The notes beneath the pieces were generated by a model. That model saw nothing but the letters and a program-made list of their open reading frames with translations, was not told the origin of the DNA and searched no databases. A stretch of DNA of 64,000 nt from Smithella sp. (GTDB taxonomy: Bacteria > Desulfobacterota > Syntrophia > Syntrophales > Smithellaceae). Position 1 is the first letter of the stretch, and each line of letters begins with the position of its first letter. The stretch is taken from contig JAGPFC010000015.1 of the NCBI GenBank assembly GCA_018056685.1, positions 1 to 64,000 on the forward strand. Reading direction: 5' to 3'. This document shows, one piece after another, positions 1 to 64,000 of this stretch. A program made the position numbers and the translations under genes.

Positions 1-3
1 TAT

Positions 4-947
4 ATGTTCCCCACACACGTGGGGATGAACCGCTTGCATTTCTTCAACTGTCATTTTTGCCCCCATGTTCCCCACACACGTGGGGATGAACCGCCGGAAG
101 AAATAACGCCTGTTTGGATGGCGCAAATGTTCCCCACACACGTGGGGATGAACCGACGGCGGCGGGAATTGGACGCCTTCGATTGTTATGTTCCCCACAC
201 ACGTGGGGATGAACCGCTGGAACGCGTTGTCGATTTTCTAAAGGAACATGTTCCCCACACACGTGGGGATGAACCGTTGTAAGAGATTTGCTTTTTGTAT
301 CTGTTCGGATGTTCCCCACACACGTGGGGATGAACCGTCTCTGTCGTGCAATTTTCTACACCTTGTGAAATGTTCCCCACACACGTGGGGATGAACCGCA
401 AACCTTATTTATGCCCTGCAGGGTTCAAAAATGTTCCCCACACACGTGGGGATGAACCGCGGAGTCAATCATCAATTGGCGCATGGCTCGCATGTTCCCC
501 ACACACGTGGGGATGAACCGAATTTTGCCGTGTTCATCCAAATACTTTTTAAATGTTCCCCACACACGTGGGGATGAACCGTCTACGCAGCAACAGGAAC
601 AACCATTTATTCGATGTTCCCCACACACGTGGGGATGAACCGGCAATTTTAGACGGTTTTCTTTGTTTTGTTTTATGTTCCCCACACACGTGGGGATGAA
701 CCGGCAAAACGGCATCGGCACAGAAAGACAAGGAAATGTTCCCCACACACGTGGGGATGAACCGTAAAATGCTTTAGATGTAGGAATAAATCTGTAATGT
801 TCCCCACACACGTGGGGATGAACCGAAAGGATTGCCCGGCTATCTGGCGATTGTTGGATGTTCCCCACACACGTGGGGATGAACAGAGCGTTCCGACCAA
901 AAGGGTGATTACCAAACCATGTTCCCCACACACGTGGGGATGATGGC
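4..947 (+). CRISPR. Type I-E-like CRISPR array, 16 repeats, left end outside window
   Basis: Sixteen 29-bp repeats (ATGTTCCCC...GATGAACCG) start at 4, 65, 127, 188, 248, 309, 370, 431, 492, 553, 614, 675, 736, 797, 858 and 919. They separate 15 unique spacers of 31-33 bp, mostly 32. Each repeat holds a hairpin, CCCCAC-ACAC-GTGGGG, as in type I-E (Cascade) repeats, and its 3' end resembles the GATAAACCG end of the E. coli repeat, so crRNA should be read from the plus strand. The last two repeats are degenerate at the 3' end (GAACAG at 858, GATGGC at 919), which marks the trailer end. The leader and newest spacers therefore lie left of the window, as presumably do the cas genes, since none is present here. 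Confidence 0.97.
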
Positions 948-1026
948 CTATGGTCGCAATACTTTGCGCAAAGACAAATAATTGGGCTGCTTATAAAAAT
1001 CTAAACAAAATGTTTTTACCAGTAAA

Positions 1027-3189
1027 TTATTGACAGTCGCCTTTGACTTTAGACAATTCCAGAAGTTTACAATCCCCCAGCGAGCAGGCTTCCTGAAAAT
1101 CACGACACCCCGATTCTCTTTCATTCTTTAACATATAGACGATCCCCCGGTTATTGTATGAATCGGCGTGGCCCGGTTTCAGGCGAATGGATTCATTATA
1201 GTCCTCAATTGCCCGATTATATTTTTCTATCTCTACATAAGCCGCGCCTCGATTATGATAGGCATCGGCATAATCTTTCTTCAAACTGATGGCCTTGTTG
1301 AAGTATTCGATGGCCATTAGGTGTTGGCCCTGTTTGAAATATTCACTGCCTTTTTTATTGAAGTATTTACCATCCATTTGCCGTAATTCCGTGTCGCGGC
1401 ATTCTTTATTGTTTTGGAATTTTCTTAAATATGAGCAGTTCCCCAAATCACAGGCTTTTTTGAAATCAGCGCATCCCAGTTCTTTGTTCCCCTGGTTGAA
1501 ATGGATCATTCCGAGAGAAAGATAGGCATCGGTATAGTTGTCTTGGAGGCGAACGGCTTCGTTCAAATCATCAAGGCCGCGCTGATATTGCCCCAGCCGT
1601 ATTCCATACGTAATGCCTCTGTTGTGATAGGCTTTCGCATAATCCGGTTTGATGGAAATGGCCTGATCATAATCTTTAAGAGCCTGTTGGTACTGTCCCA
1701 GAGACGCATAGGCATTGCCCCGGTTGTTGAAAGCTTCCAGATAAAAGGGATAAACTTCAATGGCCTTGTTAAAGTCCTGAATCGCTTTTTGATACTGAAC
1801 GAGTTGTAAATGCGTGTTGCCTCTGTTGTTATAAGCATAAGCATAATCCGGCTTTATCCGTATGGCTTCGTTGTAGTTTTCGAGCGCCTGCTGATGTCTG
1901 CCTGTTTCACTGTAATAAAGGCCTCTCTGATTAAAAGCCAACCAGTTATTTTTCGTTACTTTTAAAGCATGATTCCATAGATCGAGGCTGTTGTGCCAAT
2001 ATCCGCATTGCCGCCAGGATAAAATCGTCAGGATGGCGAGGAAAAGCAATCCGGCGGGCAGGAATATCTTCTTTCCGGTTTCTTCGCGAGGGAAGAAAGA
2101 AGGAACGCCCCAGGCCAGCATGATAAAAATGCCGACAGAGGGCAGATACATGTAATTATCGGACATCGATCTCAGGGCGGATCGGAATATGTCCAGAACC
2201 GGTATAATCGTCATCACATACCAGAGCCATCCGACCAATAAAAACGGGAAACGTTTCCGGACCATGATCACGAGAATGCTGATCATCAGAATCAACATGA
2301 CGGAAGCCAGTATCTGCCCCGCGGGCAGTTGATCGGCAAAAGGATAAAAAGCAGCCAGATCGACAGGCCAGAATGTCTTCTCCAGATACGTCATAAATGA
2401 AACAGCGGCATTTTTCAGCCGGGAATCAAGGGGATACTGGGCAATCTTAATATGCTTATTGTACTGGGCAAAAATTGTGATCATGATGAAAATGAAGGAT
2501 AAAATAAAGAACGGCGCTTTCTCTCTGAACTGCCATGATAAATCGTTTTTTTGCTTCTGATCAAACCGTTTCAGCGGCCAGTAATCCAACAGCATCATGA
2601 TGACAGGCAGGGTGACGGCCATGGGCTTGCTCATCAGAGCGCACACAAGGAAAAACAGAACAGGCAGGTATCTTTTGATTACCGGTTTCTCGGCGTAATA
2701 GACATAAAAGCACAAAGTCAGCATCCAGAAAAAGGCGCTTAAGACGTCCTTGCGCTTGGTTATCCAGACCACTGTCTCGACGTGCAGCGGATGGATAGCG
2801 AACAAGGCCGCGACAAAAGCGCTCTGCCAGAAAGCTCCCGTCATACGGTTTAAAAGCCAGAAGAGCAGTAAGGTGCTCAGAATATGCAGGAGAAGATTGG
2901 TGACATGGTAACCACCTGCGTTGAATCCGTAAAGCTGATAATCAAGCATCAGCGAAACCCACGTTAACGGATGCCAGAATTCAGCATACGTTGTGCTGAA
3001 GGCCCAGCGCAAAGAATTCAGGGTTAATCCGGACTGGATCTGTTGATTATCCGTGACATAAACCGGATCGTCAAACGTTACAAAACCGAATTGATGCACC
3101 TGCCAGAAAACGGCGAGGATCAGAACGGTTAAAGAAAGATAGATAACGATCTTTTTTGAAGAACGAGTGCTGTTTGTCTGATTGAACAT
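1027..3189 (-). CDS. TMTC-like multi-pass membrane protein with C-terminal TPR repeats, putative GT-C glycosyltransferase
   Basis: This 720-residue protein has a polytopic membrane half (about residues 15-395) followed by tandem TPR motifs (about 410-700). The first predicted extracytoplasmic loop carries an Asp pair (FDDPVYV, residues 39-45), followed by FWHPLTW and IHPLHVETVVW. This layout matches the TMTC/GT-C family, whose eukaryotic members are O-mannosyltransferases using lipid-linked mannose. The TPR part repeats NNRG and KAYHNRG signatures, and two repeats carry a GCxDFxxACxLGxC cysteine pattern. Bacterial homologues are common but uncharacterised, so the transferase role is inference. 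It starts with ATG at 3189 and lies 13 bp downstream of the aminotransferase gene, so the two may be co-transcribed. Confidence 0.75.
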   Translation of the reverse strand: MFNQTNSTRSSKKIVIYLSLTVLILAVFWQVHQFGFVTFDDPVYVTDNQQIQSGLTLNSLRWAFSTTYAEFWHPLTWVSLMLDYQLYGFNAGGYHVTNLLLHILSTLLLFWLLNRMTGAFWQSAFVAALFAIHPLHVETVVWITKRKDVLSAFFWMLTLCFYVYYAEKPVIKRYLPVLFFLVCALMSKPMAVTLPVIMMLLDYWPLKRFDQKQKNDLSWQFREKAPFFILSFIFIMITIFAQYNKHIKIAQYPLDSRLKNAAVSFMTYLEKTFWPVDLAAFYPFADQLPAGQILASVMLILMISILVIMVRKRFPFLLVGWLWYVMTIIPVLDIFRSALRSMSDNYMYLPSVGIFIMLAWGVPSFFPREETGKKIFLPAGLLFLAILTILSWRQCGYWHNSLDLWNHALKVTKNNWLAFNQRGLYYSETGRHQQALENYNEAIRIKPDYAYAYNNRGNTHLQLVQYQKAIQDFNKAIEVYPFYLEAFNNRGNAYASLGQYQQALKDYDQAISIKPDYAKAYHNRGITYGIRLGQYQRGLDDLNEAVRLQDNYTDAYLSLGMIHFNQGNKELGCADFKKACDLGNCSYLRKFQNNKECRDTELRQMDGKYFNKKGSEYFKQGQHLMAIEYFNKAISLKKDYADAYHNRGAAYVEIEKYNRAIEDYNESIRLKPGHADSYNNRGIVYMLKNERESGCRDFQEACSLGDCKLLELSKVKGDCQ

Positions 3190-3202
3190 AGGATTTCAGG
3201 CG

Positions 3203-4384
3203 TCACGAACATTCCCGGATTGCTTCTGAAAAGCCCGGGATGGCGTTGATAATGGTTTGATCATCAACGCAGTAGGCAATACGGAAATACCCCGGACAGC
3301 CGAAACCGCTTCCCGGTACAGCCAGGATGTTTTTCTTGAGCAGGATTTTGATGAATTCCACATCATCGGGTAGAGGACTTTTCACAAAAAGATAGAAAGC
3401 ACCCTGCGGTTTGGCGAATGTATATCCCGCCTTCGACAGCCCGGCACACAACAAATCACGCTTCTTTTGATACACTTTCACATCGACCGCCGCATCCTGC
3501 AGTTTAAGTACAATTCTCTGCATCAGGGCGGGTGCGTGCACAAAACCCAGAATTCTGGTGCACAAAATCAGGGCGCTGATTAACTCTTTCGCGTCATCCA
3601 GTTTCGGATTGACGGCGATGTACCCTATCCTTTCGCCCGGCAGGGAAAGTGTCTTGGAATACGAATAGGCAACAATGCTGTTGGCGTAGGCTTTTAACAC
3701 GCCGGGCACCTTGATATGGTCATAAACAATCTCATTGTATGGTTCATCAGAGACAAGATAAATGGTTTTATTGAGCTCCCTGCCCTTTTTCTTTAAAAGA
3801 ACGGCCAGGTCCTTTATATTTTTTGGACTATAAACCCTGCCGGTCGGATTATTGGGCGAATTGATAATGATCGCTTTCGTTTTTTTATTGATAGCCTTCC
3901 CAATGGCATCAACGTCGAGCGAAAAATCTTCTTTCGTGTTGACGAATTTTACAACGCCGCCGAAATTTTCCACATAGAAAGGATATTCAACAAAAAAAGG
4001 CTTGAGGACGATCACTTCATCTTTCGGGTCCAGCAGGGATTTAAAAATAACGTTTAGCGCTCCGGCCGCCCCGCAGGACATGACGATATGGTCGGCTGTC
4101 AACTTGAGACCGTAGGTTTTGTTGATCTTTTCTGAAATGGCCTGCCTGGTCTCGGCAAAACCGGCGTTGGGAGCGTAGCCGTGTTTCAGGGGAATATGTT
4201 TGGCGGCAAGATTTCTCAATTCTTTTTTGAATTCTTGCGGCGGTTCCACATTCGGATTGCCCAGACTGAAATCATACACGTTATCCGCCCCGTATTTTTT
4301 TTTCATCAGGGCGCCTTCTTCAAACATTTTCCTGATCATCGATGAATGGGACATCGACGCCTTGAGTTTTTTAGCAATAGCCAT
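3203..4384 (-). CDS. PLP-dependent class I/II aminotransferase
   Basis: A 393-residue fold-type I aminotransferase, probably transferring an amino group between an amino acid and a 2-oxo acid in the cytoplasm. Visible motifs are SPNNPTG (176-182), the Asp that contacts the pyridine nitrogen in SDEPY (212-216), and the Schiff-base lysine in SYSKTLSLPGERIGY (K244). The length is normal for aspartate-type enzymes. Annotators usually call this group aspartate or alanine aminotransferase; the substrate cannot be read from the sequence. The ATG start at 4384 follows the small membrane protein gene by about 20 bp, suggesting one transcript. Confidence 0.88.
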   Translation of the reverse strand: MAIAKKLKASMSHSSMIRKMFEEGALMKKKYGADNVYDFSLGNPNVEPPQEFKKELRNLAAKHIPLKHGYAPNAGFAETRQAISEKINKTYGLKLTADHIVMSCGAAGALNVIFKSLLDPKDEVIVLKPFFVEYPFYVENFGGVVKFVNTKEDFSLDVDAIGKAINKKTKAIIINSPNNPTGRVYSPKNIKDLAVLLKKKGRELNKTIYLVSDEPYNEIVYDHIKVPGVLKAYANSIVAYSYSKTLSLPGERIGYIAVNPKLDDAKELISALILCTRILGFVHAPALMQRIVLKLQDAAVDVKVYQKKRDLLCAGLSKAGYTFAKPQGAFYLFVKSPLPDDVEFIKILLKKNILAVPGSGFGCPGYFRIAYCVDDQTIINAIPGFSEAIRECS

Positions 4385-4405
4385 TTTTTATCGTTCCCGT
4401 TTTTG

Positions 4406-4714
4406 TTATTTTTTCTTTTTGATAATCACGAACAATCCCAGCAAAACTAAAATTCCCGGCAACAAGAACTGAGAATATTTAGCAAGATCAAATCCGTACA
4501 TTTCATTGATAAAAAACGCCACACCGGCGAGGGTAATAATCCAACCGCCGAGGTCTCTGAATTTCTGAATCAATGTGCAAATGCCGACCACAATCAGCAA
4601 TACCGGCCAGGTCTGACCAAAAGCATATGGCGTTGTTTTACTCAGGTAAATCAAAACTCCCAGCGTAATCAAAATCGCTCCACCCGTAAACATTCCCTGT
4701 TTTTTATCGCTCAT
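4406..4714 (-). CDS. Small membrane protein with LiaF/DUF5668-type transmembrane region
   Basis: A 102-residue hydrophobic protein with about four predicted transmembrane segments (roughly 9-26, 35-50, 55-70 and 80-97) and a Lys-rich C-terminus (IIKKKK). The GGAILITLGVLIYL and TWPVLLIVVGI segments resemble the LiaI/LiaF-like transmembrane domain, a family without an established biochemical function. A strong Shine-Dalgarno (AAGGAG) precedes the ATG at 4714. It sits 50 bp downstream of the SPFH gene, so it may belong to the same membrane-organising operon; that link is inference. Confidence 0.6.
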   Translation of the reverse strand: MSDKKQGMFTGGAILITLGVLIYLSKTTPYAFGQTWPVLLIVVGICTLIQKFRDLGGWIITLAGVAFFINEMYGFDLAKYSQFLLPGILVLLGLFVIIKKKK

Positions 4715-4763
4715 AAAAAATCTCCTTCTATGAATTTATTGATAAAGTTTTACCGTATAACTT

Positions 4764-5522
4764 CTATTTATCCTTGAGAAAGGGTTTAAACAAATCAATC
4801 GGGATCGGGAAAACCGTTGTCGAATTATTTTCCGATGCAATCTGATTCAAGGTCTGCAAATAGCGCAACTGCAGCGACATCGGTTGTGTTTCCATGACCT
4901 GTGCGGCTTCAATCAGTTTCTGCGCGGCCTGGAATTCACCTTCGGCATTGATGACCTTGGCTCTTCTTTCTCTTTCCGCTTCAGCCTGCTTGGCCATTGA
5001 CCGTTTCATCTCTTCCGGCAGGTCAATGTGCTTGACTTCGACCAGCGATACCTTAATGCCCCATGGCTCGGTGCTGCGATCCAGAATTTCCTGCAGATGC
5101 ATGTTAATTTTCTCACGCTCGGAAAGGATTTCATCAAGTTCCATCTGACCGCAAACGCTTCTCAATGTGGTCTGGGCAAGCTGCGACGTTGCAAAAAGAT
5201 AATTTTCCACATTGGTCACCGCGGAATTGGCATCCATGACACGGAAATAAACAACCGCGCTGACCTTGATGGACACGTTATCTTTGGTGATAACATCCTG
5301 AGGAGGAACATCCATGGTAATCGTCCGCATATCGATTTTGACGATCCGGTCAATGCCGGGAATGATAATAATCAGACCTGGCCCCTTGACATCGCGGATA
5401 CGGCCGAGACGGAAAATAACCGCCCTTTCGTATTCATTTAATATTTTGATTGCGGATGCCAGAAACATGATAACCAGTACCAGAACGACCATCAGCGGCA
5501 TTGACAATGTACCAAAATACAT
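4764..5522 (-). CDS. SPFH/band 7 membrane protein, slipin (stomatin-like)
   Basis: A 252-residue stomatin/prohibitin-family protein. One N-terminal membrane anchor (about 8-27) is followed by the family signature [12 protein letters not shown] and then [18 protein letters not shown] and VDVPPQD-like segments. After it come the SPFH domain and an Ala/Glu-rich coiled coil ([19 protein letters not shown]). Slipins form large oligomers at the inner membrane and are usually encoded next to NfeD proteases, as here: the NfeD gene lies 35 bp upstream. The Shine-Dalgarno GGAGGAA sits just before the ATG at 5522. Confidence 0.92.
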
Positions 5523-5557
5523 ACTAATTCCTCCTTTTCTTAAATTTTTCTTTATAT

Positions 5558-6862
5558 TTATTTTTTGATTTCTTCGACCAGTAATTTCAGCCCGTCCACT
5601 CTGAGTACCTTTACTTTGGCGCCTTTGGGCACGGGCTTATCGCTTCTTGCTTTCCAGTATTCCCCCATTACAAATACTTCGCCTTCAAGGTCGATCTCCC
5701 TGACCACGTCGGCTTCAGCACCGATCATCGCTTCCGCGCCGGAGAAATGCTTGCGCAATTGGGCTTTCACCGCCAGCCAGACCACCACGATAAAGAAACC
5801 GGAGGCAACCAGTACGGCCGGAATCAAAACCTGAAAAGAAAGACGCAAAGCCGGTTCCGGCGTGTCGAACAATAACAGTGAACCTAAAACCAAGGACACC
5901 ACCCCCCCGACGGTCAGCATACCGTGACTCATAACCTTAATCTCCGCGATAAATAAAATCACGCCGAATAGGATCAGCAAAATTCCCGTGTAGCTTACGG
6001 GCAGCGTGGACAGACCGAAAAACGCAAGCAACAGCGATATGCCGCCGATGACGCCGGGCAGAATGGCTCCGGGCGTGGACAGTTCAAAATACAATCCCGC
6101 CAGCCCCACCAGTAGAAGAATATAAGAAATGTTGGGATCGGAAATTGCCGCAAGAATACCCTGACGTGTCCCCATTTTTTTAGTGTTGATGACGGCGTTT
6201 TGGGTATTGATCTTCTTTTTACCGCTGACCAGATTCACTTCCTTCTGATCAATGGCGGCTAGAAGTTTTTCAATATCGGGGGCAACAAAATCGATAACCC
6301 TTAATTTAAGCGCTTCTTCAGCCGTGATGGATTCGCTCTTGCGCACGGCTTTTTCCACCCATTCTTCTGAACGCCCCCTGGTTTTGGCAATGCTGCGGGC
6401 GTAAGCGGCGGCATCATTTTCCAGCTTTTCAGACATGGTTTTATCCTTGTCGCCGGTTGTCCCACCCAGACCGATGGAAACCGGGTGAGCAGCGCCGATA
6501 TTGGTGCCCGGCGCCATCGCGGCAATATGCGCGGCTTCGGTAATAATGACGCCGGCGGAAGCAGCCCGCGCGCCGGAAGGATAAACGAAAACAATCACCG
6601 GCAGGGGAGCGTTCAGAATGCTTTTGGCAATGTCACGCATGGCGGTATCCATTCCACCGGGTGTGTCCAGCAATATCATCAAACCTTCAGCATTATCCTT
6701 TTTGGCGTCATCGATGCTCTTGGCAATGTATTTAGCTGTCGGCGATGTAATGACACCATCAACGGTGATTACATTGAAAACAGGATTTTTTTCCTGCGCG
6801 CCCGCCAGAACAGAAGCGAAGAAGAGAACGGCAATCAATGCGAATTTAATTTTTCCCAACAT
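5558..6862 (-). CDS. nfeD: NfeD-family membrane serine protease (ClpP class), long form
   Basis: A 434-residue long-form NfeD. A signal peptide (cleavage likely after AGA, residue 22) precedes a ClpP-like protease domain (about 28-220) with DTPGG (66-70) and the nucleophile region ARAASAGV (Ser102). Four or so membrane segments follow (about 235-360), then a C-terminal OB-fold domain (about 375-434). In Pyrococcus the homologous protease cleaves the C-terminus of the partner stomatin, consistent with the slipin gene immediately downstream. The ATG at 6862 has a GAGGTG ribosome site. The operon order NfeD, slipin, small membrane protein is clear from spacing. Confidence 0.93.
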
Positions 6863-6892
6863 GGGTTCACCTCTTGTTTATTATTAAAAGCG

Positions 6893-7612
6893 CTAGAGAT
6901 TTGCTTCCTTCATAATCATCTGGATGTCTTCCCATACCTGTTTTTTAGCCGAAGGATTTCTTAGCAGATATGCCGGATGATAGGTCGGCATGAGTTTTAT
7001 TCCTTCGTATAAATGAAAACGACCGCGCAGGGCGGATATCGGAATTTCTGTTTTTAAAAGTGTCTTGGCGGCAAAAGTCCCCAGCGCGCAAATGATTTCC
7101 GGAGCGATAAGCTGCAGTTGTTTTTTCAGGAAAGGTTCGCATCGGCTGATTTCATCCGGCTGAGGATTGCGGTTTCCGGGCGGACGGCATTTGAGAATAT
7201 TGCAGATGTAAACATCTTTTCTCTGCATTTTCATTCCCTTGACGATGATATCCGTCAAAAGCTGTCCGGCACGTCCCACGAAAGGCAACCCCTGCTCGTC
7301 TTCATCAGCGCCGGGCGCCTCTCCGACAAATACAATTCTTGCTTCGGGATTTCCGACGCCGAAAACAAGGTTTTTTCTGGTTTTTCCCAGAGGACAGAGC
7401 TGACAATCACCCATCTCCTGACGAATGATTTGCAGCATTTGCTCTTTGTTCTTTCCGGCAGATTTAACTCGGGAAACATCTGTTTTAGGCGCAGTCGCTT
7501 TTTGCGGTTTGCTCCAATCGATCCCCACGGATAAACTGTCTCTGTGGATCACTTGCCCTTTGAGCGCTTTCACAGCGTTGAGCAATTCCGTCTGTATGTC
7601 CTCCGTCGCCAA
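6893..7612 (-). CDS. Family 4 uracil-DNA glycosylase, iron-sulfur type
   Basis: This 239-residue enzyme removes uracil from DNA after cytosine deamination. Family 4 signatures are present: GEAPGADED (97-105), HPAYLLR (212-218), and four cysteines (C70, C73, C142, C158) arranged to hold a 4Fe-4S cluster. The first 55 residues are a poorly conserved, charged extension. The start is TTG at 7612, supported by AGGGAG nine bases upstream; no ATG precedes the conserved domain. It lies 15 bp downstream of coaBC and is likely co-transcribed with it. Confidence 0.92.
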
Positions 7613-7627
7613 ATCCAGGATCTCCCT

Positions 7628-8851
7628 TTATTTCTTTCGATTGCCTTTTTTCATGATTTTTTTAACGCGATCCAGAATCGCGTCGGCTGCTTCCATCTTT
7701 GTCATTTTTCCTAATGCTTCCGTTTTGCCATCGCGGTCGATGATGGTAATCACGTTGGTGTCGGTCCGGAAACCGGCACCCTCTTCCCGCAGATTATTGG
7801 CAACAATTAAATCCATCTTTTTCTTTCGTAGTTTTTCTGTGGCGTTTACCAGCAGATTCTGTGTTTCCATGGCAAAGCCGACCAGGATGCGATTGCCTTT
7901 GTGTTTACCGACCTCCGCAATGATGTCGGGATTATTTTTCAGTTCCAGGGAAATATTCTTTTTATCTTTCTTGATTTTCTCAGCGGCTGTTGTGCTGGGA
8001 CAATAATCGGCGACCGCCGCCGCTTTAATGATGACGGTTGCGTTGACGTAATGATCCATCACCGCCTGATACATTTCCTTCGCTGTGCGAACCTTGATGA
8101 TTTCTGCCGCAGGGGGGGGCGGAAGATGGGTCGGGCCGCTGACTAACGTAACGTCCGCTCCCCGTCTTTGCGCCGCGGTCGCCAGCGCGTAGCCCATTTT
8201 ACCGGACGACAGATTGGTGATAAAACGCACAGGGTCCAGCGGTTCTTCAGTAGGCCCGGCGGTGATCAGAATCTTCGAACCTTTTAAATCTTTCGGCGTC
8301 AGCAGATTGGTTATTGCCTCGACAATGTCCTCAATATCCGGCAGGCGTCCCTTGCCCTTTGTTTTGCAGGCCAGTTCGCCCTCGGCGCTTTCCATGAAAA
8401 CATAACCCAGATTTTTCAGTTTGCTGATATTTTCCTGCACCACCGGATTAGCCAGCATTTTATCATTCATGGCCGGACAGATCAGTGTGGGCTTATCCTG
8501 AGCCATGATCGTCGTCGAGAGAAGATCATCGCCGATACCGCAAGCGATTTTTCCGATGATGTTTGCCGTCGCCGGCGCGATAACAAAAGCGTCTGCAAAT
8601 TCCGCCAGTTCAATGTGTGCCATATCGAATTTATCCGCCGGAACAAACATATCCGTATAAACCCGATTTTGTGAGAGCGTCTGCATAGTCAAAGGCGTGA
8701 TGAATTCCTGCGCATTTTTGGTCATAATAACCTTTACCTGCGCTCCTGTTTTAATCAGCGCGCGGACCAGCTCCGCTGCTTTATAAGCCGCAATGCCTCC
8801 CGTAATACCAAGAACTATCTTTTTGTTCGCAAGCATTTTTTTGTTTTCCAT
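7628..8851 (-). CDS. coaBC: Bifunctional phosphopantothenoylcysteine decarboxylase/phosphopantothenate-cysteine ligase
   Basis: CoaBC performs two steps of coenzyme A synthesis: ligation of cysteine to 4'-phosphopantothenate and decarboxylation of the product. The N-terminal flavoprotein (CoaC) half shows GITGGIAAYKA and PAMNDKM. The CoaB half shows ITAGPTEEPLDPVRFITNLSSGKMG. Two starts are possible, ATG at 8851 and ATG at 8836; a longer frame to TTG at 8899 would add 16 residues that lie outside the family. A run of eight G at about 8109-8116 encodes a proline stretch and the frame stays intact through it. Confidence 0.95.
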   Translation of the reverse strand: MENKKMLANKKIVLGITGGIAAYKAAELVRALIKTGAQVKVIMTKNAQEFITPLTMQTLSQNRVYTDMFVPADKFDMAHIELAEFADAFVIAPATANIIGKIACGIGDDLLSTTIMAQDKPTLICPAMNDKMLANPVVQENISKLKNLGYVFMESAEGELACKTKGKGRLPDIEDIVEAITNLLTPKDLKGSKILITAGPTEEPLDPVRFITNLSSGKMGYALATAAQRRGADVTLVSGPTHLPPPPAAEIIKVRTAKEMYQAVMDHYVNATVIIKAAAVADYCPSTTAAEKIKKDKKNISLELKNNPDIIAEVGKHKGNRILVGFAMETQNLLVNATEKLRKKKMDLIVANNLREEGAGFRTDTNVITIIDRDGKTEALGKMTKMEAADAILDRVKKIMKKGNRKK

Positions 8852-9059
8852 TAATGATTCGGATCGATATCTGTAAAAAAAACAATTTTTTCCCAGCAAC
8901 TTTTGATGAAATATAACAGCGCTTTTTTACAATATCAAGGTATAATTATGCTCCATTCTTGAAATGTGATCATTCTTGCTCAGGAGAATTCACTTGCAAA
9001 ACCTTCTGAAAATTATTATAAGCCGCGCATTTGGATACACCTCACCTATTTAGGAGATA

Positions 9060-10376
9060 ATGATGAAAAGATTCCCTTTATACATAGAAGTGATCATCGG
9101 CGTTTTGGTGCTGGCTGTTGCCGGGTGGTTTCTCTTCGGCAGTTATCTGGAAATGAGCAAGCCTGTCATTAAATTTGATCAGGAAGTGAAAGCCATCGGC
9201 AGACAGAAGAATATCACTATTCATTTTGATGATTCGCAAAGTGGGCTGTCCCGACTGAGCGTGGAAATCATTCAGGATAATAAGGGTCAGATGCTCGTTG
9301 ATAAAAAAATTCCCGCCAAAGGAATTTTTCAGGAAACGTTGCCGTTATCGATCAGCGCGGGTGAGTTAAAATTACATGACGGTCCGGCCACGCTGAAAGT
9401 CACGGCAGCCGATCACTCTGTTTTTGAGAATAAGACCGTCTTGTCGAATGAAATCAAAATTGACACGGTGCCGCCGCAGATATATCTGCTGAAAAACACC
9501 ACGTATCTTAATCAGGGAGGAACAGGCTTTGTCGCGTACCAATCTTCCAAACCGCTTGCTTCCACAGGCGTTTACATCAACAATTATTTATCTCCGGCCC
9601 ATTCTAAATTAATAAGCAACAAACCGTCCTATGTTACTTATTTTGCTTTGCCGATGGATGCGAGTCAGGCAGCGACCAGAATCGTTGTCTTTGCCCGCGA
9701 TGAAGCCGGAAACGAAGCCAACACGGCAGTGCCCTGCGTGGTCAAGGAAAAGAAATTCCGCTCCGATAAAATGAGCCTGAGTGAGAATTTTTTGCAGCAG
9801 AAAATGCCGGAATTTCACCCCATGGTTCAGTCTCTCCAGGGCAAAACCCTTCTGGACGTATTTCTTTATGTGAATTCACAAATGCGTAAGGACAATTTTA
9901 CGACCATCCAAAATATCTGCAAGAAATCCGCCTCGAAAGAACTCTGGGAAGGACCTTTTCTGCGCATGCAGAATGCCGCTCCCATGGCTCTTTTTGGCGA
10001 CAAACGTTACTACGTTTTCGAAAATAAAACGATTTCCGAATCTGTTCACGAAGGCGTTGATCTGGCTTCCAACGCCCGCAGTCCCATCGAAGCCGCGAAC
10101 AGCGGCATTGTGGTTTTTACCGGCGCCCTGGGAATATACGGCAATGCGGTTATTATCGATCACGGACTGGGGTTATTCAGTTTGTACGGGCACCTGTCTT
10201 CCATTGATACAACCGTCGGAAAAAATGTGGCAAAAGGTGAAAAAATCGGACTTTCCGGGATGTCCGGTCTCGCCGGTGGAGATCATTTGCATTTCGGCAT
10301 CATGGTGAGCGGACAATTCGTCAATCCCCAGGAATGGTGGGATGCGCACTGGATTCAAGACAATATCAATTTATAG
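9060..10376 (+). CDS. M23 (LytM-type) metallopeptidase with N-terminal membrane anchor
   Basis: A 438-residue peptidoglycan-directed endopeptidase candidate. One N-terminal transmembrane segment (about 7-24) is followed by beta-rich, Ig-like sequence (about 35-225), a linker, and a C-terminal M23 domain (about 325-430). The zinc ligands are visible as HEGVD (H330, D334) and HLHFG (H408, H410), together with GNAVIIDHG and YGHLS, so the catalytic site looks complete, unlike degenerate LytM factors such as EnvC. An AGGAGA ribosome site precedes the ATG at 9060. The gene is transcribed alone, divergent from coaBC and convergent with rapZ. Confidence 0.9.
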   Translation: MMKRFPLYIEVIIGVLVLAVAGWFLFGSYLEMSKPVIKFDQEVKAIGRQKNITIHFDDSQSGLSRLSVEIIQDNKGQMLVDKKIPAKGIFQETLPLSISAGELKLHDGPATLKVTAADHSVFENKTVLSNEIKIDTVPPQIYLLKNTTYLNQGGTGFVAYQSSKPLASTGVYINNYLSPAHSKLISNKPSYVTYFALPMDASQAATRIVVFARDEAGNEANTAVPCVVKEKKFRSDKMSLSENFLQQKMPEFHPMVQSLQGKTLLDVFLYVNSQMRKDNFTTIQNICKKSASKELWEGPFLRMQNAAPMALFGDKRYYVFENKTISESVHEGVDLASNARSPIEAANSGIVVFTGALGIYGNAVIIDHGLGLFSLYGHLSSIDTTVGKNVAKGEKIGLSGMSGLAGGDHLHFGIMVSGQFVNPQEWWDAHWIQDNINL

Positions 10377-10413
10377 GATGGATCTGAAAACTTCAATTTA
10401 CAGCGTCATCACA

Positions 10414-11280
10414 TTAATTTTTATTGATATCGCGATGACTTAAATTGACGGTGTACTTTTTAGAATAGAAATAATCGCTTATCTTATTCGCCATGACCAC
10501 GGAACGGTGTCTCCCCCCGGTACACCCGAACGCAATATTGAGCCTGACCTTCCCCTCCTTTTCGTAAAGAGGAATCAAGAAATTCATTAATTTTTTGATA
10601 TTGTCCAGGAACTCTCTGCATTCCTTATTCTGCAAAACGTATTTTTTCACGCCGGCGTTGTATCCGTCATATCTTTTCAAGTGTTCAACAAAATAAGGGT
10701 TCGGCAGAAATCGAACATCGAATACCAGATCCGCCTCCACGGGCAGTCCATAGCGGTAGCCGAAAGAATTGACATTGATAACCATTCTTTTCTTTGTGGA
10801 AACAGGCAGAAAATGTCTTTGAACCGTATCCTTGAGTTGATGAACGTTGAGGTCTGTCGTATCCACGATCTTATCCGCCATTTTACGCAAGGACGATAAT
10901 TTTTCTTTCTCCAGTTGAATGCCTTCCAGAACCAGCCCCCGTTCGGAAATGGGATGGACACGCCTTGTTTCGCTGAACCGGTGCAAAAGAGACTCTTCCG
11001 TCGATTCAAGAAAAAGAATTTCTATTTTAAATCCCTGCTTCTTAACAACGTCAAAAATCTTTTTGTATTTGTCCAGAAAACTTTTTTCTCTTAAATCCAT
11101 CACCAGCGCCACACGCTTGATTTTCGGTGAAGAAGCAATGGTGATCGAAAGGAATTTGGGCAGCAAGATGACCGGAAGATTATCCACGCAAAAAAAGCCG
11201 ATATCCTCCAGTGCTCTCAGAGCGGTACTTTTTCCAGAACCGGAAAGACCTGTAATGATGACAACCCTCAGATTTTTCAT
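10414..11280 (-). CDS. rapZ: RapZ-family nucleotide-binding protein (RNase adapter/YvcJ family)
   Basis: About 288 residues from the preferred ATG at 11280. A Walker A motif ([18 protein letters not shown]) opens the protein and the C-terminal domain contains [12 protein letters not shown], diagnostic for the RapZ/YvcJ family. In E. coli RapZ binds small RNA GlmZ and guides RNase E to tune glucosamine-6-phosphate supply; in other phyla the role is less clear. The frame is open to 11388, but conservation starts at MKNLRVV, preceded by CGAGGT. It is the last gene of the kds-lpt-rpoN-hpf-ptsN run, its usual position in proteobacteria. Confidence 0.93.
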
Positions 11281-11431
11281 CTCATGATCAACCTCGATAT
11301 CCATTGATCCCGATAAGAAGGCTTTTCTTATCAACGAAAAAAGAAAATGCCCGGCAGATGATTTCCTCCAGAACCTGTTATCTCTCAAGAATGAGTATAC
11401 TATCTACCGCGCGCAAGAGTCGTGTCTAAAA

Positions 11432-11899
11432 TTAAGTGACACTGGTATCGTCCTGTTCTATAATAATCTTATACAGGTCGTTTTGAGATCTGGTTTTTAA
11501 AAGTTTTTTGCGAAAGTCTGGCTCCTTGAGCATTTTAGAAATTTTTGCAAGTATTTTTAAATGCTGCCCCGCCGAATTTTCCGGAGCGAGCAAAAGGAAA
11601 AGCAGGTGGACAGGTTTTCCGTCAAGAGAATCATAGCTAATACCGTTGACGCTTCGTCCAAAGGCAATGACGATATCATTCAGAGTTGATATTTTACCGT
11701 GAGGAATCGCCACCCCTTCTCCTATTCCCGTCGAACCAAGGCTTTCCCTTTGCTTTAAAATCTCCAGAATAGATGTCTTGTCAAGGTTCAGTCCGCCGCG
11801 GATGATGGTATCGACCATCTCCAGTAACGCGTCTTCTTTGTTTTTTGCCGATAAATCAGCATTAATATGTTCTATTTTGAAAAACTGTTCCAACTGCAT
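11432..11899 (-). CDS. ptsN: PTS IIA-Ntr regulatory protein
   Basis: A 155-residue IIA domain of the fructose/mannitol PTS type, acting as the phosphate acceptor of the nitrogen-PTS regulatory branch rather than in sugar uptake. The phosphorylated histidine is in GVAIPHGK (H67), and the family segment RESLGSTGIGEG precedes it. Location between hpf and rapZ, downstream of rpoN, is the classical arrangement. Start is ATG at 11899. No other PTS component occurs in the window. Confidence 0.93.
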   Translation of the reverse strand: MQLEQFFKIEHINADLSAKNKEDALLEMVDTIIRGGLNLDKTSILEILKQRESLGSTGIGEGVAIPHGKISTLNDIVIAFGRSVNGISYDSLDGKPVHLLFLLLAPENSAGQHLKILAKISKMLKEPDFRKKLLKTRSQNDLYKIIIEQDDTSVT

Positions 11900-11956
11900 G
11901 CATACACCAAATTATTTTTTCAAACATTTTTCCGGTTTTCGTTCCAGACCCGATGG

Positions 11957-12487
11957 CTAATTTGTTTCAATCAATGTGAAATTTCCATCATCACGTCGAT
12001 AAATCACGCTGACGTTTTCAGATGACATATCCCGGTAAATGATAAATCGATCGTCGGTTTCTTCGAGCTCCATGATGGCTTCATCAAAGGTCATTGGCTT
12101 CAATATGACCTTGCGGGTTTCCGTGATTTTGCTGTTAGATGTTTCATCCAACTCTTCTGCGGCAAGAGATTTTTCCGCACCACGCCTTATGCTCCTGGGT
12201 TTATGTTCACGTATTTTCTCTTTTTGTTTCTTCAGTTGTTTTTCAATTTTATCCACGCATCGGTCCAGAGCAATGCGCATGTCTTTATCTTCTTCCTTTG
12301 CGTTTATATTCCATCCGTTGGAACTTAAATTAATTTCCGTCGCGTTTCTGAATTTTTCCATGGAAACAACAATATGGGCTTCGGCAGGAGTGTCCAGATA
12401 TTTTTTCAGTTTCTGCATCTTTTCTTCGGCGTACGCTTTTTGCCAGTTTTCACCTTCACCATTCCTAAAAGTCACCGAAATTTTCAT
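11957..12487 (-). CDS. hpf: Ribosome hibernation promoting factor, long form
   Basis: A 176-residue HPF/RaiA protein that binds the decoding region of idle 30S subunits. The N-terminal S30AE domain covers about 1-105. A charged linker leads to the C-terminal dimerisation domain (about 120-176: MTFDEAIMELEETDDRFIIYRD), so this is the long form that makes 100S dimers by itself, as in most bacteria outside the enterics. GGAGGAACG precedes the ATG at 12487. It follows rpoN in the conserved cluster. Confidence 0.94.
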   Translation of the reverse strand: MKISVTFRNGEGENWQKAYAEEKMQKLKKYLDTPAEAHIVVSMEKFRNATEINLSSNGWNINAKEEDKDMRIALDRCVDKIEKQLKKQKEKIREHKPRSIRRGAEKSLAAEELDETSNSKITETRKVILKPMTFDEAIMELEETDDRFIIYRDMSSENVSVIYRRDDGNFTLIETN

Positions 12488-12639
12488 AATCGTTCCTCCT
12501 TAAGTTAATTTATCTGCCTGACATCACTAATTTTTCTTCTTTCATTAAGCTGGCAACAAAGAGTTTCGTCCTATATTGGTGTAAAAAATAAAAGTCAACC
12601 AAAATTTTCGTCTTCCATGCCATTTTTGATGAAAGAAGC

Positions 12640-14115
12640 CTAAAAATATTTCTTTCGTCTCGACGATGGCAAAATGCCCATCATTTCCCTGTATTTGGCT
12701 ACCGTGCGTCGAGCAATATTTATTCCCTTGGCCTGAAGAACATCCACAATTTCACAATCGCTGTACGGTTTCCGGTTTTTTTCACTGTTGATGATTTGCC
12801 TGATTTCTTCCTGAACGCTTTTGGCTGCGATGGGCCCATCAGAAGTTCTTTTGATGGAACTTCCGAAAAAATATTTCATTTCAAATATTCCCTGTGGCGT
12901 TTGCATATATTTGTTGTTGACCACCCGGCTGATGGTGGATTCGTGCATCTCGATGTCACTAGCGACATCCCGCAAGACCAGCGGTTTTAAATAATCAATG
13001 CCCCGGTCAAGGAAATCTTTCTGAAATTTGACGATGCTTTCAGCGACTTTATAGATCGTGTTCTGGCGCTGCTGGATGCTCTTTATCAACCACGTGGCCG
13101 ACTGGACTTTATCCTTAATATACTTTTTACCGTTTTCCGCTTCATGGTGGCCGTGTCCTGAAAGCCCGGCCATAATCTCGCGATAAAAGTTACTGATCCG
13201 CAAACGGGGCAAACCATCATCATTAAGGATTAATTTATATTCGTCTCCCGTCTTCACGACATAAACATCCGGTACGATGGGCTGCGTTTTTTCTTCGGAA
13301 TAAATACTGCCCGGCCTGGGATTCATTTTACTGATCAATAAAACAGCGATTTCCACTTCCTTCAGCGGAACTTTTAATTTGTGAGCGATGTGAGCATAGT
13401 TTTTCAGCTCCAGATCTTTGAGATATTCCCTGATGATAATTTCTATAATCTTGTTTTCCACGCCGAGGATCTTTGCCTGAATCAGAAGGCATTCCTGAAG
13501 ATTGCGGGCGGCAATGCCGGGGGGATCGAATTCCTGCACCTTTTTGAGCACTTCTTCCACGAATGCTTCACTGACGTTTTCCAGCCCGGCAATTTCCTGA
13601 ACCGTCGCGCATAAATAGCCGTTAGGATCGATGTTGCCTATGATCTGATTGCCGACCCTTTCTTCATCTTCCGAAAAAGAAGACAACATCATCTGCCACA
13701 TCAAATGTTTGGCCAGCGATTGTCCCTCGGTGAGAATATTTTCCCATGACGTTTCTTCACTGTCGCTTCCGCCATACGTCACACCAACGGGACCGTAATC
13801 CTCAAGATAGTTGGCCCAGTCGAATTCTTCCGTCCCTGTTCCCTTTTCGACATTGATCTCTTCGGTGTGTTCGACCGCTTTTATATTTTCACGTTCGTCG
13901 GACAGGATATCTTTTTCAAAATCAATATTAACGGTATCCTCGCTGCCTTCATCGGCGGAGACTTCTTCCAGTAACGGATTTTCTTCCATCTCCTGATTAA
14001 TGGCATCGACAAGTTCCTGCCGGGACAACTGCAACAGCTTGATCGCCTGCTGCAGTTGCGGAGTCATGATCAACTGCTGGGAAAGTTTTAAATTTTGTTT
14101 TAATTCGAAAGCCAT
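12640..14115 (-). CDS. rpoN: RNA polymerase sigma-54 factor
   Basis: A 491-residue sigma-54. It has the Gln/Leu-rich region I (about 5-36, QQLIMTPQLQQAIKLLQLSR) that contacts activators and core enzyme, an acidic region II (about 45-130), the core-binding domain, a helix-turn-helix region and the RpoN box ARRTVAKYRE (468-477) that reads the -24 element. All regions are intact. It lies 24 bp downstream of lptB. No activator of the NtrC/AAA+ class occurs in the window, so its targets are elsewhere. Confidence 0.97.
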   Translation of the reverse strand: MAFELKQNLKLSQQLIMTPQLQQAIKLLQLSRQELVDAINQEMEENPLLEEVSADEGSEDTVNIDFEKDILSDERENIKAVEHTEEINVEKGTGTEEFDWANYLEDYGPVGVTYGGSDSEETSWENILTEGQSLAKHLMWQMMLSSFSEDEERVGNQIIGNIDPNGYLCATVQEIAGLENVSEAFVEEVLKKVQEFDPPGIAARNLQECLLIQAKILGVENKIIEIIIREYLKDLELKNYAHIAHKLKVPLKEVEIAVLLISKMNPRPGSIYSEEKTQPIVPDVYVVKTGDEYKLILNDDGLPRLRISNFYREIMAGLSGHGHHEAENGKKYIKDKVQSATWLIKSIQQRQNTIYKVAESIVKFQKDFLDRGIDYLKPLVLRDVASDIEMHESTISRVVNNKYMQTPQGIFEMKYFFGSSIKRTSDGPIAAKSVQEEIRQIINSEKNRKPYSDCEIVDVLQAKGINIARRTVAKYREMMGILPSSRRKKYF

Positions 14116-14139
14116 ATCCGTAATTACAAAGGTTAAGTT

Positions 14140-14862
14140 CTATAAGTTAAAGGAGTCGCCAAAATAAAATTTTCGCGCCAGTTCGCTTTGCGCAATGACA
14201 TCCGGAGGTCCTTCAACAAGGATGGTCCCTTCATTCACAATATACGCCCGATTACAGCAGGACAGCGTTTCCCGGACGTTGTGATCGGAAATAATGATTC
14301 CAATGCCCTTGTTTTGCAGTTTCTCGATTATTTTTTGAATGTCCGCAACAGCCAGCGGATCAATACCGGCAAAAGGCTCGTCTAAAAGAATATACTTGGG
14401 TGACGTCACCAACGCCCGAGTAATTTCCACTCTTCTTCGCTCGCCACCGGAGAGTGAATACGCATTATGATTGGCCAGCGCCGTAAGATCAAGCTCGTTT
14501 AAAAGTTCCCGGAGGCGCTCCTTCCGCTCTTCTTCCCGCAAATCCAGTGTTTCAAGAATGGCCAGAATGTTTTCTTCCACAGTCAGTTTCCGAAATATTG
14601 ACGGTTCCTGAGGCAAATAATTCAATCCCTTACGCGCCCGCAGATACATCGGACATCCGGTAATGTTTTCCCCGTCCAGAAAAATGTCTCCCGCGTCCGG
14701 TTTAACAAGTCCGACTATCATATAGAACGTGGTTGTCTTACCGGCACCATTGGGACCCAGCAGGCCGACAACTTCTCCGGGCGAAATATTTAAATCAATC
14801 CGGTTGACAACTTTTCGTTTGTTGTAAATTTTGATCAGCCCCCTGGCCGTTAAATCGCTCAT
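14140..14862 (-). CDS. lptB: LPS export ABC transporter ATPase
   Basis: A 240-residue cytoplasmic ATPase that powers lipopolysaccharide extraction through LptFG. Walker A (GPNGAGKTT, about 36-44), a Q-loop (PQEPSIFRKLTVEEN), the ABC signature LSGGERRR, Walker B (YILLDEPFAGID) and the switch histidine (ISDHNVRET) are all present. The LptF/LptG permease genes are not in the window. It follows lptA by 19 bp within the cluster. Confidence 0.96.
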   Translation of the reverse strand: MSDLTARGLIKIYNKRKVVNRIDLNISPGEVVGLLGPNGAGKTTTFYMIVGLVKPDAGDIFLDGENITGCPMYLRARKGLNYLPQEPSIFRKLTVEENILAILETLDLREEERKERLRELLNELDLTALANHNAYSLSGGERRRVEITRALVTSPKYILLDEPFAGIDPLAVADIQKIIEKLQNKGIGIIISDHNVRETLSCCNRAYIVNEGTILVEGPPDVIAQSELARKFYFGDSFNL

Positions 14863-14881
14863 AGCCTATAAACAGTAAAGG

Positions 14882-15445
14882 TCACTTTTTCTCCATCTTT
14901 TTTCTGCTCTGCGGGTAGATGACCGCTTTTACCTGATTTTGCGTATCGCTTTCCACCAGTCCTTTGTTTTCATTGATAAAGATGGTTACCCGGTCGCCCC
15001 TGATTGAATTACTCCCCTCATTCAATAACGCATTGCCCGTGATAACGATCTTGTTGCTTTCCTTGTAATAGATCGCCTGATCTCCCTGAGCGGTTCTTTC
15101 TTCCTGTGTGAAAGAAACATTGCCCTGAGCGTCTATTTTCTCCAGATTATCGTTCTGCTCGGTACTGATTCCACCTTTTTGATTTTCAGTTTTCAGTTTC
15201 CCCTTATAATATAAAAGCAATCGATCCGATTTCAATACATTCTTGCCCTGAGTAATTCTGGCGTTACCGGAAAAGATAATCAGTTTTTTATCATTAAACG
15301 CTTCCATCCTGTCGGATGTAATTTCCATCGGTTCATTGAATTGTTTTTTTAATATAGTCTGTTCCTCACACAAACCCCATCCGGATAGCGCCAAAAAGAA
15401 GAAAAGAAATATAGGGATCTTCTTAATCATCATGCCTATCTTCAA
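14882..15445 (-). CDS. lptA: Periplasmic LPS-transport protein LptA
   Basis: A 187-residue OstA-fold protein that bridges the inner and outer membrane in LPS export. A signal peptide (about 5-26, ending near GWGLC) is followed by beta-jellyroll repeats such as DRMEAFNDKKLIIFSGNARITQG and DRLLLYYKG. The preferred start is TTG at 15445, because it overlaps the lptC stop (TTGA) and has AAGGCGA seven bases upstream; ATG at 15433 is the alternative. Position between lptC and lptB confirms the assignment. Confidence 0.92.
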   Translation of the reverse strand: MKIGMMIKKIPIFLFFFLALSGWGLCEEQTILKKQFNEPMEITSDRMEAFNDKKLIIFSGNARITQGKNVLKSDRLLLYYKGKLKTENQKGGISTEQNDNLEKIDAQGNVSFTQEERTAQGDQAIYYKESNKIVITGNALLNEGSNSIRGDRVTIFINENKGLVESDTQNQVKAVIYPQSRKKMEKK

Positions 15446-15990
15446 CTAATCGTCGCCTTAACAGCAGACGGAATATTCATTTCACCTTTATCTACATGCA
15501 ATCTTAGTCCTTTTCCGGTTACCTTGATATTTCGATTTTCCATGGTAATCGGAGCATCCGTGAAAATTTTTTTCTCGGCGTCTCTGTAGTTCAGATAATC
15601 CGTGTAAAATCTATAACCGTTATCAGACACCAGGGTAACATGACCTTTGATTTCAATAAACTTCTTATCTGTCGCGATGACGCCCTGATCAGCATTCATC
15701 ACAAACACTTTCCCGTCAGATGTTGTTAATTTTATTTGAACGACTTCCAGAACGGCAAGATTCTGCTTTTTATCATAGGTGGCAGTCTCGGCTTGGACTT
15801 CCCATTTGGTCTTCGTTGCACCGACTTCCGTAAAAGCAAAACCCTTTATTTTCAGATCGACGCTATCCTGTAATGCCTTTGTGATGATTTTCTGTTTATG
15901 AAGCCCGCTCTGGATAATGAATCCGGCAATAATAACCGTCAAACATAGGATAAGTGAAGATAAAATGATGGTTTTTCTTTTCAATTTCAT
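15442..15990 (-). CDS. lptC: LPS export protein LptC, inner-membrane anchored
   Basis: A 182-residue protein with one N-terminal transmembrane anchor (about 8-26) and a periplasmic LptC/YrbK beta domain (KGFAFTEVGATKTKWEVQAETA, then repeated strands ending in GKGLRLHVDKGEMNIPSAVKATIS). It passes LPS from LptB2FG to LptA. The stop codon overlaps the lptA start. Upstream lies a 134-bp gap to kdsC that holds no gene. Confidence 0.9.
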   Translation of the reverse strand: MKLKRKTIILSSLILCLTVIIAGFIIQSGLHKQKIITKALQDSVDLKIKGFAFTEVGATKTKWEVQAETATYDKKQNLAVLEVVQIKLTTSDGKVFVMNADQGVIATDKKFIEIKGHVTLVSDNGYRFYTDYLNYRDAEKKIFTDAPITMENRNIKVTGKGLRLHVDKGEMNIPSAVKATIS

Positions 15991-16124
15991 CGCGATCCGA
16001 ATCGTCCCGCCGTTTGTATTTTTTTGATTTCATTATAGCACTCACAACGCCTTGTGTAAAGATATTAGGATAAGAAATGAATTGGAAAATCAAGAAAAAT
16101 CCTGTCTTACATAAATTGATTTCA

Positions 16125-16652
16125 TTAAAATTCATATCGGGTTGCAATGTCAACCCACTTCCCCTGAGCCTGCAAAATCATTTCACATACTTCCCTGACT
16201 GCTCCATGTCCGCCATTGTTTTTTGCCACATAATCGACTGATTTTTTTACTATGGCATCCGCATCGGCTACGGCCACAGAAAAACCGACTCTTTTTAAAA
16301 CAGGTATGTCAACAATATCATCCCCGATAAATGCCGCTTCATCCGGAGATAATTGGTGTTTCTTCAGGATTTTCTCGAAGACGTCTTTCTTGTTAAAAAC
16401 TTTTTGATAGACCTCCTTGATATCCAGATCCCTGGCACGATGCGCAACCACCTTGGATTGCCTTCCGGTCAGGATCGCCACCTGGATACCATATCGCTGC
16501 AATATTTTAATTCCATGTCCGTCACGCACGTTAAAATTCTTCAGTTCATGCCCCGCGTCATCCATGATAATCCTGCCGTCTGTCATGACGCCATCCACAT
16601 CCATGATCAAAAATTTTATTTTTTTGAGTTTCGCTTGAATACTTTTTTTCAT
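16125..16652 (-). CDS. kdsC: 3-deoxy-D-manno-octulosonate 8-phosphate phosphatase
   Basis: A 175-residue C0-type HAD phosphatase that releases KDO from KDO-8-phosphate. The nucleophile motif DVDGVMTDG (about residues 18-26), the LTGRQSKVVAHRA motif and the Mg-binding FIGDDIVDIPVL motif are complete; there is no cap domain, as expected for the tetrameric KdsC group. GGAAAGGAA precedes the ATG at 16652. It follows kdsA by 20 bp. Confidence 0.95.
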   Translation of the reverse strand: MKKSIQAKLKKIKFLIMDVDGVMTDGRIIMDDAGHELKNFNVRDGHGIKILQRYGIQVAILTGRQSKVVAHRARDLDIKEVYQKVFNKKDVFEKILKKHQLSPDEAAFIGDDIVDIPVLKRVGFSVAVADADAIVKKSVDYVAKNNGGHGAVREVCEMILQAQGKWVDIATRYEF

Positions 16653-16672
16653 TTTGCGAGTTCCTTTCCTGC

Positions 16673-17521
16673 TTAATTCCGTTTGATTGGTTTCTTGACC
16701 CTGGGATTTTTGATCAGCAAATCAATTTTGTTCAGCGTATTCAGAAGTTCCTCCAGTGAATCCAGATACAAAGAGTTCGCGCCGTCGCACAAGGCTTTTT
16801 CCGGATCCCGATGCACTTCGAAAAAGATGCCGTCAACGCCGGCCGCAACAGCAGCGCGCGCCAGATATTTCACCATGTCCCTCTGACCTCCGGAAGATGT
16901 CCCCTGCCCTCCGGGCAGTTGGACCGAATGCGTCGCATCAAAAATGACCGGATAACCGGTTTCCCTGATAATGGGCAGGGCGCGCACATCAAAAACAAGA
17001 TTATTATAACCGAATGACGCTCCCCTTTCCGTGATCATGATATTATCATTACCGGCTGACTTCGCTTTCTCAATCACATTGACCATATCCCAGGGGGCCA
17101 GAAATTGCCCTTTTTTGACATTGATGACACGGGCTTTTTTCGCGATCTCCGTAACAAAATCCGTCTGGCGACAGAGAAAGGCCGGGACCTGTACCACATC
17201 CAGGATTTGAGCGGCAGCGTCAATTTCCTCAAAACGATGCACATCAGAAAGAACGGGAATGTTTAACGCCCCTTTAATCTTTTCCAGAATGGCCAATCCC
17301 TTTTTGATGCCGGGGCCCCGGTACGATTTGATCGATGTCCTGTTCGCCTTGTCATAAGACGCCTTAAAGATAAAAGGGATTTTTAATTTTGCCGTGAGTT
17401 TTTTGAGATACAACGCGGTATCCATCGCCGTTTGCTCATTTTCCAGAACACAGGGGCCGGCAATCAGAATAAATTTTTTATCATCTCCCGCAACAAAATC
17501 ACCTATTTTAATTTTTTTCAT
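16673..17521 (-). CDS. kdsA: 3-deoxy-8-phosphooctulonate synthase
   Basis: A 282-residue cytoplasmic enzyme condensing phosphoenolpyruvate with arabinose-5-phosphate. The hallmarks are AGPCVLEN (about 20-27), FKASYDKANRTS, ERGASFGYNNLVFD and FDATHSVQLPGG. The start (ATG at 17521) overlaps the stop of the upstream TPR gene as ATGA, implying translational coupling. It opens the KDO/LPS transport part of the cluster. Confidence 0.96.
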   Translation of the reverse strand: MKKIKIGDFVAGDDKKFILIAGPCVLENEQTAMDTALYLKKLTAKLKIPFIFKASYDKANRTSIKSYRGPGIKKGLAILEKIKGALNIPVLSDVHRFEEIDAAAQILDVVQVPAFLCRQTDFVTEIAKKARVINVKKGQFLAPWDMVNVIEKAKSAGNDNIMITERGASFGYNNLVFDVRALPIIRETGYPVIFDATHSVQLPGGQGTSSGGQRDMVKYLARAAVAAGVDGIFFEVHRDPEKALCDGANSLYLDSLEELLNTLNKIDLLIKNPRVKKPIKRN

Positions 17522-19539
17522 TCTTCTTCACTCCCCGTTCTTTGTTTATTCTTTTCCTGCAATATTTTGATATTCATTGCCGGAATTCTCCGGGCCGCCT
17601 TTGCCGATTCCGGATTGAGCGCGTAGGCTTTCTTGTAGGCATCCAGCGCTTGCTTATAAAGGCCTTTTTTCTCGTAGGCTTCGCCAAGATTATCATAGAT
17701 ATCCGCGTCGTCGCCATCGAATTTCAACGCCATCGCATAATTCTTAATGGCCTGGTCCAGATTCCCGGCTGCGGCATAGGCATAACCCAGATTGGCGAAT
17801 GACCCTGCTTTTTTGGGTTCTAATTTAGCCAGTTTCTGATAATAAAGGACAGCTTTTTGATAATTTTTTTCCCTTAAATAGAGATCCGCCAGATTACCCA
17901 AAACTTCTTTTGACGCCGGCGATATTTTTTCATAAACATGAATCGCCTTTTTTGTCTGGCCCGTTTTTTCATACGTATCGGCCAGATTGAAACGCAGCGT
18001 CATGCTTTGATCACCGTATTGTATGGCCTTCTCGTAATTTTCAGCCGATAAAGAATATTTCTTCAATTCACCGTAAGCAAAACCAAGCCCCGCATAAACA
18101 GAGGGTTTCCGCGTTGTTTTGGCTTTGAGTTTTTCATAATATTTCACAGCCTGATCGTACTGTTTGTTTTTGAGGGACAGTTCGGCCATCCGCTCCAGCG
18201 CATCGGCATCGTTGGGATTAATTTTCAGGACGTTTTCATATTCTTTGGCGGCTTGAGCGTACATTTTCTTTTTTTCATAAACGGAAGCCATATTGAATCT
18301 TACCGTCGCGTCCTTTGGGCTCAATGCGGCAGACTTCTTCAGACTGTTGAGTTCTTCCTGATGTTTGCCGCTGCCGGCATAAGCAACGGCCAGATTTGCG
18401 TGAGCCACGGCGTTCTGCGGATCTTTTTTCAAGATTTCCTTATAGCATTTCATGGCTTCATCATATTGCTTAAGCTTTAAATAAATATCTCCCAGAGAAA
18501 AAAGGGCCTGTTCGGATTCCCGGGAATGCTCAACGATGTACCGATATTCTTTTACAGCAGCATCTGTCATATTCAATTTTCTGTAGGCTTCGCCCAGCTT
18601 GAATCTTGCCGGATAATTATCAGGTTCCCGTCGCAGGGCTTCCTGATAATTTTTAGCCGCTTGATTCCATAATCCTTTTGCTTCCAGAGACAGGGCAAGG
18701 CACAAATAAGCTTCTGCGTTTCCGGAATTTATCCGGATGATCTCCTGTGCCAGTTTAATGGAATCATCATATTCCTTTTTTTTGATATGAATTTTTGCCA
18801 GTTCCAGCATCGCCACCGTATCATCCGTTTTGATGTTTAACACTGCTTTGTACAACTTCATCGCGTCATCAATTCTGTTTTGCTTGGCGTAAACACCGGC
18901 AAGAATTTTTCGCGAGCCGACATCATCTGGATTAAGCGATACGGCTTTTTGCAGATAGGCAATCTGCTGCTGAACATTGGATGATTCTTTCGCAAACCGA
19001 AACCAGTCCTGAGGGGTGATGACAAGTTTAACGGGCACGCTGGCAATCATTTCTCCTTTGTAAGTCACGACTATTTTATAGTCTTTTGCGTTTTCCTGTT
19101 GAACACCGGCCCTCCCCTGATGCATGGACCGGTTCACAAAGTCAATGCCTTTAAACAGAACGCCCAGATCATTATCGTTCGTTCCAAAGCCTTCAAATTT
19201 TACAGAGGTGTAACGGTTCGACAAATCGTCGCTGACAATGGATTTGACCACAAATTCATCCCGGTAAGTCACTTCCAGGACATCTTCTTCCCCTAGGCGC
19301 ATATCTTTGCCGTTTTTTTCCATCTCGAGATAATAAAAGCGCGGTTTTTCATTTAACACGTAATGCGAAAAAATATTTTTCAGCCGGGATGCCTGCAATG
19401 CAAGCGATGAAAAATAATTCTGACTGAGCAGAAATAAAAGGACAAACACGCCCACGATTAGAGCACAGGTCAGCAATACATTTTTTACTGTAAACTGTTG
19501 ATTCTTTTTCTTATTTTCATTCTGGTGATTGTCAATCAT
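17518..19539 (-). CDS. Membrane-anchored TPR-repeat protein
   Basis: About 673 residues from ATG at 19539 (a TTG at 19554 would add five). A basic, Asn-rich N-terminus is followed by one transmembrane segment (about 20-42), a 130-residue unassigned beta-like region, and then some 13 consecutive TPR units (about 195-650) with A-x-A-N-L-A and KKA-YALNPESA patterns. It is probably a periplasmic scaffold. Overlap with kdsA suggests a role tied to envelope assembly, but no partner can be named. The terminal tail is highly charged. Confidence 0.75.
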   Translation of the reverse strand: MIDNHQNENKKKNQQFTVKNVLLTCALIVGVFVLLFLLSQNYFSSLALQASRLKNIFSHYVLNEKPRFYYLEMEKNGKDMRLGEEDVLEVTYRDEFVVKSIVSDDLSNRYTSVKFEGFGTNDNDLGVLFKGIDFVNRSMHQGRAGVQQENAKDYKIVVTYKGEMIASVPVKLVITPQDWFRFAKESSNVQQQIAYLQKAVSLNPDDVGSRKILAGVYAKQNRIDDAMKLYKAVLNIKTDDTVAMLELAKIHIKKKEYDDSIKLAQEIIRINSGNAEAYLCLALSLEAKGLWNQAAKNYQEALRREPDNYPARFKLGEAYRKLNMTDAAVKEYRYIVEHSRESEQALFSLGDIYLKLKQYDEAMKCYKEILKKDPQNAVAHANLAVAYAGSGKHQEELNSLKKSAALSPKDATVRFNMASVYEKKKMYAQAAKEYENVLKINPNDADALERMAELSLKNKQYDQAVKYYEKLKAKTTRKPSVYAGLGFAYGELKKYSLSAENYEKAIQYGDQSMTLRFNLADTYEKTGQTKKAIHVYEKISPASKEVLGNLADLYLREKNYQKAVLYYQKLAKLEPKKAGSFANLGYAYAAAGNLDQAIKNYAMALKFDGDDADIYDNLGEAYEKKGLYKQALDAYKKAYALNPESAKAARRIPAMNIKILQEKNKQRTGSEEE

Positions 19540-19589
19540 GTCTGACCTATTCAATTTGGATTTTCGTTTTATTCACGCGCAGGCTTTAC

Positions 19590-20480
19590 TCAGCTTCGCG
19601 GATGATATTTCTGATGAACTTCCTTTAATCGTTCACGAGTTACATGCGTGTATATCTGGGTGGTCGAAATATCCGAATGTCCAAGCATCACCTGAACGGT
19701 GCGTAAATCGGCTCCCCCTTCCAGAAGATGAGAAGCAAAAGAATGGCGAAAGGTGTGCGGATAAACCTTTTTTTGCAAACCGGCCTGCTTGGCGTAACCG
19801 ACAACAATTTTCCAGAATCCCTGACGGGTGAATTTCCGCCCGAAACGGTTTAAAAATAAAATATCGGTTATTTTCTTCTGCATTAATCCCGGTCTGACCT
19901 CATCAATATAACGTTTTGTGCAATCGTATGCTATTTTGCCTATCGGAACAATTCTTTCTTTACTGCCCTTTCCCATGACAATCACAAAACCGACCTGCCA
20001 GTTAATACTGTTCATCGTTAAATTAATCAACTCGGAAACCCGGATTCCCGTCGCGTATAAAAGCTCCAGCATCGCCGTGTTGCGGATGGCTGACATGGAC
20101 TGTGTTCCGGGCACAGCCAGGATGGTCTTCATCTCCTCTTTGCTGATGGTTTCCGGCAGTCTCATCCAGACCTTGGCCAGTTCAATATTGACCAGAGGAT
20201 TTTCTTCAATGTATCTTTCTCTTAAAAGATACTTACAAAAACCTCTCAGAGCCGCCAACGATCGGTTCATGGAATTTGATGACAGGCCTTCATTTCTGAT
20301 TTGTGTCAGGTAAGCAATGACAACCTCCGGCGTTACTTTATTAAAACCAGTGATTCCCTGATGTTGATCGAGAAAGGAAAGAAAACGTCGCAGATCACGG
20401 CCATAGGATTCAATCGTGTTCTGAGCCACTCCTCTTTCGACTAAAAGAAAGCTTAAATACTTTGTCACTATTTCAGTCAT
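19590..20480 (-). CDS. xerD: XerC/XerD-type tyrosine recombinase
   Basis: A 296-residue site-specific recombinase that would resolve chromosome dimers at dif. It has an N-terminal SAM-like core-binding domain (1-95). The catalytic domain contains ATGIRVSELINL (first Arg), HTFRHSFASHLLEGG (His and second Arg), LGHSDISTTQ (His) and the nucleophile in IYTHV (Tyr). Length and motifs fit XerD better than phage integrases, and no mobile element surrounds it. XerC versus XerD cannot be settled by eye. It is divergent from rpiB. Confidence 0.9.
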   Translation of the reverse strand: MTEIVTKYLSFLLVERGVAQNTIESYGRDLRRFLSFLDQHQGITGFNKVTPEVVIAYLTQIRNEGLSSNSMNRSLAALRGFCKYLLRERYIEENPLVNIELAKVWMRLPETISKEEMKTILAVPGTQSMSAIRNTAMLELLYATGIRVSELINLTMNSINWQVGFVIVMGKGSKERIVPIGKIAYDCTKRYIDEVRPGLMQKKITDILFLNRFGRKFTRQGFWKIVVGYAKQAGLQKKVYPHTFRHSFASHLLEGGADLRTVQVMLGHSDISTTQIYTHVTRERLKEVHQKYHPRS

Positions 20481-20595
20481 GGTGGTTTTTTAACGCAAAT
20501 AAGCGCGCGAAGCAAAGATTTTTTATTGACTTATTTTAGAATATCGTAAAAATAAGAATACAAATATTCATTTTAATGACCGGTGAGTGAAATCG

Positions 20596-21042
20596 ATGGG
20601 AAAAATTATTATTGCCTCCGACCATGGCGCGGTATCTTTGAAACGCGAAATTATTGATTTTTTAAAAACGAAAAAATTGGATGTAAAGGACATGGGGGTT
20701 CACAGCGAAGACGCGGTGGACTATCCGGATATCGCAGTGGCTGCCTGCGCTGAATTTAAAAAAGGCGGATATGATTTCGGCATACTGCTTTGCGGTACCG
20801 GCATCGGTATCTCCATCACGGCCAATAAGATTAAAGGCATCCGTTGCGCCCTGATTCACGACATCTTTACCGCTGAAATGGCCAAAGCGCACAATGATGC
20901 CAATTTTATCGCTTTCGGAGGCCGGGTCCAATATGGCGTTCCAGTCACGCAACTGATCGAAAAATTCATGGAAACAAAATTTGCCGGCGACAGGCATTTA
21001 AGACGAGTGCAGAAAATCATGGACGCAGAAAATCAGTGCTAA
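20596..21042 (+). CDS. rpiB: Ribose-5-phosphate isomerase B
   Basis: About 148 residues; RpiB/LacAB family enzyme interconverting ribose-5-phosphate and ribulose-5-phosphate. Motifs are ASDHGAVSLK near the start, the active-site Cys region LLCGTGIGISITANK, and HDIFTAEMAKAHNDANF. ATG at 20596 with GGTGAG upstream is preferred over the GTG at 20587. It is followed 28 bp later by the methyltransferase gene. Confidence 0.94.
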   Translation: MGKIIIASDHGAVSLKREIIDFLKTKKLDVKDMGVHSEDAVDYPDIAVAACAEFKKGGYDFGILLCGTGIGISITANKIKGIRCALIHDIFTAEMAKAHNDANFIAFGGRVQYGVPVTQLIEKFMETKFAGDRHLRRVQKIMDAENQC

Positions 21043-21070
21043 TCTAATTTTCGGACAAGAGGAGTCCCGC

Positions 21071-21925
21071 ATGGCTGAAGCTCTGGATAAAAAAAAGATT
21101 CGTAAAGTATTCCGTGATGTGCAGAAGCACCTCGCTATCGCCCAGTTAATCCGCCGTTTTTCCACCAATAAAGAAGATATCCGTAAAACCGCCCTGAAGC
21201 ATGTGGAACTTTCTGACTGCCGCACCGTTCTGGAACTGGGTTGCGCTTTCGGCGCTTTCACGGAAGCTCTGAAAGGAAAGCTTCACTCGGAAGCGGAAAT
21301 AACGGGCATTGATATTATTCCCGAGTACAAACCTTTTTTTTTGGACGCCTGCAATCGCGCCGGATATTCCGGCAATTTCATATCCTCCGGCATCGACAGA
21401 ATAAAAAAATATCCAACCGGATCTTTCGACCTGGTTATTTGCAGTTACGCGCTGTATTTTTTCCCTGATATCATTCCTGAAATCGCCCGCGTTTTGAAAA
21501 AAGAAGGTTTTTTTATCACCATCACTCATTCCCACAAAGATATGCGGGAAATGGTCGGCATTGTGAAAAAGATTCTCCGGCAAAATGATTTGCTTCAGGA
21601 AAATCAATTACTGCCCATCGAGATTATCTTCGAACAATTCTCTGCCGAAAACGGCAACAGACTGCTTCATCCTTTTTTTGGTAAAATTTCGACAATAGAT
21701 TTCCGGAATATGCTTGTCTTTCAGCCTCGGGAAATTGATCATTTTCTTGATTACTTTCAATTTAAAAAATCTTTTTTCCTGATGGGAACTCAAGCGCACA
21801 AGAAAACCATCATTGATCAACTGATGCAGGAACTGGAGAATACGGCCATGAAGAAGAATCTGGTCACTATGTGTAAGGATGATAAAATTTTCATCTGTTC
21901 CCGTCCTATCATTTCAGAGGATTAA
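21071..21925 (+). CDS. Class I SAM-dependent methyltransferase, substrate unknown
   Basis: A 284-residue protein with a Rossmann methyltransferase core. Motif I is VLELGCAFGAFTEAL (about 54-68), the acidic post-I residue lies in GIDIIPEY, and motif IV-like sequence is FDLVICSYALYFFPDI. The C-terminal 100 residues are not recognisable. It is most like UbiE/type 11 methyltransferases acting on small molecules; the substrate is not inferable. AGAGGAG precedes the ATG. It sits three bases before the NUDIX-RsbRD gene, so both proteins are made from one message. Confidence 0.8.
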   Translation: MAEALDKKKIRKVFRDVQKHLAIAQLIRRFSTNKEDIRKTALKHVELSDCRTVLELGCAFGAFTEALKGKLHSEAEITGIDIIPEYKPFFLDACNRAGYSGNFISSGIDRIKKYPTGSFDLVICSYALYFFPDIIPEIARVLKKEGFFITITHSHKDMREMVGIVKKILRQNDLLQENQLLPIEIIFEQFSAENGNRLLHPFFGKISTIDFRNMLVFQPREIDHFLDYFQFKKSFFLMGTQAHKKTIIDQLMQELENTAMKKNLVTMCKDDKIFICSRPIISED

Positions 21926-21928
21926 TTC

Positions 21929-22927
21929 ATGAAAAAACAACACAAGTATTGTCTGTACTGCGGCGGGGAAACTGTCAAAAAATTTGAAGATAACGTCCGG
22001 AGGGATTTCTGCCCGGCCTGCCATTCCTATTTTTATATCAATCCGCTACCCGTTGTTTCTTCAATTCTCGAATCATCGCGCGAGGTCCTCCTCGTGAAAC
22101 GGGACCGGGCACCGTCCAAAGGATTATGGTGTCTGCCGACCGGATTTGCGGAAACCGGCGAAAGTATCGAAGAAGCCGCCCTGCGGGAACTGGAAGAGGA
22201 AACCGGTATCAGAGGCAAAATTATAAAACTGCTGGACGTGGATTCTTACAAAAGCCGGTTTTATGGTGACTTGCTTTTTCTGACTTTCGTAGTGCAGCAA
22301 ACCGGCGGGAAACTTTGCGCCGGCGACGATTGCTCACAGGCCCGTTTCTGGCCCGTAAACAAGTTGCCGCCCCTTGCCTTCCGGTCCAATAAACTTGCCC
22401 TGGAAACCTATATCAAGAGCAGGAAGGATTACTGGGCCATTTTCGATTCCATCGAGCACGCCGATAAAAAAACGCTTCCCGCCGCGGTTGCGAAGAACTC
22501 TCTGACACGCCGTTTAGTCAATGTCATCATTAAAAACAAGGAAAAAATTATCGAGCAATGGCTGGATGATGTTGTTACCAACCCCTCCACAAGCGAATAC
22601 CACCATGTCGAAAGGTCTGTCCTGTATAATATCTGCGACAGGATTCTATCCCAGATCACCCTCTGGCTGGGCGATGTGCATGACGTCAACAAAATAAGAA
22701 ATTTTTACACCAAGCTGGGCAGGGAAAGGAAAAAATCCGGCTTTAAACTCAGTGAGGCCCTGAGCGCTTTAAGCCTTATCCGCAAGCACATCTGGACCTT
22801 CGCACTTGCTCAGGATGTCCTGCAAAAAAATCTCGATCTCTTCATGACTTTTGAACTCCAGAGAAGAATGACCGTCTTTTTTGATCTGGCAACTTTTTAT
22901 TTAACGCGCGGACATGAAGGTGTCTAA
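21929..22927 (+). CDS. NUDIX hydrolase with zinc ribbon, fused to an RsbRD N-terminal-like domain
   Basis: A 332-residue three-part protein. Residues 1-35 form a zinc ribbon (CLYCGG and CPACHS). Residues about 36-165 are a NUDIX domain with a complete box GFAETGESIEEAALRELEEETGI, typical of NUDIX enzymes acting on NADH, ADP-ribose or related nucleotides. Residues about 185-330 are all-helical (IIEQWLDDVV, RERKKSGFKLSEALSALSLIRKHIW) and resemble the RsbRD N-terminal domain found in stress-signalling and histidine kinase proteins. The fusion suggests nucleotide sensing coupled to signalling; this is inference. It forms an operon with the methyltransferase. Confidence 0.8.
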   Translation: MKKQHKYCLYCGGETVKKFEDNVRRDFCPACHSYFYINPLPVVSSILESSREVLLVKRDRAPSKGLWCLPTGFAETGESIEEAALRELEEETGIRGKIIKLLDVDSYKSRFYGDLLFLTFVVQQTGGKLCAGDDCSQARFWPVNKLPPLAFRSNKLALETYIKSRKDYWAIFDSIEHADKKTLPAAVAKNSLTRRLVNVIIKNKEKIIEQWLDDVVTNPSTSEYHHVERSVLYNICDRILSQITLWLGDVHDVNKIRNFYTKLGRERKKSGFKLSEALSALSLIRKHIWTFALAQDVLQKNLDLFMTFELQRRMTVFFDLATFYLTRGHEGV

Positions 22928-22932
22928 GTTTT

Positions 22933-22960
22933 ACGTTCTATGTTCTACGTTCTATGTTCT
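22933..22960 (+). repeat. 14-bp perfect tandem duplication
   Basis: ACGTTCTATGTTCT occurs twice without a gap (22933-22946 and 22947-22960), just after the stop codon of the NUDIX-RsbRD gene and about 40 bp before the nitroreductase start. It is AT-rich with no dyad strong enough for a terminator. Confidence 0.9.
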
Positions 22961-23002
22961 AGTTTTAACAATTTTAAATAACCATGGCATTGGAGGGAAA
23001 TT

Positions 23003-23635
23003 ATGGAATTTAAGGACGTCATTAGACAAAGACGAGCTGTCAATTTTTTCGACCCCACCAAAGATGTAACCGACAAACAGCTTAAACAAATAATAGAAAC
23101 CGCGGCGATGGCGCCTTCCGGTTTCAATCTGCAGCCCTGGAACGTTATCGTTTTACGCGACAAGGAGAAAAAAGAGAAATTGAGAAAAGTAGCTATGCAT
23201 CAGCCTAAAATAACCGAAGCGCCGGTTGTTCTCATTGTTCTGGCGGATCGAGAAGGCTGGAAAAAAGGCAACGCCGGCTTCGAAAAAGATTTCGTCGAAT
23301 CGGTCAGGGAAGGCAGCATGAAACAGGAGCAGTATGATTGGTTTTGCAAAGCAACCCATTCCCTTTACGGAGCTTCTCCGGAGCGTCAATTGGCCTTCGC
23401 CTGCAAGAATACCGGATTTTTTGCCATGTCACTGATGCTGGCCGCCAAAGACGCAGGTCTCGATTCCCATCCGATGGACGGATTCGATATTGACGGCGTG
23501 CGCAATGCGTTCAATATTCCAGAGCATTACTGGATTCCACTCCTAATCGCCGTCGGCCATTTTGACAAATCCAAAACACTTCTGCCACCAAAATGGAGAA
23601 AGAGTTACGATGAAATTAAGATTGAATTTCAATGA
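23003..23635 (+). CDS. Nitroreductase-family flavoprotein
   Basis: A 210-residue FMN-dependent oxidoreductase of the nitroreductase superfamily. The FMN phosphate-binding start RQRRAVNFFD, the MAPSGFNLQPWNVIVL segment and the AKDAGLDSHPMDGFD region are present. Natural substrates may be quinones, flavins or nitro compounds. GGAGGG precedes the ATG at 23003. The stop codon lies inside a hairpin (23627-23666). Confidence 0.9.
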   Translation: MEFKDVIRQRRAVNFFDPTKDVTDKQLKQIIETAAMAPSGFNLQPWNVIVLRDKEKKEKLRKVAMHQPKITEAPVVLIVLADREGWKKGNAGFEKDFVESVREGSMKQEQYDWFCKATHSLYGASPERQLAFACKNTGFFAMSLMLAAKDAGLDSHPMDGFDIDGVRNAFNIPEHYWIPLLIAVGHFDKSKTLLPPKWRKSYDEIKIEFQ

Positions 23636-23666
23636 CACTCCAATTTCTCGAAGGAGTGTATTGAAA
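23627..23666. other. Inverted repeat at nitroreductase stop codon, with CRISPR-handle-like end
   Basis: Left arm TTTCAAT-g-ACACTCC (23627-23641) pairs with right arm GGAGTGT-ATTGAAA (23653-23666). This gives 14 base pairs with one bulged G and an 11-nt loop. The right end reads ATTGAAAC, the same as the 3' end of many type I-B/III CRISPR repeats, but it occurs only once. No poly-U follows, so a rho-independent terminator is unlikely. It could be an RNA-stability hairpin or a regulator site. Confidence 0.65.
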
Positions 23667-23779
23667 CCGCATGGTCGAATTATTGAATCGTCAATTCCAT
23701 GCAATATTCATGAAATATCCCATTGCCATTTTCCCGAAATCCGGTTAAATAAGCACACTAAAAAATCCAGGAGAAGAAT

Positions 23780-24031
23780 ATGGCCGCAAAAATTAAAATT
23801 TACACGTTGAGTACGTGCAGTCACTGCAAAGCGACAAAAAAATTTTTGAATGATAATAACGTTACCTTTGATTTTGTTGATGTTGATTTGCTTCAGGGAG
23901 ATGCCCGGCAGAAAATGCTGGAAGAAGTCATGCAGTACAATCCCGACCGTTCTTTCCCGACGATTCTCATCGGCGACAAGGTAATCATCGGATTTAAGGA
24001 AAACGCCATTAGGGAGGCTTTGGGTATCTGA
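23780..24031 (+). CDS. Glutaredoxin-like protein (CSHC active site)
   Basis: An 83-residue thioredoxin-fold protein. The redox motif is CSHC (residues 13-16, STCSHCKATK), and the cis-Pro segment is RSFPTILIGDKVIIGF. It resembles glutaredoxin/NrdH-like proteins that do not depend on glutathione. Its stop codon overlaps the start of the FTR-like gene (TGATG), so the two are translationally coupled; the FTR-like protein is the obvious candidate reductant. AGGAGAA precedes the ATG. Confidence 0.88.
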   Translation: MAAKIKIYTLSTCSHCKATKKFLNDNNVTFDFVDVDLLQGDARQKMLEEVMQYNPDRSFPTILIGDKVIIGFKENAIREALGI

Positions 24032-24363
24032 TGACTCCATCCGAACTTTACGACATGATGAAGAAAGTTCAGGAACCCAAAGGCTATTTTTTCAACAAAG
24101 ACAAAGACTGGGTCCTGAGTATTCTGGCCGATCTTCTGGTCAACAAGGAACGCTACGGCTATATGTGCTGTCCCTGCCGACTGGCGGCGGGCAGTCGTGA
24201 AAAGGATGCTGATATTATCTGTCCCTGCCAGTACAGGGCGGAAGATGTAAAGGAATACGGTAGTTGTTACTGTAACTTATACGTTTCTGCCGAATGGAAC
24301 GAAGGGAAAATCGAACATCAGTATGTTCCGGAAAGAAGGCCCAAGGAAAAGATCGGTTTCTAA
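24031..24363 (+). CDS. Ferredoxin:thioredoxin reductase catalytic-subunit-like protein
   Basis: A 110-residue protein with the FTR-beta cysteine pattern CPC-x14-CPC-x12-CYC (C-terminal half: CCPCRLAAG, IICPCQYRAE, SCYCNLYVS). In FTR these residues hold a 4Fe-4S cluster next to a redox disulfide, passing ferredoxin electrons to thioredoxins. The spacing differs from the plant enzyme (x16 and x8) and an extra Cys precedes the first CPC. No variable (alpha) subunit gene is adjacent, as usual for anaerobic prokaryotic FTRs. Coupled to the glutaredoxin gene. Confidence 0.85.
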   Translation: MTPSELYDMMKKVQEPKGYFFNKDKDWVLSILADLLVNKERYGYMCCPCRLAAGSREKDADIICPCQYRAEDVKEYGSCYCNLYVSAEWNEGKIEHQYVPERRPKEKIGF

Positions 24364-24491
24364 CCGGCTGTTTTCCTGTACTTTTTAAATTTTTCCGTAT
24401 GCCTCTGTAAATACTTTTTTATCTTTTTACTTGATTTCTTTAAATAAATCATTATATTCAGTTCAAATTTCAAAATTAAGGAGTTTTCTTC

Positions 24492-24776
24492 ATGATTAAT
24501 ATGTATAAATGCAAGAAAAAGAATACTCTGATCAGCGAAGTCTGTACCGATACAACCTGCGAGTGGCGTTTGAAAAATGAATCATTTCTAAACTGCACCT
24601 GGGTCGCCTGCAATTATGGCCCGTTTACCCTGGAAGAAGTCGGTGATATGATGGGTGTTACCCGTGAACGTATTCGTCAGATTGAAGCCAAAGCGCTGAA
24701 GAAACTCCAGCATAAAAAGAGACGGGATCAGCTTAAAGATTTTGCCGCGCCGGGCAATGACTGGGACAGTCTATAA
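24492..24776 (+). CDS. Small Cys-rich protein with stand-alone sigma-70 region 4.2 helix-turn-helix
   Basis: A 94-residue protein. Residues 45-75 ([20 protein letters not shown], then AKALKKLQH) are nearly the RpoD region 4.2 that reads the -35 element, but no region 2 or 3 exists, so it cannot act as a full sigma factor. The N-terminal 40 residues hold five cysteines (C7, C18, C23, C35, C40), suggesting metal or redox binding. The C-terminus is basic then acidic. AAGGAG lies upstream of the ATG at 24492. Placement 128 bp after the FTR-like gene makes a thiol-responsive regulator plausible but unproven. Confidence 0.8.
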
Positions 24777-24777
24777 T

Positions 24778-25542
24778 TTATCGTTTATGGGATTTATCTT
24801 TAGAAAGCACTTCTTTCATCTGCTCTTTGCGTTCATCACGGGCAAAGAGTAGGGCGCAAATCGAAGATTCAATATCCATTGCAGCCATTTTATCCATCCG
24901 GGGAACGATCGAGCACAGATTCTTCAGTTCCTCCAGAGCTTTTGGAGAACGTTTGGAGAGGGTCTCCGCCATAGTTTCCGCAACTTCCATGAATTTCTCA
25001 GGCGACTCTACTTTGTTCACCAGTCCCAGTTTCACAGCTTCATGCGCTCCTATAGGCTCGCCCAGCATGACAATTTCTTTTGCTTTGGTGATGCCCACAA
25101 TTTGACTGAGAGGATAAAAGAAAGGGTTGAATCCGAATTTCAATTCCGGATGACAGAATATGGCGCTTTCGGAAGCGACAACAAGATCACAAACAGTGAC
25201 AAGATTAAAGCCGCCGCCCAATGCAATACCACCGACAGCCGCAATGACCGGTTTTTTGCAGGAATAAATCTTTTTCAGATACTTCATCATGGATTTGAGG
25301 AATTCATCGCTTTCCTCATCAGGCAGGCTGTTCATTTCCTTGATATCCATGCCGGCTGAAAAGACGTATTCCCCGCCGGTGAGAACAATAGCCCTGGCTT
25401 CCTGGTCGGCTTCCAGCTCAACAAAGACGCTATACAATTCCTGCCGCATTTCCCCGGAAATGGCGTTCATTTCATGAGGTCGGTTTAACCTAACGACCAC
25501 ATATCCTTTTTTCTTTTCAACAATTAACGTCTGATAATTCAT
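24778..25542 (-). CDS. Enoyl-CoA hydratase/isomerase family protein
   Basis: A 254-residue crotonase-fold protein. The oxyanion-hole segments are FSAGMDIKEM and AVGGIALGGGFNLVTVCDLVVA; the HPELKFGFNP region follows. Family members hydrate or isomerise acyl-CoAs in fatty-acid or benzoate metabolism, or carry out related chemistry; the exact reaction is not readable. Its ATG at 25542 overlaps the ihfB stop (ATGA), so it is the last gene of the cmk-rpsA-sppA-ihfB unit, an unusual addition to that operon. Confidence 0.88.
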   Translation of the reverse strand: MNYQTLIVEKKKGYVVVRLNRPHEMNAISGEMRQELYSVFVELEADQEARAIVLTGGEYVFSAGMDIKEMNSLPDEESDEFLKSMMKYLKKIYSCKKPVIAAVGGIALGGGFNLVTVCDLVVASESAIFCHPELKFGFNPFFYPLSQIVGITKAKEIVMLGEPIGAHEAVKLGLVNKVESPEKFMEVAETMAETLSKRSPKALEELKNLCSIVPRMDKMAAMDIESSICALLFARDERKEQMKEVLSKDKSHKR

Positions 25543-25823
25543 TTTTTATTATCGACCATGATGCGCAGTTCTTTACCTGTTTTAAAAAATGGCACTTTTC
25601 TCTCCTGAAGTTTCACCTGAGCCCCGGATTTTGGATTACGTCCCATACGCGGTTTTCTTTCCCGGACTTCGAAACTGCCGAATCCCCTTAATTCGATGCG
25701 TTCACCGCGTTTGATGGCATCCACCATCGAATCAAAGATAATGTTGACAACACAGGTCATATCCTGAAGGGAATATGTCTTCAATTCTTCATGCAGTTTT
25801 TTTATTAAATCGTTTTTGGTCAT
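25539..25823 (-). CDS. ihfB: HU/IHF-family DNA-binding protein, IHF beta type
   Basis: A 94-residue nucleoid protein. The DNA-bending arm is RKPRMGRNPKSGAQVKL with the conserved Pro, preceded by IELRGFGSFEVRER, and the N-terminus MTKNDLIKKLHE is typical of IHF-beta. Its location downstream of rpsA and sppA repeats the rpsA-ihfB synteny of proteobacteria, supporting ihfB over HU. IHF commonly bends DNA at sigma-54 promoters, and rpoN is encoded 11 kb away. Confidence 0.9.
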   Translation of the reverse strand: MTKNDLIKKLHEELKTYSLQDMTCVVNIIFDSMVDAIKRGERIELRGFGSFEVRERKPRMGRNPKSGAQVKLQERKVPFFKTGKELRIMVDNKK

Positions 25824-25838
25824 AATATTTCTTTCCTG

Positions 25839-26734
25839 TTATCGGGCAGGATAATATAAATAATTTATTCCGCTTCTGCTCTCTATCTTTTCCTGCAGCG
25901 CATCGCTGAAACGGCTTGCCGCCCCTTCCAGAAAATAATCAACAAATGATGCCCGCTTTTTGGAAGGATAAACCAGATCATATTTGCCTTCTCTGCCCGC
26001 TAATTTACCCGCCAGTTTGGCGGCTGATGCCAGATCGCCCAGTTGATCAACCAGTCCCAGCTCCTTGGCCTTTCGTCCTGAAAATACGCGACCATCCGCA
26101 ATTTCTATAACTTTTTCACGGGGGAGCTTCCTGTCTTTCACAATCACATCAACAAACTGATTGTAAATATCATCTACCAGTTCCTGAATAATGGCTTTTT
26201 CCTGCGACGTCATTTCTCTCAAGGGAGAACCGATATCCTTGTATTCGCCGCTTTTTACCACCGACGATTTCATTCCGATCTTTTTCAAGAGTTCCTCAAA
26301 ATTGGCGAACTGCATGATGGCGGAAATACTGCCCGTAATGGTTCCGGGATTCGCGACTATTTTATCCCCGGCGCATGCGACCAGGAGACCGCCGGAAGCC
26401 GCGATTGAACCCATTGAAACAACGACTTTTTTCGTCTTTTTCAGTTCAGTGACCGCATCATAAATTTCCTGGGAAGCCGCTACACCGCCACCGGGAGAAT
26501 CAACGCGAAGCACAACCGCCACGATTGAATCATCTCTGCCAAATTCATCCAGTTGCTCGCAAATTTCCAAAGAATCGGAAATCATTCCTTCAACAGTCAC
26601 TACCCCGATTTTATCTCTTAAGGAAAGCTGCTGCCTTGTCCCAGATTCAAACCGGCTTTATAAAAAGACATGTACAGTACCGTGCCCAGAATCAAAAGGA
26701 TTAATATTCCAAAAAACACGGGATGTTTTCTCAT
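25839..26734 (-). pseudogene. sppA: SppA signal peptide peptidase, interrupted by a -1 frameshift
   Basis: The gene starts with ATG at 26734, three bases after the rpsA stop, and encodes a membrane anchor (MRKHPVFFGILILLILGTV). The frame stops at TAA 26618-26620 after 38 codons. The next frame continues directly with LRDKIGVVTVEGMISDS and runs to 25839. This second part is a complete SppA core, with the nucleophile in SIAASGG and the lysine in SGEYKDIG. One base appears missing near TTTCCTTAAG (about 26618-26627). Initiation at an internal GTG (26600) would give a 253-residue protein without its membrane anchor. It is either a recent mutation or a sequence error; no standard slippery heptamer is visible. 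Confidence 0.85.
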
Positions 26735-26737
26735 TCT

Positions 26738-28510
26738 TTACTCGCCTTTTTGCTGAGTTCCGATCTTGACGTCCGCCAGCGCCCGGCCTAGGTTCGAACC
26801 CACATTCTCCGTATTATTGATATACTGATTATGGCTGCTCGAGGGAGGAGGTGGCGCAGGTGCCTCCATTTCCTTAATGCTTAACCTTATCTTCTTGGAT
26901 TTGGGATCGATGCTCTTGATCACAGCGGATACCGTATCTCCAATGGAATAGAGTTCTGAAGACGTCTTGACGCGTTTCTGGCTGATTTCAGAAATGTGCA
27001 CAAGACCTTCAATGCCGTCCTCAATTTCCATGAAGATTCCAAAATCCGTAAAATTCGTTATTTTCCCGGTCACAACACTGCCCGGTGTATATTTGTGCGA
27101 TAATTCGTCCCAGGGATTTTTTTCGATTTGTTTGATGCCCAGTGAAAATTTTTCATTTTCCACATCGATGTTTAAAACCACCGCTTCTACTTCCTGTCCC
27201 TTTTTGAAAAATTCCGACGGATGATTGACTCTGTGTTTCCAGGAAATATCGGATACGTGAATGAGTCCGTCAATATTTTCTTCGATCCCGACAAAAACAC
27301 CAAAGTTAGTAATATTTCGAACAACACCTTTCACAACCGTTCCCACAGGATATTTTTCCTTGAGTTTTTCCCATGGATTCGGTTTCGTTTGTTTGATGCT
27401 TAGGGAAATGCGTTTGCTTTGTGAATTGACCTCCAGAACCATGATCTGGATGACATCCCCGACATTCAATACTTTGGACGGATGCTTGATTTCACGGGTC
27501 CAGTACATTTCCGATATGTGGACAAGACCTTCTACGCCAGGTTCCAATTCCACAAAGACACCATAATCGGTAATGTTGACCACCTTCCCTTCGACAACTG
27601 CACCGATCGGGTATTTTTCATTAATATTTTCCCAGGGATTATCGATTAATTGCTTGAGCCCCAGAGACACCCTTTCTTTCTCTGGATCAAAAGAAAGAAC
27701 TTTTGTTTTAATCGTTTCACCTTTCTGGAACACATCAGAAGGTTTGACAATTCTTCCCCAGGAAATGTCGGTCACATGCAGCAGACCATCAATGCCGCCT
27801 AAATCAATAAAAACACCATAATCGGTAATATTTTTGATAACGCCCTCAACAATATTTCCTTCATGGATATTTTTCAGAATTTCCTGCTTTTCAGCCTCTC
27901 TTTCTAAAGCGACAATCGAACGACGTGACAGAACCACATTGTTGCGTTTACGATCATATTTCAGCACTTTAAAATCGAGAGTCTGACCGACAAATTTATC
28001 CAGATCCTTCACCGGACGAACATCAACCTGGGAACCGGGAAGAAAAGCCACAATGCCTATATCAACCGAAAGGCCTCCTTTCACTTTTTCCACGACCACC
28101 CCTTTGATCAGGGTATCATTTTCACAGGCATTTTTGATTTCGTCCCATACTTTGACTTTGGATGCCTTATCGCTGGATAACACCAGATTACCTTCCGAAT
28201 CTCTCCGGTCAATAAAAACTTCTATTTCATCACCAACAGCAATATTAATATTGCCCTTGGCGTCTTTGAGTTCATCAATTGGAATAAAGCCTTCAGTCTT
28301 CCATCCGACGTCAACCATGACTCTGTCATCTTTCAGCAGAACAACTTTGCCTGTTGCGATATCCCCATACTGAAACTGATTGAGGCTCTGTTCGTATAAT
28401 TCTTTGAAATTCATTTCTTCTTCTTTGACGGCCGTTGATTGATTTTTGGGTGACGATTGTTCATCAACCTCCTGCGGTTTTATTGAGTTTGCGTTGTTAT
28501 TGTTAACCAT
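26738..28510 (-). CDS. rpsA: 30S ribosomal protein S1
   Basis: A 590-residue S1 with six OB-fold S1 domains, the last four showing near-identical phrases such as ITDYGVFVELEPGVEGLVHISEM and NPWE. It unfolds and holds mRNA on the 30S subunit. The N-terminal 35 residues are polar and Asn/Gln/Ser-rich. A Pro/Ser-rich stretch (APAPPPPSSSHN) follows domain six. GGGGATAGG precedes the ATG at 28510. The gene sits between cmk and sppA, its common context. Confidence 0.97.
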   Translation of the reverse strand: MVNNNNANSIKPQEVDEQSSPKNQSTAVKEEEMNFKELYEQSLNQFQYGDIATGKVVLLKDDRVMVDVGWKTEGFIPIDELKDAKGNINIAVGDEIEVFIDRRDSEGNLVLSSDKASKVKVWDEIKNACENDTLIKGVVVEKVKGGLSVDIGIVAFLPGSQVDVRPVKDLDKFVGQTLDFKVLKYDRKRNNVVLSRRSIVALEREAEKQEILKNIHEGNIVEGVIKNITDYGVFIDLGGIDGLLHVTDISWGRIVKPSDVFQKGETIKTKVLSFDPEKERVSLGLKQLIDNPWENINEKYPIGAVVEGKVVNITDYGVFVELEPGVEGLVHISEMYWTREIKHPSKVLNVGDVIQIMVLEVNSQSKRISLSIKQTKPNPWEKLKEKYPVGTVVKGVVRNITNFGVFVGIEENIDGLIHVSDISWKHRVNHPSEFFKKGQEVEAVVLNIDVENEKFSLGIKQIEKNPWDELSHKYTPGSVVTGKITNFTDFGIFMEIEDGIEGLVHISEISQKRVKTSSELYSIGDTVSAVIKSIDPKSKKIRLSIKEMEAPAPPPPSSSHNQYINNTENVGSNLGRALADVKIGTQQKGE

Positions 28511-28618
28511 TAAACCTATCCCCCTGTTTTTTATAAAAGCTTATATTTTTTGCGACTTAACACACTGAATGTTAAATAGCAACATAAAATCAAGAAGCCT
28601 TGCAACTCGCGTTTTTTA

Positions 28619-29287
28619 TTATTTCTTTGAAATATTTGAAATAATTTTATCTACGACTCCTTCAATTGATAGATTGTCGGAATCGATCAGGATCGCGCCT
28701 TCCGGTGCTTTCAGGGGCGCTATAGCGCGCTGCGAATCCTGTTTGTCTCTTGCCTGCATATCTTTTTTAATGGATGCATACCCCGCGGCATCGTTTTTCA
28801 ACAAAAGTTCTTTGTGCCTTCTTTTGGTTCTTTCGTCCAGGCTCGCATCAAGGTAAAATTTGTAGTCGGCTTTGGGGAAAACAACGGAGCCCATATCCCT
28901 GCCTTCGGCGACAAGTCCACCCCGAACACCTGCTTCCCGCTGCAGATCCAGTAACTTCTCACGTACAATGGGGAAAGTGGAAATTTTAGATGCGGTCAGC
29001 CCCACTTCTTCTGTTCTGATTTTTCTTTCCACATCTTCCCCGTCCACATAAACCTTCATCTGACCGTGGACATTTTTTAAGTAAACTTCAGTGTTTGCAC
29101 ATAAATTTTCTAAAGACGCCGGATCATCAATGCTGATACCGGTCTTTAATGCCTTATAAGCTAAGGCTCTGTAAAGCGCTCCTGTGTCCAGATAAATATA
29201 ATTAAATTTTTTTGCCAATATTTTACTGATGGTACTCTTACCGGCTCCGGCGGGCCCATCAATGGTTATGATTGGTTTTTTCCCCAT
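28619..29287 (-). CDS. cmk: Cytidylate kinase
   Basis: A 222-residue NMP kinase phosphorylating CMP and dCMP. P-loop GPAGAGKST (about 11-19), the substrate region LDTGALYRALAYKA, and VAEGRDMGSVVFP with the LID segment RRHKELL are all present. It is transcribed ahead of rpsA, 108 bp away, and divergently from the M48 protease gene. The intervening 28511-28618 stretch is AT-rich leader sequence with no gene. Confidence 0.96.
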   Translation of the reverse strand: MGKKPIITIDGPAGAGKSTISKILAKKFNYIYLDTGALYRALAYKALKTGISIDDPASLENLCANTEVYLKNVHGQMKVYVDGEDVERKIRTEEVGLTASKISTFPIVREKLLDLQREAGVRGGLVAEGRDMGSVVFPKADYKFYLDASLDERTKRRHKELLLKNDAAGYASIKKDMQARDKQDSQRAIAPLKAPEGAILIDSDNLSIEGVVDKIISNISKK

Positions 29288-29332
29288 ATCAGATTATTCC
29301 TGTTATAACTGTCGAAGACTGCAAATGAATCC

Positions 29333-29361
29333 TTGTCTAATCATAATAAAAAAAGTAATAT
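29333..29361 (+). promoter_or_regulatory. Sigma-70-like promoter upstream of the M48 protease gene
   Basis: TTGTCT (29333-29338), a 17-bp spacer and TAATAT (29356-29361) lie 34 bp before the preferred ATG. The same TTG would be the start of a longer frame, which argues against that start. Confidence 0.5.
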
Positions 29362-29395
29362 AAGCGACAGTTCAATTCATTGTTGCGAAATATTT

Positions 29396-30805
29396 ATGCG
29401 TAAATTCATGCAAAAGCAATATATTTATTCCGCCGTTTTTATCTTTCTTTTATTGTTGAATATCAGCCCCTGTTTTGCTGCATTCACCATTGATGATGAA
29501 AAAAAACTGGGACGAGAATTTTACGATAAAATGCAAGAACACAGGCTGATCCTCAAGAATAAAGTTCTCAAAGATTATATCACCAAAATTGGCACCCGTA
29601 TTCTTGCCCAGTCAGAAAAAGCGCCTTTTAATTTTAATTTCTACGTTGTGAACAGTTCCGCCATCAATGCCTTTGCGACACCCGGCGGATACATTTACAT
29701 TAACAAAGGGCTGCTGTCCGCCGCTGAAAACGAAGCTCAACTGGCCGGTGTCATCGCTCATGAAATCGGGCATGCCAATGCGCGTCACATCGCCAGTATT
29801 ATTGAAAAGTCCCAAAAGTTGAACATGGCCGCGATCGCCGCAACGCTGGCTGGTATTTTTCTGGGCGGCGGAGGCGACACATCGGCCGCGATCGCCGCCT
29901 TTTCCCTCGCCGGTTCCAGCAGCATGACGTTGCGGTATATGCGGGAGCATGAAGAAGAAGCCGACCGTCTGGGGTTGGACTATCTCTTTCGCGCAGGTTA
30001 TGACCCGGGCGCAATGATTGATTTTCTCAAAATCATCAAACAACATGAATTTATATCGAAAACCATGCCTTCCTATCTACTGACTCATCCCGGCACCGAT
30101 AACCGGATTATCTATATGGATGCGCTGATTGCAACCCAATATCGTCAAACCGGCGCGAAAAATCTTATCGGTAACTTGATCAGAATTCAGACGGTTATTC
30201 CACTGGATTCTGCCGAACTGGACAAAAAAATCAAGGAACTGAAACGCTCTTTGCTAAACGGTCCTGACAACATTGATTTGCTTTATTATCTGGCCGTCAT
30301 GGAAGATCAAGCGGGGCAGACAGATGCCGCGCTTCAACATTACCAAAAGGCATTGCAACTGTCTCCCGATGACGAAGATATCTTGAGAAATATCGGTTTG
30401 ATTTATCTGAATAAGGGCAGAGTTGATCTGGCGCTGGAACACCTTTTGCGGATAAAAAATCCCCAGGATGAAACCGTGTTTGCCCTCGGCAAAGCCTATT
30501 TCGCAGCCGGCAACTATCCCAAAGCACTCGATCATTACCTGCGCCTGAAAGACAAAAACTTCGATGATTCGGACATTAACTACTTTCTGGCCATGACCAA
30601 CGGCAAACTGAATAAACAGGGCGACTTCCATTATTATTTCGGCGTCTATTTCAAAAATTCCCGCAAAAAAGAAAGCGCTTTATTTCATTTTCAGGAAGCC
30701 GTAAAATATTTTCCGAAAGACTCGGAACGCAGACAGGCGATTGATCAGGCCATCAAAGAATTATCGAAAGATGACCCGCGCGGGCGCCTCCGGAAGAAGC
30801 CCTGA
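29396..30805 (+). CDS. BepA-like M48 metalloprotease with TPR repeats
   Basis: About 469 residues from ATG at 29396. A signal peptide (ending near NISPCFA) is followed by an M48 domain with zinc motif HEIGHANARH and the third ligand in EHEEEADRLG. A C-terminal TPR region comes next (NIDLLYYLAVMEDQAGQTDAALQHYQKAL and following repeats). This is the architecture of BepA/YfgC, a periplasmic quality-control protease for outer-membrane proteins such as LptD. An open frame extends to TTG at 29333, but it overlaps a promoter and has no conserved sequence. Confidence 0.88.
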   Translation: MRKFMQKQYIYSAVFIFLLLLNISPCFAAFTIDDEKKLGREFYDKMQEHRLILKNKVLKDYITKIGTRILAQSEKAPFNFNFYVVNSSAINAFATPGGYIYINKGLLSAAENEAQLAGVIAHEIGHANARHIASIIEKSQKLNMAAIAATLAGIFLGGGGDTSAAIAAFSLAGSSSMTLRYMREHEEEADRLGLDYLFRAGYDPGAMIDFLKIIKQHEFISKTMPSYLLTHPGTDNRIIYMDALIATQYRQTGAKNLIGNLIRIQTVIPLDSAELDKKIKELKRSLLNGPDNIDLLYYLAVMEDQAGQTDAALQHYQKALQLSPDDEDILRNIGLIYLNKGRVDLALEHLLRIKNPQDETVFALGKAYFAAGNYPKALDHYLRLKDKNFDDSDINYFLAMTNGKLNKQGDFHYYFGVYFKNSRKKESALFHFQEAVKYFPKDSERRQAIDQAIKELSKDDPRGRLRKKP

Positions 30806-30887
30806 AAAGAATCTCTGGTGCGACTTGACTTTATGATGTCGTTTGCATATCTTAAAACCAAAAAGTACTGTTTAAGGAAATGAAACC

Positions 30888-31109
30888 ATGCCTATATACG
30901 AATTCAGATGCAAAAAATGCAAAAAAGTTTTTGAGAACCTGATCTTGTCTCCGGCGGAAGAAAAAGGCCTTTCCTGCCCCGAGTGCGGGGGAAAACAAGC
31001 TGAGAAAGTCATGTCTGTCTCTGCCAGAAGAAAGTCTAAAGGTTCATCAAGTTCAGCCGGCTCATCGTGTTCGGCTACCTCCTGTCCGCCAGGATGTTCA
31101 TGTCATTAA
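30888..31109 (+). CDS. FmdB-family zinc ribbon protein
   Basis: A 73-residue putative regulatory protein. The N-terminus MPIYEFRCKKCKKVFE and the second knuckle SCPECGGKQAEKV form the FmdB/CxxC zinc ribbon. The tail is Ser-rich and ends in five cysteines and a His (SCSATSCPPGCSCH), which might bind metal. Function in this family is poorly defined. AAGGAAATG precedes the ATG. Confidence 0.85.
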   Translation: MPIYEFRCKKCKKVFENLILSPAEEKGLSCPECGGKQAEKVMSVSARRKSKGSSSSAGSSCSATSCPPGCSCH

Positions 31110-31152
31110 AGGATTTTGATCCCGGTCTGAAATAATTTTCTCATCCCTTCTT

Positions 31153-31181
31153 TTGTATTGCTAAAAAATACTTAATACATT
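31153..31181 (+). promoter_or_regulatory. Promoter candidate for adk
   Basis: TTGTAT (31153-31158), a 17-bp AT-rich spacer and TACATT (31176-31181) lie about 40 bp before the GTG start of adk. Confidence 0.5.
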
Positions 31182-31224
31182 ATAAGGCTCAAAGTTTAAT
31201 TTTTTATGAAAGGAGTCTCACAAC

Positions 31225-31899
31225 GTGAACATTTTAATTTTTGGCCCCAACGGCAGCGGCAAAGGAACTCAAGGCGCAATCGTACAGAAGAAGTATGGCG
31301 TGCCCCATATTGAAACCGGAGTTATTTTCCGGCAGAATATTTCCAAGAAAACGCCTCTTGGAGAAAAAGCAAAAGCTTTTATCGACCGTGGCGAACTTGT
31401 TCCCGATGATATTACCATCCCGATGATTCTGGACCGTATCAAAGAAGATGATTGCAAAAAAGGATGGCTTCTGGACGGTTTTCCCAGAAACCTCGCCCAG
31501 GCTGAAGCACTGTGGGCGGCTCTGCAGAAAGAGAACATCAAACTGGATTATGTTATCGAAATAGAACTGGATCGCCAGATTGCCAAGAACCGCATCATGG
31601 GACGCAGGCTTTGCAAAACCGACAACAACCATCCCAACAATATTTTCATTGATGCGATCAAGCCCTCGGAAAAGGATGGCAAGATGGTTTGCCGCGTGTG
31701 CGGCTGCGAAGAGTTGTCCGCTCGCGCCGACGATCAGGATACGGCAGCCATTGATAAACGTCACGGCATTTATTATGACACCAAAACCGGCACACTGGCC
31801 GCGGTTAATTACTTCAAAGACAGAGTAAAAGTGATTTCCGTTGACGGCAGCGTTGGCGTGAAAGAAGTTACCGAAGATCTCATGAAAAAACTTTCCTAA
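31225..31899 (+). CDS. adk: Adenylate kinase
   Basis: A 224-residue enzyme that balances ATP, ADP and AMP. P-loop GPNGSGKGTQ (7-16), AMP-site IETGVIFRQNI, LDGFPRN and a LID region (about 120-180). The LID carries a CRVC...C arrangement and ends RHGIYYDTKTGTL, so this is the long-LID form. Only three Cys are evident where the structural zinc of Gram-positive enzymes uses four ligands. The start is GTG at 31225 after AAAGGAG. A terminator follows the stop. Confidence 0.93.
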   Translation: MNILIFGPNGSGKGTQGAIVQKKYGVPHIETGVIFRQNISKKTPLGEKAKAFIDRGELVPDDITIPMILDRIKEDDCKKGWLLDGFPRNLAQAEALWAALQKENIKLDYVIEIELDRQIAKNRIMGRRLCKTDNNHPNNIFIDAIKPSEKDGKMVCRVCGCEELSARADDQDTAAIDKRHGIYYDTKTGTLAAVNYFKDRVKVISVDGSVGVKEVTEDLMKKLS

Positions 31900-31921
31900 A
31901 CCGGTTGGAAAATAAATCAGT

Positions 31922-31956
31922 AAAAAGCCCCCCAGAACCTTTGGAGGGCTTTTTTT
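31922..31956 (+). terminator. Rho-independent terminator after adk
   Basis: AGCCCCCCA (31926-31934) pairs with TGGAGGGCT (31942-31950) with one C-A mismatch, then a T-run reaches 31956. It ends only 11 bp before the lepA ATG, so lepA either has a promoter inside adk or depends on read-through. Confidence 0.85.
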
Positions 31957-31967
31957 AAAGCAGCATT

Positions 31968-33764
31968 ATGGAACACATCAGAAACTTCAGCATCATTGCC
32001 CATATTGATCACGGAAAGTCCACACTGGCCGACCGTCTGATTCAATTCACCGGCGTCTGCAATGAAAGAAATTTTCAGGATCAGATCCTGGATAATATGG
32101 ACATTGAGCGGGAACGCGGTATTACCATCAAGAGCAATGCCATCTCCCTTCCCTATCGCGCTCATGACGGTAAGAATTACATTCTAAACCTGATTGACAC
32201 GCCGGGGCACGTTGATTTTTCCTATGAAGTCTCACGCTCGCTGGCCTCCTGCGAAGGTGTCCTCTTACTGATTGATGCCGCCCAGGGTGTACAGGCACAG
32301 ACACTGGCCAATCTGTATCTGGCACTGGAACATAATCTGGAAATCATCCCGATCATCAATAAAATTGACCTTCCGTCAGCCGATGTTGACCGGGTTCTGG
32401 AAGAAATTGATTCGGAACTGGGACTGGATCCCTTTACCCATATTAAATGTTCGGCCAAAGAAGGCATAGGTATCGAAGAAGTTCTGGAGGCCATCGTGCA
32501 GCGCATTCCCCCCCCCAAAGGGAATGCTGAAAATCCGTTGGCTGCGCTGATTTTCGATGCCAAGTATGATTCTTTTCGCGGCACGATCATTCACTGTCGC
32601 ATTTTTGAAGGCACCATAAAAAGCGGCGATATCATCAAGTTCATGTCCAACGGTGCAACTTATAAAGTTGAAGAAGTGGGACATTTTCTGCTGAATCGGG
32701 CCAAACGCGATAAACTATCCGCCGGTGAAGTCGGGTACATCATCGCCGGAGTGAAGACCGTATCAGATGTGCGCACGGGTGACACCATCACGCTTCAGGA
32801 CAGGCCCTGCTCCCAGCCCCTGCCCGGCTTCAAGGAAGTCAAACCCGTTGTTTTTGCCTCCATTTATCCGATCGCTTCCGACGACTACCAGGATCTGGCC
32901 GATTCGCTGGAAAAATATAAACTCAACGATGCTTCTTTTATTTATGAAAAGGATTCCTCCGCCGCGCTTGGTCAGGGCTTCCGTTGCGGCTTTTTAGGGC
33001 TGCTCCATCTGGACATTGTTCAGGAAAGACTGGAGCGGGAATTTGACCTCTCGATCATTCTTTCCGTTCCCAGCGTGCGTTACCGTTTCACGCTCAAAAA
33101 TAAAGAAGTTATCTATGTGGATAATCCCGCACATTATCCTGATCCGACCGATATTGATAAAGGTGAAGAACCCTACATTCGCTCCGCTATGATGCTGCCG
33201 GAACGCTACCTCGGAGCGGTCATGAAGCTTTGCATGGAGAAGCGCGGCACCAATTCCAACATGAACTATACAGGTCCCGGACGCGTGGAATTGTCTTATG
33301 AAATGCCGCTGTCCGAAGTGATTTATGATTTTTACGACCGCTTTAAATCAGTTACGCAGGGCTATGGTTCTTTCGATTATGATATCATTGATTACCGGGA
33401 AAGCAATCTGGTGCTGATGGATATTCTGGTCAACGGTGAAAAGGTCGATGCCCTTTCGCAGATTGTTCATCGCGATCGGGCACGTGCCAGAGCGCTTCTG
33501 GCCTGCGAACGTCTTAAAGATGAGATACCACGCCAGATGTTTAAAATAGCTATTCAGGGCGCCATCGGCGGAGAAATTATCGCCCGCACCACCATCGGAG
33601 CCTTCCGTAAGGATGTTACAGCGAAATGTTATGGCGGTGACATTACACGAAAGAGAAAGCTTTTGGAAAAGCAAAAGGCCGGCAAAAAGCGCATGAAGAT
33701 GATCGGCTCTGTCAGCATTCCGCAAAGCGCGTTTCTGGCAGTACTGAAATCCGACACGGATTAG
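31968..33764 (+). CDS. lepA: Elongation factor 4 (LepA)
   Basis: A 598-residue translational GTPase that back-translocates stalled ribosomes. G1 AHIDHGKST, G3 DTPGHVDF and G4 NKIDLP are intact, as are GFRCGFLGLLHLDI and the C-terminal domain with AIGGEIIARTTI and GKKRMK. No strong Shine-Dalgarno is visible because the adk terminator occupies the upstream DNA. A run of seven C (about 32509-32517) encodes part of IPPPKG without breaking the frame. Confidence 0.97.
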   Translation: MEHIRNFSIIAHIDHGKSTLADRLIQFTGVCNERNFQDQILDNMDIERERGITIKSNAISLPYRAHDGKNYILNLIDTPGHVDFSYEVSRSLASCEGVLLLIDAAQGVQAQTLANLYLALEHNLEIIPIINKIDLPSADVDRVLEEIDSELGLDPFTHIKCSAKEGIGIEEVLEAIVQRIPPPKGNAENPLAALIFDAKYDSFRGTIIHCRIFEGTIKSGDIIKFMSNGATYKVEEVGHFLLNRAKRDKLSAGEVGYIIAGVKTVSDVRTGDTITLQDRPCSQPLPGFKEVKPVVFASIYPIASDDYQDLADSLEKYKLNDASFIYEKDSSAALGQGFRCGFLGLLHLDIVQERLEREFDLSIILSVPSVRYRFTLKNKEVIYVDNPAHYPDPTDIDKGEEPYIRSAMMLPERYLGAVMKLCMEKRGTNSNMNYTGPGRVELSYEMPLSEVIYDFYDRFKSVTQGYGSFDYDIIDYRESNLVLMDILVNGEKVDALSQIVHRDRARARALLACERLKDEIPRQMFKIAIQGAIGGEIIARTTIGAFRKDVTAKCYGGDITRKRKLLEKQKAGKKRMKMIGSVSIPQSAFLAVLKSDTD

Positions 33765-33766
33765 CT

Positions 33767-33797
33767 ATTCTATTCCCTAAGTATGGTGAAATAGAAT
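33767..33797. other. Short hairpin overlapping the hemW ribosome site
   Basis: ATTCTATT (33767-33774) pairs with AATAGAAT (33790-33797), an 8-bp stem ending one base before the hemW ATG. The candidate ribosome site GGTGAA lies in the loop. It may modulate hemW translation; the stem is AU-rich and could be chance. Confidence 0.35.
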
Positions 33798-33798
33798 T

Positions 33799-34926
33799 AT
33801 GAAGATCGAAAAAGCCGGATTGTACATTCACTTTCCTTTTTGTTTGAGCAAATGCGGTTACTGCAGTTTCTACTCCATCAAATCCATTAGTCTCATCTCC
33901 GATTATGTCACGGCGCTGAAAAATGAAATCAGCTTTTACCGGAACAAATTCTCATCTTTCGACACGATTTATTTTGGAGGCGGAACTCCTTCACTGCTGA
34001 CGCCTGAACAGCTTATTGAAATACTTATATCAATATATAAATATTTCCATATTGATGCCGGTGCCGAAATAACCTTGGAGGCCAACCCAGGCGATATATC
34101 ATTGAAATATCTAATGAAATTGAGAAATATCGGCGTAAATCGCCTCAATATCGGCGTTCAGTCATTTAATGATAAAGTTTTAAATTTTCTCGGACGACGG
34201 CATTCCGTTAAAGAAGCCATTGCTTCGATCGAAGACGCAAGACAGACCGGATTCGATAATCTGGGAATAGATTTGATTTATGGAGTTCATGGAATGAGTT
34301 TCAAATCCTGGATTGATAATTTGCAACAAGCAGTCTTTTTCAGACCCGAACACATTTCCTGCTATCAGTTGTCACTCGGTGAAAAAACGCCTCTCTATTC
34401 GAAGTATTTCTTGAATAAATGGCATTTACCTTCTGAAAATACAGAACGAAAATTGTTTTTATCCACCTCCGATGAGTTGAAGCATGCCGGTTACATTCAT
34501 TACGAAGTTTCCAATTTTGCGCGTGAGGATAAATTCAGATCCCGCCATAATCAGAAATACTGGCGGCATATTCCTTATTTGGGTCTCGGACCTTCGGCAC
34601 ATTCCTTTCTGAATAACAAACGATGGTGGAATAAAGCCGCAGTCAAAACATACCTGCAAGATATCGCCGTCGGAAAAATGCCCGTGGAAAATTCAGAAAT
34701 ACTCTCATCAGAGCAACTGCAAATGGAGTCTCTGTTCCTGGGGATGCGCACGAAAGACGGTATCAACATTAAAAACTACAAAAAGCGGTTTGGCGTTGAT
34801 CTGTTATCAGTCAAAGGACCTATAATTCATGCACTCATAAAAGAAAAACTTGTTGAGTTCAGTAATGATTTTTTACGTCCGACCCTAAAGGGTATGGCTA
34901 TTGCGGACAGCCTCGCCCTTATTTAA
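33799..34926 (+). CDS. hemW: Radical SAM heme chaperone HemW-like protein
   Basis: A 375-residue radical SAM protein of the coproporphyrinogen dehydrogenase-like group. The cluster motif CLSKCGYCSF (about 14-23), IYFGGGTPSLL and the HemW-type VNRLNIGVQSFND are present, followed by the C-terminal HemN domain (GLGPSAHSF, LFLGMRT). HemW proteins bind heme and deliver it rather than oxidise coproporphyrinogen, and the position beside lepA is conserved in many bacteria. Starts with ATG at 33799. Confidence 0.92.
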   Translation: MKIEKAGLYIHFPFCLSKCGYCSFYSIKSISLISDYVTALKNEISFYRNKFSSFDTIYFGGGTPSLLTPEQLIEILISIYKYFHIDAGAEITLEANPGDISLKYLMKLRNIGVNRLNIGVQSFNDKVLNFLGRRHSVKEAIASIEDARQTGFDNLGIDLIYGVHGMSFKSWIDNLQQAVFFRPEHISCYQLSLGEKTPLYSKYFLNKWHLPSENTERKLFLSTSDELKHAGYIHYEVSNFAREDKFRSRHNQKYWRHIPYLGLGPSAHSFLNNKRWWNKAAVKTYLQDIAVGKMPVENSEILSSEQLQMESLFLGMRTKDGINIKNYKKRFGVDLLSVKGPIIHALIKEKLVEFSNDFLRPTLKGMAIADSLALI

Positions 34927-34993
34927 AATTAATCTTATTATTTATGTATCAGATATATGTATTTGATTTATAAAAACTATCTACAGACATTAT

Positions 34994-35683
34994 TTATCTA
35001 ATGATAACAGATGGAATTTTTTCCCCAAGAAGCATTTTTAAATTCTGGAATCTTTCGTCGGACCACGATTTTTCTTTGAGAAATTTATTGTCCAGGGTCT
35101 TTGTAGGCGCAAACTTTTGCAAAACATAATGATCTGCGCCGGAAATCAGGTCGGCAATTTTTTGGACATCAGCTTCATCCAGTTGCGAGTCAATAATTGT
35201 CGTGCGAAATTCGCAGGGAATTTTTGATCTTAAAATAAGATCAATGCTTTCTCTGATCAAATCGATGTTCACGTGCGCGTTGACGATTTCTTTATACTTC
35301 ACGAAGGGCGCCTTTACATCCATGGCAATGTAATCCAGAAGGTTTTCGGTCAGCAGGTTTTTGATGACATGCGGGTGAGAGCCGTTGGTGTCCAATTTGA
35401 CAGCGAATCCCATTCTCCTTATTTTTCTGATAAAGGCTGGCAGATTGGCTTGCATGGTCGGTTCTCCCCCGGTAATGGATACGGCGTCCAGTTTGCCTTT
35501 GCGCGTTTTCAGAAATTCCAGCACATCACTTTCCTTGACAGAGGTCCGAAACAGGCAAGGATCAACCAATTCCGGATTGTGACAGTACGGACATCTGAAA
35601 TTACAGCCTTCCAAAAAGACAATGGCGCAAATCATCCCCGGATAATCAATCAGCGATATCCTTTGCAAGCCACCAATTTTCAT
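34994..35683 (-). CDS. nrdG: Anaerobic ribonucleotide reductase activating protein
   Basis: A 229-residue radical SAM activase that installs the glycyl radical on NrdD. The cluster motif is EGCNFRCPYCHNP (about 26-38), with SITGGEPTMQ as the SAM-binding GGE motif. It is longer than the 155-residue E. coli form and matches the type seen in anaerobic delta-proteobacteria. It follows nrdD on the same strand, 64 bp away, so it shares the NrdR-controlled promoter. Confidence 0.94.
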   Translation of the reverse strand: MKIGGLQRISLIDYPGMICAIVFLEGCNFRCPYCHNPELVDPCLFRTSVKESDVLEFLKTRKGKLDAVSITGGEPTMQANLPAFIRKIRRMGFAVKLDTNGSHPHVIKNLLTENLLDYIAMDVKAPFVKYKEIVNAHVNIDLIRESIDLILRSKIPCEFRTTIIDSQLDEADVQKIADLISGADHYVLQKFAPTKTLDNKFLKEKSWSDERFQNLKMLLGEKIPSVIIR

Positions 35684-35747
35684 TATTGCCTCTGATTTGA
35701 AAAATGCAAGAACCGCGCGTTAAAATGCTCTTCAAAATATCGGATGA

Positions 35748-37835
35748 TTACGCGAATTTAAAAACCTGCCGGGAATCAAATTCTTCCTGCTTGCCCTTAT
35801 TCCACTGCTTGACAGGTCTTAAATAGCCGACAACCCGGGAATAGACCTCGCAATCATCGGCGCAGGTCGGGCATTTTTCCTGTTCGCCTTTGATATAACC
35901 GTGTGATGGGCAGACGCTGAAAGTCGGCGTAAAGGTTATGTAAGGAAGATGATAATTGTTGCAGACCTTTTGAACCAGTTTCTTGACCGATTGAGGATCA
36001 TCGATGCGCTCGCCGGCAAAGGTGTGAAATACGGTGCCGCCGGTATATTTTGTCTGAATTTCATCCTGCAAATCCAGTGCTTCAAAGATATCATCTGTAT
36101 AATCGACCGGTAACTGGGTGGAATTCGTGTAATACGGTTCCGCGTTTTTCGATTTATTCTCGCTGGCCGTTATAATATCCGGAAATTTTTCCTTGTCAAT
36201 TTTCGCCAGGCGGTAGGAGGTGCCTTCGGCCGGAGTCGATTCCAGATTATAATTATTGCCGGTTTCCTTCTGGAAACGAATGAGCGTGTTTCGCATGAAA
36301 TCCAGAACCTGTTTGGTGAATTCCTGACCTTTTTCAGTCGCAATGTTTACGCCCAGCAGATTCAAACACGCTTCATTCATCCCGACCAGGCCAATGGTGG
36401 AGAAATGATTCTTCCAGTACTCATTGAATCGCTCCTTGACACCGCGCAGGTAATATTTTGTATAGGGATAAAGATTGCCGTCCGTGAATTTCTCCAGAAC
36501 TTTTCTTTTGGTCTCGAGACTTTCCTTGGCCAGCTCCATCAGGCGTTCCAGCCGCTGGAAGAAATCTTTTTTGGATTTGGCCTGATACGCAATTCGCGGC
36601 ATATTGATGGTGATCACGCCGATGGAACCCGTCAGCGGGTTGGAACCGAAAAGCCCGCCGCCTCTCATTTCCAGTTCGCGATTGTCGATACGCAGGCGGC
36701 AGCACATACTTCGGGCGTCTTCCGGATTCATATCGGAATTAACGAAGTTGGAAAAGTAAGGCACGCCGTATTTGGCGGTCATTTCCCACAAATCATTGAT
36801 ATTCTGATCATCCCAGTTGAAATCTTTGGTGATGTTATAAGTCGGAATCGGGAAGGTGAACACCCTTCCCTTGGCATCGCCTTCGGCCATCACCTGCAGG
36901 AAAGCTTTATTAAAAAGATTCATTTCTTCCTGAAATTCCTTATAGGTCTCCTTTTGCGGCTTGCCGCCGATGATGACATTCTGATCCGCGTAATACCTGG
37001 GCACGGTAACATCCAGCGTCACATTCGTAAACGGGGTCTGAAAACCGACTCTTGTCGGCACATTAATGTTGAAGATGAATTCCTGCAGTGCCTGTTTGAT
37101 TTCCTTGATGGTTAATTTATCGTAACGGATAAAAGGAGCCAGCAGGGTATCAAAATTGGAAAAGGCCTGAGCTCCAGCGGCTTCGCCCTGCAAGGTATAG
37201 AAGAAATTAACCACCTGTCCCAGCGCGCTGCGCAGATGATTGGCCGGCTTGCTTTCCACCTTTCCGGACACGCCCTGAAATCCCTGCAGCAACAAATCAT
37301 ACAAATCCCAGCCGACACAGTAAACGGACAGCAAACTCAAGTCATGAATATGGAAATCGCCGTCCGTGTGCGCCTTGCGAATTTCCGGTGTATAGATTTC
37401 ATTGAGCCAGTAAACCTTGCTGATTTCCGAAGAAATGTAATTATTCAAACCCTGCAGGGAATAATCCATATTGCTGTTTTCATTGATCTTCCAATCCAGT
37501 TTATTTAAATATTGATCGACGAGATCCACTTCCATTCTGTTGGCGATATCTCTCAAACGGGAATGCTGATCGCGGTAAATGATGTAGGCCTTAGCGGTCT
37601 TGCGGAACGTTGAATTCAGTAAGACTTCCTCAACGACATCCTGAATTTCCTCAACCGATAAAATTTTACTGTCAAAAAGTTTTTCGGCAAGATTTAAAAC
37701 CTTGATGGTTAATTTACGCGCTTCTTTTATGTCAAATTCACCGGTGGCAATGCCTGCCTTAGCAATGGCATTGGTTATCTTTTCAGCGTTGAATTTAACC
37801 AGCCGACCGTCTCTTTTTCTGATTTTCAAATTCAT
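35748..37835 (-). CDS. nrdD: Anaerobic (class III) ribonucleoside-triphosphate reductase
   Basis: A 695-residue glycyl radical enzyme reducing NTPs to dNTPs without oxygen. An ATP-cone (about 3-95, IRKRDGRLVKFNAEKI) senses dATP/ATP. The C-terminal zinc site is made by CPSHGY and CPTC...C, and the radical Gly lies in RVVGYLRPV (about residue 670). The catalytic core with NLLGVN and MNEACLNL is intact. Transcription starts behind two NrdR boxes at 37885-37930. nrdG follows. Confidence 0.97.
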   Translation of the reverse strand: MNLKIRKRDGRLVKFNAEKITNAIAKAGIATGEFDIKEARKLTIKVLNLAEKLFDSKILSVEEIQDVVEEVLLNSTFRKTAKAYIIYRDQHSRLRDIANRMEVDLVDQYLNKLDWKINENSNMDYSLQGLNNYISSEISKVYWLNEIYTPEIRKAHTDGDFHIHDLSLLSVYCVGWDLYDLLLQGFQGVSGKVESKPANHLRSALGQVVNFFYTLQGEAAGAQAFSNFDTLLAPFIRYDKLTIKEIKQALQEFIFNINVPTRVGFQTPFTNVTLDVTVPRYYADQNVIIGGKPQKETYKEFQEEMNLFNKAFLQVMAEGDAKGRVFTFPIPTYNITKDFNWDDQNINDLWEMTAKYGVPYFSNFVNSDMNPEDARSMCCRLRIDNRELEMRGGGLFGSNPLTGSIGVITINMPRIAYQAKSKKDFFQRLERLMELAKESLETKRKVLEKFTDGNLYPYTKYYLRGVKERFNEYWKNHFSTIGLVGMNEACLNLLGVNIATEKGQEFTKQVLDFMRNTLIRFQKETGNNYNLESTPAEGTSYRLAKIDKEKFPDIITASENKSKNAEPYYTNSTQLPVDYTDDIFEALDLQDEIQTKYTGGTVFHTFAGERIDDPQSVKKLVQKVCNNYHLPYITFTPTFSVCPSHGYIKGEQEKCPTCADDCEVYSRVVGYLRPVKQWNKGKQEEFDSRQVFKFA

Positions 37836-37884
37836 AAAAATACTCCATTAATGCAAATAAATATTCAATAAATAAGTCCGAACA

Positions 37885-37938
37885 ACGCTATATATTGGGG
37901 TGATATTGAATAATACCACTATATATAGTGATTTTCAA
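37885..37938 (-). promoter_or_regulatory. nrdD promoter with two NrdR boxes
   Basis: Reading the minus strand, TTGAAA (37933-37938), a 17-bp spacer and TATTAT (37910-37915) form a near-consensus promoter. One NrdR box (CACTATATATAGTG, within 37915-37930) fills the spacer. A second box (37885-37900, core CTATATAT) lies 30 bp away over the start region. Two boxes about three helical turns apart are the known NrdR operator layout. Confidence 0.85.
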
Positions 37939-38021
37939 GGGAATTATAAAGAATTTTTCTCGAATTTATTTTGATTAAAACTCAAGTGGATAGGTATCTT
38001 TTCTATAAATTGGTTGAAAAA

Positions 38022-40055
38022 TTATACTTTGTTATATTCTGAAAAAATCATGGTAAATATGGCGCGTCCCTGCGTGGAGGATCTCAGATCGGTAGAATAA
38101 CCGAACAGGGCTTTGAGCGGAACTTTGGCTTTAATTTCACTGACTGTCCCTTTAGGATTCACCGATTGAATTTCGCCTTTCCGCGCATTGATATCACCGA
38201 TGACTTCACCCATAAATTCACTGGGTGTAATAATGTCAACCATCATTATCGGCTCGAGCATCAACGGTTCCGCCTGACTGCATCCTTCTCTGAAAGCAGT
38301 GGAGGCCGCAATTTTATATCCCTGGGCTGATGATTCACCTTCCCTGTAGGAACCTCCCGTTATGGTCACTTCTACATCCATCACCGGATAACCGTTTAAA
38401 ACACCGTTCATCGTCGCTTCTCTGATTCCTTGTTCAATGACTTCATAATATTCGGCGGGCAGGATGCTTTCATCCAGTTTATTGATGATTTCATTGCCGG
38501 AACCGCGCTTGCGCGGCATCAGGGATAGACAAACATGGCCAAAATGTTTCTTGTCTCCAAGAATCTTTTCGAAAATTCCTTCCGTTTCCGCTTTCTTCTG
38601 AATCGTTTCGCGATAAACGACCCGGGGTTTGCCCACATTCACATGGCAGTTGAATTCCCGCAGTAAACGATCCACAATAATTTCCAGGTGCAATTCACCC
38701 ATACCTGAAATAATGGTCTGTGCTGTCTCTTCTTCATACTTCACTCTCAGTGTCGGATCTTCCTCGATCAACTTCTCCAGCGCCAGCGTCAGTTTTTCCT
38801 GATCAGCCGGCGTTTTCGCCTCAATGGCCTGACTGATCACCGGCTCGTAAAACTCGATCAGCTCCAGTAGAATGGGATTTTCTTCTTTGCAAAGGGTATC
38901 ACCCGTCGTGGTGGCTTTCAAACCCAGCACGGCAACTATATCTCCCGCGGAAGCCGCGTCTATTCTTTCCCGCTTGTTGGCGTGCATGCGCAAAAGCCTG
39001 GCGATTTTTTCCCGTTTTTTCTTGATGGAATTATAAATCTCATCATTAACCTGAATTTTACCCGAATAGATCCGCAGATAAGTCAGTTTGCGTCCTTCAT
39101 CAAGCATAATTTTGAAAGCCAGCGCCGCCAGCGGCTCTTTATCCGAGCTGTTTCTGATCTCTTCTTTTTTCGTGACAGGATTCATCCCCTTCACCGGTGG
39201 AATATCTTCCGGAGAAGGAAGGTAATTGATGACGGCATCCAGAATCGGTTGAATGCCTTTATTGCGCAGAGCCGCACCGCAGAGGACCGGAACTATTTTC
39301 AGAGATATGGTCGCTTTTCTCAGGGCCTGGTCTATTTCAGCAGCAGAAATGTCCTCGCCGCTGAGGTACTTGTCAGCCAGATCGTCATCAACCTCCGCAA
39401 GGGCTTCAACCATCTTTTCTCTGTTGGATTTAACCTGTTCCGCAAACTCATCGGGTATATCCTGCCGGGAAATTTCCATGCCGGACGTCGAATCATTCCA
39501 GACAATCATTTTTTCGTTGATCAGATCAATCACGCCATGAAAATTATCTTCGCTTCCCGCCGGAATCTGAATCGGCACGGGAATGGATGTGAAACGTGTC
39601 CGCATCATCGCGATCGTATTGAAATAATCAGCCCCGACCCGGTCCATTTTATTGATAAAGGCTATCTTGGGGACACCGTATTTATCGGCCTGATGCCAGA
39701 CGGTTTCCGATTGCGGTTCGACACCGCCCACCGCGCAAAACACGACAACCGCGCCATCGAGAACCCGCAGGGAACGCTCCACTTCAATGGTGAAATCAAC
39801 ATGGCCGGGCGTGTCAATGATGTGAATATCATGATTACGCCACGCGCACGTGGTGACGGCTGACGTAATGGTGATGCCTCTTTCCTGCTCCTGCGGCATC
39901 CAGTCCATTACGGCTTCTCCGTCGTGTACTTCTCCCAGTTTGTAGGATTTACCCGTGTAATAAAGAATTCTTTCCGTGACTGTTGTTTTTCCCGCGTCGA
40001 TATGCGCGACAATACCAATATTTCGAGTGCGGGATATTTTGGATTTTGATGCCAT
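38022..40055 (-). CDS. fusA: Elongation factor G (EF-G)-family translational GTPase
   Basis: About 677 residues from ATG at 40055. G1 AHIDAGKTT, switch [10 protein letters not shown] and G4 NKMD are present, with GMGELHLEI and [14 protein letters not shown] from domains III-V. It is a full EF-G, but it stands outside any str operon (no rpsL, rpsG or tuf nearby) and is slightly short. It may therefore be a second EF-G paralogue (EF-G2 type) rather than the main translocase. A 15-residue upstream extension to 40100 would overlap the neighbouring gene and is not favoured. Confidence 0.88.
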
Positions 40056-40072
40056 AAGGTATTGGTGGTCTT

Positions 40073-40684
40073 CTAGTTCTCCGGAACAATCAGTTCCCAA
40101 TCAGGAGCAAAAGCTTTTCGAGTGGAGATATGACCTTTGATTGATGAAATTTCCCTGCCTTCCACTAAAATCTTGACCTTTTTGATAGCCGGTATGTTTT
40201 GTGTGATCGAATTGGTTAAAGAATAAACCGTTGCCATTTCTGAAGCGGAACTGCCCTCGTGGGATTTAATCAGATTCTTGCTGAAACTGACCGAAGCGAT
40301 TCCATCATCTTCTATTTTCACATCTTTGACCGTCACGCCTTTCGGAAAGGTATTGACCAGATCGTTTTTTGACCCGGCAAGCAAAGCTTTCACAATTTCT
40401 TTGGCCTGTAGCGCCTGATCGGTTTCTTTGACCACAAAGCGTTTTTCAGATTTCAGAAACCGTTCCTGCGGATCGGAAAAATACATTTTCACAATCACTT
40501 TATCCTTCTTTTTCATGGCTTCCATATCATCCGTGGGAAATATGGCGCTGAACAAAATCACAAAGAAAACCACCAGCAAAACAATTCCACCGCCGACAAT
40601 GAGTGACAGATAAAACATCTTGGTTGATTTTTTTATTTTCTTTTCTTTAATATTTTCGGACCGTATCTGTTTCTTGGTCGACAT
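40073..40684 (-). CDS. GerMN-domain membrane-anchored protein
   Basis: A 203-residue protein. A Lys-rich cytoplasmic head and one transmembrane segment (about 25-47) precede a GerMN domain (about 65-190; [55 protein letters not shown]). GerMN domains occur in spore germination GerM and many non-spore formers, probably as an extracytoplasmic binding module. It ends 17 bp before the EF-G start, an arrangement without an obvious functional reason. Confidence 0.8.
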
Positions 40685-40791
40685 ATACCTTCAACTCCTC
40701 TTGAAAAAACTTTGTCTATCTAGGGTATTTTCCATGAACTGTCAAGATTAATGAAACAAAGAGATACGCCTCATATTGTTTAGTATAAATT

Positions 40792-40833
40792 ACCCCTGCA
40801 TTCACAATTCAGGATCGATGTAAATGCAGGGGT
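40792..40833. repeat. Inverted repeat in intergenic region
   Basis: ACCCCTGCATT (40792-40802) and AATGCAGGGGT (40823-40833) form a perfect 11-bp stem with a 20-nt loop. No T-run follows on either strand, so it is not a classical terminator. Confidence 0.7.
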
Positions 40834-40849
40834 ATTCTCAAGGTTTCAC

Positions 40850-41168
40850 ATACCCTTTCGCTGCGCTCACTGTCCCCATGCGCTTGAACTACGGGGATAA
40901 TTTCACTTACGCTTTAATGAGCCTGTGGATTCCGCATGGAATCCCAAAGCGAATTATCCCGCCACCTTCAGGTGGTCGGGACAAATTGCGCTAAGCTTGT
41001 TATCAGCTCGCTTTCACTATCCCGCTCAGCTTCGCTTCGGGGATCGTTCGACTAACGCTTCGAACTGCGCTAAGCTTGTTCTCAGCTCGCTTTCACTATC
41101 CCGCTCAGCTTCGCTTCGGGGATCGTTCGACTAACGCTTCGAACTGCGCTAAGCTTGTTCTCAGCGAG
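40850..41168. repeat. Hairpin-rich region ending in 79-bp tandem repeats (about 2.3 copies)
   Basis: This fills most of the 489-bp gap between the GerMN and rubrerythrin genes. Units begin at 40987, 41066 and 41145 (TGCGCTAAGCTTGTT...), spaced exactly 79 bp; the first two differ by one base in the parts compared, and the third is cut after about 24 bp. Each unit holds short mirrored pieces around TTCG, for example GCTTCGCTTCGGGG and TTCGACTAACGCTTCGAA. Upstream, GATTCC-GCAT-GGAATC and CCACCT-TC-AGGTGG form hairpins. No convincing gene is present. Confidence 0.85.
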
Positions 41169-41173
41169 TCTCA

Positions 41174-41752
41174 CTAGTAATTTTCTGCTAAGACTTCATA
41201 AAAAGCCTGCGGATGCTTGCAGGCGGGGCATTCTTTCGGTGCTTCTTCTCCTTCAAAAACATAACCGCAATTGATGCAGTGCCACTTGACGGAAGTTTTC
41301 TTTTTAAAAACCTCGCTCCCGGCAATATTGGCCGCAAGTTTGCGATATCTTTCTTCATGAAATTTTTCCACCTTCGCTATCTGTTCAAAAGAACGCGCCA
41401 CGTCCGGGAAACCTTCTTCTTTGGCTACTTTGGCCGCGTCAGCATAAAGAACGGTCCATTCCATATTCTCACCCGCCGCTGCAGCCTCCAGGTTACTTTT
41501 GGTATCCCCTATGACACCCGCGGGATAGGATGCGGTAATTTCCACTTCTCCGCCTTCAAGATATTTGAAAAAAACTTTCGCGTGTTCCTTTTCATTTTCC
41601 GCTGTTTCCAGAAAAAATCTGGAAATCTGCTCATACCCTTCTTTTTTAGCGACACTGGCAAAAAAAGTATAACGGTTTCTCGCCTGCGCTTCTCCGGCAA
41701 AAGAAGCCAGTAAATTCTTTTCTGTCTTTGTTCCCTTGATTGATTGAGCCAT
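41174..41752 (-). CDS. rbr: Rubrerythrin
   Basis: A 192-residue peroxide reductase of anaerobes. The N-terminal four-helix diiron domain shows [22 protein letters not shown] and [11 protein letters not shown] ligand segments. The C-terminal rubredoxin domain shows [10 protein letters not shown] and [11 protein letters not shown], holding one FeS4 iron. AAAGGAGATG precedes the ATG at 41752. It is apparently monocistronic and reduces hydrogen peroxide using NADH-linked electron carriers. Confidence 0.96.
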
Positions 41753-41815
41753 TATTCATCTCCTTTCTGAAATTGATTTTAAGTATAATATGCACTTTTT
41801 TTGATTAATCAATGG

Positions 41816-42392
41816 TCATTTTACATTTTTGCCGATTGAAAAAGCCATGCCCAGATATTGCCCGACGCTGTGATACGCGCGATTTTCCGGCACGTAAATG
41901 ACGGGACTAATTTTCATCATGTCGGGCAGACCGTCTTCTCCGAGCATTGCTTCCTCAACCTTCACACCCATGATTTCACCAACAAAATGAATATGAATGC
42001 CGATTTCGATTCGCTCTATTAATTGACATTCTACAATCTTTGATATAAGGAGCGTCAACTTTTTCGCTTTTTACAGCCGTAATTTTTGCTGCCGCAAATT
42101 TATCGGTATTTCTTCCGGAAACAATACCGCAATAATCAGCCCCCATCACCTGTTCGGCAGAAGGCACATTAATCGTAAAAGCCTTTCTTCTCATGATATT
42201 CTCATACGTATATCTTGATTTTCTCAGTGAAATGGCCACGGCCGGTGGTTGAGAACTGCATACACCGCCCCAGGCAACAGTGGCAGCATCAGATTTGCCT
42301 TGTTGATCATACGTTCCAATCAACCATACCGGAGCCGGATAAATCAGTGTTTTGGCATCAAAGGATTTTTTTATTATATACTCCTTAAACAA
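41816..42392 (-). pseudogene. Flavin reductase-like (DIM6/NTAB) FMN-binding protein, frameshifted
   Basis: Two adjacent frames together make one flavoredoxin/flavin-reductase-like protein. Upstream, KKSFDAKTLIYPAPVWLIGTYD through APYIKDC ends in unrelated residues; downstream, VECQLIERIEIGIHIHFVGEI continues in the other frame to 41816. The break is near 42027-42038, where about 11 bp (the family's PVNV-like residues) seem lost. The usual start KKSF is preceded by ATA at 42374-42372, six bases after AAGGAG, where an ATG would be expected; a TTG at 42392 opens the frame but lies before the ribosome site. Two defects argue for genuine decay. Confidence 0.82.
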
Positions 42393-42523
42393 TTAATAAA
42401 ATTTCACTTTTGGCTGAAACTATATAAATGATTGGTAAGAGAATTTCAATTTATTAAAAAAAAATTTAATTTATGCTGAAATTTATAGTAGAATAAAACA
42501 AATTTAAATCAGGAGGATTGATT

Positions 42524-42706
42524 ATGACTACGATTATGCCGGAAGCGGAACATGTGCAAAAAGCAATTAAATGGGTATCGATGAATTTGGAAGAAGGCAA
42601 AGAACCCTTGCATAAATTGGTGGAAAAGGCCGTATTCAAATTTGATTTATCACCTAAAGACACTGATTTCGTGACCAATTTTTTCCGCGAAAGCCAGTCT
42701 AAATAA
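42524..42706 (+). CDS. Conserved-looking 60-residue protein of unknown function
   Basis: Starts at ATG 42524, seven bases after a perfect AGGAGG. The sequence is mainly helical (EAEHVQKAIKWVSMNLEEGK, then PLHKLVEKAVFKFDLSPKDT, then DFVTNFFRE) with no cysteines or membrane segments. I do not recognise a family with certainty. It is a single-gene unit between convergent neighbours and ends in front of a strong hairpin, so it is very likely expressed. Confidence 0.75.
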   Translation: MTTIMPEAEHVQKAIKWVSMNLEEGKEPLHKLVEKAVFKFDLSPKDTDFVTNFFRESQSK

Positions 42707-42733
42707 ACAGAAATATTCACGTACGATCATTCC

Positions 42734-42769
42734 ATGAGAATAACAGAACGAAAATTCTGTTATTCTCAT
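42734..42769. terminator. Bidirectional terminator-like hairpin
   Basis: ATGAGAATAACAGAA (42734-42748) and TTCTGTTATTCTCAT (42755-42769) are perfect complements, a 15-bp stem with loop CGAAAA. It lies exactly between the convergent ends of the 60-residue protein gene and the lipoprotein gene. The T-rich tail is weak, so termination may be stem-driven. Confidence 0.65.
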
Positions 42770-43206
42770 TAATCTATCTTGGACATTTCTTCATAAATCT
42801 TTACGTCAATTTCACTGAAAAACGTATCGTATTGATCTTTTTCCAGAAGGCGTCTCATTTCCCAACCGTCTTCTTTTTTCTTCTCCGTCGTCACGGTCAG
42901 GACAACTTCGCATTCTTTCCAATTAATTTGTCTGACCCTGGCGCTGGTTTTCGTCCTCCATTTACCGGATACGACGTAATCGGAAGTCACCTGATGATTT
43001 TGCTCATCTATGGTGACATGATCGCCTGCATGTCTTTCTTTGATGACCCTCGCCACCGCCCTCAAGACAAATTTTTCCTTCGCTTCATAAACACGGGTGT
43101 ACTCGTCAGGCTTTGTAACAACAGGGCTGCCGAAGGGATAGGTGCAAGAAATGAGCAATAAACAGATAATAAAGATGAATGTGAAATTACTTTTTCTGCA
43201 TATCAT
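42769..43206 (-). CDS. Putative lipoprotein of unknown function
   Basis: About 145 residues from ATG at 43206 with GGGGAT upstream. A lipoprotein signal (SNFTFIFIICLLLISC, lipobox LISC, Cys near residue 21) is followed by a mixed alpha/beta domain containing TSDYVVSGKWRTKTSARVRQ. No family is recognised. The frame extends upstream to 43353, but that part overlaps the HD-domain gene and lacks a signal. It follows the HD gene by 22 bp and may be co-transcribed with it. Confidence 0.75.
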   Translation of the reverse strand: MICRKSNFTFIFIICLLLISCTYPFGSPVVTKPDEYTRVYEAKEKFVLRAVARVIKERHAGDHVTIDEQNHQVTSDYVVSGKWRTKTSARVRQINWKECEVVLTVTTEKKKEDGWEMRRLLEKDQYDTFFSEIDVKIYEEMSKID

Positions 43207-43228
43207 AAATTCAATCCCCAAAAATTTT

Positions 43229-43804
43229 TTATTTGCTGTTACCGTTAATCCACCAGTCACTCTTATCTTTAAACCACCACTGCGATGAGTCTGTTTTAAT
43301 AATTCTCTCCGCCAGCATCTTCCCGTTGTCCGTAACCAGCCGCTGCAGGGCAAAACTGATCCATTCTTCCGAATATTTATTTCCCAGATCGCCGCATTCT
43401 TTCAATTGCAGAATCAGAGCGATTTGATCGGCATCCCGGACGATCAACGACTCTCTGGTTTGCTTTGCGTTAAATTCTTCAATCACCGATCCGATGTCAT
43501 TGCCGAAAAAAAGTTCATCGGTTAATTCTTTCACGGCTTTTGTTTCATCAACCGTAACATATTTTTTGTTCACATAATTCATGTCACCGGTTCGCGCTTC
43601 CGGCAAATCGTGCAGGATGCACATTTTCAGCACTCTCAATTCATCCAGGGAATCATCCATTTTACAAAGTGTATACCCGACAAACGCCGTCCGTAAAATG
43701 TGTTCCGCCACAGACTCGCTGCCGCTGCCCAGAAACTGATAACCGCTGCGCGGTGTTCGGCTGAGCATGCCGACTTCAAATAAAAAATTGGCGATACTAT
43801 CCAT
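43229..43804 (-). CDS. HD-domain phosphohydrolase (YfbR/HDDC2-like 5'-nucleotidase)
   Basis: A 191-residue HD-superfamily protein. Metal ligands appear in SVAEHILRTAFVGY (His), CILHDLPEARTGD (the HD pair) and VRDADQIALILQ (distal Asp). The size and the RTPRSGYQFLG start match the YfbR/HDDC2 group, which dephosphorylates deoxynucleoside 5'-monophosphates. Activity on dNMPs would fit nucleotide-pool upkeep, but the substrate is inferred. It begins two bases downstream of the small coiled-coil gene. Confidence 0.85.
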   Translation of the reverse strand: MDSIANFLFEVGMLSRTPRSGYQFLGSGSESVAEHILRTAFVGYTLCKMDDSLDELRVLKMCILHDLPEARTGDMNYVNKKYVTVDETKAVKELTDELFFGNDIGSVIEEFNAKQTRESLIVRDADQIALILQLKECGDLGNKYSEEWISFALQRLVTDNGKMLAERIIKTDSSQWWFKDKSDWWINGNSK

Positions 43805-43805
43805 C

Positions 43806-44024
43806 TTATGCCTTCTTCAACACTTTAATTCGGTTCGCCATCATCTCCGACAGTTTGCTGATCTGTACCTGTAAGGACGCCACACTGTCCGGACGCAACG
43901 CATTGATTCTATCGAGTTGTTCTTTCCAGTGTTCCAGCAGGTCGATTTCATTTTCTCTGATTTTCTTTTCGAAACGTTCCTGATATTCCTTAATAAATGA
44001 TTCGGACGAACTCATTTGCGCCAT
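43806..44024 (-). CDS. Small coiled-coil protein of unknown function
   Basis: A 72-residue, highly charged helical protein (EYQERFEKKIRENEIDLLEHWKEQ; then LQVQISKLSEMMANRIKVLKK) with heptad-like leucines. No signal peptide, membrane segment or cysteine. AAAGGAG precedes the ATG at 44024. It opens an apparent three-gene unit with the HD phosphohydrolase and the lipoprotein. Confidence 0.7.
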   Translation of the reverse strand: MAQMSSSESFIKEYQERFEKKIRENEIDLLEHWKEQLDRINALRPDSVASLQVQISKLSEMMANRIKVLKKA

Positions 44025-44167
44025 CAGAAATCTCCTTTTATATTTGATTTAATGACATTATATCATTGCGCGCTGATCTTTCAATAACGAATTATAAATC
44101 ATAAATTGACACCATCCGTCAAATCATATAAACAGCAGCAAAATAATCTTCAGGTTGTTAACTTCAG

Positions 44168-45037
44168 ATGTCCCATAAACCCCAAAAAGAAGATATTGCC
44201 GGCGGGCAAGCGATTATCGAAGGCGTCATGATGCGTCACGGCAACAAGATTGCCGCGGCGGTCCGGCGGCCGGACAAGCAGATCGTTTTCCAGGAACGTG
44301 AATACATTCCACTGACCAAAAGATACAAGGTTCTGGGATGGATGTTCATCCGGGGGACCATCACGTTGTTTGAGATGATGATTGTCGGCATCAAATGTCT
44401 GATGTTTTCCGCCGATGTGGCCCTGTCTGAAGAAGAAAAGAAACCCAAAGACTGGGAAATGTATCTCTCCTTCGTGATCAGTTTCTCCATCGCAATCTTT
44501 TTCTTTGTCATCATACCGGCTTTCTTTTTTACCAAAGTTAAATTTTACATCGATAATGTGATCTTATTGAACATTCTCGAAGGATGCGTCCGTCTCGGCA
44601 TGTTTCTCTGTTTTCTGGCCGCGACGCTCCTGATGGACGATATGAAGCGTGTTTACATGTATCATGGCGCTGAGCATAAAACCGTTTTTGCCTGGGAAAA
44701 CGGACAGGAACTTACCGTCGAGAATGTTAAAAACTTTTCCACCCGTCACCCGCGCTGCGGCACGAGTTTCATTCTTTTTGTCATGATTGTTTCCATTCTG
44801 GTTTTTTCACTGCTGGGACGTCCTGATTTCATCCACCGCGTTATCTATAAAATATTGCTGCTCCCGGTTGTGGCCGGCATATCTTATGAAGCCATCCGTT
44901 TTACCGGCAAGTATCATCACTCCAGACTCGTCCATCTGCTCAGTTGGCCGGGATTGATGCTGCAAAAAATTACCACGCGCGAACCTTCCGATGATCAGAT
45001 TGAAGTGGCTATCGCCGCCATGAAGAAAGTCATCTGA
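44168..45037 (+). CDS. DUF1385-family (YqhQ-like) membrane protein
   Basis: A 289-residue protein with the family opening GGQAIIEGVMMRHG and the core motif DDMKRVYMYHGAEHKTVFAWE, then HPRCGTSFILFVM. About five hydrophobic segments occur (near 60-80, 100-122, 138-158, 195-215 and 220-240). The invariant His/Glu/Cys residues (YHGAEHK, RCGT) suggest a catalytic or metal site, but no function is established. The family is common in anaerobes. It is upstream of the LysM gene by 148 bp. Confidence 0.9.
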   Translation: MSHKPQKEDIAGGQAIIEGVMMRHGNKIAAAVRRPDKQIVFQEREYIPLTKRYKVLGWMFIRGTITLFEMMIVGIKCLMFSADVALSEEEKKPKDWEMYLSFVISFSIAIFFFVIIPAFFFTKVKFYIDNVILLNILEGCVRLGMFLCFLAATLLMDDMKRVYMYHGAEHKTVFAWENGQELTVENVKNFSTRHPRCGTSFILFVMIVSILVFSLLGRPDFIHRVIYKILLLPVVAGISYEAIRFTGKYHHSRLVHLLSWPGLMLQKITTREPSDDQIEVAIAAMKKVI

Positions 45038-45185
45038 TAGCCGTCGGAAGATTTCCGGAATTTTTCCTTAGGAAATGGTTCTTATCATTTAAACTGCACA
45101 TAAGTTGTTGACTTTTCCGGTTAATTGGTGTAATTAATTAAACATATTCAAGATTTTCAATATTTCAACCAGGGGGAAGTCATTC

Positions 45186-46988
45186 ATGTTTAAGCGCCTT
45201 ACAATGATTCTGATTATTCTTTGTGCTTCAATTGCCTTGGTTTATCAACCCTCCGCCGCAAAAGAAGACACCGCACAGCTCAAATTTCGTAAAACGGCTA
45301 TTACCAGCAATAAGTTATATACCTACACGGTTAAGGAAGGAGATGTGATTTCTACCATCATCAGAAAAATTCCCGGCGTCAAAGAAAAAGATATAGCCAG
45401 AAATTATCAGTTGATCAAAGAACTGAATCCGGACGTCCCTGATCTCGAAAATCTGGAGCCAGGACAACTGCTTGTCATTCCCGGAAAGCCCGAAATCGCG
45501 GCAGAAGAAACGAAATTAGAGCGGACACCAGCTCCCGAAGCATCCACTCCGAAAATAACACCCCCGCCGCCTCCCAGGGCGCCGGTCAAACAGGTTGCGG
45601 AACCGGCAAAACCCAAACCTGTAAAAACTTATGTTGCCGCCACGCAGAATATTCCGACCCCAAAAAAGATTTATAAAATAAAAAGAGGCGATACTTTATA
45701 CAAGATCATTCGCCGTGAACTGAAGGCCAGTGAAAGCGACATCCCGTTAAATGTCAAATTCATTAAATCCATTAATCCGCATATTAGAAATGTGAATAAA
45801 ATTTATTCGGGAACAATTATTAAATTGCCCGGAAAAACTTTATTTGTCAAAACACCTGATGATCTGCAACCGGTAACGCGCGAGATGACATCCAGTTTGG
45901 AAAAATCGTATCAACCTGAAAAAATAATCGAAGTCAAAGAAAAGAAAGTTATGCCTCCGGAGGCACGTCTGGCGGTTCTAAAGCAGGTGATCAGCCAGAT
46001 GAACGGCACCATCGCAACAAGCGGAAATTACTATCTTCCCATACCGAAAGCCGGTCAGGTCACGATTGACTGTGCTCAAATGCCTGTTGTTGAGTTCGAT
46101 GATAATACGACCGTCTTTATAGACCTGGAAAATCGCGCCCATGCCAATCTGAGAAGGATGATTAGCGACAACTGGACAAACTACTTCCTGGTTAAAGTAG
46201 ATAAAGCCGATGACGTCATTTCTATTTTAAGAAAAGTGATTAACAGTACCAAAAACTACAGTATGATGAAAAGCGAGAAACCTTTAATCCTCGGCGCTTT
46301 ACCTCCGGTCCAAATGGTTGTTGACTGGATCATCGCTAAATCAAACAGCACGCAACCGATTCAGGCCATACGCTCGATTGATGAAAATAATCTTCTCCTG
46401 CCCAAATCGGTTAAGAATTATTACCAGAAGAATGGTTTGATTGTTCATGAAATATCGGAGGAATCAGGAATGGTCGGGAAACCGGAAGAGCTATACTCAT
46501 TACCGCCAATTCCTGTTTTTCCCAGAACTTCCGCTCAAGATTTTGCTTATGCCCTCGTGACAACCTTAGGATTGAACGCTGAGAAAGACGTCGATATTCA
46601 ACTCTTCGACACCGTAAAAGACGGTTTTAACCTATCCATTAAAGCAGATGTTTTGGTGAACAAGGGTGGCCGGAAATATGTTGTCTATTCACAAGCTCTT
46701 TCTCCGCAATTCATCAACGCGTTAAAACAGGCGGGGAACGAAACCATTTTTGTCAGCGACTCTGCATCGCCTAAAAATAATTTGGAAAGTATTTTGAACG
46801 GTCTTCAAATTCCTTTTGCTTTCGGCAACTACACCTTTTCAGGACAGGTCAAAAACCAGGCGCCCTACACTTTAAAATTCGATGGCACCAGAATTAATCA
46901 GGATTTGTATGTGGTTGATTTTGATATTGACCCGGAATTACGCGGTCTGCTCAAAGAAGTGTGGTCCGTCAATATAGCCAAATATTGA
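45186..46988 (+). CDS. Secreted protein with two LysM domains
   Basis: A 600-residue exported protein. A signal peptide (cleaved near SAAKE, about residue 25) precedes LysM 1 (about 38-96, YTVKEGDVISTIIRKI) and a Pro/Ala-rich linker (about 105-150). LysM 2 follows (about 158-215, YKIKRGDTLYKIIRREL), then 380 residues without a recognised domain. LysM domains bind peptidoglycan; the long C-terminal region may be the effector part. It ends 9 bp before the PP-loop gene start. Confidence 0.85.
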   Translation: MFKRLTMILIILCASIALVYQPSAAKEDTAQLKFRKTAITSNKLYTYTVKEGDVISTIIRKIPGVKEKDIARNYQLIKELNPDVPDLENLEPGQLLVIPGKPEIAAEETKLERTPAPEASTPKITPPPPPRAPVKQVAEPAKPKPVKTYVAATQNIPTPKKIYKIKRGDTLYKIIRRELKASESDIPLNVKFIKSINPHIRNVNKIYSGTIIKLPGKTLFVKTPDDLQPVTREMTSSLEKSYQPEKIIEVKEKKVMPPEARLAVLKQVISQMNGTIATSGNYYLPIPKAGQVTIDCAQMPVVEFDDNTTVFIDLENRAHANLRRMISDNWTNYFLVKVDKADDVISILRKVINSTKNYSMMKSEKPLILGALPPVQMVVDWIIAKSNSTQPIQAIRSIDENNLLLPKSVKNYYQKNGLIVHEISEESGMVGKPEELYSLPPIPVFPRTSAQDFAYALVTTLGLNAEKDVDIQLFDTVKDGFNLSIKADVLVNKGGRKYVVYSQALSPQFINALKQAGNETIFVSDSASPKNNLESILNGLQIPFAFGNYTFSGQVKNQAPYTLKFDGTRINQDLYVVDFDIDPELRGLLKEVWSVNIAKY

Positions 46989-46997
46989 TGACGGCTC

Positions 46998-47969
46998 ATG
47001 GTTAAAGCAATTGCCCTCTTTTCGGGCGGATTAGACAGCATATTAGCCGCGGAATTGGTGCGCAGGCAGAACATTGAAGTTCTTTGCCTGACCTTTACCA
47101 CTCCCTTCTTTAATGCCCAAAAAGCGCAAGGCGCTATCCAACAAATTAATCTTCACCTATGCATTCAGGATATAACAGCAGAGCATCTGGAGATGCTTAA
47201 ATCACCCCGCTATGGTTACGGAAAGAATATGAATCCATGCATCGATTGCCACACATTGATGCTGAAAATTGCCGGGAAAAAAATGGAGGAAACGGGAAGC
47301 GATTTCATTCTTACCGGCGAAGTTCTTGGTCAGCGTCCCATGTCACAAAATAAACAGTCCCTTTATGTAGTCGCCAAAAACTCCGGTTACCAGGATTATA
47401 TTTTACGACCTTTGAGTGCCAAATTGCTAGACCCTATCAAGGCGGAACGGGAAAGCCGGATCGATCGCTCCCGTTTGCTTTCGATTCAGGGACGAGGCCG
47501 TAAGGATCAGATAAAACTGGCTGCCGATTTCGGCATTCGTGATTACGCGCCTCCGGCAGGAGGCTGTCTTCTTACCGATCCGATATTTTCCCTGCGGCTG
47601 CGGGATTTATTTACCCACCATGAAGATCGTCATTATCGCGACTTTGAACTTCTCAAATTCGGGCGCCATTTCCGTCTGAATGAAAGCTGCAAAATCATTG
47701 TCGGCCGGAATAACGCGGACAACGAGGCCATAAAAAAACTGGTGACGGACGATGATCTAATTTTCAAAATGAAAAACTTCCCCGGTCCGCTTGTTATCGT
47801 GCCTTATGGAAATGAGAACGCTGCGCAAAATGCCGCCTCACTTTGCGTCCGGTACAGTGATGCACCTGATGATACAGAAGAAGATGTGATTTATCAGTAT
47901 CAGAACTCATCCAAAACGATCAGGGCTAAAGCAGCTTCAAAAGAAGATTGCCAGCAATGGATTATTTAA
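46998..47969 (+). CDS. PP-loop ATP-pyrophosphatase, tRNA thiolation (MnmA/ThiI-like) family
   Basis: A 323-residue protein beginning with a PP-loop (ALFSGGLDSILAAEL) and carrying the Cys pair context NPCIDCHTLML and, further on, APPAGGCLLTD. This is the architecture of a family annotated as tRNA 2- or 4-thiouridine synthase-related and frequent in anaerobes. The C-terminal part (about 210-323) lacks a rhodanese domain, unlike enteric ThiI. tRNA thiolation is likely; the exact base is unknown. ATG at 46998. Confidence 0.82.
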   Translation: MVKAIALFSGGLDSILAAELVRRQNIEVLCLTFTTPFFNAQKAQGAIQQINLHLCIQDITAEHLEMLKSPRYGYGKNMNPCIDCHTLMLKIAGKKMEETGSDFILTGEVLGQRPMSQNKQSLYVVAKNSGYQDYILRPLSAKLLDPIKAERESRIDRSRLLSIQGRGRKDQIKLAADFGIRDYAPPAGGCLLTDPIFSLRLRDLFTHHEDRHYRDFELLKFGRHFRLNESCKIIVGRNNADNEAIKKLVTDDDLIFKMKNFPGPLVIVPYGNENAAQNAASLCVRYSDAPDDTEEDVIYQYQNSSKTIRAKAASKEDCQQWII

Positions 47970-47999
47970 ACCGAGTTGATCGTTGTAAATTTTGGACAA

Positions 48000-49544
48000 C
48001 TAGTCGGTCATTTGATGTTCCGGTCGCAGTAGATCGTCAATCGTTTTGACCGGATTGAAAACAATCAACGGTGCCTTCACGAAAACGGTGTTCCACTTCG
48101 CCATGGCTCCATTCCAGAGGCCAGGCACTTCCAGCGCGTTGATCATTCTCCCCTTTTCATGTTTCCGTGAAATCAAATAAGCGTTATGATCAACATAATC
48201 GGCCAGTTTAAACTTCTGTCCCCGGTAATCTTTCAGACAACAAATCATGTCCACCGGATTAAAAAATTGCGCTTTCTCCCATAGGGAGACCTGTTCCGGA
48301 TTGTTTTGCTCAACATGAATCTTCTCGACAATCTGCAGGGATTGCGTCCCATCTTTTTCTTTTACCCAAAAAGGACCACCCCCGGGCTCTCCTTCATTTT
48401 TCACCATCGCGCAGACGCGCAAAGGTCTGTTTAATTTTGATACCAGATAATTTTTTTTATCCCGGTGCGATTGCCCGTCAAAATCGTGCGGAAAAACAAT
48501 ATTTAACTTCTCCGAACAGAAAGAAACGATTGATTCGATCTGCGAAGCGGTGATTTTCGATTTTTTTAATTGTTGAATGGCGGAAAATATTTCTTCCTGA
48601 AGACCAACAGCCAACCCGCCCATGATTTTCTTATAGGGAATGATTGCTTCCAAAAGCCTTGCCGGAGCAATGTTGTCAATGTTTTTCACAAAAATGAAAT
48701 CTGCGTCTAATTGCTGTAAATTGTCAAGCAGGGTGCCGTGACCACCCGGACGGAAAACAAGATTTCCCCGGTTATCTCTAATGGGCAGATTATTTTCATC
48801 AACGGCAAGAATGTCCGTTGATGGTGACTGATCCGACAACGAGATTTTGTATTTTATCTGGTATAGATTTTCGTAGAAGGGCTGCGTCTCTTTTATTTTT
48901 TTAACGATATTTTTTTTATGTTCCGGAGAAACAGTGAAATGCAGATGACAGATGTTGTTTCTGGAGCGAACATAATGCGCGCCTTCCATCAGATGTTCTT
49001 CCAGCGCGGTACGCACATCCTCCTGTCCATACGAATGAAAATGAATGAGCGCCTTGGGCAGCCGGCCGTAATTCAATCCTTCCGGTGATAAAATATAATC
49101 CAGAATGTTTTTAATGTTTTTTTGTCTGACGTGTTGATAAATCCGCGCGTCTCTTTGAATGAAGCTGTAGAAGGGTTGTTTTTTCAAACTGCGGAGAAAT
49201 AATTGATTGCGTTGTGCAGACCCGAATCCTTGATCATCCATTACGTTAAACCATTCGGCAAACATGCGGCTTGCGGCGCCGGAAGCAGGAATAAATTTCA
49301 CAAACCGATATTCGACGGATTTTTTTTCATAAAGCGCAATCCATCTTTTTCTTTGCGCCGGAGAAACGGATATAATCCCGTCATGCAACACACACGGTCT
49401 GTTCAGGTGGATATAACGCGGACCTTTCCGGTAAAGGGCCAGTTGCCGTTCCAGATCACTTAATTTCAGGCCACGTTTTTCTATCTGCCGAATATCTTTT
49501 CGGGAAAAAATAAGACTGTTTTGATTTTTCAATCTATTTTTCAT
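48000..49544 (-). CDS. DUF4301-family protein
   Basis: A 514-residue cytoplasmic protein with the family segments FVKFIPASGAASRMFAEW, VFRPGGHGTLLDNLQQL, FVKNIDNIAP and EGEPGGGPFWVK. The GGHGTLL and ASGAASRMF pieces resemble sugar nucleotidyltransferase (UDP-sugar pyrophosphorylase) loops, so nucleotidyl transfer is a reasonable guess, but the family is uncharacterised. It is the only minus-strand gene in the 44-57 kb block and may have its own promoter. Confidence 0.8.
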   Translation of the reverse strand: MKNRLKNQNSLIFSRKDIRQIEKRGLKLSDLERQLALYRKGPRYIHLNRPCVLHDGIISVSPAQRKRWIALYEKKSVEYRFVKFIPASGAASRMFAEWFNVMDDQGFGSAQRNQLFLRSLKKQPFYSFIQRDARIYQHVRQKNIKNILDYILSPEGLNYGRLPKALIHFHSYGQEDVRTALEEHLMEGAHYVRSRNNICHLHFTVSPEHKKNIVKKIKETQPFYENLYQIKYKISLSDQSPSTDILAVDENNLPIRDNRGNLVFRPGGHGTLLDNLQQLDADFIFVKNIDNIAPARLLEAIIPYKKIMGGLAVGLQEEIFSAIQQLKKSKITASQIESIVSFCSEKLNIVFPHDFDGQSHRDKKNYLVSKLNRPLRVCAMVKNEGEPGGGPFWVKEKDGTQSLQIVEKIHVEQNNPEQVSLWEKAQFFNPVDMICCLKDYRGQKFKLADYVDHNAYLISRKHEKGRMINALEVPGLWNGAMAKWNTVFVKAPLIVFNPVKTIDDLLRPEHQMTD

Positions 49545-49684
49545 AAGTTTTCAATAACATCAACACCAGGCATTGACAAGAAGAATCGTGGTCCGGTCTT
49601 CCTTGTCGCAAAATCAATGACTGGGGCTTGTTAAGATTTGACAAAACTGTTTTACACGAGTAAACATACCAGAAAGAGGAAGAT

Positions 49685-50821
49685 ATGTTCAACAAGCTCC
49701 ATCCATCCATAAGAATTCTTTTAATGGTTGCCATCATATTGTTGATGGCAATCGCCGCGGAAGCGCGTTCTGATAATCATCAATCCGAAATACAAGCCCT
49801 CCTTCAGGCATTGAAAATTAAGGAACCGCTTCATTTCTGCAATGAACCGGTTCCTCTCGATGAAGCGGACGTTCAAGAGAGACTGGAAAGAGAACTGCTT
49901 ATCGCTTTGAACGACCGCGACAGCGTCATTCTCTGGCTTAAGCGTTCCTCACGTTATTTTCCCTATATCGAAAAAACATTCAAAGAGCATTCCCTTCCTG
50001 ATGATCTGAAATATGTGGTCATTGCTGAAAGTTCTCTGAAACCCCTGGCAACCTCTTCCAAGGGAGCCGTGGGTTTCTGGCAATTTATTGAAAGCACCGG
50101 TGACCGCTACGGCATGAAGATAACCAGCAACATTGACGAACGCCGCAATCTCTTCTCCTCCACCGGCGCAGCGATAAAATACTTCCAGGATCTTTATGCC
50201 CATTTCGGTTCGTGGACACTGGCCGCAGCCGCCTACAATATGGGAGAGGACGGTCTGAAAACGGAAATGCTCATGCAGAAAGAAAACAATTATTACCGAC
50301 TGTATCTGAATGAAGAAACGCAGAGATATCTTTTTCGAATTCTTGCCGCAAAAATGATCCTGTCCGATCCCGCGAAATACGGTTATTCCTTAAAGGAAGA
50401 CGATCTTTACAAACCGCTGTTGTTTGATACGATCGAATTAACCATCAGTGATCCTGTACCGATTCATGTCGTTGCCAAAGCGGCCAATACCTATTTTAAG
50501 GTTATTAAAGACCTGAATCCTCATATCAAAAATTATTATCTAAACGCCGGCAAATATAATATTTTAATTCCCCAAGGCGCTTCCTCCGGATTTGTGGAAC
50601 GATATGACGCTTTGCTTAAGCAATATCAGGAAGAGAAGGAGAAATCTGTTTATACGGTCAAAAATGGCGATTCTCTTTATGTCATTGCCAAACGCTTTAA
50701 CGTTTCGATCAAAGCCATTATGCTCTGGAATGGTATCTCCAACGGTAAGAATATTTCTCCCGGAGATAAACTGCTCATTTTTTCAGAATCGGAAAAACCA
50801 GCGTCTGCAGACAAACAATAA
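49685..50821 (+). CDS. MltD-like lytic murein transglycosylase with LysM
   Basis: A 378-residue exported enzyme. A signal peptide (about 1-27) is followed by an SLT domain with catalytic Glu in VIAESSLKPLATSSKGAVGFWQF (about residues 115-137) and AYNMGEDGL. A weak LysM-like region (about 250-300) comes next, then a clear C-terminal LysM (VYTVKNGDSLYVIAKRFNVS, about 320-370). It cleaves peptidoglycan glycan strands to 1,6-anhydro ends. GAGGAAG precedes the ATG at 49685. Confidence 0.92.
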   Translation: MFNKLHPSIRILLMVAIILLMAIAAEARSDNHQSEIQALLQALKIKEPLHFCNEPVPLDEADVQERLERELLIALNDRDSVILWLKRSSRYFPYIEKTFKEHSLPDDLKYVVIAESSLKPLATSSKGAVGFWQFIESTGDRYGMKITSNIDERRNLFSSTGAAIKYFQDLYAHFGSWTLAAAAYNMGEDGLKTEMLMQKENNYYRLYLNEETQRYLFRILAAKMILSDPAKYGYSLKEDDLYKPLLFDTIELTISDPVPIHVVAKAANTYFKVIKDLNPHIKNYYLNAGKYNILIPQGASSGFVERYDALLKQYQEEKEKSVYTVKNGDSLYVIAKRFNVSIKAIMLWNGISNGKNISPGDKLLIFSESEKPASADKQ

Positions 50822-50880
50822 TCCTTTCCTTTTGCATAAAAGGCAGGCTTTGTTTGTCGTCTTCCTTCATTCACAATGAC

Positions 50881-50908
50881 TTGACAAATATCGCGTTTGT
50901 GTTTTAAT
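50881..50908 (+). promoter_or_regulatory. Promoter candidate for nadA
   Basis: TTGACA (50881-50886), a 16-bp spacer and TTTAAT (50903-50908) lie 22 bp before the nadA ATG, after the MltD-like gene stops at 50821. Confidence 0.55.
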
Positions 50909-50930
50909 CATTCATCAGGTTATTTTTAAC

Positions 50931-51857
50931 ATGACAGGGAACCATTATCCTATGACCATCACCGAAAAGATTAGCAGACTAAAAAAAGAAAAAAATGCCG
51001 TTGTGCTGGCGCATAATTATCAACTGCCGGAAATTCAGGACATTGCTGATTTCGTTGGTGACTCACTGGGGCTGAGCCTGCAAGCCGCAAAAACAGATGC
51101 TTCCGTCATAGTCTTTTGCGGTGTTCATTTCATGGCGGAAACCGCCAAGATATTATCGCCGCAAAAAACAGTGCTGCTGCCAGAAAAGAACGCCGGTTGT
51201 CTGATGGCCGATATGATTGACGCCGAGGGCTTGAAAGCTCTTCAGTCCGCTCATCCCGATGCGGTGACCGTTTGCTATGTGAACTCTTCCGCCGCCGTCA
51301 AAGCACTTTGCGACTACTGCTGCACTTCCGCCAATGCCTTGAAGATGACCAGAAAAATTCTTGCCCAAAACCGGGATATTATTTTTGTTCCCGATCAAAA
51401 TCTCGGGCGGTATGTTTCCGGGCAATTAAATCATGATTTCATCCTGTGGGAAGGTTGCTGCCCCATTCATGCCGACATTACGCCGGAAGACATCCAACAG
51501 ACCAGAAAGCTTCATCCTCAGGCAAAAGTGATCGTTCATCCGGAATGCAAACCGGCCATCACCGCCCTGGCCGACATTGTCTCGTCCACGGAAGGCATGA
51601 CCCGCTATGTCAAGAATTCTCCGGACAAAGAATTCATCATCGGTACGGAAATCGGCATCATTCACCGATTGCAAAAAGAAAATCCGGAAAAGAGTTTCTA
51701 TCCCGCTTCAGATCAAGCCGTCTGCGCGGACATGAAAAAAATAAATCTGGAAAAAGTTCTGTGGTCGCTGGAAAACATGTCTTATGAAATAACGCTGTCA
51801 ACGGAAATCGCCGACCGGGCCAGACTTTCCATAGACAGAATGCTGCAAACCCTATAA
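50931..51857 (+). CDS. nadA: Quinolinate synthase A
   Basis: A 308-residue 4Fe-4S enzyme joining iminoaspartate and dihydroxyacetone phosphate to quinolinate, the first committed NAD precursor. Cysteine contexts AGCLMADM, WEGCCPIHA and HPECKPAI supply cluster ligands; LAHNYQLPEIQDIADFVGDS and STEGMTRY are family motifs. An internal ATG at 50952 is an alternative start. nadB and nadC are not in the window. Confidence 0.95.
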   Translation: MTGNHYPMTITEKISRLKKEKNAVVLAHNYQLPEIQDIADFVGDSLGLSLQAAKTDASVIVFCGVHFMAETAKILSPQKTVLLPEKNAGCLMADMIDAEGLKALQSAHPDAVTVCYVNSSAAVKALCDYCCTSANALKMTRKILAQNRDIIFVPDQNLGRYVSGQLNHDFILWEGCCPIHADITPEDIQQTRKLHPQAKVIVHPECKPAITALADIVSSTEGMTRYVKNSPDKEFIIGTEIGIIHRLQKENPEKSFYPASDQAVCADMKKINLEKVLWSLENMSYEITLSTEIADRARLSIDRMLQTL

Positions 51858-51901
51858 TTTTGAGAAAGCGTTATCGATTGAATTTCCGGAGATAGAATTT
51901 C

Positions 51902-52279
51902 ATGAAGAAAAAAATAATTTCGACAAAGGAAGTTCCCGTCGCCGGACCCTATTCGGCAGCCGTGGAAGCCAACGATCTGATTTTTATTTCCGGTCAACTG
52001 CCTGTCCATCCGGTTACCGGCGAGCTGATCACTGACATCAAAAAGGCCACAAGACAGATCCTGATCAACATCCAGACCCTTTTGAAGAAGACAGATCTGG
52101 ACCTTCGCCATATTGTCAAAACAACGATCTTTTTAAAAGATATCCAAGATTTTCAGTCCGTCAATGAAATTTATGCTGAGTTCTTTCCGCAAGACCCTCC
52201 GGCCCGCTCAACCGTTGAAGTCAGCGTTTTACCGAAAGGTGCACTGATTGAAATAGAAGCTATCGCAGTAAGAAATTAA
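51902..52279 (+). CDS. RidA-family enamine/imine deaminase
   Basis: A 125-residue RidA/YjgF protein that hydrolyses reactive 2-aminoacrylate and related imines. The signature includes GPYSAAVEANDLIFISGQLP, the Arg in PPARSTVEVSVLPKGALIEIEAIAV, and a trimer-forming fold. It lies 44 bp after nadA. NadA uses iminoaspartate, itself an imine; the pairing may be more than chance but is not evidence of a shared pathway. Confidence 0.93.
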   Translation: MKKKIISTKEVPVAGPYSAAVEANDLIFISGQLPVHPVTGELITDIKKATRQILINIQTLLKKTDLDLRHIVKTTIFLKDIQDFQSVNEIYAEFFPQDPPARSTVEVSVLPKGALIEIEAIAVRN

Positions 52280-52300
52280 ACCCGTTTTCATGATAATTTT

Positions 52301-55186
52301 ATGTCTGTCAAAAACGAAACGCTAAAATGCACAAATGATTTCAACCGCTCTTCCAGCGATCTGTCTATTTTGTCGGAAGAAATCATCTCCAAGGCAGGCG
52401 TCGGTCTGTATATCGTCCAGAAAGGTAAATTTGTTTATATCAGCGATCTTTATCAACAGATGACCGGCTATACGGATCAAGACCTGCTGGGGAAAAACTC
52501 TCTCGATTATATTCATGCCGACGACAGGGAAAAAGTCAGGAAACTGGCGATTAAATTTTTAAAAAAGGAGATCTCCGAACCTTACGAATACAGATTCATC
52601 AGAAAAGACCACGAACTGAGATGGATTCTGGAAACGGTTACGCCTATCGTTTATCAAGGTGAACGGGCGACGCTGGGCAGCTTCATGGATATCAACGATC
52701 GCAAAATGACCGAGGTCGCGCTGAGTCTGAGTGAAGAAAAATACAGAACCATCATTGAAAATATCGAAGACGGTTATGTTGAACTGGATCTCAAAGGCAA
52801 CTTTATTTTTTTCAATGACGCGATCAGCAAAATGCACGGTTATCGCAAGATTGAGCTTTTGAGGTTGAACTATCGCGATATCATGGATGAAGAGAATGCC
52901 AGAAAGATATACGAAAAATACAACAAGGTTTTCAAGACGGGTGTTCCGGAAAAAGATTACGAGTATGAAGTCATCACCAGAGACGGACAGAAAAGATACC
53001 TGGAGACATCCATATCCGTGATTAAAAATGCCGCGGGACGGAATATCGCTTTTCGCGGCATTGTTCGCGACAGAACCAAGCATAAACAAAACGAAGAAGC
53101 ATTGAGGCGCAGCGAGGAAAAATACCGGAGCATCCTGGAAAACATTGACGAAGGATTTTTTGAAGTCGATCTCAAAGGCAACTTCACGTTCTTCAATAAC
53201 TCCACCAGCGTACTGTTAGGTTATTCCCCGGAAGAAATGATGGGCATGAACTTCCATCAGTACACCGATAAAGATACAGCGCGGGAAGTTGTTAAAACGT
53301 TTAACAGAGTTTACCAGACCGGCGAATCCGCCAAAGAATTCAATTGGCAGATTATTCGCAAAGACGGATCAAAAAGATATATCGAAACATCGATTTCTTT
53401 AAAAAAAGACTCTGCCGGCAACCCCATCGGATTTCAAGGCCTGACGCACGATGTCACAGAGCGCATTCATGCCGAACTTCAGAAGATGGCTGCACAGGAA
53501 GCGCTGCGTGAAAGTGAGGAAAAATACAGAAGTATCCTGGAAAATATTCAGGAAGCCTATTTTGAAGTCGATCTGGCGGGTAATTTTACCTTTTTCAATG
53601 ATTCTTTGTGCAGAATTACAGGATGTTCGAAAGAAGAATTGATAGGCGCGAATTACGCGCAGTTCTCGGACAAGGAAAATTCGAAAAAAGTTTTTACGAC
53701 TTTTCACAAAGTTTACACAACTGATCAGCCCACTGAAGGATTCGACTGGTTGATTTTCAGAAAGGATGGCACAAAAAGATTCATAGAAGCTTCCGTATCC
53801 ATGAAAAAAGATTCTTCGGGCAGTCCATCCGGTTTTAAAGGAGTGATACGGGACATCACCGAGCGCAAAAGGATCGAGCAGAAGTTGAATTATATGGCCA
53901 CGCACGACGCTCTGACCGGTCTGCCCAATCGGATTATGTTCAGTCAATTGCTGAACCAGGCCATTCAAACGGCAAAACGGAATAATAAGAATCTCGCTGT
54001 TTTCTTTATTGATCTCGATCGGTTTAAAATTATCAATGATACGCTGGGGCATGACGCGGGAGATCAACTTCTTCAGGAAATTGCCAAAAGATTCAAAGAC
54101 GTCCTCAGGTCATGTGATGTCGTAGGACGTCTGGGAGGAGACGAATTCGTCATTCTCATTGAAGATTTTAATCATTTCCGGCTGATGAAAAATGTGGCTC
54201 AAAAAATACTTTCGGCCGCGATGAAACCCGTCGTGATTAGCGGCGAGGAATGTCGCGTCACAGCGAGTATTGGCATCAGTGTTTATCCGAATGACGGGTT
54301 GGACGAGCAATCATTAATGAAAAATGCCGACATTGCCATGTATTATGCCAAGGAAGAAGGCAAGAACAATTACCAGTTTTACAGCAAAGATATTAAATCT
54401 CAGTCCAATGAGCGCATGTTAATTGAAACAAATTTAAGGCGCGCCCTGGAACGCAATGAACTGTATTTGGATTACCAGGCACGTCTGGATTTTAAAACCA
54501 ACACCATCACCGGCGTGGAAGCTCTACTGCGGTGGAATAACGAATACCTCGGGGCCGTGACCCCGACACAGTTTATTCCGGTCGCCGAAGAAACAGGATT
54601 GATCATACCCATAGGAAGATGGGTGCTCAAGACCGTCTGTTTACAGAATGTCGCCTGGAAAAATCAGGGATTACCGCCGGTTTGCATGTCGGTGAACCTG
54701 TCCCTTCGCCAACTGATGGATGACGGCTTGCTGGGCGATATTAAAGATGCATTGGATGAATCCGGCATGGATCCCCACCTGCTGGAACTCGAGATTACCG
54801 AAAGCATGGTCATGCACAATCCTACGGCGCTGATTTCGCTCCTGTGTAAAATCAAGGATATGGGAGTAAAACTGGCGATTGATGACTTTGGCACCGGTTA
54901 CTCATCACTGGCTCAAATCAAACGATTCCCGATCGATACCATCAAAGTGGACCGGTCATTTATTCGTAATCTGACCGTGAATTCCGAAGATAAGGCGATG
55001 ACGGAAGCCATTATCACCATGGGCAAATCCCTGAGCCTGACCGTCGTCGCCGAAGGTGTGGAAACACTGGCTCAGAAAGAATTTCTGCAGGAACATGTGT
55101 GCGACGAAATGCAGGGTTTCTATTTCAGCAAACCTGTTCAGGCCGATGAATTTGCCAAATTGCTGCGCAAGCACAAATCTTCCTGA
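52301..55186 (+). CDS. PAS(x4)-GGDEF-EAL signalling protein
   Basis: A 961-residue cyclic di-GMP protein. Four PAS domains occupy about 25-135, 145-265, 270-390 and 400-525. The last three share the phrase SEEKYRSILENI, a sign of recent duplication. The GGDEF domain (about 540-695) has RLGGDEFVIL and the EAL domain (about 710-955) has GVEALLRW, ELEITESM and DDFGTGYSSL, so both cyclase and phosphodiesterase sites look complete. No membrane segment was seen, so it is probably cytoplasmic. Its ligands are unknown. Confidence 0.93.
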   Translation: MSVKNETLKCTNDFNRSSSDLSILSEEIISKAGVGLYIVQKGKFVYISDLYQQMTGYTDQDLLGKNSLDYIHADDREKVRKLAIKFLKKEISEPYEYRFIRKDHELRWILETVTPIVYQGERATLGSFMDINDRKMTEVALSLSEEKYRTIIENIEDGYVELDLKGNFIFFNDAISKMHGYRKIELLRLNYRDIMDEENARKIYEKYNKVFKTGVPEKDYEYEVITRDGQKRYLETSISVIKNAAGRNIAFRGIVRDRTKHKQNEEALRRSEEKYRSILENIDEGFFEVDLKGNFTFFNNSTSVLLGYSPEEMMGMNFHQYTDKDTAREVVKTFNRVYQTGESAKEFNWQIIRKDGSKRYIETSISLKKDSAGNPIGFQGLTHDVTERIHAELQKMAAQEALRESEEKYRSILENIQEAYFEVDLAGNFTFFNDSLCRITGCSKEELIGANYAQFSDKENSKKVFTTFHKVYTTDQPTEGFDWLIFRKDGTKRFIEASVSMKKDSSGSPSGFKGVIRDITERKRIEQKLNYMATHDALTGLPNRIMFSQLLNQAIQTAKRNNKNLAVFFIDLDRFKIINDTLGHDAGDQLLQEIAKRFKDVLRSCDVVGRLGGDEFVILIEDFNHFRLMKNVAQKILSAAMKPVVISGEECRVTASIGISVYPNDGLDEQSLMKNADIAMYYAKEEGKNNYQFYSKDIKSQSNERMLIETNLRRALERNELYLDYQARLDFKTNTITGVEALLRWNNEYLGAVTPTQFIPVAEETGLIIPIGRWVLKTVCLQNVAWKNQGLPPVCMSVNLSLRQLMDDGLLGDIKDALDESGMDPHLLELEITESMVMHNPTALISLLCKIKDMGVKLAIDDFGTGYSSLAQIKRFPIDTIKVDRSFIRNLTVNSEDKAMTEAIITMGKSLSLTVVAEGVETLAQKEFLQEHVCDEMQGFYFSKPVQADEFAKLLRKHKSS

Positions 55187-55257
55187 CGATATATTTTTTC
55201 AATGCATTCCATTCATTGTGCAAGGAATCAACTTTATTTTTCCGGAGATGATAATTC

Positions 55258-56175
55258 ATGATTCGACCATTTTTAAATTTTCTTTTGAACAAAAAACTGC
55301 GCCTGTCCTTGTTGATCATAAGCATCCCATTGGTGTTTTCCGCCTGCGCTTTTTTGCGTCCGCCCTCCCCTCCCCCGGCAAAGCCGGCCAAGATCGCGGT
55401 GGTGTTGGGCGGCGGTGGTTCCAAAGGGTTCGCGCATATTGGTGTCCTCAAGGTGCTCGAAGCGCAGAAAATTCCCATTCACATGATCGTGGGAACAAGC
55501 GCCGGCAGTATCGTCGGCAGTTTATACGCCTCGGGCAAAACCGCTTTTCAATTACAGGATATCGCGTTGCGGATGGATGAAGATAATGTCATTGATTATA
55601 ACTGGACCATCTGGACCGGCGGTTTGATCAAGGGCGACAAACTGGAAGATTTCATCAATGCCCATGTCAGAAACGCTCCGATAGAAAAACTCAAAATTCC
55701 TTTTTACGCCGTTGCGACCAATATCGCGACCGGCGAAGAAATCGTTTTTGGAAGAGGCAATACGGGCATGGCCGTGCGCGCCAGTTGCTCTGTCCCGGCA
55801 ATTTTTCATCCGCTGAAAATCGGATCCAACACGTACGTGGATGGCGGCGTGGTCAGTCCTGTGCCTGTTGATGTCGCCCGCCGCAACGGAGCGGATATCG
55901 TTATTGCGGTGGATATTTCCAAAAGAATTATCAAAACGGTTCCCGACGGAATGGTCGAGTCCTTGAAAAAATCTGTCGATATCATGTATGCGCGCATCGC
56001 GGAATATCAGATTAGAAACGCAGATATCGTCATTCGTCCTGATATGAAAAATATCGGCTCCACGGAGATGGAAAAATTCAACGAAGCGATTCTGGAAGGC
56101 GAAAAAGCGGCAACCCTGAAGATGCCCGAATTGAAGATAATTATTGAAAATTTAAAACGGGAAGGAAGGCTTTAA
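55258..56175 (+). CDS. Patatin-like phospholipase, probable lipoprotein
   Basis: A 305-residue protein of the RssA/patatin type. A lipoprotein signal (about 14-30, VFSAC) is followed by the oxyanion motif GGGGSKGFAHIG, the nucleophile motif GTSAGS and the Asp in DGGVVSPVP, giving a complete Ser-Asp dyad. It likely hydrolyses membrane lipids or thioesters at the cell envelope. GGAGATG precedes the ATG at 55258. Confidence 0.92.
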   Translation: MIRPFLNFLLNKKLRLSLLIISIPLVFSACAFLRPPSPPPAKPAKIAVVLGGGGSKGFAHIGVLKVLEAQKIPIHMIVGTSAGSIVGSLYASGKTAFQLQDIALRMDEDNVIDYNWTIWTGGLIKGDKLEDFINAHVRNAPIEKLKIPFYAVATNIATGEEIVFGRGNTGMAVRASCSVPAIFHPLKIGSNTYVDGGVVSPVPVDVARRNGADIVIAVDISKRIIKTVPDGMVESLKKSVDIMYARIAEYQIRNADIVIRPDMKNIGSTEMEKFNEAILEGEKAATLKMPELKIIIENLKREGRL

Positions 56176-56202
56176 TTTTCCCTTCTTCGACTATAAAAAG
56201 AC

Positions 56203-56949
56203 ATGATCACAATCGGCGGCAGAGCGCATAATCTGGATGAAGTGATAACCGTCAGCAAATTGGGAATGCCTTTTATCGAGGTTTCTCTGGATGATCCCGC
56301 TACAGTTTCCGTCTGGCTTCCCCAACTCATCGAAATAAAAAATAAACATTCTATGACGTTTCTCGCTCACTATCCTAACGAAGACAATCCTTTCGATTTG
56401 GCCATACTGCGGGATAAATTTCTTCCCCGCATTAAAGCATTAATGGACATCTCAGAAAAACTGGGAATCAACAAAACCACCATTCATTTCTGGATCGATA
56501 AGCGCTGGGCTCCGGCAGATTTAATCCGCGACAAGATTGCTATTCTTTCCCGAATCGTGGATTACGGCAATGATTACGGGATAACCGTTTGCCTGGAGAA
56601 TCTCAGCGAACGTGCCGAGAGTTTTGCTCCGGCTTTTGAAGCCATCCCGGATTTGAGAATGACGCTGGATATCGGCCATGCCCAGCTTCTGAGCAGACAA
56701 AACACCTCCTTTCGTTTTATCGACGAGCATTTTTCCCGTATCGCGCACATTCACGCGCACGACAATCACGGCGGAAAAAGTGTCAGAGATGATCTGCATC
56801 TCGCCCTGGGGGAAGGCTCTGTGAATTACAAGGCCATTTTCAAGACGCTTGTTGACAAGGGTTTCGATTCAACCATTACGATGGAAGTTAAAATCAAAGA
56901 CATGCTGAAAACCAGACAAACACTGGAAGCTTGTATTTTGCAAACATAG
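56203..56949 (+). CDS. Sugar phosphate isomerase/epimerase-like TIM-barrel protein
   Basis: A 248-residue AP endonuclease-family-2/xylose isomerase-like barrel. Metal-ligand segments ICLENLSE-like (VCLENLSER), LDIGHAQLL, HIHAHDNHGG and TITMEVKI occur in the expected order, so the active site appears intact. The substrate is not predictable; relatives include sugar epimerases and endonuclease IV-like proteins. It follows the patatin gene by 27 bp in the same direction. Confidence 0.85.
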   Translation: MITIGGRAHNLDEVITVSKLGMPFIEVSLDDPATVSVWLPQLIEIKNKHSMTFLAHYPNEDNPFDLAILRDKFLPRIKALMDISEKLGINKTTIHFWIDKRWAPADLIRDKIAILSRIVDYGNDYGITVCLENLSERAESFAPAFEAIPDLRMTLDIGHAQLLSRQNTSFRFIDEHFSRIAHIHAHDNHGGKSVRDDLHLALGEGSVNYKAIFKTLVDKGFDSTITMEVKIKDMLKTRQTLEACILQT

Positions 56950-57032
56950 AATATTCAGCTCAATTCCTGAAAATCCCGGGAATAGAACTATCAACAGATT
57001 TACAGACCGGCATCTTGTCCGACGTGCCTTGT

Positions 57033-57581
57033 TTAATTCTTTTTCAGAATATATTTCTTGAACGTCCAGAGCACAAATAAAACCGTTACAACCATGATAC
57101 CCAAAGCAGCCAGAGCCCATTTGGTGTTGGTTGCCAGTCCGGAAAGCGCCACGAGCAATGGCGTTGCCCGGTTCAGATCCGCCAGAAAATACAGATGCAT
57201 CGTGTTTTCGAAAAAATCGCAGATCGCAGCCACAAAAGGTGTAAGAATAAACCCATTGAATTTGGGATTGACATTGTTGATTTTGAACGCTCTGGCGATG
57301 AGTAAACTTAAGAATATGCTGTACCAGACGGGGTGGAAATAATCGAAGTAGAAATGCCGGTAATACGCCGCTATTTCACCGGACGCTATCCACCCTGCGG
57401 CAATGGCCTTGAACTTTTCACTGCACATGGTAGTCTGCAAAGCAAAGGCATTCAGGGTGCCTAGTTGATGCAGGATCGAACCGATGATGATCTGTGATGT
57501 AAAATAAATGACGGCAAATAAAGCAATGAGGAAAATCGAATTGGATTTTTGGATAATCAGATTTTCGACTTTGTCTAACAT
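57033..57581 (-). CDS. Multi-pass membrane protein of unknown function
   Basis: About 182 residues from ATG at 57581 (a GTG at 57593 would add four). Predicted membrane segments lie near 15-35, 88-105, 110-128, 137-160 and 163-180 in an unassigned family. The loop between the first two contains QTTMCSEKFKAIAAGWIAS and AAYYRHFYFDYFHPVWYS. It ends with KKYILKKN. I do not recognise it. Confidence 0.7.
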   Translation of the reverse strand: MLDKVENLIIQKSNSIFLIALFAVIYFTSQIIIGSILHQLGTLNAFALQTTMCSEKFKAIAAGWIASGEIAAYYRHFYFDYFHPVWYSIFLSLLIARAFKINNVNPKFNGFILTPFVAAICDFFENTMHLYFLADLNRATPLLVALSGLATNTKWALAALGIMVVTVLFVLWTFKKYILKKN

Positions 57582-57646
57582 ATCCGTTCTCACTCCTGCT
57601 GAAATATGGCGCCGGAATTATTGATGGATAATATCAATTTACAGAC

Positions 57647-58591
57647 TTAATGCGACGCATGGCATTCATTGTACGCCTGCAACATCCGGTTATACTCATT
57701 ATACATAGATTGCATGACGTCCGCCTTCGCTTTCGCTTCTCCCGCGATCCGGTTATACCAGTGGCTTTTTTCGTTGTAGGCGTTAATTTTGACGTTTAGT
57801 TTCATAATTTTTTGGGCATTACCAGAGGTGTATTGCTGGTCTGTTTCGATAGCCTCTTTCTCCTCATTCAGTTCATTCTTCAAGCGGCTGAGCTGCTCCT
57901 GCAGGGAGGCTAATTCCGCTTTTTTCATTTCAATATCACGAAGCAGATTTTCCGGCGGTGCAACGCAATTTTTTTGCGCGACGGGCGGTGATTGCAGACC
58001 GAATATCTGCACGGTCACATACGTTTCCGTACCTTTCAAATTTCCTTTGGTAACCGCGGCACCGATTTCCTGAACCTCAGAGGATAAAATATTATTTCTG
58101 TGCCCGGGGCTTTGCATCCAGCCATCCACTATTTTCTGATTGGTATAATAATCACCGCTTCCGATATTCTCCGCGATGATTTTATACGGATAACCTACGC
58201 GTTGAGCAAGATCAGAAGCCTGCTCGCCGGCGGGTGAAACATGCGCAAAGTACTGTTTTTCCAGCATATCCCTGGCCCTTGATTCCGCGATCGAATTCAG
58301 GAGCTGATTTTCTGTCAGTGGAGGAAGTCCGTTATCCGCCCGCATTTGATTGGTGAGGAGAATCACGGCATCCCGCGTCAGGACTTCGCGGGAAACTGAA
58401 GGGTTGATTGTGTTGCTGCTATGAGGCATCTGCTGCGCCTGTCGAACCTGCTGCAAAGCAGACTCTCCGTTGTTCTTCATGGTTTGGAAGAAATCAAAAA
58501 TCCTGTGTAGGTTGGTGATACTGACCACGAAGGCTATCACGGCAAGAGAAGCGATAACGATTCCATGTTTTTTCCAGAAATCAGATATCAT
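57647..58591 (-). CDS. CAP-domain (SCP/PR1-like) protein with coiled-coil tail
   Basis: About 314 residues from ATG at 58591. One N-terminal membrane segment (about 10-30) precedes a CAP domain (about 70-205) with NQMRADNGLPPL, YFAHVSPAG and GWMQSPGHRNNIL, the conserved CAP His/Glu cavity motifs. The C-terminal 90 residues are coiled coil (ASLQEQLSRLKNELNEEKEA) and end with two His. Bacterial CAP proteins are secreted; biochemical roles are unclear. The open frame starts with TTG at 58609, but the ATG is better placed. Confidence 0.85.
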   Translation of the reverse strand: MISDFWKKHGIVIASLAVIAFVVSITNLHRIFDFFQTMKNNGESALQQVRQAQQMPHSSNTINPSVSREVLTRDAVILLTNQMRADNGLPPLTENQLLNSIAESRARDMLEKQYFAHVSPAGEQASDLAQRVGYPYKIIAENIGSGDYYTNQKIVDGWMQSPGHRNNILSSEVQEIGAAVTKGNLKGTETYVTVQIFGLQSPPVAQKNCVAPPENLLRDIEMKKAELASLQEQLSRLKNELNEEKEAIETDQQYTSGNAQKIMKLNVKINAYNEKSHWYNRIAGEAKAKADVMQSMYNEYNRMLQAYNECHASH

Positions 58592-58674
58592 GCGAAAAGT
58601 CCTGAACAAATGACCATTGAAACATGAAAGTTTATATATGACTGAAAAGTCGATTCATGGCGCGCTACTATGGT

Positions 58675-60153
58675 TTATACGACGTTGATGTCCTTTACAT
58701 AGGGAATTTCCTGCACAAATTCAACTTCACGAGGAACTTTGTAACTGGACAGATAGGTTTTGCAATAACGGATGATTTCTTTCTCATCAGCGTTTTGACC
58801 TTCTTTCAGGACAATCTGCGCCTTCACGACTTCGCCGCGCATCACGTCTGTCTTGCCCGAAACATAGACTGTCCTGATGGCAGGATGCATGCTCAAAACC
58901 GTCTCCACCTCGCGCGGATACACATTAAAGCCACTGCTGATAATCATCCTCTTTTTCAGACCGGTGAGAAAAATATATCCGTCCTCATCCATGCGGCCCA
59001 AATCACCCGTGTGCAGCCACCCGTTTTGAATCACCGCGGCCGTGGCTGCTTCATTCTTATAGTATCCCTGCATGACATTATCGCCCCGAACGACCAGTTC
59101 TCCGATGGTATTGCGCGGTAACTCTTCGCCATGCTCACCGACAATTTTAATCTCCACGCCGGCGATCGGAATACCTATCGAACCGATTTTCGGAGCAGGA
59201 TCCAGCATATTAAAAGAACAAACGGGAGATGCTTCCGTTAAGCCGTAACCTTCAATCGCTTCAACCCCGAATTTCTCTTTGAAAAGTGGCAGAAACTCAG
59301 GCGGAATGGGCGCGCCGCCGGTGATACAGACTTGCAGAGAACTGACATCGAATTTTGAAGCCTTTTCATAAAAGATCATTCCTATAAAAAGTCGCGGAAC
59401 GGCGGCAATATAGGAAATTTTTTCTCTTTCAATAGCGCTGAAAAGACTGTCCATCGTTAAACGATCCATCATTACCATGGAACAGCCGGCTCGAACGGCC
59501 AGCAGCATATTTACGCTGGCGCCAAAAGTGTGAAACAGCGGGATCAGCGCCAGCACGACATTATCCGGCGTTCTCTTTAAAGTGGATTGAATCACTTCCG
59601 CCTGCGAGCATAGATTTTTATGCGTCAGAACGGCACCGAGCGGTTTGCCCGTCAACCCCGCCGTGTAAACGATCACGGCCGGATCTTCAGGAACGATCTC
59701 TGGTGGAATTTCCGGAAAATCTTTTATATCCCTCTGTTCAACAAGCTCCTGATTCTGATTAAGCGCATCAATTGCTATCACCTGCCGGCAGGATAATAGT
59801 TGATCTCTGGCTTCATCATATTTCTTAACCTGAGATGTCTGCGTAATTAAAAGTTTTGCGTCTGAATTGTTCAGCAGATAGGTCAACTCATAAGGCGTTG
59901 ATGAGGTATTCAGAGGAACGACAACCGCGCCGGTTTTAAGCACTCCAAAGTAACTGTACACAAACTCGGGAATATTGGGGAGCATCACCGCCACTTTATC
60001 GTCCTTGCCGATACCGGAGTTTTTCAGCAACCCGGCAACAGCATGGACGGCCTGATGCAACTGCCTGTAGGTAATGTATCGTTTATCTGAAATTAAGGCC
60101 GTGCGATCAGCGTATTTTTTAACGGTGTTATCCAGTATTTGATTCAGATTAAT
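58675..60153 (-). CDS. AMP-dependent acyl-CoA synthetase, apparent non-ATG start
   Basis: A long-chain-type acyl-CoA ligase of about 492 residues if translation starts at ATT 60153. Signatures include VYTAGLTGKPLGAVLTHKN (P-loop), EGYGLTEASPVCS, LHTGDLGRMDEDGYIFLTGLKKRMIISSGFNVYP and the C-terminal KVPREVEF. The conserved N-terminal helix (NLNQILDNTVKKYADRTALI) lies before the first ATG/GTG/TTG of the frame (TTG 60060). It is preceded by GGGAGG (60165-60170), with ATC, ATT and CTG as the only candidate starts. It activates fatty acids for beta-oxidation or syntrophy; the substrate is not readable. Confidence 0.85.
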   Translation of the reverse strand: MNLNQILDNTVKKYADRTALISDKRYITYRQLHQAVHAVAGLLKNSGIGKDDKVAVMLPNIPEFVYSYFGVLKTGAVVVPLNTSSTPYELTYLLNNSDAKLLITQTSQVKKYDEARDQLLSCRQVIAIDALNQNQELVEQRDIKDFPEIPPEIVPEDPAVIVYTAGLTGKPLGAVLTHKNLCSQAEVIQSTLKRTPDNVVLALIPLFHTFGASVNMLLAVRAGCSMVMMDRLTMDSLFSAIEREKISYIAAVPRLFIGMIFYEKASKFDVSSLQVCITGGAPIPPEFLPLFKEKFGVEAIEGYGLTEASPVCSFNMLDPAPKIGSIGIPIAGVEIKIVGEHGEELPRNTIGELVVRGDNVMQGYYKNEAATAAVIQNGWLHTGDLGRMDEDGYIFLTGLKKRMIISSGFNVYPREVETVLSMHPAIRTVYVSGKTDVMRGEVVKAQIVLKEGQNADEKEIIRYCKTYLSSYKVPREVEFVQEIPYVKDINVV

Positions 60154-60302
60154 GATCCTGTTAACCTCCCTTGGATTTGCCGGTCACTTAACATAACAAT
60201 CATTTTTTTTTCAAGTAAATACTTAGACCGCTTCATCCACACCGGCAGAGATCATTTGACTCACTGCATCCTTTCAGCCCCGGGATCATTGAATCAGCTT
60301 TT

Positions 60303-60635
60303 TCAGATTCCCATGTTCGTCAGATAGTTGCAGAAGGCGTTGATGACTCCCACCAGCCTGGGATGAGAGACTTCAAAACCCTGAATCGATGACGTCAGAC
60401 CTTGAATGGACAAATCAAACAAATCGGAACTCTTTTCACTGCGTGTGGCTTCATGGGCAGACAACTCGGCAAATCTGGCAATGCTTTCAGCATGTTCCTG
60501 GTGTGTCTGCGAAAGATCGGTAATTTCCGTCCTCAATGATTTCAGAATCGTCAACAATTCCGTCCTGTCACTTTCTTTCACTGTTGCGTTCTTCTTGAGT
60601 TTTTCTTCCATTTTATCAAGACGTTCTTGAATCAT
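60303..60635 (-). CDS. DUF4404-like small helical protein
   Basis: A 110-residue, all-helical cytoplasmic protein with charged heptads (LDKMEEKLKKNATVKESDRTELL). The terminal phrase FEVSHPRLVGVINAFCNYLTNMGI is characteristic of a small family seen as DUF4404. No catalytic residues are apparent; the start is ATG at 60635. It is upstream of the acyl-CoA synthetase on the same strand, separated by about 150 bp. Function unknown. Confidence 0.65.
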   Translation of the reverse strand: MIQERLDKMEEKLKKNATVKESDRTELLTILKSLRTEITDLSQTHQEHAESIARFAELSAHEATRSEKSSDLFDLSIQGLTSSIQGFEVSHPRLVGVINAFCNYLTNMGI

Positions 60636-60852
60636 ATCTGATAACCTTTCTGATGGCGTTCATGATTGAAAAATTCCACCCACTTCCTTTATTTTTAAAA
60701 TAATCCTTTGGATGCCCTTGTGTCAATATCACTACCACAAAATCAGAAACTTGAAAATAAGGATTAAAAAATCATGGATTAATTTACATAGTCGTCGCAC
60801 ATATCGATAACTATTGAACTTTTTACAATGCTAAAATTTATTTTTCCATCCC

Positions 60853-60907
60853 TTGACATCTTCTATATGTTGTGTTTAATAAACATACCTCATACAATAT
60901 ATAGTGC
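60853..60907 (+). promoter_or_regulatory. nrdJ promoter with two NrdR boxes
   Basis: TTGACA (60853-60858), a 16-bp spacer and TTTAAT (60875-60880) form the promoter. An NrdR-like box (60860-60875, core CTATATGTTG) overlaps the spacer and -10. A second (60892-60907, core CAATATATAG) lies 32 bp further, over the transcribed start. The same layout is seen at nrdD. Confidence 0.85.
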
Positions 60908-60948
60908 TTAATAAATTCAATCATTTATATTTTAAGGAATCATACTTT

Positions 60949-63180
60949 ATGGAAAATAAAACTTTTACACCCATCATCCCGGAATTAACGCAAAACGCCA
61001 CCACCGTTCTGGAACGACGTTATCTCAGGCGTGATAAAACGGGAAAACTTCTGGAAACTCCCGCGGAAATGTTTCGACGCGTGGCGGAAACCATCGCCGC
61101 CGCTGATAAAAAGTTTAATAAAAAGGCCGATACCCATAAAATGGCCGAAGCATTTTACGCCATGATGGCCACTTTGGAATTTCTTCCCAATTCACCGACA
61201 TTAATGAATGCCGGGCGTGAACTGGGACAGTTATCCGCCTGCTTTGTGTTGCCCGTGGGCGATTCCATGGAAGAAATATTTGACGCGGTAAAATACACCG
61301 CATTAATTCACAAATCCGGAGGCGGCACGGGTTTTTCTTTTTCCCGCCTACGTCCCGCCAACGATGTTGTTTTAACCACCACAGGCATTTCCAGCGGTCC
61401 TATTTCTTTCATGCGGGTTTTTGATATCGCCACGGAAACCATTAAACAGGGCGGTACCCGGCGTGGCGCCAACATGGGCATTCTGCGGGTTGATCATCCG
61501 GATATTATGGATTTCATCATGTGTAAGGCTGACAAAAAACAACTGAACAACTTCAACATCTCCGTCGGTCTGACCGAAGCGTTTATGCAAGCCGTTGAAA
61601 AGGACGAAAATTATGATTTGATCAACCCCCGCGATAAACAGGTTGCCGGACATCTCAACGCGCGCAAAGTTTTCAACCGGATCATCAACCAGGCCTGGGA
61701 AAACGGCGAGCCGGGCATTGTCTTTCTTGACAGACTCAACCGGGATAATCCGACACCGGAGGCTGGTGAAATAGAATCGACAAACCCCTGCGGCGAGCAG
61801 CCACTCCTTCCTTATGAGTCCTGCAATCTGGGATCCATTAACCTCTCCAAGATGGTCAAAGGTGGAAAAATTGACTGGACGAGACTGAAGGAAATTGTTC
61901 ACCTCGCGGTCCATTTTCTGGATAATGTAGTTGAAGTCAACAAATACCCGCTTCCCCAGATCGCCCAGATGACCATGGCCAACCGTAAAATCGGGCTCGG
62001 TGTGATGGGCTGGGCGGACATGCTGATTAAACTGGGCATACCGTACAACACCGACGAAGCAATTGAACTGGCCGAAAAAGTGATGAAGTTTATCAATGAC
62101 CAGGGACACATCGCTTCACAGGAACTGGCCAAAAAACGCGGTCCCTTCCCCAATTTCAAAGGTTCCATCTATGATAAAAAAGGGCAGCCGCCACTGCGCA
62201 ATGCCACGGTAACCACCATTGCTCCCACCGGAACTATCTCGATCATTGCCAATTCTTCTTCCGGTGTCGAACCGCTCTTTGCCGTTTCTTACGTGCGCCA
62301 AGTGATGGATAATGATATTCTGGTGGAAGTCCATCCCTACTTTGAATCCATCGCCAAGGACCGGGGATTTTATTCGCCGGAGCTCATGCAGCGGATTGCC
62401 GAGAACGGAACCCTGCACGACATGGAAGAAATTCCTGAAGATATCCGCAATTATTTTGTCACCGCGCATGAAATATCACCGGAAGTTCATATTAAAATGC
62501 AGGCGGCTTTTCAGAAATATACAGACAACGCCGTAAGCAAAACCGTTAATTTTAAAAAGGAAGCAACCGTCCAGGATGTCGCCCGGGTTTATGAGCTCGC
62601 CTATAAACTGGACTGCAAAGGGGTCACGATTTATCGTGACGGTTCCAGAGATCAGCAGGTCTTAACCAAAGGGAAAAAAGATGAGGTAAACCTCCATGAA
62701 GAGGCCGAACGTGAGAAACAGATTACAAAACGCGAACGTCCGAAAATCCTGAAAGGCTGGACTTATCAGATGCAGACCGGTTGCGGACCGCTTTATGTGA
62801 CGATTAACGAGGATGACAAAGGTTTGTTTGAACTGTTCACCACCATGGGAAAATCCGGCGGATGCGCGGCATCTCAGAGCGAAGCCATCGGACGCATGGT
62901 ATCTTTGGCCTGGCGCAGTGGATTGCAGTCCCGGCAGGTGATCAAACAACTTCAGGGCATCTCCTGTCATTCCCATTCCGGTTTCGGAGAGAACAAGATT
63001 CTATCCTGTGCGGATGCCGTGGCCAAGGCCATTCAATCTCACAATGAAGCAAACGGCGGCAAGGTACAGCACCATAAAATTGTTTTCCGCAAGGGCGCCT
63101 GTCCGGATTGCGGTGGAATTGTTGAACACGAAGGGGGTTGCGCGGTTTGCCGCATGTGCGGCTACAGTGAATGCGCTTAA
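60949..63180 (+). CDS. nrdJ: Adenosylcobalamin-dependent (class II) ribonucleotide reductase
   Basis: About 743 residues from ATG at 60949 (TAAGGA upstream; the frame opens earlier at 60904). The catalytic core has SACFVLPVGDSM, NPCGEQPLLPYESCNLGSINLSK and the finger-loop residues, with the C-terminal extension CRMCGYSEC and a CPDC...C ribbon that re-reduces the active site. It needs B12, not oxygen. Together with NrdD this gives two oxygen-independent routes to dNTPs, with no aerobic class I enzyme in the window. Confidence 0.96.
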   Translation: MENKTFTPIIPELTQNATTVLERRYLRRDKTGKLLETPAEMFRRVAETIAAADKKFNKKADTHKMAEAFYAMMATLEFLPNSPTLMNAGRELGQLSACFVLPVGDSMEEIFDAVKYTALIHKSGGGTGFSFSRLRPANDVVLTTTGISSGPISFMRVFDIATETIKQGGTRRGANMGILRVDHPDIMDFIMCKADKKQLNNFNISVGLTEAFMQAVEKDENYDLINPRDKQVAGHLNARKVFNRIINQAWENGEPGIVFLDRLNRDNPTPEAGEIESTNPCGEQPLLPYESCNLGSINLSKMVKGGKIDWTRLKEIVHLAVHFLDNVVEVNKYPLPQIAQMTMANRKIGLGVMGWADMLIKLGIPYNTDEAIELAEKVMKFINDQGHIASQELAKKRGPFPNFKGSIYDKKGQPPLRNATVTTIAPTGTISIIANSSSGVEPLFAVSYVRQVMDNDILVEVHPYFESIAKDRGFYSPELMQRIAENGTLHDMEEIPEDIRNYFVTAHEISPEVHIKMQAAFQKYTDNAVSKTVNFKKEATVQDVARVYELAYKLDCKGVTIYRDGSRDQQVLTKGKKDEVNLHEEAEREKQITKRERPKILKGWTYQMQTGCGPLYVTINEDDKGLFELFTTMGKSGGCAASQSEAIGRMVSLAWRSGLQSRQVIKQLQGISCHSHSGFGENKILSCADAVAKAIQSHNEANGGKVQHHKIVFRKGACPDCGGIVEHEGGCAVCRMCGYSECA

Positions 63181-63426
63181 TGACACCCAAATTTCAGAAA
63201 CGAATACCCTAAATACCCTGAAGGGCGCTATAGGACGAGCGGGGTAATTGTGGGTCTCATTCCCCTCCCTTGGACTATTTTTCAGCACGCTGTGGTGAAA
63301 AGCAATTGTGCCTGTCTATAATTTTTGACTCGCATCCTTGATGATTTTCTTCTTTCTGCAAAACAACATTCTTGTCATGCTGGCCCATCATGTTGTGACA
63401 AGTCGTTGTATCCGATATGATGCTGG

Positions 63427-64000
63427 TCAGCTTCGTTGGATATGACTTTTAATAAAAGCTGCGATTTCTTCTGTCGCTGTTTTGGCTTCAGGCAGCCTTA
63501 CGACAGAATGGAAAACGTGAAAAAGGTCTTCCCATTCCTTCAGCACGCAAGGTACATTTGCCTTTTTTAGCGCTTCGGCCATGCGTCGCGAATCGCTGAG
63601 CAGCATTTCACTGGTACCCACGTGAATCAGCACCGGGGGGAGACCTTTCAAATCCGCAAATAAGGGAGAAATGAGAGGCGAGCGCAAATCGGCGTTACCG
63701 GCGTAAAGTTGCGCCATATAACTGATGTTGGACGCGGTGAACATCGGATCAACATCGGCTTTTGTTGAAATAGTTTCTCCGGTCATGGTCAGATCGACCC
63801 ATGGAGAAATGACAAAAGCGGCCGCGGGAAGAGGTTCGCCGTTTTCTTTGAGAGCAACCATGGTCGCGAAGGTCAGGCCGCCTCCGGCTGAATCACCGCC
63901 GATGACAATGGATTGCGCCGGCACACCCTGTTGAAGTAACCAGCGATATGAGGCAACCGCGTCCTGAACCGCGGCGGGATGAGGATTTTCCGGGGCCAGA
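63427..64000 (-). CDS. Alpha/beta hydrolase fold-3 (HSL-type) esterase, N-terminus outside window
   Basis: The C-terminal part (about 191 codons) of a hormone-sensitive-lipase-like esterase. The nucleophile motif is GGDSAGGG, the acid is in DPMF (or nearby), and the catalytic His is in LFHVFH. Reading runs through the right edge (APENPHPAAVQDAVASYRWLL), so the HGG oxyanion motif and start lie beyond 64000. It is convergent with nrdJ across a 246-bp gap in which I see no gene. Confidence 0.88.
   Translation of the reverse strand, partial: LAPENPHPAAVQDAVASYRWLLQQGVPAQSIVIGGDSAGGGLTFATMVALKENGEPLPAAAFVISPWVDLTMTGETISTKADVDPMFTASNISYMAQLYAGNADLRSPLISPLFADLKGLPPVLIHVGTSEMLLSDSRRMAEALKKANVPCVLKEWEDLFHVFHSVVRLPEAKTATEEIAAFIKSHIQRS

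Follow-up and report, generated by a model that had tools for sequence, protein, structure and literature searches.

MITEs of bacteria, the ERIC and Correia elements among them, are short, non-autonomous, palindromic and intergenic, and insertion sequences of the IS200/IS605 type produce no target duplication. The comparison of the Smithella repeat family with described systems draws on PMC6006769, PMC3733652, PMC2800124 and PMC5606693. In these accounts, the REP, REPIN and BIME sequences with their REP-associated tyrosine transposases (PMC6006769, PMC3733652) resemble the family in being short, high-copy, intergenic hairpins, non-autonomous, grouped in mosaic clusters and preceded on the 5' side by a conserved foot. 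Unlike the GT[AG]G foot of REP in the same accounts, the foot of the Smithella family is TARTGA (TA[AG]TGA in most copies), and its unit consists of two abutting hairpins, here called A and B, 78 nt in all, with tandem G-A mismatches; no association with a Y1 gene was detected. The miniature elements of IS200/IS605 are alike, according to PMC6006769, in having a hairpin near each end, insertion beside a short fixed sequence and a short guide that pairs with the flank. In the Smithella family A and B fill the whole unit, and the joins of nested copies carry no duplication. However, no flanking tetranucleotide was shown as a cleavage site, and a putative guide would lie between the hairpins.

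The double-hairpin and repetitive hairpin-forming elements of mitochondria are also alike, according to PMC2800124, which cites work on Allomyces: two hairpins stand back to back, the stems carry compensatory substitutions, and the elements are thought to be mobile and have no flanking duplications. The Smithella repeat likewise appears to be a mobile two-hairpin unit without flanking duplication, a likeness of form. In contrast to the organellar elements, to which no sequence relation is known, it occurs in bacteria, has conserved G-A motifs and favours stop codons. With the ERIC and Correia MITEs the family shares the short, non-autonomous, palindromic and intergenic character. It differs from them, and from MITEs of DDE transposons, in that the ends TART... 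and ...GGGA are not terminal inverted repeats and the restored nested copies have no target duplication. Integron attC sites have conserved R and L boxes around a folded strand and a link to an integrase; at the locus studied here the units have no cassette genes between them. The family behaves as REP or IS200/IS605-derived hairpins do but lacks both the REP foot and Y1 neighbours, and was therefore classed as a variant 'mobile hairpin repeat'. No description of it was found in the literature searched, mostly outside subscription journals. Bacterial short hairpin repeats are usually described by sequence similarity alone; the compensatory change in every pair of the main hairpin, the exact ends, the nested insertions and the stop-codon preference of the present family make its movement mechanism testable. 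The family also accounts for mosaic regions between the genes of Smithella-group genomes, which might be mistaken for non-coding RNA genes.

The locus is situated in the window, the 64,000-nt stretch of Smithella sp. DNA that was analysed, at the 3' end of a gene of 192 codons (41174-41752, minus strand) which, from its sequence, we take to be rubrerythrin-like. Of 36 genomes, 33 contained homologues of this gene. The 79-bp tandem repeat of the preliminary description was recovered by TRF at 40987-41165 (period 79, 2.3 copies, 99% matches, score 351). The near-identity claimed for the copies held as well, the two full copies differing at 2 of 79 positions, with a partial third from 41142/41145. 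The proposed recent duplication was confirmed at 99% match, as a duplication within a dispersed family. The score was exceeded in the window solely by a CRISPR-like array, which extends over 64-930 with repeats like TTCCCCACACACGTGGGGATGAACC and was reported by TRF as a 182-nt period at 64-399.

The repeat reads on the minus strand and begins at the rubrerythrin stop codon (41174-41176), with which element 1 opens. On this strand its hairpin A (TAGTGAGACTCGCTGAG...GTCGAACGA) occupies 41123-41176, and the TAG of the hairpin doubles as the stop codon. This hairpin was matched at 41119-41179 with 78.9 bits by the model R1, built from the seed alignment A1 of 24 ungapped copies (one of 25 was left out because of a deletion). 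Hairpin B of element 1 (TCCC...GGGA) abuts A at 41099-41122, minus strand, and has the modal B length of 24 nt. Element 2, the tandem duplicate on the same strand, consists of hairpin A at 41044-41098 (R1 match 41040-41101, 60.0 bits), the 5' part of which is one base longer than in element 1, and of hairpin B at 41020-41043, identical in its letters to that of element 1. The partial third tandem copy is a broken-off 5' part of hairpin A at 40984-41019, also on the minus strand.

Beyond the tandem copies, the two short stems named in the preliminary description were read from the sequence, GATTCC/GGAATC at about 40927-40942 and CCACCT/AGGTGG at about 40963-40976. The former belongs to a variant A hairpin on the plus strand (TAATGAGCC...GCGAATTA, 40915-40956; R1 match 40912-40960, 21.8 bits, E 0.0024) with the inner stem GGATTCC/GGAATCC. 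The latter, CCACCT-TC-AGGTGG, forms a B-type hairpin at 40957-40981, with no strand assigned, which follows the variant A directly and is adjacent to the broken third copy as well. The stretch 40915-40981 is thus a plus-strand variant unit. A decayed B-type hairpin, TCCCCGTAG...GCATGGGGA, was read on the minus strand at 40873-40897, where the adjoining stretch gave a weak profile match. The stem expected near 40792-40833 was present as a 16-bp inverted repeat with 94% complementarity at 40791-40834, terminator-like for the rubrerythrin gene on the minus strand. It was placed outside the repeat family because similar stems follow rubrerythrin in repeat-free relatives: the hairpins directly 3' of the gene in element-free loci (e.g. 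L143, L146) share its position and its CCCCTGCA/TGCAGGGG stem. These hairpins point to 40791-40834 as, most likely, the old rubrerythrin terminator, pushed away from the gene by insertions. A simple terminator scan reported no terminator at this site. On the other side of the gene, the window carries at 41816-42392 sequence with a gene upstream of rubrerythrin; L143 lacks this sequence (583 bp) at the equivalent position.

On the element strand, minus here, the unit comprises hairpin A (54 nt) and, directly after it, hairpin B (about 24 nt). Hairpin A reads TA[AG]T-GA-NNC-n-CGCT-GA-GAAC-GA-AC-GAA-GT-GAa-GTTC-GA-AGCG-nnA-GNN-GA-A[CT]TA and is followed by B, TCCC...GGGA. B began right after YTA in 91 of 117 copies, compared with 34 expected in a lenient shuffling control, and was 24 nt long in 57 of the 91, which gives a canonical unit of 54 + 24 = 78 nt. 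In A1, from which the structure itself was read, 94.6% of the cells were paired vs 24-34% in slid controls, and two-sided changes occurred in 11 of 17 pairs (69 such cells vs 19.7 in shuffles). In the larger alignment A2 (121 distinct copies, aligned to the model in a manner that favours the structure), 93.9% were paired vs 19-35% when slid, and two-sided compensatory change was detected in all 17 pairs of hairpin A (453 cells vs 116.7 in shuffles). The middle G-A mismatch was kept in 66 of 119 copies, with 26 fully paired; for the apical mismatch the count was 66 of 115, with no copy fully paired. The apical loop was GNA in 81 of 121, and the apical stem was longer in some copies. GNA loops and sheared G-A pairs form very stable DNA mini-hairpins. 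The compensatory change, the conserved tandem G-A mismatch and the mostly GNA triloops demonstrate a structural constraint on hairpin A. The predicted DNA folding energy was unremarkable for two of three units (z -0.77, -0.70) and lower for the third (-2.32), under an energy model that may give no credit to tandem G-A pairs.

Palindromes might also be multiplied and kept perfect by replication slippage or template switching with no dedicated enzyme. Template switching yields Watson-Crick-only changes, hairpins are mosaic and nested, and local tandem amplification was observed both at the rubrerythrin locus and on contig C67 of the same genome. However, template switching would also pair the outer tandem GA/GA mismatch, which was kept in 114 of 118 copies and was fully Watson-Crick in 1, and precise 78-nt units and dispersal to about 100 sites would be left unexplained. 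Immobility of this kind is considered very improbable. The amplified array on C67 (G000, about 3284-3800, L020) is a nested element array with a 166-nt period, near-identical copies and a run of N; by eye, it adjoins tRNA-like sequence.

Among the options first offered for the repeat, that of a dispersed family proved right, since searches of the source genome (3.19 Mb, 68 contigs) and of relatives matched many copies. In the source genome, a 190-base query from the repeat gave 22 matches, a 77-nt unit taken from another of its loci gave 54 (E up to 10), and R1 gave at least 107 (E up to 1; 150 of 847 candidates scored). R1 matched, at E 1e-4 or better, 33 of 60 genomes including the source: 32 of the 36 genomes of the same taxonomic family, to which Smithella belongs, and, from the rest of the order, 1 of 24. 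Copy counts over the 60 genomes are lower bounds, with at most 90 candidates scored per genome. The relatives compared include Smithella SCADC (G001), M82 (G004) and D17 (G007), each recognised by an identical stretch of 300 bases. In a phylum sample of 395 genomes, with 13 candidates scored in each, 6 matched, each of them one of the 8 that belong to the same family, and none of the 387 outside it did. A strict 33-base pattern (15 stretches) led to named records titled Smithella, Syntrophaceae or Deltaproteobacteria. A phage or plasmid origin was rejected, as searches of phages and plasmids gave no match, nor did an exact pattern in viral contigs. A gene remnant, which would have been indicated by the unit lying within a protein-coding gene of relatives, was rejected: relatives carry the unit outside genes (an overlap with an ORF of at least 100 codons was seen in 13 of 119 copies), and at the orthologous locus the region downstream of the same gene contains the unit in some relatives and not in others. 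The family is apparently mobile and has spread through the intergenic spaces of one bacterial family, often starting exactly at a gene end.

A pattern scan detected 8 sites at which one unit starts within the 5' half of a second, host copy; this nesting position was fixed by the scan pattern itself. Cutting out 77-78 nt restored 17 of 17 host pairs at two of them (L030, L032; the nested site is the same place as in L009), and removal of the unit regained 14 and 15 host pairs at the nested L163 site and one L170 site, respectively. The remaining 4 of 8 sites restored no clean host, which counts against the mobile-element reading. In L161, the unit stands, by eye, between GAAG and CTC of the host copy. 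Target duplication was absent from the restored nested copies. The nested host sites had no TAR, a difference from the IS200/IS605 kind with its insertion beside a short fixed sequence. Orthologous comparison gave 57 indel pairs, many due to sequence other than elements; between SCADC and D17 one site (L210 vs L218) differed by the whole unit and, at the right end, one further base. At the gene ending in KYKM, the elements of L093 and L170 start at the TAA stop downstream and L272 is empty. Of 30 loci compared at the rubrerythrin 3' end, 10 have an element that begins at the stop codon (L139, L142, L144, L150, L152, L158, L161, L163, L165, L167); among the other 20, L140 has perhaps a decayed one and L147 a fragment further on. 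The stretch from the rubrerythrin element to the next gene varies widely between loci, and the ten may go back to a single old insertion followed by turnover or to several independent events. Nested copies and empty orthologous sites together show the insertion of whole units without target duplication.

The position of the unit relative to genes was scanned in 124 distinct copies. For 84 of them an ORF of 110 codons or more on the same strand ended no further than 900 nt away, and in 17 of these 84 the element's own TAR was the stop of the upstream ORF; the next commonest offset, -16, was represented by 4 copies, nested in copies at a stop, and no other offset exceeded 4. The stop-codon copies, nested ones included, fall at 11 different genes. 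Among the 15 stop-codon copies whose B could be recognised, 10 had a TAR 3' of the unit as well; over all copies this was so in 15 of 91. The TAR after the unit suggests entry just 5' of the native stop, and the unit seems to provide the new stop. Since the element carries its own TAR stop, the host gene would be unharmed. A target duplication of TAR was considered and dropped, because the restored nested copies show none, and the event is therefore described as insertion 5' of a TAR. In L030 and L009, elements at stop codons lie within operon-like gene sets; the gene before the element in L030 is presumably mutase-like, and those flanking it in L009 trpD- and trpC-like.

Copies that start at the stop codon of 11 genes on the coding strand, the 46 of 119 copies between two genes oriented like the element and the strong compensatory change in hairpin A would also suit a structured RNA element of the mRNA 3' untranslated region, serving 3' end protection or protein binding and copied as a useful cassette. 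This reading is regarded as unlikely: the upstream gene is opposite in 34 of 119 copies, presence varies among relatives at an orthologous site, whole-unit nesting splits the host hairpin, Rfam gave no match and wobble pairs are few. In the pair cells, the G-U share was 0.98% in A1 and 1.88% in A2 (0.89% and 2.01% with RNAalifold structures), compared with 13.7% in the RNase P RNA of 30 genomes of the same family (RNAalifold structure), where much of the wobble occurs at positions with G-U as the normal state. Departures from the commonest pair were Watson-Crick changes in 452 of 614 cases in A2 vs 126 of 247 in RNase P. The ratio of G-T to A-C among departures was near-equal in both (53:50 in RNase P, 38:32 in A2); this finer test does not therefore separate DNA from RNA, the G-T vs A-C strand test was given up, and the DNA assignment rests on the overall rarity of wobble. 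With moderate confidence, pairing appears to be maintained at the DNA rather than the RNA level. In Rfam the window had no match at the gathering score, and the best hits in the gap had E 0.68 and above. The non-coding RNA locus suggested at the outset is thus less favoured in view of Rfam, the rare wobble and the whole-unit insertion, although the units may still have an RNA function.

The preferred reading is that the repeat is probably a non-autonomous mobile element family of about 78 nt with two abutting hairpins, acting as folded single-stranded DNA that is moved by a structure-specific nuclease/ligase. Movement by an enzyme acting at the foot is inferred, with the HUH type as the best analogy. 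One strand of the unit would fold, probably while exposed in replication; the enzyme would recognise the foot TAR-TGA/GA-AYTA and transfer the folded strand to a new site, where the internal YTA may pair with TAR. Such pairing would account for landing at TAA and TAG stop codons, but the nested hosts lack TAR, so this target choice is not general. It counts against the preferred reading that no such enzyme was found: copy number follows none of the Y1, DDE_3 and TnpB genes. The tandem copies at the rubrerythrin locus, where recent amplification is evident, would have arisen afterwards by slippage or unequal exchange.

The units might instead be REP/BIME sequences that a REP-associated tyrosine (Y1) transposase moves, which would agree with the dispersed intergenic hairpins, the mosaic clusters, the conserved foot 5' of a hairpin and the Y1 proteins encoded by 28 of 36 family genomes. 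With the GT[AG]G foot absent and two hairpins in 78 nt per unit, this assignment is quite unlikely. Copy number did not correlate with Y1 gene number over the 36 genomes (rho 0.20, p 0.24), nor with DDE_3 (rho -0.12) or TnpB (rho 0.12). No Y1 gene was seen in 4 of 23 genomes with at least 15 element copies, and DDE_3 was not found in 16 of these 23. Just 1 of 32 Y1 loci (L123) had a family match, a weak one, in the flanks (about 1.5 kb or less), and none of the 32 showed a full-length TnpA-encoding relative with the same ends. In the source genome, unlike the situation with IS200/IS605, none of the 3 Y1 genes is flanked by elements. By eye, no transposase of an autonomous relative was recognised around the C11 cluster, L185, L214, L009, L030 and L210. 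It is conceivable, though doubtful, that the family represents a new class of folded-strand mobile element, recognised by shape (tandem sheared G-A, GNA mini-hairpin) and not by sequence, directed by YTA pairing with TAA/TAG to stop codons, where it would bring its own stop, with an enzyme that is none of the tested Y1, TnpB and DDE_3. The Y1 protein of L048 has 338 aa and resembles, by length alone, the long Y1 class that, as reported in PMC6006769, has no REP sequences nearby.

Variants were also observed. In L167 (2074-2135; G030, genus g3), G-C pairs replace the outer G-A mismatch (TAGTGCGAC...GTCGCACTTA), which suggests a subfamily with a different foot. Related long-stem units with inner stems CTTGGCCTTTTTCAAGGCAACGCCGAAAAAGG, a further variant type, were found in L170 at 3873-4125. 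Elsewhere in the window, a 7-nt tandem repeat, TCTACGT/TCTATGT, with 5.6 copies was detected at 22923-22961, at the 3' end of the ORF ending at 22927.
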